From Candidatus Sumerlaeota bacterium (GTDB lineage: Bacteria; Sumerlaeota; Sumerlaeia; SLMS01): a DNA stretch of 36,746 nt. The notes under the pieces are model-generated. The model saw only the letters and a program-made list of their open reading frames with translations, was not told the DNA's origin and ran no database searches. The translations under genes were made by a program, and so were the position numbers. Where the stretch lies: positions 1-36,746 of the forward strand of contig SLOM01000019.1 of assembly GCA_007132505.1 (NCBI GenBank). Direction: 5' to 3'. Position 1 is the first letter of the stretch. Every line of letters begins with the position of its first letter. Of this stretch, positions 1 to 36,746 are shown one piece after another.

Positions 1-499
1 ACGTCTGGCTGGGTCCCACGGAGCCCAGCCGCCACCGCCCGTAAAACTGCCGGGCCAGCGGCCAGAACGAGGAGTCCGGATTGTATTCGATATAGGCTTC
101 CATGTCGTGGTAGGTGTAGAGTCGTTCGTCCAATGGTGCCCCCGTATTCCGCTTCATGAACGGGTCCATCATGTGGGGTTGGGTGACGTACGCCACCGGT
201 GTGGAGAGTGAGCGGCTGAGCACGCCACGGACGAACTCGCCTTGGATACGGTCGAACTCGGGGTCGCCGTAAAAATCAAAGTGCGCCATGCGCGGCACCC
301 TGTTATGGTCGGCAATGTAGCTTTGGATCCCCACCTCCAAGGTGCGCAAGTCGGACTCCACCCGGGCAACCTGCGAGGCCACAAGGGAGCGGGAGTAGTG
401 GACCGCCGCCAAGGTGGCCAGTATCCCGAGCGCGGCCACCACGATCAGCAATTCCAGCAGTGTCAGCGCCCCATCCCGCTGCGCCCCTCGACTCCACAT
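1..499 (-). CDS. Type IV prepilin-like / type II secretion pseudopilin, C-terminus outside window
   Basis: Reading from an ATG at 499-497 the frame is open to the window edge (166 residues, no stop). The N-terminus is short and basic (MWSRGAQRDGA), followed by the prepilin core LTLLELLIVVAALGILA, the usual N-terminal helix of type IV pilins and type II secretion pseudopilins. With the conserved Glu placed at +5, the residue before the cleavage point is Ala rather than the usual Gly. The rest has a short helix (VESDLRTLEVGIQSYIAD) and a globular region with phrases such as STPVAYVTQP, DPFMK and YTYHDMEAYIEY, a style common in abundant GspG-like proteins of poorly characterised phyla. A purine-rich AGGGGGA lies about 11 bases before the ATG. 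Such proteins are inserted in the inner membrane, cut and methylated by prepilin peptidase. Which system it belongs to cannot be told; no secretion ATPase is in view. Confidence 0.85.
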   Translation of the reverse strand, partial: MWSRGAQRDGALTLLELLIVVAALGILATLAAVHYSRSLVASQVARVESDLRTLEVGIQSYIADHNRVPRMAHFDFYGDPEFDRIQGEFVRGVLSRSLSTPVAYVTQPHMMDPFMKRNTGAPLDERLYTYHDMEAYIEYNPDSSFWPLARQFYGRWRLGSVGPSQT

Positions 500-554
500 G
501 GCACTCAGTTTCCCCCTAAAAACTCGGGATAAGGCCACCCCGCGCGGAGGCATT

Positions 555-560
555 TGTCAA
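555..560 (-). promoter_or_regulatory. Candidate -35 element upstream of the pseudopilin gene
   Basis: A perfect TTGACA (minus strand, 560-555) lies 56 bases before the pseudopilin ATG, in the gap after the exchanger gene. No good -10 hexamer follows at 16-18 bases, so only the -35 half is convincing. The following bases (AAATGC) resemble those after the TTGACA at 7950-7945. Confidence 0.25.
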
Positions 561-581
561 CCAGACCATGGGTGTGATGAA

Positions 582-613
582 CGAAAAATCCCCCCCGGTA
601 AAAGGCTTTACCG
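582..613 (-). terminator. Possible intrinsic terminator after the exchanger gene
   Basis: On the minus strand, a 7-bp stem CGGTAAA / TTTACCG with a 4-base loop (613-596) is followed by a G run and then five T (588-584). It lies 21 bases after the exchanger stop codon. The G run between stem and T tract is unusual, so termination strength is uncertain. Confidence 0.4.
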
Positions 614-633
614 CACTCCCCGCGCCCTCCCCG

Positions 634-1656
634 CTACTCCCTCAGCAGGACGTTCTGCGCGATGTAGCCAGCGTAGATCAGCAGCAGCAGCACTCCCGGC
701 CAGCGGGGGAAGGTGTCCTTCGCGAAATACACCGCCACGCGGAAAACCAACAGCACTCCGATCATCACCGGGAAGTGCAGGGAAAGGAACAACCCGTCCA
801 CCGCAAGCGGGGCGGCCGTGGCCGCGGCACCCGTGACGAAGAGCACGTTCAGGATGTCCGCTCCGATGATGTTGCCGACGAGGAGCGCCGGCTGCCCGCG
901 GGCGATGGCAGCGAGGGCCGTCACCAGCTCCGGGAGCGACGTGCCGAAGGCAATGAGCGTCGCCGCCAGCAGGGACGGCGGCACGCCCCAGCGCTCCGCC
1001 AGAACGCGCACGCACTGGATCATGATGTGGCTCGCCAACACCACGAGGATGATCCCGAGCGCCAGCAGCCCGAGCGCCTTCCACGGCGAGCCGGGGGCAT
1101 GGGCGGCCGCGGCTTCCGCCTCGAGTTCCTCCAAGGCTCCTTTGTGCTGCCGCGCCCAGTGGAGGGATACAATAATATAGCCTGCCAGCAATGCCAGAAA
1201 GGTGAATCCGATAAACCGGGGGATGATGCGTTCGCCCTCTGCCCCGCGGAAGAGTAGCGACACCACGACGAGCAACACCCCCGCGCCGAACTGAATCCAG
1301 CCGTGCCGGTTGAGCACGAACCGGTCCGCCGGGATGCGCGTCAGGACCAGCGCCAGGCCGAAGATCAGCCCCGTGTCGCAGATGATGCTGCCGACTGAAT
1401 TCCCGAGCGCCAGGTCCGGGAATCCGCGCCATGCAGACATGACGGAGACGGCCGCTTCGGGCGTGGTGGTGCCAATGCTGACGACCGTGGCGCCAACGAT
1501 GATTTTCGGAATGCCCGCGCGCTGGGAGAACGCCACCGCGCCGCCCACCAGCCAGTCCGCACCCTTCGCGACGGCCAGCACAGCCACGGCAAGAAGGAGG
1601 AGGAGCCAGCCGGTGGCGAGCCCCTCGAAAAGGTGTCCCGGAAGGAGATATTCCAC
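634..1656 (-). CDS. Sodium/calcium exchanger family (CaCA) membrane protein, YrbG-like
   Basis: A 340-residue, strongly hydrophobic protein with about ten membrane segments. It has the two inverted alpha-repeats that form the ion path in the CaCA superfamily. The first repeat contains [18 protein letters not shown] and later [16 protein letters not shown]; the second contains [14 protein letters not shown] and [14 protein letters not shown]. The GTxxPE motifs carry the cation-binding Glu. In the first repeat the usual GSN(I/V) is GSII, a mild departure that could alter ion preference. The start is a GTG at 1656, 21 bases after the stop of the upstream secreted-protein gene, so the two are probably cotranscribed. 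The expected role is exchange of Ca2+ (or another cation) for Na+ or H+ across the inner membrane; the real substrate cannot be read from sequence. Length matches YrbG-type bacterial members (about 320-360). Confidence 0.88.
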
Positions 1657-1677
1657 GGGCGGTTCCGGGGCCCGCCC

Positions 1678-3465
1678 TTACTGCGACGGAAGGAAAATGT
1701 CCGCGGCGTCCCAGACACCGTCGTCGTTCCGGTCGCCCATGAAGAAGCGCTCGTCAATGGGGAGCGGCCGGATGCCAAGGAGGGTGTCTATTATTTCCAC
1801 GCGGGGGACGAAGTCCGGCGGTGGTGTCAACGTCGGGTCCGGAGTGGGCGTCGGACCCGGAGTCGGGAAAGGCGTGGGTGAGGGAGTCGGCGTGGGTGTT
1901 GGGGTTGGAGTAGGCGTCGGAGTGGGTGGACGGGGTGTTGGTGTCGGAGTCGGCGTGGGCGTTGGCTCCGGCGTGGGGGTGGGTGTCGGTGTTGGAGTCG
2001 GGGTGGGCGTCGGCGTGGGTGTCGGTGTTGGCGTGGGTGGCGGCGTTGGCGTCGGAGTTGGGGTTGGAGTGGGTGTGGGCGTGGGTGCCGGTGTGGGTGT
2101 GGGCTCGGGCAGGCCGGATTCGTTGAGGACGCGGAGCATGTCATCGCGCTGATAGACGGTGCGCACGCGCGGCGTTCCGGCCTCGGTATTGGCGAGGAAC
2201 TTCGGTCCCTCCAAGGCGATGAGCCCTGGGGTAAAGGTCCTCGTGCCCTGGTCCGTGAAGGGCGAGATGGGGCGTGGCGTGCCGGGCGAGCCGAGATTGA
2301 ACTCGGGGGAGAGACCGCCCGTGTTGCGCCCGAGGCGGAGAATATTCCCCAGAAGATCGAGCGCCCCGACCGTCACCCGCTTCCCGTAACGGTCGGCCAC
2401 CACGGTGTCCCTCTCCACGGTGATGGAGGGCCGCTCCGGTGAGGTGGTGGTCACGACGGAGCTGACGGTTTCCGTTCGGAACTGACCGTCAGGCCGGAGG
2501 TGAAACTGCATGTAGGTGATGGGTCCGGGACTGCCCTGCGTGACGCGCCGGAAAGCCACATGACCGACGAATCCATTCGGCAATCCAAAGACACTCTGCA
2601 CCTTCAGGGCCGGGAAGATACCTCCCTGCCCTTCGGTGGTGAGCTGGCGCGGGGCGCCGAAGATGATGCTGGTGGGGGTGCCGCCTTCGGAGAGAATGGC
2701 GTAGAGCTGGTTGTTTCGCTCGTACACGATGGCCCCTTGGGCACGGGGCAGGGCGCCGGCGCTGGGGGGGAAACTCTCCGTCAGGTCGAAAGTGAGATTG
2801 ATGTGCCCCGTGGCAGTCTCGTTCGTCAGATTGACGCGGGAGAAGGTGCCGCTTGTGCCGCCACCCTGCGGGCCGGTCAGCAGGTGGACCTCCGTGTCGT
2901 TGCGGGTGGTGGCGGTGTGATTGCCGACGAAGGCAATATAGGGGCGCGGGTTGCTCTCGCCGTGAAGGCGCACGGCGGCGATCTTCGGGAAAGCGGCAAA
3001 CGTAATCGCATCCGGGGAGACGCGGCGGGCGCCGAGCACGTTGGTGCCGCTGACCCGGGCGTAGAAGACACCATCCACCGTTTGTCCCTGCCGGGTCCAG
3101 CCGCCGATCCATGTAATGTGGGCGTTGCCGGCACGGTCCACAAAGACATCGGGGGCGGCGGGAGTGGCCGGACCCACGGGGCTGACGGGGATACCGTCAA
3201 TGAAGGTGCTCGAGCCGGGGGCCGTTTCGCGGGTGTAATACACGCGCGTGTTGTTGCTGGCGTCGCGCTTGAGATAGACGGCGTGGAGCCGGCCGGCGTC
3301 CCCTCCCCATCGCTGGGCGAAGACGGCGTGCTTGCCGGAGCCGGGGAGGACCCCGGTGTCCATCTCGACACTTTCCGGGTTGAAGGAGATGGCTGCGGCC
3401 GGTGTGGCGGCCAGGAGGGCCACCAAGGTGAAGAGAATTGCCGCAAGGCTGTGTCCGAGTTTCAT
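1678..3465 (-). CDS. Secreted propeller-like protein with Pro-Thr linker and dockerin-like C-terminus
   Basis: The start is the ATG at 3465, with AAGGA 11 bases upstream and a clear signal peptide ([20 protein letters not shown], then TPAAA). This gives 595 residues. Residues about 25-450 are rich in beta-strand phrases such as [19 protein letters not shown] and [10 protein letters not shown], which recall blades of sialidase/BNR-like beta-propellers; I cannot name a family. A linker of about 97 residues follows, almost pure Pro-Thr. The last 43 residues end with [16 protein letters not shown], whose D-x-N-x-D-G-x6-D spacing matches a dockerin type I / EF-hand-like calcium loop (one copy, where true dockerins have two). 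The architecture is that of an exported, possibly surface-displayed protein whose tail may anchor or stabilise it. The substrate is unknown. It is probably cotranscribed with the exchanger downstream. Confidence 0.75.
1821..2112 (-). repeat. Hexanucleotide tandem repeat coding for a Pro-Thr linker
   Basis: About 290 bp of degenerate six-base units (GTNGGN on the plus strand, NCCNAC on the minus strand) code for about 97 residues of alternating Pro and Thr, interrupted by single Ala, Glu, Arg, Ser, Phe, Gly, Asp and Leu and a few Pro-Pro steps. Because the unit is six bases, slippage adds or removes Pro-Thr pairs without shifting frame, so this is linker-length variation and not an on/off switch. 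The plus strand reads as Gly-Val repeats, which is only its shadow. Confidence 0.9.
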
Positions 3466-3886
3466 TGCTTGCCGGTCCTTCGTCCGCGCGGGCGGAGTGT
3501 GATGTCTCTGCGGCACAAGAGGGTCGGTGACGCTTGCACCGTGGGAAGGGGGGCGCTGCCGCACTCAATGCGGCCCTGTTGGAAAGCCTATGCCGCCCCG
3601 GCCTTCTGTCCAACAATAAGTCGGCCAGTTTCCGGCTGGAATCAACCTGATTCGGGCCAATTCTGCGGCCCGGCCCGGGGGTGTCAGGGAGCCCGCCGTC
3701 AGGGCGGGAATACGGAGGAGAGCCGGAGAGGCCGGGGGTGGGCTTTTTCTTTGCGTCCCGCCTTTCCTTGACCGGGCAAGGGAACGGCCCGAGAGTCGGG
3801 CAAGTGTACGGTCGCACGTCCCCGCAGGGATGCAGACCCGTTCCCTTCAGCCTCCCTATCTCCCTTTTGCGAGGAGGTCTCCCGCC
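3466..3886. other. Divergent intergenic region, 421 bp, no gene seen
   Basis: This lies between the start of the secreted-protein gene (minus) and yceD (plus) and should hold both promoters. I see an inverted repeat GAATCA-ACC-TGATTC at 3639-3653, which could be an operator, and a hairpin CCCGCC-GTCAG-GGCGGG at 3692-3708. There is a T-rich run (CTTTTTCTTT) near 3747-3756 on the plus strand, but no clean terminator stem directly before it. On the plus strand TTGACC lies at about 3769-3774 without a good -10 partner. None of these is strong enough for a firm promoter call. Confidence 0.4.
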
Positions 3887-4480
3887 ATGAAGCCCACCCT
3901 GACAGGATTCAAGATCGAAGCCGAGCGGCTGCGCCACGGCCCGATGGAGTATGTGCTGGCGGAGGACCCGAAGGTTTTCGACCTCCAGAATGATCCGGAG
4001 TACCGGTTCGACGATCTGGTGCGCGGCACCATCAAGGCCCAGATGGTCGGTTCGGACACGGTGCTGCTCACCGGAGACATCCAGACGGTGGCCGCGGCAC
4101 CCTGCGCCCGCTGCCTGGAGAGCCTGCGGCTGACGCTGCGCGCAGACGTCAACGTCGCGTTCATGACGGACGAGCGCCTCCTCGACCCCGTCGCCTACCC
4201 CGAGCTGCACGAGGACCCGGTGTACTGGTTCGACGGGGAGATGGTGTATCCGGCCGAGGCGCTGCGCGAGCTGCTGCTCCTCGAGCTGCCCACCGTCCCG
4301 GCCTGCGAGCTGGAACCCGGCGACATCTGTCCCATCCGCAATGCCAAGGTGGGGCCGATGACCTTCGGGCCTGCCTCCCCCGCAGGGAAGCTCTCCACTG
4401 GAGAGGAGGACATGGAGGACGACCAGTCCCTGAAGGGCCAGCTCCGCCGGCTGCGGGGGCAACTGGACGGCCGGGAGTGA
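3887..4480 (+). CDS. yceD: YceD / DUF177 family protein
   Basis: A 197-residue protein with a near-perfect ribosome binding site (GAGGAGGT at 3871-3878, eight bases before the ATG). It has the DUF177 signature: a mid-protein PCARCLE motif after a beta-rich stretch (VLLTGDIQTVAAA), then an acidic region and DPVYWFDGEMVYPAEALRE, equivalent to the conserved segment before the second cysteine cluster. The second cluster is reduced (ACELEPGDICP). YceD proteins are linked to 23S rRNA maturation and ribosome assembly, and in many bacteria the gene lies directly before rpmF (ribosomal protein L32). No rpmF is present here; the next gene codes for an FlbD-like protein. The last 30 residues form a charged helix ending QLRRLRGQLDGRE. 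The family is well supported; the molecular role is taken from family knowledge. Confidence 0.8.
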   Translation: MKPTLTGFKIEAERLRHGPMEYVLAEDPKVFDLQNDPEYRFDDLVRGTIKAQMVGSDTVLLTGDIQTVAAAPCARCLESLRLTLRADVNVAFMTDERLLDPVAYPELHEDPVYWFDGEMVYPAEALRELLLLELPTVPACELEPGDICPIRNAKVGPMTFGPASPAGKLSTGEEDMEDDQSLKGQLRRLRGQLDGRE

Positions 4481-4626
4481 GCCATTCCGGCGCACCCCGT
4501 GCCGGGTTGACTCTGACAGCGCAGAACAAGGTGTCCGGGCCGGAAAACCCCGGCAGGTTTCCCTTGATTGTCTGGCGCACGGTGGCCGAGCCTCCCCACA
4601 GTGCTCCCAGCAAAGGGGATAACCCT

Positions 4627-4872
4627 ATGTTTCTCAAACTGACGGACAACGACTCCGGTGCCGACGTCTATCTCAACCCGGCGCACGTGACCCGCTTTCT
4701 GGCCAATCCGAGCGGAGAGGGGACGCTGATCTACATGTCCTCGGACTCCGCCCTTGCCGCCGCGGGCGAAGCGCAGATGATTGTCGTTCACGAGCCCGCT
4801 GAAGAAGTTTTCCGGATCATTACCCGTCAGGAGAAGGGTCCGTCGCGCAGTCCGGCGCGCGGGCTGCTCTGA
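4627..4872 (+). CDS. Small FlbD-like protein
   Basis: An 81-residue protein starting at the ATG at 4627, with AAAGGGG about ten bases upstream. The pattern is like FlbD: MFLKLTD, then VYLNPAHVTRF, a turn, a strand (GTLIYMSS), then MIVVHEPAEEVFRII. FlbD proteins have the same order (hydrophobic start, YLNP, final ES-xEEV-xxI) and are usually coded beside flagellar genes, but no flagellar gene is in view, so this is probably an orphan member of that fold. It follows yceD after 146 bases and runs convergently into the glycosyltransferase gene. A longer reading from a GTG at 4477 is possible but lacks a ribosome binding site and has no conserved-looking sequence, so I reject it. Function unknown. 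Confidence 0.6.
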   Translation: MFLKLTDNDSGADVYLNPAHVTRFLANPSGEGTLIYMSSDSALAAAGEAQMIVVHEPAEEVFRIITRQEKGPSRSPARGLL

Positions 4873-4896
4873 GGCCGGGACCCTCAGGGACGCGGG

Positions 4897-7752
4897 CTAT
4901 TCCTCCGTAACCCAAACCTGATAGAGCAACAGCCCGACGCGGCGTGTGTCGGTTGAATCCTCGTAGTAGTCCGAGACCTGCTCGAGCGGCTGATGCAGCC
5001 GCAATACGGGGAATGTTAGCCAGTCCGGCACTTCCAGCGGGAGTTCGAGGGTGAAGAAACCGCGTGGTGATTCGGTTACGGTGCGGGTGTCCTCCCCATA
5101 GAGCTCCACCTTGAGGAGCTGGTCCTCCGGCGCATCGAAGAAGCGGAAGCCACGAAGGTGAAGGGTGTAGCTCCCTTCGAGCAGGGGCCGGTCCAGTTCG
5201 ATGGTGGCGATTTCGGAATGGGTCCATCGCCAGGGTACACCGTCATCGCCCATCTCCAGCACTCCCCAGCCTTCGGTGCGTTGGAAAAACTGGGGTGACT
5301 GCGCGGAGCGGGCGCCTTCGGGCCTTTCCGGGGCAACAAGTCCCTCCCATTCCTCCAGCATCTCCCACTCGTTGCCGCCGCGGTTGAGCAGGGCGGCTTC
5401 GCGGGTGCGGATTTCCTCGTCCCAGAAAGCCACGGCGTCCTCGTGGAAGCCGAGTGATTCTAGGAACTCCAGTTCCTCGCGGGCTTGCGCGATACGCCCG
5501 TAGATGAGCAACGGCCGCAGGCGGAACCATGCCTGCGCGGGGAGCATGTTCGTGATGACGGGCGCGTAGGCGTCCTTGTCCGAGCTGAGGAACTCCAGGA
5601 AATCGCGGCTTCGGGCGGTGATGGAATCCACCGCGGCGTGGTGTTCACTGAATGCGCGGTAGTCGTTGCGCTCGATTTCCATGGCTTCCAGCCGGGTGGG
5701 CAGGTGCAGGGGGTTCGACCGCAGAGCGGGACCGAGTGCGTCGCGGACGCGCGAGGTGCTCATGCCTCCGAGCGTTTCCTTCTGCACGCGGTACCAGTTC
5801 TGGCGCCAGCGCGGTCCGGCCAAGCGCCTGCGCAGCTCCCTGGCGAATTCGGTGCGGGCTTCGAGGCTGGCCTCGAGAAAGAGGGCATGAAGGCTCTCCG
5901 GTGGGGGGTCCCTGGGTTCCAGGGAACGGCCAATCCAGTGATTGCGTTCGGGCGAGTGACGCGGCGCGTAGCGCGTCCAGACGTCGAGGGTGGCGCGCGG
6001 AAAGCGGGACTCCAGCTCCTTGGATTCTGAGTCCGCGTCGCCGAGGCGTCCCTCCGCGAGCAATCCGCGCAAGACCATGAGCTCCTGCAGGCCACGCAAC
6101 AATTCCTCCCCGGCATCGTAGCGGGCCAGAGCGTCCGCGGCGATCAGATCATGCCGGCCCACCGCATGGTGCTCCCGCATGTCTGACATCCACTGGAGGC
6201 GCTCCTCCTTCTGCGGGAATCCGAGCAGAAGAAGGATGCCGCTCCACGCAAGGAGGTAGAGGACGGTCACGCCCATGACGACACCACCAAGGGCCGCGGT
6301 GCGGAAGAGCCGGTGAATCGCAAGCGCAAGCAGGACGGACCCAAGAGTCCCGATCGCGAAGAGGACAATGACCGTGACCGGCCCGTCCACGGCGGCCGGA
6401 TGGGCAAACAGGTCCGAGGTGAACCACCGTCCCGGAAGGAACCAGCGCCAGCCCAGCACGTCCCAGTTTCCGAAATCCCAGTAAAGGGTGCGGCCCGGAA
6501 CGCTCGGGTAGTAGAGCGGCTCCCAAGAAGCACGGAACAGCTCCCGCATATTCAGCCAGACCAGCACACCACCCGCCGCGCAGACAGTGGCAAACACCCG
6601 CCGCGAGAGATATGCGGAGACCTGCGCGGCCGGAATAAGCAGAACCGCGTAAAGCCCGACGAACCGCCGGTTGCCGAAACCACCACCAGCCCACCAGTCC
6701 CCGGGCAGGGAGTTCATGACGACGAAGAGCAACACCACGAGGAGCGCCGGCACCGCCCAAGGCTGGCGCTTACGGATGCAGAACCCGAGCGCCACGAGCG
6801 GCGCCATGACGATCGGATGCGTGAAAATCCAGCCGTTCAACGGGCTAAAAAGAACGCGGTGCAACCGCGCCCACTCCCACACGAAGAAACCACTCCCCTG
6901 CGGGATGGTGATCCACGAGCCGAATACGGCCTTCCACAGGGCAAACTGGGGCAGAGCGAAGAGGAAGGCCGCCGCCCCCGCTGCCGCAAGTTCCACGAAA
7001 CGTCCCTGCGTGATGCCGTGACGGCGTATCACCACGAACCAGGCCGTGAGCGGGAAGACCGCCGCCAGCAGGTCCTGCCAGCGCATCAGAAACGCCAACC
7101 CCACCATCGCCCCCGCCATCAGGGCCCGCCAGAGGCCGGGAGACTCCGCATAACGCAACGACGTCAGCACTACGAAGGCCACCGCAGCGAAGGAGAATCC
7201 GTGGGACATCAGCGGTGAGTCCCACGTATAGTAGGAGAGGTTTGTGCCGAGGAAGAGTAGCAGGCAGAGGGCCGTGGCGCGCCACTGCGTGGTCCAGCGG
7301 CGGGCCACCGACCAGGCGGCGATCAGGCCGAGCAGGACGGCAGTCCAGCACGCCGCACTTGCGAAGAAACGGTAAAGGTACGTGTAGCGGTCGTGATCAC
7401 CAAGCCGGCCCACGGTGATCGCGTCGAGCGCCTGCCCGAAGAGGAGCAGCGGGGACATGACGAGGCTCGGGCCGATGGAGAAGGGAACGTCCAGACCCCT
7501 GTCGCTGAAGAGGAGAAAGACGCGGCCGATGCGGGTTTCGTAATCTCCGCGCGATTCGAGCAGGGTCCGCGAGAAATCGAGCGATCCATCCCAGATGGGG
7601 GCCACGGTCTGGGCGTAGTAGAGCGGCTCGTCCGATCCGCCACCGGGCCAGGCGGCCGCCCGCAGCAGCAGAAGGGCGAAGTACACCCCCACAAGGAGGA
7701 GCAGCGGGGCGTCTGGAATGCGCAGGTGGGGAATCAGTTGGCGGAGGTTCAT
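4897..7752 (-). CDS. GT-C (ArnT/PMT-like) glycosyltransferase with very long C-terminal extension
   Basis: A 951-residue protein starting at the ATG at 7752; a TTG nine bases upstream is the alternative. Residues about 1-510 carry 11-13 membrane helices. The first periplasmic loop has the acidic motif SDEPLYYAQT, matching the Asp-Glu pair that GT-C enzymes of the ArnT/PMT kind use to bind the acceptor and metal. Later features such as PGDWWAGGGFGNRRF are typical of the group. These enzymes transfer a sugar from a polyprenyl-phosphate carrier to lipid or protein outside the inner membrane. The last 430 residues are soluble: first helical (about 520-800, helix pairs such as AQAREELEFLESLGFHED), then a beta-rich end (YTLHLRGFRFF, LLKVELYGED) that resembles a carbohydrate-binding or sandwich domain. 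No Shine-Dalgarno is obvious. The transcript probably includes the structured RNA at 7819-7914. Confidence 0.75.
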   Translation of the reverse strand: MNLRQLIPHLRIPDAPLLLLVGVYFALLLLRAAAWPGGGSDEPLYYAQTVAPIWDGSLDFSRTLLESRGDYETRIGRVFLLFSDRGLDVPFSIGPSLVMSPLLLFGQALDAITVGRLGDHDRYTYLYRFFASAACWTAVLLGLIAAWSVARRWTTQWRATALCLLLFLGTNLSYYTWDSPLMSHGFSFAAVAFVVLTSLRYAESPGLWRALMAGAMVGLAFLMRWQDLLAAVFPLTAWFVVIRRHGITQGRFVELAAAGAAAFLFALPQFALWKAVFGSWITIPQGSGFFVWEWARLHRVLFSPLNGWIFTHPIVMAPLVALGFCIRKRQPWAVPALLVVLLFVVMNSLPGDWWAGGGFGNRRFVGLYAVLLIPAAQVSAYLSRRVFATVCAAGGVLVWLNMRELFRASWEPLYYPSVPGRTLYWDFGNWDVLGWRWFLPGRWFTSDLFAHPAAVDGPVTVIVLFAIGTLGSVLLALAIHRLFRTAALGGVVMGVTVLYLLAWSGILLLLGFPQKEERLQWMSDMREHHAVGRHDLIAADALARYDAGEELLRGLQELMVLRGLLAEGRLGDADSESKELESRFPRATLDVWTRYAPRHSPERNHWIGRSLEPRDPPPESLHALFLEASLEARTEFARELRRRLAGPRWRQNWYRVQKETLGGMSTSRVRDALGPALRSNPLHLPTRLEAMEIERNDYRAFSEHHAAVDSITARSRDFLEFLSSDKDAYAPVITNMLPAQAWFRLRPLLIYGRIAQAREELEFLESLGFHEDAVAFWDEEIRTREAALLNRGGNEWEMLEEWEGLVAPERPEGARSAQSPQFFQRTEGWGVLEMGDDGVPWRWTHSEIATIELDRPLLEGSYTLHLRGFRFFDAPEDQLLKVELYGEDTRTVTESPRGFFTLELPLEVPDWLTFPVLRLHQPLEQVSDYYEDSTDTRRVGLLLYQVWVTEE

Positions 7753-7818
7753 CGCCGCCAACCGGCGTCATATGATGTCATGGAACGGGATGTAGAGGGA
7801 CGGGGTGGGACAAAAGCA

Positions 7819-7914
7819 AGGATGAGGTGCCGTAGCCCCTGGACCCAAGCCAGGAATCTCTTCCGGCAAGGGATTGCAACATTGCGTCGCAGAGGGCTCG
7901 CCGCACCTCATCCT
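7819..7914 (-). ncRNA. Candidate structured RNA, about 96 nt (small RNA or leader)
   Basis: Read on the minus strand, the ends form a perfect 12-bp stem: AGGATGAGGTGC (7914-7903) with GCACCTCATCCT (7830-7819). Inside are a 5-bp helix AGCCC/GGGCT (7898-7894 with 7838-7834), a hairpin TGCGAC-GCAAT-GTTGCA (7891-7875), and a hairpin at 7872-7844 built of CCC/GGG, an internal TT/TT loop, GCC/GGC, one bulged T, GGAA/TTCC and a GAGA (GNRA) tetraloop. The stem is followed by TGCTTTTG. A TTGACA promoter just upstream (7919-7950) would start transcription within a few bases of the 5' arm. It could be an independent small RNA or a regulatory leader of the glycosyltransferase gene 67 bases downstream. 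I do not recognise an SRP, tmRNA, 6S or known riboswitch core. The fold is by hand. Confidence 0.5.
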
Positions 7915-7918
7915 CGTG

Positions 7919-7950
7919 TTAATAGCATCCAATCGGGCCGCGTTTGTCAA
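7919..7950 (-). promoter_or_regulatory. Candidate sigma-70 type promoter for the structured RNA / glycosyltransferase
   Basis: On the minus strand a perfect TTGACA (7950-7945) is followed 20 bases later by TATTAA (7924-7919), which is preceded by TGC, an extended -10 arrangement. Spacing is longer than the ideal 17. The predicted start near 7912 coincides with the 5' arm of the 12-bp stem, which supports both calls. Confidence 0.45.
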
Positions 7951-7986
7951 GGCTCGCCGCGCGCGGGACCGATTGGGGGAGGGCTC

Positions 7987-10716
7987 TCAGAGCTCTTGCC
8001 CGCCGGAGGAACTGCTGCCGGCGCTCACAAGCGAGACCTCCTGCTCGACGAGCGAGTAGGTCTCAATGATGTCGTCCGGTTTGACGTCGTTGAATCCTTC
8101 GAGGCCGATGCCGCATTCCACGCCGGAGAGCACCTGCTTCACGTCGTCCTTCACACGGCGGAGCGAGCGCAGTTTTCCGCGCCAGATCACCGCTCCGTCC
8201 CGGACGAGGCGGGCCCGGTGCTTGATCGAGACAGTGCCTTCCTCCACGAAACATCCGGCCACCGTGCCGACCTTTGAGACCTTGAAGATCTGCAGGACCT
8301 TGGCGCGGCCTTCCTCCTTCTCATCGTACACCGGCTCGAGCAGACCCATCATGGCCTTTTCGATGTCCTCCAGCAGGGCGTAGATGACCTGGTAGCTGCG
8401 GATGTCCACGCCGGTTTCCTCGGCGAGGTCCCGCGCCTTCGGGTCAATGCCCACGTTGAAGGCGAGGATGATGGCCTCGGAGGCTTCGGCCAGTTGCACG
8501 TCCGCCTGGGAGACGGCACCGACGGCGCCGTGGAGGATGCGCAGGGTGACCTTGTCGCTCTTGATGCGCAGCAGGGCGTTGCTGATCGCTTCGACCGATC
8601 CCTGCACGTCGCCCTTTACGATGAGGTTGAGGTGGAGGGAATGCCCTTCGGCGACGCGATCGGCCAGGTTGTCGAGGCTGACGTGCTGCTTGACTTGTGC
8701 CTTGCGGGTCTTGCGGCGGCTGATCCGCTTCTCGGCGATCTCCCGTGCTTGTGCTTCGTTCGATGTCACGACGAACTGTTCGCCGGCGATGGGGCTACCG
8801 CGCAGGCCGAGGATCTCGACGGGCCGGGCCGGGCCGGCCGTCTCAAGCTGGTTGTCCCGGTCGTCCCGCATGGCGCGGATGCGCCCGTACTCGGTCCCAC
8901 ACAGGAAGTAATCCCCGATCCGCAGGGTCCCCTTCTCGATGAGGATCGTGGCGACGGCGCCGCGCAGGGGATCTATGTGGGATTCGACGACCGTGCCGAT
9001 GGCAGGCCGGTCCGGATTGGCATGAAGCTCCAGAATCTCGGTCTGCAGGGTGATGTACTCGAGAAGGTCCTCCAGCCCTTTGCCGGTCTGGGCGGAGACG
9101 TCCACCATGATCGTGTCGCCGCCGTAGCTCTCGGGGACGAGGTCATACTTCATCAGTTCCTGGCGGACGCGTTCGGGATTGGCGCCCTCCACGTCGGTCT
9201 TGTTGACGGCGACGAGGATGGGAACTCCGGCCGCCTTGGCGTGGTTGATCGCTTCCACGGTCTGGGGCATGACGCCATCGTTGGCGGCGACGACGAGGAC
9301 CACGAGGTCGGTGACGTTGGCGCCGCGCGAGCGCATCTCCGTGAAGGCTTCGTGCCCGGGCGTGTCGAGGAATACGATGTCGCCCTTGGGCGTGGTCACA
9401 TGGTACGCACCGATATGCTGCGTGATGCCGCCGTGCTCGGACGCCACCACGTCGGACTGGCGGATGCGGTCCAGCAGGGAGGTCTTCCCGTGGTCCACGT
9501 GGCCCATGATGGTGACGACCGGCGGACGGGGCTGCAGCTTGTCCTCGGGGTCCTCCTGCTCGACGTAGGCGGCGACGTCCGTCTCATCCGATTCGCGGAC
9601 AATTTCGACTTCGAGGTCGAATTCGAGGGCCAGTTCCTCCGCCAGGTCGGGCTCGAGAATCTGATTGATGGTCAGCATCTGGCCCTTGTCGAAGAGCTTG
9701 GCCATGACCTGCGCCACGGGGATGTGTGCCCTATCGGCGAATTCGCCCACCGTGAAGTCGCCGGCGAGGCGTATGCTGCGTGGCTTGGCAGGGGCTGTCT
9801 GGCGCTGCTGGCGGCCTGCGGTCTTGCCGGTCTGCGGGCGCTTGCGGCCCTTGAATCCCGGGCCGCGGCGCTGGCCGAGGGCGTCGAGGTTGATGATCTG
9901 TGTTGGCCGGATACGCTTTCTGCCATCGGCTTCGGTCGGCTTGCCGGGCTTGCGCGGCCTGTCTCCGGGGGCGTCGCCGGGCCGGTCGGGTCCCTTGCCC
10001 TTGCCGGGAGCACGGCGGGAGCGGCCGGGGGTCCTTTCGACCTTGAGGTCGGTGGTGAAACCCTTCTCGACGAAGTCGCGCAGGTCCGTGACGTCGGCGG
10101 GAGCGGCTTCGCCTGACTTGGCGGCGGGAGCTTCGCGCCTTGGACGCGTGGAAGGCTTGGGCTGCGCAGCCGGTTCCGCCTCGGCGTGGCGGGCGGCGGG
10201 CCTTGCCGGCTGCTCGGCAGGTGGCGGGGGCTCCTGCTTGTCTCGCACGGGGGTTGCGGGTATGGAGGCAGGCGCGGTGGGGCTTTCCTGGGGTGCGGCG
10301 GGAGCGGGCTGCTCCGGCGCCTGAGCGGCGGTCTTTTCCTGAGCCACACGCTTTGCCAGTTCGGCTTGGCGGCGTGCCAGTTCCTCGTCGGCTTTCCTGC
10401 GGCGCGCCTCTTCCTTCTGGCGGCGTTCTTCCTCCTCGCGCTTGCGTGCGAGTTCCTCGGCTGCGCGCCGGCGTTCTTCCTCTTCGCGGCGGCGGCGCTC
10501 CTCGGCCTGCTCGGCGGCCTGCTCTTGCTCGATGCGGATCTTGTCGAAATCCGCAACGATCTGGGCCGCCAGCGCATTGTCCAGCGCGCTCGCCGCGGTC
10601 AGGCGCTTGGCAAGCTTGAATCCCTGCGCGGAAAACTCCTCGCGTTTCGATTCGATGGCCTTGATGACATCGTCTTTCTCCACTTGGAGAAGCTCAGCTA
10701 CTTCCTTGACCTTCAT
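7987..10716 (-). CDS. infB: Translation initiation factor IF-2
   Basis: A 909-residue GTPase that brings initiator fMet-tRNA to the 30S subunit and promotes subunit joining. The start is the ATG at 10716 with GGAG eight bases upstream. Residues 1-55 are a first IF2-N domain. Residues about 75-300 are a low-complexity region, first Arg/Glu-rich coiled coil, then Pro/Ala/Lys-rich, and a second IF2-N domain lies at about 325-380. The G domain has GHVDHGKT (405-412), [12 protein letters not shown] and SAQTGKG, followed by the usual domains II, III and IV ending near [13 protein letters not shown]. The length is normal for a long-form IF-2. nusA is usually upstream of infB; here the upstream neighbour is divergent, so infB has its own promoter region. 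Downstream, rbfA and truB are also absent. Confidence 0.98.
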
Positions 10717-11043
10717 ACGCGCTCCGCGAGGGAAGTTGGGGGGCTACCGTCACCCACCCGGGAGTTGGGGGCCTGCTTCTCCCCATGTCACCCGGCGCAC
10801 CGGCTGACTCATACGCCAACAGTGCATCAGAGCCCCGGAGCCCACGCAAGGGTTTTGGCTGCGATCGCGCCCGGTGCGGCTTCCCCATCAGACACCGGGG
10901 AGCCCGTCCCTTCAGGAATCGTGGCGCCCTGCTGTGCGGGGAATAAGTTCCGCGCAGGGCTCCACGAAACCCGCTTGCGTTTTCGAGGGTGCTTTTCTCC
11001 CCTCGGAGGGCACACACGCCAACCGCATTTCCGGAGAACACGC
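10717..11043. other. Divergent intergenic region, 327 bp, no gene seen
   Basis: This separates infB (minus) from the S66 peptidase gene (plus) and must hold both promoters. It contains the imperfect direct repeat listed at 10731-10793 and, near the S66 gene, an inverted repeat CGAGGG / CCCTCG (about 10984-11006). I see no clear -35/-10 pair and no translatable conserved sequence. Confidence 0.4.
10731..10793. repeat. Imperfect direct repeat in the infB leader
   Basis: Two related units, 10731-10755 and 10760-10793, both begin GGRAGTTGGGGG and end GTCACCC; the second has about nine extra bases in the middle. They lie 15-77 bases upstream of the infB ATG, so they would be in its mRNA leader. 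They could be a duplicated binding site or just chance duplication. Confidence 0.4.
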
Positions 11044-12111
11044 ATGCGCACTCTGTCCGTGTCACTTCTTCTGCCGCTCCTTCTGGCCCTGCCGGCGGCC
11101 GTCCTCCCGGACGGTGCGGCGGCCACACATGACGAGGTCATCATGCCGCCAGCCCTTTCGCCGGGGGGAACAGTCGCCCTCGTCACTCCCGCCCGCCCGC
11201 AGAGGGAGGAGCTGATCACCCGCGTGAAGGAGGGCCTGCAAGCGAATGGCTACAACGTCGTGCTGGCGCCGAACCTCACCACCCAATGGGGGTATCTGGC
11301 GGGAACGGACGAGGAGAGGGCCGAGGCGCTCATGGAGGCGTGGCGCAACCCGGACGTGGACGCCATCTTCTCCCTCATCGGCGGATACGGCACCACCCGC
11401 ATCCTCGACAAGCTGGACTACGACGTCATCCGCGAGAACCCGAAGGTCTTCACCGGCCTGAGCGACATCACCGGGCTCCACAGCGCCATCCATATGAAGA
11501 CGGGCCTGGTGACCTTCCACAGCCCGAACACCTCGTGGGTCCTCGCCCGCGTGGAGGAGGAACGCCCCTTCGCGGTGGAGTCCTTCTGGCGGACCATTGA
11601 CTCCACCAGCTACCCGCCGGATGCGCAGGAGTCACCCGGCTGGACGATCCCCATGAGCGAGCCGGACATTCCGACCGAAACCATCGCCCCCGGCCGGGCC
11701 AGCGGGCGGCTGATCGGTGGGAACCTCTCCCTGGTCCACGCGCTGATGGGAACCCCCTACGAGATCGAAACAGAGGGCCGCATCCTCTTCCTGGAGGACG
11801 TGAACGAGGCACCCTACCGCGTGGACCGCATGCTGAGCACTTTCCAGATGGCCGGGAAGCTGGACGGCGTTGCGGGCGTGGTGCTCGGGCGTTTCACCCG
11901 CGCCGACCCCGAGGATCCCGACCGCAGCTTCACCCACCGCGAGGTGTTCGAGCATTACTTCGCCCATCGGGACTACCCCGTGGTGTTCAATTTCCCGGTG
12001 GGCCATGTGCAGGACAACGCCACGCTGCCGGTCGGCGCGCTTGCGGCACTGGACGCGGAGGCCGGGACGCTTACTCTGCTCGAGAACCCGGTCGTCCTCC
12101 CGGGCGAGTGA
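11044..12111 (+). CDS. Exported S66 family LD-carboxypeptidase-like peptidase
   Basis: A 355-residue protein starting at the ATG at 11044 with GGAG upstream. It has a typical signal peptide (MRTLSVSLLLPLLLALPAAV). The mature part is an S66 (LdcA/MccF) serine peptidase: SLIGGYGTTRILD, then the nucleophile in GLSDITGLHSA (Ser140), Glu251 in LFLEDVNEAPYRVDR, and His321 in FPVGHVQDNATLPVG, giving the Ser-Glu-His triad of the family. LdcA cuts the L-Lys/mDap-D-Ala bond of murein tetrapeptides during recycling and is normally cytoplasmic without a signal peptide, so export here is unusual and points to action on the wall or on outside peptides. The next gene is a DacB-like carboxypeptidase 106 bases downstream on the same strand, supporting a peptidoglycan role. 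MccF-like removal of peptide antibiotics is an alternative. Confidence 0.85.
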   Translation: MRTLSVSLLLPLLLALPAAVLPDGAAATHDEVIMPPALSPGGTVALVTPARPQREELITRVKEGLQANGYNVVLAPNLTTQWGYLAGTDEERAEALMEAWRNPDVDAIFSLIGGYGTTRILDKLDYDVIRENPKVFTGLSDITGLHSAIHMKTGLVTFHSPNTSWVLARVEEERPFAVESFWRTIDSTSYPPDAQESPGWTIPMSEPDIPTETIAPGRASGRLIGGNLSLVHALMGTPYEIETEGRILFLEDVNEAPYRVDRMLSTFQMAGKLDGVAGVVLGRFTRADPEDPDRSFTHREVFEHYFAHRDYPVVFNFPVGHVQDNATLPVGALAALDAEAGTLTLLENPVVLPGE

Positions 12112-12217
12112 CCCCCCAGCGCGGAGCGCTGCCCCTTTCATCTTGCGGCGGCGCGCCGTCTGCCGTCCAAAAGTTGGGCTCAGCATATTCAGATCCCCGA
12201 GAGGAGAAACGGGACAA

Positions 12218-13789
12218 ATGAGATCGCTGTCCTTTCTTGCACTTTCCGCCGCCTTCCTGCTGACGGGCGGCTGTCAGGCCCTCCGCGCGGAGCAATCCGC
12301 GACAGTTCATCCTGTCGGCGCACCACCGGAACTCGAGCTTTACGGATATCTCGACCCGGCGCACCCGCGCGCGGAACTCATCGAGCGCATCCGCGAACGC
12401 TTGGACGACGAGCGCATCAACAACGCACACTGGGGTGTCCTGATCGAATCACTCGACACGGGCGAGGTGTGGTACGAGCAGAACGGCCGGCGCATGTTCA
12501 TCCCCGCGTCCAATCAGAAGGTCCCCACCACGGCCGCGGCGTTCCTCTCCCTGGGTCCCGATTTCACCTTCACCACACACCTTTGCCACACGGGCGAGGT
12601 GAACGGGAACACCCTCGAGGGCGATCTTGTCGTGTTCGGCAACGGGGACCCCACACTCTACGAGCGCTTCCACGACGATTCGCGCGACGTCTTCCGCCAA
12701 TGGGCCCACCTGCTGAAGGAAATGGGCATCGAGCGCATCACGGGCGACGTGATCGGCGACGACAACGCTTGGGAGGACAGCCACACGGGCTCCGGATGGC
12801 CACCCGTTGATGGCGTCACCCCCTGGTACTACGCCGAGTACGGGCCGCTGCAGGTGAACGAGAATTACGTGGACATTATGATCCACCCGCCCGACAATCC
12901 CGGCGAGCCGGTCCGCCTCGTGCCCAACATGCCGAGCGAATACTACACGCTTGTGAACAACCTTGAAGCCGTCGAGGAGGGCTCAACAAGCGTGTCGCTC
13001 AACCGGCCGGTGGCGACCAACAGGATTTACCTCAACGGGCGCGTCGTGGCCGGCTCCAATGCCTTCGAACGCACCGCCACCATCACCAACCCGACGCTCT
13101 ACTACGTGACCGTCCTCAAGGAAACGCTTGAGGAGGAGGGCATCGAGGTGCACGGAGCGCCGGTGGACTGCGACGACATCGAGGGGTGGGATCACAAGCC
13201 GGAGGACTTCCCCGTGATCACGGCCCATGACTCGCCGCCGCTCACGGAAATCCTGAACCTCGTGATGAAGCGGAGCCAGAACATGTACGCCGAGAGCGTG
13301 CTGCTGGCGATGGGCTGGAAAGACACCGGCCACGGGTCGGTCTCCTCCGGCGCGGATGTGGTCTATCGCGAGATGGAGCGTTTCGGCATCAACCGGCAGA
13401 ACATGCGGTTCCGCGACGGGTCGGGACTCTCGCGCTTCAACTATCTCAGCCCGCGTGCTGTGGTGGCGATCTACCGTGGCATGCTGGAGACCGAACATGC
13501 GGACCTTTGGTGGGAGGCGCAGGCCATCGGCGGCGTGGAGGGCACGATCGCAAGCCGCTTCCGCAACACCCCGGGGGCGGAGAATATCCGCGGGAAGACC
13601 GGCACGCTCGGCTCCGTGAGGTCCCTCTCCGGCTATCTCACCACCGCAGGGGACGAGAAGCTCCTCTTCTCCTTCCTCGTCAACGGGCACACCACCACGG
13701 CCGGGCAGGTGGACAGGGTGATAGACGACATCCTGTTCATGCTGATCGAGGAGGAAGCGCTGGAGGAGGACGTCCCGGCCGGGGGCTGA
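12218..13789 (+). CDS. dacB: D-alanyl-D-alanine carboxypeptidase/endopeptidase (S13, PBP4/DacB family)
   Basis: A 523-residue protein starting at the ATG at 12218 with GAGGAGA about 11 bases before. The N-terminus MRSLSFLALSAAFLLTGGC is a signal peptide whose LTGGC could be a lipobox, which would tether the enzyme to a membrane. The three penicillin-binding motifs are present: S98-N-Q-K (ASNQK), S353-Q-N (RSQNMYAES) and K460-T-G (GKTGTLGSVRSLSG). Between the first two lies the long insert typical of S13 enzymes. They remove terminal D-Ala from pentapeptides or cut D,D cross-links in the periplasm. Length is slightly above the E. coli protein (477). It probably shares a transcript with the S66 peptidase upstream, and a hairpin follows it. 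Confidence 0.93.
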   Translation: MRSLSFLALSAAFLLTGGCQALRAEQSATVHPVGAPPELELYGYLDPAHPRAELIERIRERLDDERINNAHWGVLIESLDTGEVWYEQNGRRMFIPASNQKVPTTAAAFLSLGPDFTFTTHLCHTGEVNGNTLEGDLVVFGNGDPTLYERFHDDSRDVFRQWAHLLKEMGIERITGDVIGDDNAWEDSHTGSGWPPVDGVTPWYYAEYGPLQVNENYVDIMIHPPDNPGEPVRLVPNMPSEYYTLVNNLEAVEEGSTSVSLNRPVATNRIYLNGRVVAGSNAFERTATITNPTLYYVTVLKETLEEEGIEVHGAPVDCDDIEGWDHKPEDFPVITAHDSPPLTEILNLVMKRSQNMYAESVLLAMGWKDTGHGSVSSGADVVYREMERFGINRQNMRFRDGSGLSRFNYLSPRAVVAIYRGMLETEHADLWWEAQAIGGVEGTIASRFRNTPGAENIRGKTGTLGSVRSLSGYLTTAGDEKLLFSFLVNGHTTTAGQVDRVIDDILFMLIEEEALEEDVPAGG

Positions 13790-13815
13790 CCTCTCCTGTC
13801 TAGACACTGGCAACC

Positions 13816-13855
13816 ACGGCCCTTCGGACCCGCCATCGTGCGCCCGGAGGGCCGT
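13816..13855 (+). terminator. Hairpin after dacB
   Basis: Arms ACGGCCCTTCGG (13816-13827) and CCGGAGGGCCGT (13844-13855) pair over 12 bp with one G-T wobble and a 16-base loop, 26 bases after the dacB stop. No T tract follows, so it may stabilise the 3' end or aid Rho-independent pausing only weakly. Confidence 0.4.
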
Positions 13856-14020
13856 TCGCATGCCGCCTGTGCCCCGCCCGGCACGCCCCCCGCGGAACCA
13901 ACTTAAGCTTGAGCCTGGCTGTGCGGGGGGATTCGCTTCCCTCACTCTTGGAGGAGGCGCGCGATCCGGTCGCCGCGGTTTCCTCCCGGATGACCTCACC
14001 ATAGGAAAAAGGAGACCGTC

Positions 14021-14461
14021 ATGAAGCGAACCATCGCCCTCTTGGCCGGAATGCTGCTCGCCGGAGCAGCGGGTTACGGCGCCGTCCTTGTAAGCGGCCC
14101 GGGCGGCGAGAAACAGCCGGCGGCGACGGAAAAGACCGAAACCAGAGAAGGCTGCCCCACCTGTGCCGGGTGCTCGGGTGCTGCCGGACCAGAGACGGAA
14201 AACCAGGCAGGCCGCCCCTCCGCAAGCGTCATTACCCTCGACGAGGAAGGCCGGCCCACTGCGCCCACCCCGGGACAGATGCGCGGGCTGAGCGTCGAGC
14301 GCGCCCGGACCGTGAGGCCCGTCGAGGTCCCCACCAAGGCGGTGGGGGTCGTGGCCAGCATCGTGGAGGTGGACTCCATTGAGACACGGTCGGTGGCAGT
14401 GGTCGGGGAGGACGGAACGCTGACGGTGCACTGCGAGACCGTCAAGGGGGTGGAGGAATGA
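14021..14461 (+). CDS. Small anchored tri-cysteine protein, copy 1
   Basis: A 146-residue protein of no family I recognise. AAAAAGGAG lies just before the ATG. The N-terminus MKRTIALLAGMLLAGAAGYG is a signal peptide or an uncleaved membrane anchor. A polar linker follows, with a C-x2-C-x2-C motif (CPTCAGCSG, residues 45-53) and a spacer that is poorly conserved between copies. The strongly conserved C-terminal half contains DEEGRPTAP, PVEVP-x-KAVGV, ASIVEVD, IETRSVAVVGEDG and VHCE with a fourth cysteine. The stop codon overlaps the start of the metalloprotease gene (ATGA), so the two are translationally coupled. Possible roles are a propeptide-like inhibitor, an export chaperone or a redox/metal partner for the protease; none is proven. 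Confidence 0.8.
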   Translation: MKRTIALLAGMLLAGAAGYGAVLVSGPGGEKQPAATEKTETREGCPTCAGCSGAAGPETENQAGRPSASVITLDEEGRPTAPTPGQMRGLSVERARTVRPVEVPTKAVGVVASIVEVDSIETRSVAVVGEDGTLTVHCETVKGVEE

Positions 14462-15912
14462 ACGCCTGCGCCTCGCCCTTCCGCCTGATTCTGGCTGCCG
14501 TGGTGGCAATCGGCCTGACGGCTGGTAACGCCTTCGCCCTGGAGATCGAAATTGCTTACGCCGATCCGTCAGGCTACGGCTTCAATGACAACACCCCCTA
14601 CAACGGCGGACCGCAAACCTACGGAGAGGTACGCCGCGAGGCTTTCGAGTACGCCATCGAGTACTGGGAATCCCGCCTTGACGGGACGATCCCGATCCGC
14701 CTGAGGGCGGAGTTCGCCAACCTGGGCGGGGACGCCACGGGCGCCGTGCTGGCCGGTGCGTCAGGGAGATTCTGGGTGCGGTTGACCGGAGACAACAAGT
14801 TCCTGCCCATCCATCTGGTCAATCAGATCGTGGAGAGCGACCTCACTCCCGCGGGCGAATGGGAAATCCGCATCAGGTTCAACGCCGACGTGGACGGCGA
14901 TGTGGCGCTCGGGTCCATGACATGGAACTACGAGTTGGACAGCGATCCGGCCGGCGTGCCCTCCTTCGTGCGGACGACCCTGCACGAGCTTACCCATGGC
15001 TTGGGCTTCGCCGACATGATAAACGAGAATACCGGACAGTGGCTGATTCAGGATCAGAACGACGGCCAGTTCTACCCCTCGGTCTATGACACGCTGCTGC
15101 GCCTTGGCGACTCACCCGGCACCCCGCTGACCAGCCTCTCCAATTCACAACGGCGGGACTCAGTCACCAGCCAGAACCTATTCATCGGGGGGACGAACCT
15201 GGAAGCAGCATTCGGAGGAGACAGGGCGCCCGTCTACGCACCCGAATCCTACGCGCCCGGCTCTTCCGTGTCGCACTATGATCAGGGGGCCTTCAGCCCT
15301 CCGGAGCTGATGGAGCCTGCGCAGACGGATGCGGAAATCCGCCTCGGGCTGGCGGACAAGACGCTCGCCGACTTCGGGTGGGAACTGCTCGGCCCGGATG
15401 TCCTGCCTGCTCTTACTTTTGACTCGGCCGGCCCCGTCAGCGTGGACGAGGGGCACAGTTTTGACCTCGTGCTGGAGCTCGACGGTAGCGCCACGGACCA
15501 GACGGTCACGTTCCAGATCCGCCAGTTGGGGGACGCGGAGGAGGGCGTGCACTACACGCTGGGCACGGCGTCGCCCTCCATCACCCCTCCGGACACGTCC
15601 ACAACGGTGACGGTGAACACCATCGCGGGCTCGCTGGACGATTCGCCCGTGAGCTTCGAATTCCAGCTCATCCGCGTGGTGAATGCGGAGTTCGGCAGCA
15701 CGCGGACCGTTTCCGGCACCATCGAGCCATCGGCCGAGGAGTACGACATCCCACCCGCTGCCCGCGCCATCGGCGATTTGAATAACGACGGGTGCGTGGA
15801 CTTCCAGGACTTCGCCTTCCTCCTTGAGAACTGGGGCACGGAGTTCGACGGCAATCCGATCGCTTTCGCGGATTTCGTCGCCCTGCTCGAAAATTGGGGA
15901 ACCGGATGCTGA
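14458..15912 (+). CDS. Secreted zinc metalloprotease with Calx-beta-like and dockerin-like C-terminus, copy 1
   Basis: A 484-residue protein whose ATG overlaps the upstream stop. The signal peptide runs to about residue 28 (ending NAFALEIEI). The catalytic motif is H176-E-L-T-H180-G-L-G-F. There is a second conserved site SHYDQGAF (His273) followed by ELMEP (Met285), an arrangement like leishmanolysin-type (M8-like) metzincins where the third zinc His is far downstream and is followed by a Met-turn; Asp186 right after the motif is the other possible third ligand. Residues about 310-425 resemble a Calx-beta domain (SVDEGHSFDLVLEL, EEGVHYTLG). The tail has GDLNNDGCVDFQDFAFLLEN and a half-repeat ADFVALLENWGTGC, a dockerin-like module with one intact calcium loop. 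This is probably an extracellular protease; the substrate is unknown. Confidence 0.85.
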   Translation: MNACASPFRLILAAVVAIGLTAGNAFALEIEIAYADPSGYGFNDNTPYNGGPQTYGEVRREAFEYAIEYWESRLDGTIPIRLRAEFANLGGDATGAVLAGASGRFWVRLTGDNKFLPIHLVNQIVESDLTPAGEWEIRIRFNADVDGDVALGSMTWNYELDSDPAGVPSFVRTTLHELTHGLGFADMINENTGQWLIQDQNDGQFYPSVYDTLLRLGDSPGTPLTSLSNSQRRDSVTSQNLFIGGTNLEAAFGGDRAPVYAPESYAPGSSVSHYDQGAFSPPELMEPAQTDAEIRLGLADKTLADFGWELLGPDVLPALTFDSAGPVSVDEGHSFDLVLELDGSATDQTVTFQIRQLGDAEEGVHYTLGTASPSITPPDTSTTVTVNTIAGSLDDSPVSFEFQLIRVVNAEFGSTRTVSGTIEPSAEEYDIPPAARAIGDLNNDGCVDFQDFAFLLENWGTEFDGNPIAFADFVALLENWGTGC

Positions 15913-16089
15913 CGGCACCACCTCCGGCATAAGGCCGGACACCCCGCGGGAATGCAGGACCACCGCCCCGGGACACCTCCGCCGTCGCTCCAGGCTCGGG
16001 GGATACCCGGGGCGGACTGCTTCTTGGAGCTCGCGATGCCCGAAAGTCTACCTTCTGTGATCATCTTTAGCTTGAGATACCCTAGCCTC

Positions 16090-16106
16090 TTGGCTTTGGA
16101 ATTGCA
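16090..16106 (+). promoter_or_regulatory. Candidate sigma-54 promoter upstream of duplicated unit 2
   Basis: The sequence TTGGCTTTGGAATTGCA has the GG and GC pairs separated by exactly ten bases, as in -24/-12 promoters (TTGGC ... TTGCA). The middle of the -24 half (CACG) is not conserved. The start would fall near 16118, giving a 70-base leader before the tri-cysteine gene. No counterpart with this spacing is seen before unit 1. No rpoN or enhancer-binding protein gene is in the window. Confidence 0.35.
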
Positions 16107-16187
16107 TTGTGGAAAGGATGTTGGCGGGTCTCCCCCTCCCCCTCCCCTTTTCCCGACAATTTCATCCTACAAAAGAAGGAGGCCACC

Positions 16188-16628
16188 ATGCAGCGAACCA
16201 TCGTCCTTGTGGCAGGATTGGCGCTTGCCGGAGTCGCCGGCTATGGCGCCGTCCTTATAGGTTCCCCGGGCGGCGAGAAACAGCCGGCCGCTGCAACGAA
16301 AACCGAAACCAGGGAGGGTTGCTCCACCTGCGCACGGTGCTCGGGCGGGGCTGGCGAGGAAGCGGAGGGCCGGAAGGATGGCTCCGCCGCCAGCGTCATT
16401 GCCCTCGACGAGGAGGGCCGGCCCACAGCTCCTGCGGCGGGGCAAATGCGCGAATTGCGCGGCGAACGCCTGCGAACCGCCAAGCCGGTCGAAGTACCCG
16501 CCAAGGCGGTGGGCGTGCTGGCAAGCATTGTCGAGGTGGACTTCATCGAAACACGATCAGTGGCCGTGGTCGGCGAGGATGGCAATCTGAAGGTGCACTG
16601 CGAAATCGTGAAGGAGGTGGAGAAATGA
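16188..16628 (+). CDS. Small anchored tri-cysteine protein, copy 2
   Basis: The ATG at 16188 follows AAGAAGGAGG by five to six bases. The protein is 146 residues, the same length as copy 1 and alignable without gaps. It keeps the hydrophobic N-terminus (MQRTIVLVAGLALAGVAGYG), the C-x2-C-x2-C motif (CSTCARCSG), DEEGRPTAP, PVEVP-x-KAVGV, IETRSVAVVGEDG and VHCE. Divergence concentrates in the linker after the cysteines (residues about 54-66). Conservation of the cysteines and the C-terminal half through an old duplication implies selected function. It overlaps the second metalloprotease gene by ATGA. Function unknown, presumably as a partner of that protease. Confidence 0.8.
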   Translation: MQRTIVLVAGLALAGVAGYGAVLIGSPGGEKQPAAATKTETREGCSTCARCSGGAGEEAEGRKDGSAASVIALDEEGRPTAPAAGQMRELRGERLRTAKPVEVPAKAVGVLASIVEVDFIETRSVAVVGEDGNLKVHCEIVKEVEK

Positions 16629-17932
16629 ACGGCACCTCCTTTTTCCCGCGCGTGCTGCTTGGCGGAGCGGTGGCATTCGGCCTCGCCGCCGGCAGCGCCC
16701 ACGCACTGGAGTTCGAAATCGAGTACGCCGATCCGGCGGATTACGGTTTCAACGACGACACACCCTACAACGGCGGCCCGCTAACCTACGGCGAGGTACG
16801 CCGCGAAGCCCTGGAGTATGCCATCGAATATTGGGAGTCGCGGATAGACGGCACAATCCCGGTCCGCCTCAGAACCTATTTCGACGATCTGGGTGGAACG
16901 GCAACGAGCGCCGTGCTGGCCAACGCCACACCGAGATACTGGGGAAGAGTAAACGAGGATGACAAGTTCCTTCCCCTTCACCTTATCAACCAGATGCTGG
17001 ATGTGGACAACACCCCGGCCGGCGAGTGGGAAATCCGGATCATATTCAATGCCGATATAGACGGAGACACCGTGCTCGGTGAAATCACGTGGAACTATGA
17101 ACTGGATAGCGACCCCACCGGGGTCCCCTCCTTCGTGAGGACCACGCTGCACGAACTCACCCACGGCATGGGCTTTGTAGACCTTATAGACGAGGACACC
17201 GGCGAGTGGCTGCTGGAGGATCCGAATAACAACGAGTTCTATCCCTCGGTGTTCGACACATTGCTTTACCTCGGAAATGATCCCGGAACTGCTCTGACAG
17301 CCCTTTCCGACGCCCAACGCCTGGACTCGCTCACAAGCGAGGATCTTTTTATCGGCGGGACGAACCTGGAGGGCGCCTTCGGTGATGAGAGGGCACCGAT
17401 CTATGCTCCGGACCCGTATGAGCTCGGGTCCTCCATCTCCCATTACGACCAGGGAGCCTTTGATCCCCCCGAGCTGATGGAACCCGCCCAAGTGGACGGG
17501 GAGGTCCGCTTGGGGTTGGCGGACAAGACGCTCGCGGACTTTGGATGGGGGCTCCTTGGCCCCGAGTATATGCCAAGCCTGACCTTTGACAGCGCCGGAC
17601 CCATCAGCGTGGACGAGGGAGAAAGCTTCGACCTCGTCTTTGAGCTGAATGGCGGCGCCACGGACCAAACGGTGACGTTCCTCCTCCGCCAGCTCGGGAA
17701 CGCAGAGGAGGGTGTGCACTATACGCTTGAGACAGCTAACCCCTCCATCAACCCGCCGGGCACATCCACCACTATCACCGTGGAGACCATTGCAGACTCC
17801 GTGGGAGAATCAGCGGTGGACTTTGAATTTCGGCTTATCAGGGTTGTGAATGCGGAGTTCGGCGAGATTCGAAGGTTTTCCGGCAGCATTGAGCCAGTCG
17901 AAACCCATATACCGGACTGGTACTTGTTCTGA
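16625..17932 (+). CDS. Secreted zinc metalloprotease without dockerin-like tail, copy 2
   Basis: A 435-residue paralogue of the protein at 14458-15912, starting at an ATG that overlaps the preceding stop. A signal peptide ends near GSAHALEFEI. The active site is H176-E-L-T-H180-G-M-G-F, with SHYDQGAF (His273) and ELMEP (Met285) at identical positions to copy 1, and Asp186 is also kept. The Calx-beta-like region is present (SVDEGESFDLVFEL, EEGVHYTLE). It ends after SGSIEPVETHIPDWYLF and lacks the roughly 48-residue dockerin-like tail of copy 1, so it may be freely released where copy 1 is retained, or the reverse. A strong palindrome follows, 33 bases after the stop. Confidence 0.85.
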   Translation: MNGTSFFPRVLLGGAVAFGLAAGSAHALEFEIEYADPADYGFNDDTPYNGGPLTYGEVRREALEYAIEYWESRIDGTIPVRLRTYFDDLGGTATSAVLANATPRYWGRVNEDDKFLPLHLINQMLDVDNTPAGEWEIRIIFNADIDGDTVLGEITWNYELDSDPTGVPSFVRTTLHELTHGMGFVDLIDEDTGEWLLEDPNNNEFYPSVFDTLLYLGNDPGTALTALSDAQRLDSLTSEDLFIGGTNLEGAFGDERAPIYAPDPYELGSSISHYDQGAFDPPELMEPAQVDGEVRLGLADKTLADFGWGLLGPEYMPSLTFDSAGPISVDEGESFDLVFELNGGATDQTVTFLLRQLGNAEEGVHYTLETANPSINPPGTSTTITVETIADSVGESAVDFEFRLIRVVNAEFGEIRRFSGSIEPVETHIPDWYLF

Positions 17933-17964
17933 CGCGAGGCTGCTCTTGGTAACTGCACCATCCT

Positions 17965-17990
17965 CCCCCGCCGGGCATCCCCGGCGGGGG
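17965..17990. terminator. Bidirectional terminator-like hairpin between convergent genes
   Basis: A perfect 11-bp stem CCCCCGCCGGG / CCCGGCGGGGG with a CATC loop lies between metalloprotease 2 (ends 17932) and the convergent transglutaminase gene (ends 18015). ATTTG follows on the plus strand and AGGA on the minus strand. The position and symmetry fit a shared terminator, though T tracts are short. Confidence 0.7.
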
Positions 17991-18014
17991 ATTTGCATTC
18001 AGCGGGGAGTGCCC

Positions 18015-20303
18015 TCAGGCGGTGCCGCTGCGGCCCTGGCGGACCCTGCGGAGGAGGGCACGGATGGCACGCTCGCTGGCCGATGTCCGCCGGCGGAAGC
18101 GCCACTCCGTGTATAGACGGGCGAGCTCGGATGCGGTGCCGCGGTCCAGCCCGCGCCGGCCGGCGGCATGGCGGATCGCCTCTCCCGGCGACATGCCCGG
18201 AGGCGGCAGCCCTCCCTCCGATTCGAGTTCCCTCAGCAGGCGCAGGAAGAGGCGGGGGATTCCGGGTTCCCCGCCCGGGAGAGCAGCGGCGGCGGTGTGC
18301 CCGGCGCGCGAACCAACCCTCCGCAGGCTCCAGCGGCGGTGCGCGTATATCGCAACCGCGTTGAGGGCCAGCAGGAGAGCCGCCAGGACCAGCAGGGGCG
18401 GTTCGGTGGCGTTGCGGCGGACGCGCTTGCCCGCGCGGAGCAGGGCCCCGTTCTCCCATTCCTCCAAGGTCTCGTAACCGCGCTCCCGCACCTGCCGGAG
18501 CAGGTCCGACTGCATCTGCAGGTCGTAGCTTTCCATGAGTTGCAAGGCGTGGCGCAGGGGATGGCCCAGCAGCCAGGCGGCCTCGGCCGTGGAGGCCCAT
18601 GCCGGGAGTGCAGCGTAGAGCGGGGAGGGCGTCGGGTCGAAGGGCACCCAGCCATCCTCTCCGTCGTGCACCTCCACCCAGGCGTGGGCATGGCGATGAC
18701 GCACGAGATGGACACTGTCCTGGCCGCTCGTGCCGCGGGGGTCGCTGCCACTGAACCCGACGGCCAGGCGGGCCGGAATGCCTTGTTCCCGCAACACGAT
18801 CGCCATCGCGGAGGCGAACAGCTCGCAGTGACCGCGGAGCGAACCGGTCATGAACTGCTCCAGGACGGCGCTGGTGTTGTCCAGGTGCGTCAAGTCGAGC
18901 GAATAGCGTCCGTTGCGGCGGAAGTACTTCTCGACGACTCCGGCAGTCTCTACAGGCCCGCCATATTCCCCGCCGGGAGGCAGTATGCGGCCGGCGAGTT
19001 CGTGCACAGCCGGGGCGAGTGCGGCCGGGACCTCGAGGTGCTCGGGGCGGGGTTCCCCGCGGAGAAGCGGTCCGTCCGGCCGGCGTATTGGCCCGCGCAG
19101 GGAGAGGACCCCGTACTCCGAGGCCGTGCGGAGAATACCGGCTTCCACGGTTCCGCCGGGGTGCAGCATCAGGCTGGCCCCGCGGGGAGGTGATTGGAAG
19201 GCGGTGGTGCTCTCCGGCAGTGGGAGCGCCGGACCGGGGAAATCAATGGGGCGGATGGTCAGAAGGTCATGCGCTCCCTCCGTGCGGGTGGAGGAGTCCC
19301 TGGCGATGGCGTAGTCCGGCGGAAGGAGCGAACGCGGGGCAGCCGCATGCCCCTCACCGGAGGGCGCACGGCGCCAGACCTCGCCGTCGAACAGGTCGAG
19401 CGGATGAACCCGCAGGCGCAGCCGCTCGGCCCCGTGAAACGCCGGAGGGACGGTGAGCTTGAGCGCCACGCCCTCGGTCTCCCGCAGCATGGTCATGCCC
19501 TGAAGGTGGACCTTGCCGGAGAAACCCGTCTCAAGCATTGCGCGGGCTGGCTGGGAGGGGAGGAGGAGTTCCCGGCTGGCGGGCTCCAGAATGTGCGTGC
19601 GGGGAATCGCGAGGAAGACGAGCAGCGCGAGTCCCCCCACCACGGGGGCAATCAGCCAGGGACGCATGGGCGAGAAATGCTCCAGACCGGCCCAGTTGCG
19701 CCTGCCAGGCCCGTGCCCCGCCGCCATCGCATTCACCGCCAGCGCCGACATGAAGGGCATCGCGGCCGCACACCAGACAAGGAGAAGTGCCAGCCCTGCC
19801 GCGCCCGGCTCGCCCAGCGATGCCACGAGCATCATCAGCGCCGTCAGGCACCAGATCTCCACGTACTCTTTCCGCCCCCGCCCGGTGTACCAGCGCTGCA
19901 GCAGCAGAAAGAGACAGATCAGCACCAGGACCGTGTGGGCCGGCAGCGCGAGTATCAGCTGCCCGGTAAGACTCACCACGATGAAAACAATGACGGCCCA
20001 GTTCCAAGCCCGCCGGTAGCCGGGGGGGAGAGGCTGCCTGCCGAGGTAGAGGCCCGGCAGAATCGCCAGTCCCACGAAGGCCAGCAGCATCCCGGGCACC
20101 TGCGGGACGTGATACAGGGCGGCGATCGCTGCGAGCGTCAACACGATGCCCCCGGCCTCCAGTCGCCGCAGCGCGGAGGGGAGGATGGATGCGGTTCGCG
20201 CCGGGGTATTGCTGGGCGGTTGAGGCACGGTCAGTTCACCGGTCCGGGCGTGGTGGACCGCGGAGGTCTTCTGGGGCTCATGGTTTTCCCGGGGCCGGGC
20301 CAT
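18015..20303 (-). CDS. TgpA-like membrane transglutaminase-domain protein
   Basis: A 762-residue protein starting at an ATG at 20303. After a polar N-terminus there are about six membrane helices (residues 50-230), then a large external region. The transglutaminase-like core has the triad Cys493 (GHCELFASAMAIVLRE), His540 (HAHAWVEV) and Asp556 (FDPTPS). One more membrane helix near 655 (LLVLAALLLALNAVAIY) is followed by a cytoplasmic helical DUF4129-like tail. This order (DUF3488, transglutaminase core, DUF4129) is that of TgpA. In many bacteria such genes follow moxR and DUF58 genes; here it stands alone between convergent and divergent neighbours. Its biochemical role is likely a protease or amide-group transferase in the periplasm, unproven. 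Confidence 0.85.
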   Translation of the reverse strand: MARPRENHEPQKTSAVHHARTGELTVPQPPSNTPARTASILPSALRRLEAGGIVLTLAAIAALYHVPQVPGMLLAFVGLAILPGLYLGRQPLPPGYRRAWNWAVIVFIVVSLTGQLILALPAHTVLVLICLFLLLQRWYTGRGRKEYVEIWCLTALMMLVASLGEPGAAGLALLLVWCAAAMPFMSALAVNAMAAGHGPGRRNWAGLEHFSPMRPWLIAPVVGGLALLVFLAIPRTHILEPASRELLLPSQPARAMLETGFSGKVHLQGMTMLRETEGVALKLTVPPAFHGAERLRLRVHPLDLFDGEVWRRAPSGEGHAAAPRSLLPPDYAIARDSSTRTEGAHDLLTIRPIDFPGPALPLPESTTAFQSPPRGASLMLHPGGTVEAGILRTASEYGVLSLRGPIRRPDGPLLRGEPRPEHLEVPAALAPAVHELAGRILPPGGEYGGPVETAGVVEKYFRRNGRYSLDLTHLDNTSAVLEQFMTGSLRGHCELFASAMAIVLREQGIPARLAVGFSGSDPRGTSGQDSVHLVRHRHAHAWVEVHDGEDGWVPFDPTPSPLYAALPAWASTAEAAWLLGHPLRHALQLMESYDLQMQSDLLRQVRERGYETLEEWENGALLRAGKRVRRNATEPPLLVLAALLLALNAVAIYAHRRWSLRRVGSRAGHTAAAALPGGEPGIPRLFLRLLRELESEGGLPPPGMSPGEAIRHAAGRRGLDRGTASELARLYTEWRFRRRTSASERAIRALLRRVRQGRSGTA

Positions 20304-20440
20304 GACAAGTCCGAAAGCGGCAGCCCGCCACCCGGGGGCATCCTTGTGCCGGGCGAAAGCCTTGACCGCCCCGCGCTCCTCCCCGAAGGAAAGGGCAATT
20401 CAGAAATGGGGGCTTACCCCCGTTCGCGCCGAGGTGCCTC

Positions 20441-22171
20441 ATGCGCTCAGCCCTGCCGCTTGTCCTCTCCCTGCCGTTTCTGGCCGCCACCATGGCGCCC
20501 ACGGCCGCTGCAGACCTTGCCGTGCCCGGCCGCACGCCGGCGAACGCACACCTGGTCATCAGCATCCCCTCCACTGATGGGGCCTGGAGCGACCTCGCGA
20601 AGACACCCCTCGCGGCACCACTGGAGGAGAGGGTCAATTCGCTGATGGGGTTCGGCGAACCCGACAGCCCCGGCATGCAGCAGATGATCGCATCGCTGGA
20701 GGAGGAGCTTGGGTATTCGCTCTCACTGCCGGACTTGATGACGCAAACACTGAACGGCGTGGATGTCTATTTCCTGGATCAGGGAGGCCAGGCGGGCTAT
20801 CTGGCCAATGCGGCCTTCAACAACCCGTCGGACGCGCGGCGCACCTTCCAGCAAATCCGCACCGAGGCCGGCCAGGCGCGGGGCGTCACCCGGGGCGTCT
20901 CTGCGGCCACTGTCGTGGAGTCCGTCTCCGGCAGGGCCCAGTTGCTGGAGCTGCCGGCCTTCGAGATGTTCTTCGCCCTGGAGGACAACATCCTCAGCTA
21001 CGGCACCCAGAAACGCTTCGTGGAAAGCGCACTGGCCAACGAGGGCGGGGTGCTCTTCCAGTCGAACTACTACTTCAGCTTCATGGACGAACTGGAGGAT
21101 GAGGAGGCCAGCCTGTGGGTGTTCGGTGAGCCGATCTGGCTGCTGGACCTTGTGCCACGGGAGGCCGTGGCGCCCGTCGTGCGAGCGTTCCTTCAGCACC
21201 CGCCGCCGCTCGGGCTCAAGGCAAGGGTCAGCCCCGAGGCTCTGTACTGCGTGACGTTCGTCCCCCAAGGGGAGATGAGCGCACCCGAGCGCCGTTTCAC
21301 CCTGGCCGCACCTCCGCCAGGCCGGCTTCCGATCCTGGATCATATCCCGGCGGGGAGCGAGTTCATGTATGCCACGAACGCCTTCGACGGCGTCCACCTT
21401 CTCGAGCGCGCGCTGGCCTCGCTCCCCCGGGAAGAGAACGAGTTCCCCATCTCCTCCGAGGGGCTTCAGCACAGCGTGGAGGCAAGCCGCGATCTGCTCG
21501 GGTTCGACATCGAGACGGACCTGCTGGCCAATGCCGGGCCGGACCTTGCGTTGGCAGTGTGGCCGGACGGAGCAGACGGGCAGGGGGCGGCAATGCCTGA
21601 CTTCCTGTTCGCCGCCAATCTGCGCGACCCAGAGCGGGTGGAAGACGTGCTCAGCATCCTCGAGGACGTGCTCGACAACAGTCTGGCTCCGCCGGCCCGG
21701 GCCGGCAGAGGTGGCGAGGACGCCACGCCCGCTCCTGTGCCGCCGCTGTTCCTCCGTGAGAACATATTGGGCGAGCGGGTCCATGTCGTGAATCCCGAGC
21801 GCGCCGGCATCGGCGAGGACGGGATGCTGCCCGCCTACACCATCACCCGGGCAGGCATGTTCCTGCTCGCAGGGGACAGGGAAGTCCTGCGCCGGTCGCT
21901 CCAGGCCAGGAGGGAGGAGGTCCCCTCCATGCGCGCCGACAGCGGTTTCCTTGAGCACGCCGAGATCTTCGGCGGAGAGCGGAACACGCAATGGTATATC
22001 CGTGTCCCAACCCTGAGGCAGCACGCATATCTGCTGGGCTTCCTGCCCACGGAGATGCCTGCGATGCTCATGGATCCACCGGAGTACGTGGACTCCTTCT
22101 CGCTCGGCACCATCTATACGCCTGCGGGCGCCCGGCGGGAGTTCCTCGTCCACTTCGGGAACAGCGAATAG
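20441..22171 (+). CDS. Exported protein of unknown function (DUF3352-like)
   Basis: A 576-residue protein starting at the ATG at 20441 with GAGGTG upstream. A signal peptide is evident (MRSALPLVLSLPFLAATMAP, then TAAA). The mature part alternates helices and strands, with phrases such as ANAHLVISIP, GVDVYFLDQGGQAG and GPDLALAVWPDGA. This pattern (a substrate-like N-terminal AHLVI strand, paired domains, a second half echoing the first with AGSEFMYATNAFDGVH) recalls DUF3352-type exported proteins; I give this link low weight. No catalytic motif, cysteines of note or membrane anchor beyond the signal are seen. It is divergent from the transglutaminase gene across a 137-bp gap and is followed by a strong terminator. 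Confidence 0.6.
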   Translation: MRSALPLVLSLPFLAATMAPTAAADLAVPGRTPANAHLVISIPSTDGAWSDLAKTPLAAPLEERVNSLMGFGEPDSPGMQQMIASLEEELGYSLSLPDLMTQTLNGVDVYFLDQGGQAGYLANAAFNNPSDARRTFQQIRTEAGQARGVTRGVSAATVVESVSGRAQLLELPAFEMFFALEDNILSYGTQKRFVESALANEGGVLFQSNYYFSFMDELEDEEASLWVFGEPIWLLDLVPREAVAPVVRAFLQHPPPLGLKARVSPEALYCVTFVPQGEMSAPERRFTLAAPPPGRLPILDHIPAGSEFMYATNAFDGVHLLERALASLPREENEFPISSEGLQHSVEASRDLLGFDIETDLLANAGPDLALAVWPDGADGQGAAMPDFLFAANLRDPERVEDVLSILEDVLDNSLAPPARAGRGGEDATPAPVPPLFLRENILGERVHVVNPERAGIGEDGMLPAYTITRAGMFLLAGDREVLRRSLQARREEVPSMRADSGFLEHAEIFGGERNTQWYIRVPTLRQHAYLLGFLPTEMPAMLMDPPEYVDSFSLGTIYTPAGARREFLVHFGNSE

Positions 22172-22279
22172 GCGGCTTTGCCGGCGAAAGTGCTGCAACC
22201 GGTGGCGGACGATTACTCCATGATGAATACCTTGGGATAGTCATCCCGCGCATTCGCATCCGCACCCACAGGATACAAG

Positions 22280-22318
22280 AACGCCCGGCGGTGGCTGGTG
22301 AGCCTTCCGCCGGGCGTT
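22280..22318. terminator. Bidirectional intrinsic terminator between convergent genes
   Basis: A perfect 12-bp stem AACGCCCGGCGG (22280-22291) / CCGCCGGGCGTT (22307-22318) with a 15-base loop lies between the exported-protein gene (ends 22171) and dnaK (ends 22350). Plus-strand read-out is GTTTCCTT, minus-strand GTTCTTGT, so it can serve both. Confidence 0.8.
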
Positions 22319-22349
22319 TCCTTGCACGGGGTCTTGCGAAGCGGCTGGG

Positions 22350-24299
22350 TTACTCCTGCTTCTTGTCCTTGTCCACGGGCTCGTACTCGGCGTCCACGAC
22401 GTCGTCCTGCCCTTGCGCGCCGTTGGGCTGGCCCTCGGGGCCGGCCTGGGGACCTGCCTGCGGGCCGGCGCCGGCGGCTCCTGCCGCTCCTCCGGCCGCG
22501 GACTGGTACACCCGCTGGCTGAGTTCGTGGAAGACCTTGTTGACCTGTTCGGTGTGGGTCTTCATGCCCTCGTGGTCGTTGGATTCCACGGCACGGCGCA
22601 GGTCGCCGAGTACGTCGTTGATCTTGCCCTTGTCGTCGGGGGAGAGCTTGTCCCCGAGTTCATTCATGGACTTCTCGACCGTATAGACGAGTGTTTCGGC
22701 GTTGTTCTTCGTGGTGACTTGTTCGCGGCGCTTGCGGTCCTCGTCGGCATGTGCCTCGGCGTCGCGCACCATGTTCTTGATTTCGTCCTCGGTGAGTCCG
22801 GAGCCCGCCTCGATGCGGATTTTCTGGCTCTTGCCGGTGCCGAGGTCCTTGGCGCTGACGTGGAGGATGCCGTTGGCGTCAATATCGAAGGTCACCTCGA
22901 TTTGCGGGATGCCGCGTGGAGCGGGCGGGATGCCGTCGAGGTTGAAGTTCCCCAGCAGCTTGTTGTCCGCGGCCATCTCGCGCTCGCCCTGGTAGACCTT
23001 GACGGTGACGGTGGTCTGGTTGTCAGCGGCGGTGGAGAAGATCTCGCTCTTCTTTGCGGGGATGGTCGTGTTGCGCTCGATGAGTTTTGTCATGACGCCG
23101 CCGAGCGTCTCGATGCCGAGCGAGAGCGGAGTCACGTCGAGCAGCAGCACGTCGGACACGTCGCCCGCCAGCACGCCCCCCTGGATCGCGGCGCCAATGG
23201 CCACCACCTCGTCCGGGTTGACGGACTTGTTCGGCTCGCGGCCGAAGACCTTCTTCACCTGCTCCTGCACGTAGGGTATGCGGGTCGAGCCACCGACGAG
23301 GATGACCTCGTTGATGTCGGAGGCCTGGACGCCGGCGTCCTGAAGCGCCTTGCGGCAGGGCTCGATGGTCTTGTCTATGATCGGCGCGGCCAGCTTCTCG
23401 AACTGCGCGCGGGTGAGGTCCATGACGAGGTGCTTCGGCCCGCTGGCGTCCGCGGTGATGAACGGCAGGTTGATGGTGGTGGTCATGGAGGAGGACAGCT
23501 CGATCTTGGCCTTCTCCGCGGCCTCCTTGAGGCGCTGAAGCGCCATGCGGTCCTGCCGCAGGTCCACCCCGTTCTCCTTCTTGAAATCCTCAGCCAGGTG
23601 ATCCATGAGGACCTGGTCAATGTCGTCGCCGCCGAGGTGGGTGTCGCCATGGGTTGACTTCACCTCGAAGACACCGTCGCCGAGTTCAAGGATGGAGATG
23701 TCGAAGGTGCCGCCGCCGAAGTCGAAGACGGCGATCTTCTCATCATTCTTCTTGTCGAGGCCGTAGGCGAGGGCCGCTGCGGTGGGCTCGTTGATGATGC
23801 GGCGGACGTTCAGGCCCGCGATGCGCCCGGCGTCCTTGGTGGCTTGGCGCTGCGAGTCGTTGAAGTACGCCGGCACGGTGATGACAGCTTCCTCGACCTT
23901 GTGGCCAAGGTAGTCCTCCGCCGTCTGCTTCATCTTTTGTATGATCATGGCGGAGATTTCCGGCGGCGAGTACTGCTTGCCGCGGATTTCCACCGCCGCG
24001 TCCCCGTTCTGCGCTTCCTTGATGTGGTAGGGGACGCGCTTGACTTCGCCGGTGCGCTCGGCCTCTTCGTACTTCATCCCCATGAATCGCTTCACGGAGA
24101 AGATGGTGTTCTCGGGGTTGGTGACGGCCTGGCGCTTGGCCACCTGGCCGACGAGCCGTTCGCCGTCCTTGGTGAACGCCACGACCGACGGCGTCGTCCG
24201 CCCGCCTTCCGCGGAGGAGATCACGGCGGTCTTGCCGCCTTCCATGACGGACACGCAGCTGTATGTGGTTCCGAGGTCTATTCCTATGACTTTGGGCAT
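22350..24299 (-). CDS. dnaK: Chaperone protein DnaK (Hsp70)
   Basis: A 649-residue Hsp70 starting at the ATG at 24299 with AAGGAG nine bases before. The ATPase domain opens with [18 protein letters not shown] and contains [32 protein letters not shown] and [14 protein letters not shown]. The substrate-binding domain has [20 protein letters not shown] and an Ala/Gly/Pro/Gln-rich tail before the final [15 protein letters not shown], the usual EEVD-like bacterial end. It is complete and of normal length. grpE and dnaJ are not adjacent. No CIRCE element is visible upstream, so HrcA control is not supported; I also see no clear heat-shock promoter. A hairpin terminator follows the gene. Confidence 0.98.
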
Positions 24300-24525
24300 C
24301 TTTCAGACTCCTTCGTGAGACTTCCCGCGCGGTGTCGGGTGCAAGATGCTGACCAGCCCCGCAAGCCGCTCATACCGGAGGAATCCGGCATTTTGCGGGA
24401 CTCACGGCGGTTCGGCAGGCCCCGTCAGCCGGCGCGGCGGGTCAGAATGAAACATGTGAGTAACTGGGTGTTTCGGGGGGAGGGAGCGGCGGCGCGGGTC
24501 AGGGCAGGAGGCGTCCGTGGCCCTC

Positions 24526-26175
24526 TCAGAACTCCTCCCACGTGTCGTCGGTGCCGCGTTCGGTGAGGGGGGCGCTCCCGTGGCGCATGCGGTTCTCGGA
24601 GACAGCCCGTGCGATCATGAATTGCTTGAGGTAGTCAGGGCCGCCGGCCTTGGCGCCGATGCCGCTCAGGCGGTAGCCGCCGAACGGCTGGCGGGCGACG
24701 ATGGCGCCGGTGATGGTGCGGTTCAGGTAAAGGTTGCCGCATTGGAAGTCCTGGCGGGCGCGCTCAAGGTGGGAGACGGTGCGTGAATGCACGCCGCCGG
24801 TGAGCGCATAGGGCGTGGAGTTGGCGATGCGGAGCGCCTCGTCGAAGTCACCGGCGCGGAGCACGGCCACGACGGGGCCGAAGATTTCCTCCTGGGCGAG
24901 GCGGTGGGTGGAGGAGGCCACCTCGAAGATGGCAGGAGGGACGAAGTGCCCCTTTCCGGCAAGGGCCGTCACGTCCGCGCGATAGACGGGCCGGGCGGAC
25001 TCCTCCCCCATGCGGATGTAGCTGTGAACCTTTTCCGCCGCCTCAGCGTCTATAACGGGGGGAACCTGCGTGCCGGGGTCCCCGGCGGGGCCGGTCTTGA
25101 GCGACTCCACTGCCTCGCGGAAACGCCGCAGATAGACATCGTAGACGTCGTCCAGCAGAATGAGGCGGGAGAGCGCGGAGCACTTCTGCCCGGCGAAGCC
25201 GTAGGCCGAATAGACAGCATCCGGGACGGAGGCATCGAGGTCCGCACTGCTGTCCACGATGAGGGCGTTCTTGCCGCCCATTTCGGTGACGATCTTCTTG
25301 ACGAAGGGAAGCCCCTCCTGCTGGGCGGCGACGGCCTCGCGCTGGATGAGCAGACCGACATCCCTGCTGCCGGTAAAGACGATCATCCGGACATCAGGGT
25401 GGCGGACGAGATGGGCTCCGCAGACCTCCCCCCGCCCGGGAAGGAAGTTGAATACGCCGGGGGGCGCGCCCGCCTCCTCCAGCAGCCGCGCGTACAGCCA
25501 GGCCACGAGCGGTGTCTGTTCGGCAGGTTTCAGGATGACGGTGTTGCCGGTCACAAGCGCGGCGGAACTCATGCCCACGGGAATGGCGAGTGGGAAATTC
25601 CAGGGGCCTATCACCGCCACGACTCCGAGGGGGTGGTAGGAGAGGTCGTTGTACTCGCCGAGAATGTAGGGCTGGAGGCGCTTTCTGCCGGATAGACGGA
25701 TGGCCTCGCGCGCGTAGTATTCGAGGAAGTCAATCGCCTCCGCCACGTCGGCGTCGGCTTCGTGCCATGGTTTCGCTGCCTCGTACACCTCGAGCGCTGA
25801 GAACAGGTGGCGGCGCTGGCGCATGAGGTCGGCGGTGCGGAGCAGGAGCGCGGCGCGGTCCTCAGCGGTGGTGTGGGACCAGTCCTCGAAGGCGCGGCGT
25901 GCGGTGGCAACGGCCTTGTCCGCGGCGGCCTGATCCGCGGCGCTGGAGCGGCCGCAAAGCAGCGAGGTGTCCGATGGCGAGACGGAGGGGATCGTCTCCT
26001 CCGTTTCGATGCGCTTGCCGCCGATCAGGAGAGGCGCCTCGAGGGGAAGCCGGGCGCGTATATCCGCCATGGCACGCTGGAAGGCCTCGCGCTCCTCGCG
26101 GCGGGAGAAGTCGGTGAGGGGCTCGTTTCTGAACGGCGGGAGCGCGGTGGAAACCACGCGGGCGGCGGTGCTCAT
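24526..26175 (-). CDS. Delta-1-pyrroline-5-carboxylate dehydrogenase
   Basis: A 549-residue aldehyde dehydrogenase of the P5C dehydrogenase type (RocA/PruA). It oxidises glutamate semialdehyde to glutamate with NAD+, the second step of proline breakdown. Motifs: VVAVIGPWNFPLAIP and NTVILKPAEQTP (NAD binding), IVFTGSRDVG, Glu298 in VTEMGGKNALIV, catalytic Cys332 in GFAGQKCSALSR, and EEIFGPVVAVLR. The roughly 60-residue N-terminal extension (LPPFRNEP, then REEREAFQRAM and a GGKRIETE strand) is usual for this family. The ATG at 26175 overlaps the proline dehydrogenase stop (ATGA) with GGAGGA upstream in that gene, so the two are translationally coupled and function as one pathway. Confidence 0.95.
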   Translation of the reverse strand: MSTAARVVSTALPPFRNEPLTDFSRREEREAFQRAMADIRARLPLEAPLLIGGKRIETEETIPSVSPSDTSLLCGRSSAADQAAADKAVATARRAFEDWSHTTAEDRAALLLRTADLMRQRRHLFSALEVYEAAKPWHEADADVAEAIDFLEYYAREAIRLSGRKRLQPYILGEYNDLSYHPLGVVAVIGPWNFPLAIPVGMSSAALVTGNTVILKPAEQTPLVAWLYARLLEEAGAPPGVFNFLPGRGEVCGAHLVRHPDVRMIVFTGSRDVGLLIQREAVAAQQEGLPFVKKIVTEMGGKNALIVDSSADLDASVPDAVYSAYGFAGQKCSALSRLILLDDVYDVYLRRFREAVESLKTGPAGDPGTQVPPVIDAEAAEKVHSYIRMGEESARPVYRADVTALAGKGHFVPPAIFEVASSTHRLAQEEIFGPVVAVLRAGDFDEALRIANSTPYALTGGVHSRTVSHLERARQDFQCGNLYLNRTITGAIVARQPFGGYRLSGIGAKAGGPDYLKQFMIARAVSENRMRHGSAPLTERGTDDTWEEF

Positions 26176-27617
26176 ATTCCCAAATCCTCCAGACCGGATT
26201 CGTGCGGGCTGGCAAGGAGCTTCTCCTCGGACACCCGATTGCTGAAGCGCTGGCGCAGGAACGACTCGTTGCTGGTGTTTTCCAGGATGCGGCGCACCAG
26301 GTAGGACATGCCGGGCAGCAGCTCCCCGCAAGGTGTATAGATCCGGACCGGGACGCCGGAGCGCAGGACGGCATCCTTGATGGGACCAGCCATGCCATAG
26401 AGCATCTGGACTTCGAAGGCTCCGGCGGGCTGGCCCAGGACTTTGCGGAGGGCGAGGGCATACGCAATGCTGCGCACGTTGTGGCTGGCAATGGCGGTGC
26501 GCACAAGCGGGGCGGCTTCCATGAGGATGCGGGTGCACCGCTCGAACATGATGTCGGTCTGGCGCTTGTCCGAAATGACGGGGACGGGCCACCCTTTCTG
26601 GCGCGCCCAAATCTGCTCACTGTCCCAGTAGGCGCCCCTGACGAGGCGGATGGTGGTGGGCTGGTTGCGGCGGGCCAACTCCGCGAGGAACCAGCGGAGT
26701 GATTCGTCCGCGTCGAGCAGGTAGGCCTGGGCCACGGCGCCCAAGTGGGGGAAGCCGCGGAACTCCTCCTCGTCGAGCAGGTCGAGGATGATCTGCAGGG
26801 TGATGTCGCGGAACTCGTACTTCTCCATGTCCACGTTGATGAAGGCGCCGTGCTGGCGGGCCGCGCGGACAAGGGGGCGGAGACGTTCGCGCACCGCCGC
26901 GCTGGTGCCCTCCGGGTCCATGGGGTCGAACCTGCTGGTGAGGGAGCTGAGTTTGATGGATATGTTGACGCGGGGGGGCGCCTGCAGGTGGGGCTGGTCG
27001 GCGAATACGGCGGGCAGGGGGCCGAGCAGGTCCTCGAAGCGCTCAATCATTTCGAGGTAGCGGCGGGCGAACTCCCCGGCCTGCACCTCGCTGGCGACGA
27101 ACTCACCCAGGAGGTCCAGCGAGAAATGGAATCCACCTGCTTCCATGCTGCGGATTCGCACGGCGACTTCCTCCGGCGTATGTCCGGCAATGAACTGGTT
27201 CGCCATGCGGGTTATGGCCAGGCGGGCGGTGGCGGCGGTGATGACGCGCACACCGCCAAGGTCCCGGCCCAGGAGGCTGGCGATTCTGCCAAGGGGGCCG
27301 TGCCCGGTGCCGGAGCCCATCTCCTCGCTGGAGAGGTACTCCTCGAGGTGCCGCGTGACCGAGCGGGTATCCTTGAGGGAGGGGAACACGTCCACGAACT
27401 GGAGCATGCGGAAGCGCAAGTCCTCGTCACGCATCATGAGCTTCATGAAGTGGTCTTCGACGGCGGCGAGGCGCCAGAACGAGGGGGCACTGCTCCTCAT
27501 GCGGCGGAAGAGGTTTCGTCCGATACGCCGGGTGAGAGCCTCAAGGCGCTCTTCCCGCGGGCGGGAAGGATGAGGCTCCTCGAAGTTTTGCTTCGTTTGG
27601 TATGGAATGCTGCTCAT
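26172..27617 (-). CDS. Proline dehydrogenase
   Basis: A 481-residue FAD enzyme that oxidises proline to pyrroline-5-carboxylate and passes electrons to the quinone pool. The start is the ATG at 27617, with GGAGGG six bases before. The TIM-barrel motifs are clear: ISIKLSSLTSRFDP, NVDMEKYEFRDITL, IRLVRGAYWDSEQ, ASHNVRSIAYALAL, FEVQMLYGMA, and VRIYTPCGELLPGMSYLVRR followed by the Glu-Asn-Thr-Ser-Asn stretch typical of the FAD/substrate site. An N-terminal helical part of about 170 residues precedes the barrel, as in the first half of PutA-like arrangements. The gene is not fused to P5C dehydrogenase, unlike PutA of many Gram-negatives, but overlaps it. It is divergent from rmuC over 174 bp. Confidence 0.95.
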   Translation of the reverse strand: MSSIPYQTKQNFEEPHPSRPREERLEALTRRIGRNLFRRMRSSAPSFWRLAAVEDHFMKLMMRDEDLRFRMLQFVDVFPSLKDTRSVTRHLEEYLSSEEMGSGTGHGPLGRIASLLGRDLGGVRVITAATARLAITRMANQFIAGHTPEEVAVRIRSMEAGGFHFSLDLLGEFVASEVQAGEFARRYLEMIERFEDLLGPLPAVFADQPHLQAPPRVNISIKLSSLTSRFDPMDPEGTSAAVRERLRPLVRAARQHGAFINVDMEKYEFRDITLQIILDLLDEEEFRGFPHLGAVAQAYLLDADESLRWFLAELARRNQPTTIRLVRGAYWDSEQIWARQKGWPVPVISDKRQTDIMFERCTRILMEAAPLVRTAIASHNVRSIAYALALRKVLGQPAGAFEVQMLYGMAGPIKDAVLRSGVPVRIYTPCGELLPGMSYLVRRILENTSNESFLRQRFSNRVSEEKLLASPHESGLEDLGI

Positions 27618-27791
27618 CCGATACCCTCCGCAGTGTGGGATGTTTGTGCCTGCGCGCGTCCGCTTCCTCAAGGATATTTGCACCGTGGGCGGCGGGCCGC
27701 CGCGCCCTGATTCACCGTCCCGGTTGCCCTCCGTGGGTGGAGGCTTCACGAATGCGGGCTCGTGCAAATGCTCGAGCGAAAGGTCCGGCCC

Positions 27792-29333
27792 ATGTTCGAC
27801 GACCCCCAATTGCAGACGCTGGTCATGCTGGCGGTCTTGCTGCTGCTGGTGCTTGTCATGGTGTTGCTTCAGGTTCTCCTGCGCCCGCGGAGGAAAAAGG
27901 ACGAGGAGCGCCAACGGGAGCTGCACGCCCGCCTCGATGCTCTGGAGCGTCAGCAGACGGAAGCGGGTGAGCGCCTGCGCGCGGGGTTTGAGACGGGACT
28001 GCGCGAGACCGCGCTGGCCCTCACGTCCAAGTCCGAGGAGGGCGCGCGGGAGACGCAGCGGGCGCTCTACGACCGGTTCGAGCAGATGCAGAAGGGACTG
28101 GCGGAGTCGCTCGCCCAGTCACGCCGCAGCCAGGACGAGCGGCTGGACAAGGTGGAGGCCGCCCTCTCCGCCTTCCGGGAGCGCCTCGACAGGGAGCTTG
28201 CCAACCAGCGCACCAGCCTCCTTGAAACCACCGGCCAAGCGGCGGAAAAGCAGTCCAAGGCGGCGAGTGAGCTGCAACAACTGCTGACCGACCGCCTCGA
28301 GACCCTTCGCGGGTCCACGGAGAAGACACTGCGCGAGGTGCAGGACGCCGTGCGTGCCCAGCTTGAGGCCCTGCGCAAGGAAAACGAGGCGCGGTTGGAA
28401 AAGATGCGCGAAACGGTGGACGAGAAGCTGCAGGGCACGCTCGAAAAACGCCTCGGCCAGTCCTTCGACCAGGTCAGCAAGCAGCTTGAGCGGGTCTCCC
28501 GCGGCCTCGGTGAAATGCAGACGCTGGCCACGGGCGTGGGCGACCTCAAGCGCGTGCTGGCGAATGTGTCCTCCCGCGGGGCGCTCGGCGAAGTGCAGCT
28601 CGAAACGCTCCTCGAGCAGATCCTGGCCCCCGCGCAGTACCGCCGGAATGCCACCACGCACCCCACCGGCACCGCACGGGTGGAATTTGCCATCGTGCTC
28701 CCGGGAGAGGAGGACGGACACGAGGTCCTCCTTCCCATAGACTGCAAGTTCCCCACGGAGGACTACGCACGCCTGCAGGACGCCTATCAGAACGCGGACA
28801 AGGAGGCGAGCGAGGCAGCACGCCGCGCCCTGGCAAGGCGGTTGCGCGATGAGGCAAAGACCATCGAAAGCAAGTACATCAACCCGCCACACACCACGAA
28901 CTTCGCGCTGCTTTTCCTGCCCACGGAGGGATTGTTCGCCGAGGCGCTCCGCATCCCGGGACTCGTGGAGGAATTGCAGCGCACGAGCCGCGTGGTGCTC
29001 GTGGGTCCAACCACACTCTACGCCTACCTGAACGCGCTGCAGATGGGTTTCCGCACGCTCGCGATCCAAAAGCGCAGCAGCGAAGTGTGGCGGCTCCTGT
29101 CGGCGGTGAAGACGGAGTTCCACAAGTTCGGGGAGAGCCTCGGCGCGGTGAGCAAGTCCCTCGAGACCGCGTCCAAGCGTATAGACAAGAGCGCCCGCCG
29201 CTCACGCGCCATCGAACGCCAGCTCCGGGGGGTGGAGATGCTCGACCACACCGAAGCGCGCCGCCTCCTGCCCGGGGAGGAACCCGCCACGGACAACGGC
29301 GATCCCGAAGAAAATGAGGCCGAAGAGGAGTAG
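27792..29333 (+). CDS. rmuC: DNA recombination protein RmuC
   Basis: A 513-residue protein. The ATG at 27792 is preferred (GAAAGG about eight bases upstream); earlier GTG/ATG codons at 27762/27768 would add ten residues. After a short N-terminus a membrane helix follows (LVMLAVLLLLVLVMVLLQVL), then a long coiled coil (about 50-240) rich in Glu, Arg, Gln and Leu, then the RmuC nuclease-like domain with VLANVSSRGALGEVQLETLL, EFAIVLPG, LLPIDCKFPTEDYARL and LLFLPTEGLFAEAL. RmuC limits inversions at short inverted repeats and has been tied to DNA cleavage of stalled or foreign DNA; the PD-(D/E)xK-like core agrees with the IDCKFP motif. The C-terminus is acidic (PEENEAEEE). Confidence 0.95.
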   Translation: MFDDPQLQTLVMLAVLLLLVLVMVLLQVLLRPRRKKDEERQRELHARLDALERQQTEAGERLRAGFETGLRETALALTSKSEEGARETQRALYDRFEQMQKGLAESLAQSRRSQDERLDKVEAALSAFRERLDRELANQRTSLLETTGQAAEKQSKAASELQQLLTDRLETLRGSTEKTLREVQDAVRAQLEALRKENEARLEKMRETVDEKLQGTLEKRLGQSFDQVSKQLERVSRGLGEMQTLATGVGDLKRVLANVSSRGALGEVQLETLLEQILAPAQYRRNATTHPTGTARVEFAIVLPGEEDGHEVLLPIDCKFPTEDYARLQDAYQNADKEASEAARRALARRLRDEAKTIESKYINPPHTTNFALLFLPTEGLFAEALRIPGLVEELQRTSRVVLVGPTTLYAYLNALQMGFRTLAIQKRSSEVWRLLSAVKTEFHKFGESLGAVSKSLETASKRIDKSARRSRAIERQLRGVEMLDHTEARRLLPGEEPATDNGDPEENEAEEE

Positions 29334-29387
29334 AAACGCGGCACGGCGGAAAAGCGACGTGCAGCAGTGAATGCAGAGAGCAGTCTT

Positions 29388-30239
29388 TTAGGCCATCTCA
29401 TCCAATTCCTTCAGCGCCTTGCCATCACTGGCCTTCCAAGCCATCAGGCCATTTGTAGGCCCACCATGGACCACAGCAGCAGCGGCGCTCGGACTCGAGA
29501 ACTCGCTATCCCGTTCAAACCGATAGAATCCATCTTTCTCTTTCAGAGTCCCATCAGAAATAAGCTTCTGGCGTAATTTGAGGACCCATGCGCCGCGATC
29601 TCTTGCGGAGGGCCGCTCGCTCAGAACGGCTTGAGAGCGAGCGAAAACTACGAAACCATCAGGCGTTCGCTGCCCCTCCGCCTTGGCACCCTTTGTTCTG
29701 CAATACAGGCGTCCGGCACTACTACCTCGCTTGGTGGGTTTGACAATAGGGTTCAAAAGATCCGAGCCAAGAACAGGCAGAAGCTGACGGATCTTCGACA
29801 GAAAGGCCTTCATGTCCTCTTGGTCGGACTCCGGAAGCCTGGCTCCACCTGCTTGATTCTGCTCGAGAGTGAACCGGCCAACCTCCTTGGCTTCGGCAAT
29901 GAGCCGGCTTTCAAGATATCGCACGTGTGCTTTCGTGAGATTCTCATCCTTGCTGACGAAGACAATCGCGGACACCCAGAACTCCTTCCCCTTGTGCTGG
30001 CGGAGGCGGTCCCGGATGATTTCCGCTTCACCCACATAAGCATGCGGGGAGTTGGTGGATGGGTTGGTCCCCGTGAGTACATAAACGCCTGCCTTAGCGC
30101 ACTCTTTGCGAGCAAGCAGTTGGTCCAGTTCAGTGCGCGGTGCTGCGAGCGCCTTCCCGGTCCAGTTGGATATCTCCGCTGTGCGTAACCCCTTAGCGTC
30201 GCCCTGTGCGAGAAAGAGTTTGATCGTAGCTGCCGCCAT
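29388..30239 (-). CDS. GIY-YIG nuclease domain protein with DUF4357 C-terminus
   Basis: A 283-residue protein, ATG at 30239 with GGGAG eight bases upstream. Residues about 48-135 are a GIY-YIG-like nuclease: AGVYVLTG, AYVGEAEIIRDRLRQH (the YIG part with the catalytic Arg), and Glu in RYLESRLI. The C-terminal DUF4357 is diagnostic: GFVVFARSQAV, then LRQKLISDGTL and SSPSAAAAVV with a following NGLMAWK. Proteins with this pair are common accessory genes, often next to restriction or mobile loci, and may cut or nick DNA; targets are unknown. The DNA is clearly less GC-rich than its neighbours (for example 29521-29580), and the gene lies beside a decayed non-coding stretch, so recent transfer is likely. 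It is convergent with rmuC. Confidence 0.85.
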   Translation of the reverse strand: MAAATIKLFLAQGDAKGLRTAEISNWTGKALAAPRTELDQLLARKECAKAGVYVLTGTNPSTNSPHAYVGEAEIIRDRLRQHKGKEFWVSAIVFVSKDENLTKAHVRYLESRLIAEAKEVGRFTLEQNQAGGARLPESDQEDMKAFLSKIRQLLPVLGSDLLNPIVKPTKRGSSAGRLYCRTKGAKAEGQRTPDGFVVFARSQAVLSERPSARDRGAWVLKLRQKLISDGTLKEKDGFYRFERDSEFSSPSAAAAVVHGGPTNGLMAWKASDGKALKELDEMA

Positions 30240-30905
30240 GTCAGTGCTCCCGGGTCATGCAATTTGCGGCCAGATGCATCTGGGTTCGCTGAATGCGACC
30301 GATGACCGCTCATCACCGCCTTCACTTGAATCCCAAGGTACTTATCCATGCCTGCCTGGCAAATGCAAGCAGGATGGACCGGAGGCGTGTTCGAGGGGTG
30401 CGTCACCCGGATCCGCGAGACGGTGCGGGACCCAAGGGTCTGAGATCAGCCGTACATAATTGAGGCCACCGGATTTGACATCGTCCGCAGGTTCGCAGTT
30501 GCCGGGTTCGTCCACTCAAGAGCCCGGGTACGGAGATTATCTCTCCAGCTTCTTTTCAACACGAAGGCACGAAGACACAGATGCCGCATCGTGGCTCTCC
30601 TGCCAACTCGTCAGGCACAGGGAAACGCTGCAGGCTGCAGGTGCGCCGCGACACGCCCTCTACGATGTCCTTGACCTGTGGGCGCCAGGCCCTCAGGAAG
30701 GACTACTTCAATAGTGTCCAAGTGGAGACGAGCTGATTGGAAGCCCCGTGCATTCCCCCCTCTTTAGGACTCCCCCGTTGTGGGGGGTGGCCGAGTGTAT
30801 GTGCTCCCGCATTGAGGTTCGATTGGCACCAACCGGGGACCGCGAGACCAGTCTGAGAACCCGCGCTCCATCCATATCAGAGCAACAGAAGAGGAGAACT
30901 GTCAG
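30240..30905. other. Non-coding stretch, 666 bp, lower GC and apparently decayed
   Basis: No convincing gene. I see a short palindrome GACCCAAGGGTC (30429-30440), TTGACA at 30475-30480 with no good -10, the repeat motif at 30553-30581, and a CCCCC / GGGGG hairpin (30772-30787) followed by GGTGGCCGAGTG, which mimics the start of a tRNA-Ser/Leu but has no acceptor partner. The 84-codon frame at 30460-30714 has no ribosome binding site or recognisable sequence. The final 50 bases lead into the next gene. The stretch looks like remains of an insertion. Confidence 0.5.
30553..30581 (+). repeat. ACGAAGRCACGAAGACAC-type short repeat
   Basis: The core CACGAAGGCACGAAGACAC contains two near-identical copies of ACGAAGRCAC and follows TTTTCAA. 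From memory, similar CACGAAGGCACGAAGACACGA strings occur in intergenic DNA of many unrelated bacteria (e.g. Verrucomicrobia, Planctomycetes), so this may be one copy of a dispersed element. One copy only is seen here. Confidence 0.3.
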
Positions 30906-31361
30906 ATGACCGAATACGAAAAGTACCTCAACATTCTCTCCATCGTGTATTACGTGCTCGCTGCGATCGTGGCCCTGTTTGTTTTTCGCTTCCACACGGA
31001 GATCGCTGCCTTGTTGGCCCCTGTGCGTGGTCCCGGCAGGACCGGCCTGCTGGGGTTCCTGGTGCTCGTGGGAGGGCTGGCCATTGCCGGGGCCCTTATG
31101 GTCACCGCGGCAAGACTGCGCGAGCGCAAGAACCACACGTTCTGCGTGGTCATTGCCTCGCTGCTGTGCATGTTCCCCCCGGCGGTCAACTTCAACGCCG
31201 GCCAGGCGGCTGTCACACCCGGTCACTCGATTCCTGCCACCATGGTGCTTGCCATCCTGACCCTTCTTGTGCTGACGCGTGAGCCCGTCAAGCACCTCTT
31301 CGGCGTGCGCCTCACCCCCGTGCCCCCTCGAGCCGGGACGGGAAGAACGGGAACGGAGTGA
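30906..31361 (+). CDS. Small membrane protein of unknown function
   Basis: A 151-residue protein with GAGGAG eight to ten bases before the ATG. It has four likely membrane helices: LNILSIVYYVLAAIVALFVF, GLLGFLVLVGGLAIAGALMV, FCVVIASLLCMFPPAVN and ATMVLAILTLLVLTRE, with short loops and a Pro/Arg/Thr-rich cytoplasmic tail. The GC content is back to that of the chromosome. The end PVKHLF after the last helix recalls bacterial small integral proteins of no known role; I do not recognise a family. It lies 123 bases before the nfo start on the same strand and could share its transcript. Confidence 0.7.
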   Translation: MTEYEKYLNILSIVYYVLAAIVALFVFRFHTEIAALLAPVRGPGRTGLLGFLVLVGGLAIAGALMVTAARLRERKNHTFCVVIASLLCMFPPAVNFNAGQAAVTPGHSIPATMVLAILTLLVLTREPVKHLFGVRLTPVPPRAGTGRTGTE

Positions 31362-31484
31362 CGGACCCACTGGCCGCGGCGGCGCGTGCGGGCCATTCAG
31401 CGCTTGAGCCCGGGAGCGGGGCGTGGTGAAGCTTTGCGGCTCCGGGCTCTGCCGAACCCGCTTCCCCTCCGCGAAGAGTTGCCA

Positions 31485-32372
31485 ATGAAACGGAAAAGCG
31501 CCGTCCTCCCGCCGCTCGGATCGCACATGAGCATTGCCGGCGGAGTGGACAAGGCCCCAGCACGGGCGGCTTCGGTGGGCTGCACCGCCATGCAGATCTT
31601 CGTGAAGAACAACAATCGCTGGGATGGCCCCCCGATCACGGAGGAACAGGCAGTGCGCTTCCCGGAGGAGCTGGCGGCCGCGGGTATCGCGCCGGAGAAC
31701 GTTTTCGCCCACACGGGTTATCTGATCAACATGGCGTCGCCGAAGGAGGACGTGGCGGCAAAGAGCGAGGCGGCCCTGGAGGACGAGTTTCGGCGGTGCT
31801 TCCAGCTCGGGCTTCCGGGCCTTGTCATGCACCCCGGGGCGCATCTGGGGACGGGGCGCGAGGAGGGCATCGCCCGTGTGGCGGAGCGTGTCCGGCGGGT
31901 TTTCGCGCGCCTGCCGGACGGGCCGACGCGTCTGCTGCTCGAGACGACCGCCGGCACGGGGACCAACCTTGGCGCACCCTTTGAGGACCTGGCAGACCTG
32001 CTGGCGGCGATAGACAGGCCGGAGCGCACCGGCGTGTGCCTCGACACATGCCACATCTTCGCCGCCGGGCACGACATCCGCACCCCGGAGGCCTACCGCC
32101 GGACCATGTCGCATTTCGGCAGGATCGTCGGCTTCGGGAACCTTCGCGCCGTGCACCTGAACGATTCGAAGCATCCGCTCGGTTCCCGCAAGGACCGGCA
32201 CGAGCACATCGGCGAGGGACACCTCGGGGACGAGGCGTTTCGCCTGCTGTTGACCGACAAGCGCTTCGCCAGAATTCCGATGTCGCTCGAAACGGAAAAG
32301 GACAAGGAAATGACTGAGGACCGCATCAACCTTGAGCGGCTGCGCCGGCTGGCGGCGGGGGCCGGCCGATGA
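31485..32372 (+). CDS. nfo: Deoxyribonuclease IV (endonuclease IV)
   Basis: A 295-residue TIM-barrel AP endonuclease of normal length. It cuts DNA 5' to abasic sites in base-excision repair. Metal-binding motifs in order: GSHMSIAGG, HTGYLINMAS, VMHPGAHLGTG, LLLETTAGTG, CLDTCHIFAAGHD, VHLNDSK, DRHEHIGEGHLG and SLETEKD, supplying the three-zinc site. The start at 31485 is placed so that the protein begins just before the first barrel strand; a weak GAAGAG precedes it. Upstream in-frame codons to 31386 code for nothing conserved. The TGA overlaps the ATG of the DUF3891 gene (ATGA). Confidence 0.95.
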   Translation: MKRKSAVLPPLGSHMSIAGGVDKAPARAASVGCTAMQIFVKNNNRWDGPPITEEQAVRFPEELAAAGIAPENVFAHTGYLINMASPKEDVAAKSEAALEDEFRRCFQLGLPGLVMHPGAHLGTGREEGIARVAERVRRVFARLPDGPTRLLLETTAGTGTNLGAPFEDLADLLAAIDRPERTGVCLDTCHIFAAGHDIRTPEAYRRTMSHFGRIVGFGNLRAVHLNDSKHPLGSRKDRHEHIGEGHLGDEAFRLLLTDKRFARIPMSLETEKDKEMTEDRINLERLRRLAAGAGR

Positions 32373-33130
32373 TTGTCCGCGAGCTGGACGGATGGATGTA
32401 CCTTGTGCCGCAGGCGGAACACGCACGGCATGCCGCGCTGCTGACAGGATACCTGCGGCCGGAGTTTCTCGGGCCATCCACCCTGCGCGACCAGGTGGTG
32501 GCTGCCACACGCCATCACGACGAGGGGTGGACGCATTGGGAGCGCGATCCGGCACGCGGCGAGGACGGCTGGCCGCTCAACTTCGACAGCATTGACACGC
32601 GGGAACACCTGCGCATCTGGGAGCGGTCGGTGGTGGAGGCCTGCAGGCAGAGCGGTGCGGGTGCGGGAGCCATGGTGGCCCGTCATGCCGCCCAGTTGAC
32701 GGGACTACACGACGAGAAGGCCGCCGCCACCTTCCACGTCATGGGGGAGGCGCTGCGCCGCGAGGCATGGCCGAAGCTGGAGCAGGAGGCGGCGGAGGCC
32801 CGGCTCGAGCAATCCTTCCGGGCGCTTTTCTTTGGGGATGCGGCATCGTTGCTTGCCCTCGTGGGCTGGGAGGAGAAGCTCGACCTGTGTCTTCACGGCT
32901 CGGGAGGGAAGGGTCATGCCTTGCAGGGACGCCGCGCGGGTGAGTGGGAAGTGGAGGTCTCGCCGTGGCCCTTCGCGCGGGCGGAATTGCCCCTGCTGCC
33001 CGTCCGGGCCTGGCGCCTGCCGGCGGAAGCTGACCCCAACAAGCTGCTCCGCCCCGGATGGCAGAGCCGCGAAAAATTGCTGACCATCGGGACGAGGATT
33101 GCCGGACCAGTCAACCAAGCCAAGGAGTGA
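32369..33130 (+). CDS. DUF3891 family protein
   Basis: A 253-residue protein beginning MIVRELDGWMYLVPQAEHAR, the hallmark opening of DUF3891 (MIVRE... Q-x-x-HAR). Other family-like features are ATRHHDEGWTHWE and WGYEK-like REHLRIWE, followed by RHAAQLTGLHD. The clustered His and Asp residues (HAR, RHHDEGW, HAAQL, LHD) suggest an HD-type metal site, but no enzyme activity is established. The start overlaps the nfo stop by ATGA, so it is coupled to endonuclease IV. The family is of unknown function; the coupling hints at a role with DNA or nucleotide damage. Confidence 0.85.
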   Translation: MIVRELDGWMYLVPQAEHARHAALLTGYLRPEFLGPSTLRDQVVAATRHHDEGWTHWERDPARGEDGWPLNFDSIDTREHLRIWERSVVEACRQSGAGAGAMVARHAAQLTGLHDEKAAATFHVMGEALRREAWPKLEQEAAEARLEQSFRALFFGDAASLLALVGWEEKLDLCLHGSGGKGHALQGRRAGEWEVEVSPWPFARAELPLLPVRAWRLPAEADPNKLLRPGWQSREKLLTIGTRIAGPVNQAKE

Positions 33131-33138
33131 GATCACAC

Positions 33139-33684
33139 ATGATGGCAAGAATACTGAGTGCGCTGCTCGCCGCCGGATTGGCCGGGATGCTTGCCTCCTG
33201 CGCGCCCGAGCAGCCGCCGGACCCACCCGACCCGCGCACAGACGTCATGCCGGAGGAAGCTCCCGAACAGGACCCACTCGCCCCGCCCGCCCCCGAGGCA
33301 CCCGAACCTCCCGAGGCACCCATGGAACCGGGAATCGGCGCACGTGTCGAACTGGGCGACGGACTGGCCTACGAGATCCTCTCAGAGGGAGAGGGCACCG
33401 AGGTGGTTGAGGAAGGAAGCCGCGTGGTACTCGATACGGTACTGAGCCTGCCCGACGGCACCCACCTATGGTCCGGCGAATTCCCCCTCACCGTGGGCAC
33501 GACAGGGCAGGGTGCTGCCATCCCGGGCTACGACCGCGGCGTACGCGGCATGCGGCTCGGCGAGGAACGGCGCATCCATGTGCCATGGCAGCTCGGCTAC
33601 GGTTCACGTGGCCAGCCACCGCTCATCCCCGGCGAGCAGGACCTCGTGTTCGAGGTCGAGCTGACGACGCTGGAGAACCCATGA
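33139..33684 (+). CDS. FKBP-type peptidyl-prolyl isomerase lipoprotein
   Basis: A 181-residue protein. The ATG at 33139 (followed at once by a second ATG) has GGAG at the end of the previous gene. The signal peptide MMARILSALLAAGLAGMLASC ends in a clean lipobox (LASC, Cys21), so it is predicted to be a lipoprotein. A Pro/Glu-rich linker (about 22-70) follows, then an FKBP domain (about 75-181): GSRVVLDTVLSLPDG, AIPGYDRGVRGMRLGEERR, IHVPWQLGYGSRG and the final PLIPGEQDLVFEVELTTLE, the usual FKBP strand ending. It catalyses cis/trans isomerisation of prolyl bonds in exported proteins. The aromatic residue normally seen in FxLG is replaced by PLTVG. Its stop overlaps the rnd start. Confidence 0.9.
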   Translation: MMARILSALLAAGLAGMLASCAPEQPPDPPDPRTDVMPEEAPEQDPLAPPAPEAPEPPEAPMEPGIGARVELGDGLAYEILSEGEGTEVVEEGSRVVLDTVLSLPDGTHLWSGEFPLTVGTTGQGAAIPGYDRGVRGMRLGEERRIHVPWQLGYGSRGQPPLIPGEQDLVFEVELTTLENP

Positions 33685-34901
33685 GCGGTTCCCAATCCAA
33701 CAACCCCGCGACGGTGTCGGCCGAGTACTGCTTCATTCAGTCGCCGGGCGAGCTGGCGGCCTGCTGCGAAGAGCTGAGTTCCGCCGAGCGCATTGCCGTG
33801 GATACGGAGTTCGTGGGGGAAAAGACGTACTACCCCCGGCTGGAGGTGATCCAGCTTCGTGGCGAGTCCGGTCCTCCGGCCATCATAGACGTGCGCGCGG
33901 TGGGAGACCTCCAGCCGCTGGCGGAGTTGCTCGCCGGGCAGGGCCGGCTCAAGATATTTCACGCCGCCATGCAGGACGTCGAGATCCTGCGCCGGGCCCT
34001 TGGTCTGCTTCCGCTGCCATTATTCGATACGCAGGTGGCTGCCGCCCTGGTGGGATACGGCGCGCAGATTTCCCTGACAAACCTGATCCGGTCGGTCCTC
34101 GGGGTGGATGTCTCCGGGCGGCATACGACGAGCGACTGGGGACACCGGCCGCTCAGCGAGGGGCAGTTGCGTTACGCGGCGCTGGACGTGCAGCACCTTC
34201 ACGCCCTGCACGAGGCGCTCATCGCCCGGCTGGAAGAGCGCGACCGGCTGTACTGGTACCGGGACGAGCAGGAACAACGGCTTGCCACGGCGGTGACGCC
34301 CGGGCCGGCGGAACCGCCGGAGATGCTGTTCCGACGCGTAAAGGACTGGGCGTCGCTGCGGCCGCGCGAGCTGGCCGTGCTGCGCGAGCTGACCCAATGG
34401 CGCGAGGAAACCGCACGCAGCGAGGACCTTCCCCGCCGAAGCGTGATGACGGATGAAACGATGGTGGAGCTGGCACGTTTCCACCCGGACACGCGCGAGA
34501 AGGCGCGCCGCCTTCGCCGCGTCCACCCGGGACAGGTCAACCGCTGGTTCGACACCGTGCGCCCTGTCCTGGAGCGCGGCCTGGAGACCCCCAAGGAGAA
34601 ATGGCCGCAGAAACCGGTCAGCGAGAGGCCGGACGTGCCGCCGGGTCTGATGGAAATCTGCCAGGCGCTCGTGCGCACCCGCTCCGAGGAAGAGCAGGTG
34701 GCCCCCACCATTGTCGCCACAAGCGCGGATATTCAGCAACTGATCGTCAACCGCCACAACCTCGACGAGGACCGGCACGCGGTCCTGCGGGGCTGGCGCC
34801 GCGAGGTGGCGGGCAAGCAGTTGCTGGACCTGCTCCAGGGACGCCTTGCCGTGCTCATTGATCCCCGGACTGGTGGGCTCCGGTTCAAGTCCGCAGAATA
34901 A
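33681..34901 (+). CDS. rnd: Ribonuclease D
   Basis: A 406-residue 3'-5' exoribonuclease of the DEDDy group. Active-site residues: Asp41 and Glu43 in AVDTEFVGEKTYYPRL, Asp99 in FHAAMQDVEIL, Tyr165 and Asp169 in RYAALDVQHL. The motif HTTSDWGHRPLSEGQLRYA is typical of RNase D. Two HRDC-like domains follow the catalytic core (about 210-290 and 315-395), as in E. coli RNase D. It trims 3' ends of tRNA precursors and other small RNAs. The ATG overlaps the FKBP stop (ATGA) and ends the nfo-DUF3891-FKBP-rnd set. It is convergent with the second glycosyltransferase gene, 26 bases apart, with no obvious terminator between. Confidence 0.95.
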   Translation: MSGSQSNNPATVSAEYCFIQSPGELAACCEELSSAERIAVDTEFVGEKTYYPRLEVIQLRGESGPPAIIDVRAVGDLQPLAELLAGQGRLKIFHAAMQDVEILRRALGLLPLPLFDTQVAAALVGYGAQISLTNLIRSVLGVDVSGRHTTSDWGHRPLSEGQLRYAALDVQHLHALHEALIARLEERDRLYWYRDEQEQRLATAVTPGPAEPPEMLFRRVKDWASLRPRELAVLRELTQWREETARSEDLPRRSVMTDETMVELARFHPDTREKARRLRRVHPGQVNRWFDTVRPVLERGLETPKEKWPQKPVSERPDVPPGLMEICQALVRTRSEEEQVAPTIVATSADIQQLIVNRHNLDEDRHAVLRGWRREVAGKQLLDLLQGRLAVLIDPRTGGLRFKSAE

Positions 34902-34927
34902 ATGGAACGGCTGCCAGCACGTGCCGC

Positions 34928-36679
34928 CTACGGCTCCTCGGGAGCAAACAAGGCGATGGAATTGAGCACCGCGAGGGGCTCCCGGTCAAACCGCCCCGGA
35001 TAGACAAGCTTCACCCTGCGGAGGCAGTTCAGGCTGATGGCGCTGTGCCATTCGGCGATGGGAGAGACAGCCGGCGTGTCCTCCGGGACATAGTCACAGA
35101 CAGGAACAATGTGGAGTGTGGAGGCCCCTGTGTATGCCTCGAATCGGGCCGCTCCGAAGTATGCGAGATTCAGCGGCGGGTTGCCGAGTTCCTCCAGCTT
35201 GCGGCCGAGCGCCGGCAGGTCCTGCCCCCAGTCTATATTACTGTCCTCCAACGCATGACGGGCCTGCCATGGCGACCCACCGATTATATTAAACCAGGTG
35301 GCCTGGTTCGGGTGCGCAGCAATCGCCTGGACAACCAGAAAGACGGCCGCCGCCAGCGCCACAGCATATCTCCAGCCTCCCCTGACAATCCAGTCCGACG
35401 CGGCCCAGCCCAGGAGCGCCGCCCAGGGAAGGTAAAGGAAGAGGACGTAACGATGGCCAAGGTTCGCCCTCCCCAACATGAAAATCAGGAAGAGCACAAG
35501 GAATGGAACAAGGAGAAGGAGGGCTCTCTCCCTTTGAATTGTCTGCCCGCCGCGCCATTGCCTTCCCAACAGCAGAAAAGCCGGGACAAGGCCCAGAAAA
35601 TAGACAAGCGGGGTTTTGAGCAGAATCGTAACGAAAAAATAGTGCAGCCATCCGCCGGATCGCTCCTCGCCCAGCAAAAACATCGTCCTTCCTCCGAAGG
35701 AACGGCTGTGGTTCAGGACCGCGATGGACGCTTCGGGCAGGAGCCGGTGCCGGTGTGTGAAGGCAAGCAGGCCTTCCAGCGGGTCTTCGTAGGGTGGCTG
35801 GAACCGGACGAAATAATGCGGGGCCGCCGGCTGGTCATGTTCACTGTAGAGCGAAAACCGGAATCCGGCCGATGCCCACTGCGCCATGTAGATGGCGGGC
35901 ACAAGGAGAGCCAGCATGAGCATGAACCTGCGCCCCCTCCCGCCCGTGCCCACACCGCGGACGGATTTGTGCACCAAAATGCACGCCATCGTGCCAAGCA
36001 GCAGAATCAGATAGACACCCACGGGGAGCTTCACGAGGGGTAGTATCGCTCCCGCACCGACAAGCAGTGCCGTGCGTTTCCAGTCCGGATTTTTCCACCA
36101 GGCCCACCCAGCGAGTGTAATCGCCCCGCAGGCAACGAGCATGGGCACGTCCAGCGTCAGGAACCGTGCATGGCCCAGGTATTCGGGATAATAGAGAAGA
36201 AAAACCGCCGCGAGCAGGCCAGCCACGGTGCCGCCAAATTCCCTTCCCCAGAAAAACGCCACGACGCCACCCAGCAAGCCCGTCAGGATCGGCACAATAC
36301 GCATGAGGAAGACCAGCAATCCATGCCGGCCCTCCTCCTCAAGATAGAGCAGATAATACCCCCACCGCCACTGGTGGAAATCCACCCAAGGTCCGAACTC
36401 CATGTGCTCGTCCCCAAGGCTCATTTCGCGCGGTGCCAGAATTTCCACGGGCAGGGTGGCGAGCATTTTGAACAGCGGGGGATGCTCGGGGTTCATCCTT
36501 GCGTCGCCGTAGCGCCACATGGCGAGGCCGTCTCCGAAATGCGCTATCTCGTCCACCACGGGGGACTTGTTGACGGCGCCATGCACGGCAAGGGCGAGCC
36601 ACAGGAGGGCCGACAGCAACGCCGCCCCGGCCAGGAGGGACGCGGGGCGGCGGAATAGCTTGCCGGGTTGCAGGTTCAT
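34928..36679 (-). CDS. GT39-like (PMT-type) membrane glycosyltransferase
   Basis: A 583-residue protein from the ATG at 36679, which lies seven bases after the stop of an upstream gene; ATG 36712 or GTG 36718 would overlap that gene. About ten to eleven membrane helices. The first periplasmic loop has VVDEIAHFGDGLAMWRYG and NPEHPPLFKMLA, the diagnostic Asp-Glu and HPPL motifs of dolichyl/polyprenyl-phosphate mannosyltransferases (GT39, PMT_2). Later comes NHSRSFGGRTMFLLGE and a periplasmic end with EDSNIDWGQDLPALGRKLEE. It transfers a sugar from a lipid carrier to proteins or glycolipids across the inner membrane. Unlike the 951-residue relative at 4897-7752 it lacks a long soluble tail. The acceptor and sugar are unknown. 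Confidence 0.85.
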   Translation of the reverse strand: MNLQPGKLFRRPASLLAGAALLSALLWLALAVHGAVNKSPVVDEIAHFGDGLAMWRYGDARMNPEHPPLFKMLATLPVEILAPREMSLGDEHMEFGPWVDFHQWRWGYYLLYLEEEGRHGLLVFLMRIVPILTGLLGGVVAFFWGREFGGTVAGLLAAVFLLYYPEYLGHARFLTLDVPMLVACGAITLAGWAWWKNPDWKRTALLVGAGAILPLVKLPVGVYLILLLGTMACILVHKSVRGVGTGGRGRRFMLMLALLVPAIYMAQWASAGFRFSLYSEHDQPAAPHYFVRFQPPYEDPLEGLLAFTHRHRLLPEASIAVLNHSRSFGGRTMFLLGEERSGGWLHYFFVTILLKTPLVYFLGLVPAFLLLGRQWRGGQTIQRERALLLLVPFLVLFLIFMLGRANLGHRYVLFLYLPWAALLGWAASDWIVRGGWRYAVALAAAVFLVVQAIAAHPNQATWFNIIGGSPWQARHALEDSNIDWGQDLPALGRKLEELGNPPLNLAYFGAARFEAYTGASTLHIVPVCDYVPEDTPAVSPIAEWHSAISLNCLRRVKLVYPGRFDREPLAVLNSIALFAPEEP

Positions 36680-36686
36680 GGCGGGA

Positions 36687-36746
36687 TCAGACCGCAGGTT
36701 CCTCCTCGGCATCTTCACTCTTAATGCCCATCATCTTGACGCGCAT
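36687..36746 (-). CDS. C-terminal end of an unidentified protein
   Basis: A minus-strand frame open to the right edge ends with a TGA at 36689-36687 and gives MRVKMMGIKSEDAEEEPAV. Its basic start and acidic end look like the tail of a longer protein whose gene lies to the right. The first Met falls exactly on the window edge, so it may be internal. The next gene starts seven bases after the stop, suggesting an operon. The family cannot be identified. Confidence 0.55.
   Translation of the reverse strand: MRVKMMGIKSEDAEEEPAV

Follow-up and report, generated by a model that had tools for sequence, protein, structure and literature searches.

A small exported protein is encoded twice in succession in the window (the whole stretch of 36,746 nucleotides analysed here), each time immediately in front of a secreted metalloprotease. 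We asked what this protein might do for its neighbour, and whether the association extends to other genomes.

Results

Two neighbouring units and their divergence

The module is duplicated in two units, at 14021-15912 and 16188-17932, each encoding an exported protein of 146 residues and a protease with an HExxHGxGF motif (Table 1). The head-to-tail layout described in an earlier note on this DNA, with HELTHGxGF proteases and an ATGA overlap that places the protease ATG on the stop of the small gene, was found in both units. The small proteins are 73% identical and the proteases approximately 72%, the latter being colinear without gaps as far as the Calx-beta-like region extends, as the same note had claimed. 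It had also singled out the C-terminal half of the small protein as its best-conserved part, in line with an identity of 77.5% versus 66.7% for the other half and an omega of 0.14 versus 0.26. The proposed comparison of substitution rates gave an overall omega between copies of 0.19 for the small gene and 0.15 for the protease gene, with dS of approximately 0.9-1.3; purifying selection acts on both genes. The duplication, which had been called old, is real but specific to this lineage: in our tree the two window proteases group together (100% SH-aLRT) to the exclusion of all relatives sampled.

Table 1. Positions of the genes, motifs and signals of the duplicated module in the window
Feature	Position	Strand	Basis
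Shine-Dalgarno-like AGGAG, 5' of small gene copy 1	14010..14014	+	sequence reading
Partner protein copy 1 (P0001, 146 aa); N-terminal signal/anchor, then putative NF047450-type domain	14021..14461	+	NF047450 E=0.003, 18 bits, cut-off 28; alignments
C45-x2-C48-x2-C51 of partner copy 1, CPTCAGC	14153..14173	+	sequence, alignment of relatives
C138 of partner copy 1; conserved Cys of the family, proposed zinc ligand	14432..14434	+	alignments
M8-like (leishmanolysin-like) metalloprotease copy 1 (P0002, 484 aa)	14458..15912	+	NF038122 E=6e-10 (below cut-off); 1lml E=4e-5
HELTHGLGF zinc-binding/catalytic motif, protease copy 1	14983..15009	+	sequence, alignment
GSSVSHY, protease copy 1; invariant His, likely third zinc ligand	15259..15279	+	matches leishmanolysin GS..SH
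Dockerin-like C-terminal domain with final GC, protease copy 1 (residues 426-484)	15733..15909	+	profile comparison
Shine-Dalgarno-like AAGGAGG, 5' of small gene copy 2	16176..16182	+	sequence
Partner protein copy 2 (P0003, 146 aa)	16188..16628	+	ORF, alignments
C45-x2-C48-x2-C51 of partner copy 2, CSTCARC	16320..16340	+	sequence, alignment of relatives
C138 of partner copy 2; conserved Cys	16599..16601	+	alignments
M8-like metalloprotease copy 2 (P0004, 435 aa); PDWYLF end, without dockerin	16625..17932	+	ORF, profile, alignment
HELTHGMGF motif, protease copy 2	17150..17176	+	sequence, alignment
GSSISHY, protease copy 2; likely third zinc ligand	17426..17446	+	sequence, alignment
Terminator-like hairpin 3' of copy 2	17964..17991	+	consensus match only

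Family and conserved residue of the partner protein

Profile and alignment comparisons place the partner, via intermediates, in what appears to be NCBIfam NF047450 ('post-PEP-CTERM-1'), a model whose name gives neither a function nor a link to a protease. The window copies do not reach its curated cut-off of 28 bits (copy 1 scores 18.3 bits, E=0.003; copy 2 is unlisted); their homology is indicated by intermediates that bridge the distance, such as the SKW162 small protein (33.4 bits, over the cut-off), with one alignment containing all of them. Of 55 partner domains aligned, 49 match at E<=0.01, and the Massilia horti partner does so at 1.5e-28. In alignment A2 (11 sequences, both window copies included) G77, G132 and C138 are invariant, and the conserved D..G....PT, DG and C-terminal Cys pattern of NF047450 is present in the window copies.

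The C-x2-C-x2-C motif, presented earlier as the defining feature, proved, among the aligned proteins, to occur only in the two copies of the window, and the hallmark of the family is a single Cys close to the C-terminus (C138). As the other aligned relatives lack it, the tri-cysteine was ruled out as a motif for metal binding or redox chemistry across the family. Unrelated Cys-rich N-termini occur on some other partners (L013, L135). At the hallmark position, 53 of 65 split partners carry Cys, five Glu and three His, while L061, L117 and L075 have none of these and L056 lacks that end; L163 is another His-type partner. All ten fused forms that were read have Cys. On the tree, His arose at this position at least three times and Glu at least twice.

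Class of the protease

The protease is best read, from its motifs and profile matches, as a leishmanolysin (M8)-like metzincin related to NF038122 (metallo_LGF). That model is matched at E<=1e-3 by all 31 proteases of alignment A4, although the window's two proteases (39.6 and 33.9 bits) and L046 (67 bits) score under its cut-off of 80 bits. Profile matches to leishmanolysin 1lml (4e-5 and 2e-4) cover short stretches only, namely the HExxH and GS..SH..ELM.P..LT..DLG blocks, and the M8 signature is present: HExxHxxG, extended to HExxHxxGF as in leishmanolysin, a distant third zinc His in an invariant GSS.SH, and the conserved block that follows. The gathering score of Pfam M8 (PF01457) was not reached, the best match being E=0.002 in one of 18 sequences. 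In the AF2 model of the protease, the order of helices and strands up to the HExxH helix is compatible with our reading of a metzincin fold; Foldseek recovered no metzincin from this model.

Pairing across genomes

The earlier note proposed asking whether the small protein always precedes this protease, and held that either one found widely without the other would speak against an obligate partner. We turned to two genome samples not picked for the partner, one from the Massilia family (n=196) and one from Acidobacteriota (n=247). In the Massilia family all 41 partner matches lie directly 5' of a protease on the same strand, with 21-164 bp between matches, and 46 of 47 proteases have a partner (41 NF047450, five divergent upstream). 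In Acidobacteriota each of the 36 partner matches at E<1e-4 has its protease, as a direct check showed for the one that sits at a contig end; five weak matches (E 1e-4 to 1e-3) stand without a protease and are probably due to chance, and a distant NF038122-like group there gave no partner match.

We also built a profile from 11 Sumerlaeia small proteins and searched 4,969 ORFs in 80 loci of other genomes, which name at least eight phyla. Of the 51 ORFs matched, one of which comes from a training genome, 50 satisfied a rule for adjacency or fusion, and the last (L091) was seen by eye to lie directly upstream. Two protease-selected genomes (G088 and G086) each hold one partner without an adjoining protease, with proteases elsewhere in both. 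The partnership is thus near-obligate and ancient. The claim of an obligate partner is upheld by these samples and by the natural fusions described below, and its 'inhibitor or chaperone' may be narrowed to a detached pro-domain.

Fusions of partner and protease

In Blastocatellia the partner domain forms the N-terminal part of the protease ORF. Ten of the 80 loci were scored as fused, one of them from Lysobacter, and nine of the ten form one clade (100%). A second, independent fusion, in which a related domain appears to front one Sumerlaeia protein (L023, 28 bits), is well supported by sequence comparison; most N-terminal extensions in Sumerlaeia (L016, L017, L024, L025) lack the C-terminal Cys and give at best a weak match to the partner profile. 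The predicted split domain (pLDDT 86.5) and fused N-domain (pLDDT 85-94, pTM 0.85 overall) have a common order of helix, four strands and helix, and in the predicted models the conserved Cys sits in a strand, not an extended loop. The model of L046, a fused Blastocatellia protein, has a linker of low confidence at residues 122-133. Two Foldseek searches returned noise only, which is uninformative and no evidence of a new fold because even the well-predicted protease gave noise.

Discussion

A candidate detached pro-domain

The constant companionship of the small protein with the protease, together with its occasional N-terminal fusion, suggests that it is a detached pro-domain. We lean towards the reading that each unit comprises a protease and such a pro-domain, which would confer latency in trans and probably help in folding, with its Cys most likely on the zinc. 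The small gene would be translated first, coupled to the protease gene through the ATGA overlap. Its product, an exported and probably membrane-held domain, would bind in trans to the M8-like metzincin emerging from the membrane, keep it latent until release and probably assist its folding. The C-terminal Cys (His or Glu in some lineages) would most likely occupy the catalytic zinc, much as a cysteine or aspartate switch does in the pro-domains of other metzincins. In such pro-domains one conserved residue of the pro-segment blocks the zinc and its type varies among relatives, both switches being found within the astacin and MMP families (PMC6949598, PMC9629494). It is tempting to speculate, more tentatively, that M8-like bacterial proteases across at least eight phyla are held latent by a separate pro-domain offering Cys, His or Glu to the catalytic zinc, which in at least one lineage was fused into a zymogen.

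A partner acting purely as a foldase or secretion chaperone, like the membrane-anchored lipase foldases, with no inhibition and a structural or redox-active Cys, seems unlikely to us. The small gene lies upstream of the protease gene and overlaps it, many family members have an N-terminal hydrophobic anchor, and an N-terminal fusion is compatible with an intramolecular chaperone; however, the recurrent replacement of Cys by His and Glu is more readily expected of a metal ligand than of a structural thiol. As pro-domains commonly do both jobs, this is as much a sub-case of the detached pro-domain as a rival to it. That the Cys serves in general to form a disulfide with the protease was rejected at least for one Sumerlaeaceae pair (L012), since that protease has no Cys; the exclusion covers only some pairs, most other proteases having two to four Cys of their own.

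Rather improbable is that the partner is a dedicated substrate or released effector, as proposed for Listeria, where the metzincin Mtz would cleave and free the lipoprotein Tim (PMC8235301). Both systems combine, as two genes, a secreted metzincin and an exported small protein, which in Tim is proposed to resemble a metzincin inhibitor (PMC8235301); many partners are apparently membrane-held, with linker-like stretches ahead of the conserved domain. Yet a substrate would not be expected in front of its own protease in one protein, and conservation lies in the C-terminal domain with its Cys, not in the linker. The likeness is one of layout, not of compared sequences, and Tim differs in being a lipoprotein that is cleaved free and encoded 3' of the protease. 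We give very little credence to a surface adaptor or sorting accessory (for instance in PEP-CTERM/exosortase anchoring) that leaves catalysis unaffected, in spite of the name post-PEP-CTERM-1 and of three Duganella ORFs (L102, L110, L114) with the partner domain C-terminal to a PEP-CTERM-like segment, since partnered proteases in phyla remote from Massilia have other C-termini (dockerin, W-x-L-Y tail) and the domain is fused beside the catalytic domain in Blastocatellia.

Relation to described systems

Leishmanolysin has a reported cysteine-switch pro-domain, whereas the pro-domain proposed here is usually a separate gene of another family. Serralysin and its inhibitor AprI/Inh likewise place a gene for a small exported protein beside that of a secreted metzincin. 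We know of no AprI fused to its protease, and Pfam Inh had no match in 55 partner members, nor at E<=10 in seven full-length proteins. In AprI an N-terminal residue sits on the serralysin zinc (PMC4070987), in contrast to the conserved residue near the C-terminus here. The switches of MMPs, astacins, myroilysin and mirolysin act in cis within the zymogen, whereas the present, putative zinc ligation would mostly involve a separate gene product. That no such system had been described holds in so far as our literature search found no paper on the pair and no mention of NF047450 or NF038122 by accession or name, but both models were already named in NCBIfam.

If correct, the proposal would give post-PEP-CTERM-1, a curated domain family without a function, a role, and would link it, one partner to one protease, with a large and uncharacterised family of secreted metzincins. 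It would also provide a series from nature of pro-domains both split and fused, carrying Cys, His or Glu at the key position, in which the evolution of zinc-switch latency and its action in trans could be tested.

The C-termini of the two proteases differ. Copy 2 ends in DWYLF, as do most relatives; a W-x-L-[YF] tail was not established as a general sorting signal, being present in one of 281 sampled ORFs of one genome (G015). A dockerin-like domain is found on copy 1 only (14 bits against Pfam Dockerin_1, under the cut-off of 22.9), and at least two dozen domains like it occur elsewhere in the genome.

A Tandem Partner-Protease Module and Its Age

The window is contig C60 in a metagenome assembly of 3.46 Mb. 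The two-gene unit occurs twice in it, head-to-tail, and re-reading the sequence bore out the coordinates, lengths and motifs that the earlier note had assigned to both units, as well as the gap-free colinearity it had described for the two copies. In each unit the stop codon of the small gene overlaps the protease start as ATGA, and a Shine-Dalgarno-like sequence accompanies both small genes. The surrounding genes are ordinary, coding for an S13 D-Ala-D-Ala carboxypeptidase, a TgpA-like transglutaminase, IF-2 and DnaK.

Positions of the duplicated genes in the window
Feature	Position	Strand
Small protein, unit 1	14021-14461	+
Protease, unit 1	14458-15912	+
Small protein, unit 2	16188-16628	+
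Protease, unit 2	16625-17932	+

When copy 1 is compared with copy 2, the small gene shows an omega of 0.19 and the protease one of 0.15; within the small protein, constraint is tighter on the C-terminal half (0.14 versus 0.26). The window's two proteases come out as fully supported sisters in a tree of 74 sequences, grouping with those of Sumerlaeota and a single one from Omnitrophota; the duplication is therefore specific to the window's lineage. It is much younger than the pair itself. SKW162 (G033), a Candidatus Sumerlaeaceae genome, is a relative in the same class, which places the window in Sumerlaeota. The sole same-genus genome examined (G001, 88% complete) yielded neither small gene nor protease, only dockerin-like matches. 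Two modules, also in tandem, were seen in Bryobacterales F-183 (L092; G080:C1:896086-900747).

Partner and Protease Are Almost Always Adjacent

A profile of 11 Sumerlaeia small proteins matched 51 of 4,969 ORFs from 80 loci in other genomes, the ORFs being our own calls and one match coming from a training genome; a rule scored 50 of these as adjacent or fused, and the 51st, L091, lies directly upstream of its protease as read by eye. Later profiles were trained partly on the matches they describe, unlike the profile of the first pass and that of NCBIfam. Across 196 genomes of the Massilia family, each of the 41 matches to NCBIfam NF047450 immediately precedes a same-strand protease, and 41 of the 47 proteases have such a partner; five of the remaining six follow a divergent one (E 2e-5 to 5e-3) ending in VVVQHS or similar, and the stretch read in G108 held no partner for its protease. 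In 247 Acidobacteriota genomes the search paired 35 of 36 partner matches (E<1e-4); the 36th is near the end of its contig, which breaks off within the protease whose start follows. Here 38 of 46 proteases have a partner, two divergent ones found by inspection included. One of the other eight sits at a contig start; the rest, a more distant group, align for the most part only beyond position 42 of the profile, the one checked being NF038122-like. In 40 genomes chosen for the protease, coordinates placed 33 of 35 above-cut-off partner matches next to it. The pairing is real, ancient and near-obligate.

The Partner Domain, Separate and Fused

Common to the 11 small proteins from Sumerlaeia are D..G....P, a DG towards the C-terminus and a single invariant Cys, CxxCxxC being limited to the window's two copies; the fuller motif is GL.....P.GG..VDLxGRF.....A.i..DG.....C. 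Profile matching identifies the family as NF047450, 'post-PEP-CTERM-1'; the domain is already known, by name only, and its function is newly proposed here. It has no counterpart in Pfam, and its sequence profile found no match among solved structures. In Duganella (L102, L110, L114) a PEP-CTERM-like segment (PVPDTVALLCLGLVVLLGTGRSRRRW) stands in front of the domain within an ORF of ~350 aa, an arrangement that may be the source of the NCBIfam name.

The domain forms the protease N-terminus in Blastocatellia-type Acidobacteriota and one Lysobacter (ten fused calls), and the nine fused proteins placed in the protease tree form a single clade. AlphaFold2 predicted the split domain with pLDDT 86.5 and the N-domain of fusion L046 with pLDDT 85-94 (whole protein pTM 0.85), with the same element order in both models: helix, four strands, helix. 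A Foldseek search of the PDB with a confidently predicted metzincin-like model gave nothing better than E=0.9, an uninformative outcome that seems to stem from the tool. Proteases of Sumerlaeia genomes G009-G011 also carry N-terminal extensions. That of L023 gives a clear match to the partner profile (28 bits); in the others, which lack the C-terminal Cys, the match is weak or absent.

A Putative Zinc Ligand and a Proposed Detached Pro-domain

The conserved Cys column reads C in 53, E in five, H in three and other residues in four of 65 split partners, and C in all ten fused forms read; neither Ser nor Ala was seen in this column. The protease tree, taken with five His-type Massilia-family partners, indicates at least three origins of His and at least two of Glu. 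The L012 protease contains no Cys, therefore a bond to it from the partner's Cys is impossible. Together, these observations fit a metal ligand; within one family of metzincin pro-domains, some members use Cys and others Asp (PMC6949598, PMC9629494).

The small protein is best read as a detached pro-domain. Its synthesis would come immediately before that of the protease; once exported, and probably held at the membrane, it would bind the protease in trans and keep it latent, perhaps also folding it, and its Cys, His or Glu would sit on the protease zinc. What the analysis establishes is the adjacency, the fusion in Blastocatellia, the identity of the domain and the pattern of residues; binding, latency, a part in folding and zinc ligation are inferred. 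The mechanism would resemble that of the serralysin/AprI pair (PMC4070987), although by Pfam the present partner falls outside the AprI family. Alternatively, by analogy with the Listeria metzincin-Tim pair (PMC8235301), which shows this to be possible, the partner could be a substrate.

Features of the Protease

The protease carries HELTHGxGF, an invariant GSS.SH ~90 residues on, and ELMEP...LT..DxGW. Through precisely these blocks a profile of 18 relatives matched leishmanolysin (1lml) at 4e-5; a second profile matched it at 2e-4. All 31 proteases of alignment A4 matched NCBIfam NF038122 at E<=1e-3, the model's cut-off being reached neither by the window's two proteases nor by the best A4 member shown.

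The C-terminus of copy 1 is formed by a dockerin-like domain (15733-15909; ~59 aa, ending GC). Similar domains recur at least two dozen times elsewhere in the same genome and are also present in G001, on many contigs of the two; the match to the NCBIfam GC-type dockerin is weak (E=0.34). Copy 2 ends in DWYLF, much as most Sumerlaeia relatives end in W-x-L-Y. A W-x-[LM]-[YF] tail is common to most Sumerlaeia proteases (alignment A1) and an M23-peptidase protein in G015 (L138:11255-13336); rare among sampled ORFs (1/281), it could be a sorting tail. L044, L045 and L057 have ORFs of >1,800 aa in which M8-like protease domains are repeated among DUF11-like repeats; a partner was not found for these. 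Acidobacteriota contain possible circular permutants of the M8-like protease (L099, L108, L111; G082:C16, G084:C38, G084:C49, G085:C244); in these candidates the third-His block (GSS.SH..LMEP..LT..GW) comes before the HExxH part of the ORF instead of after it, and the partner gene is still upstream.
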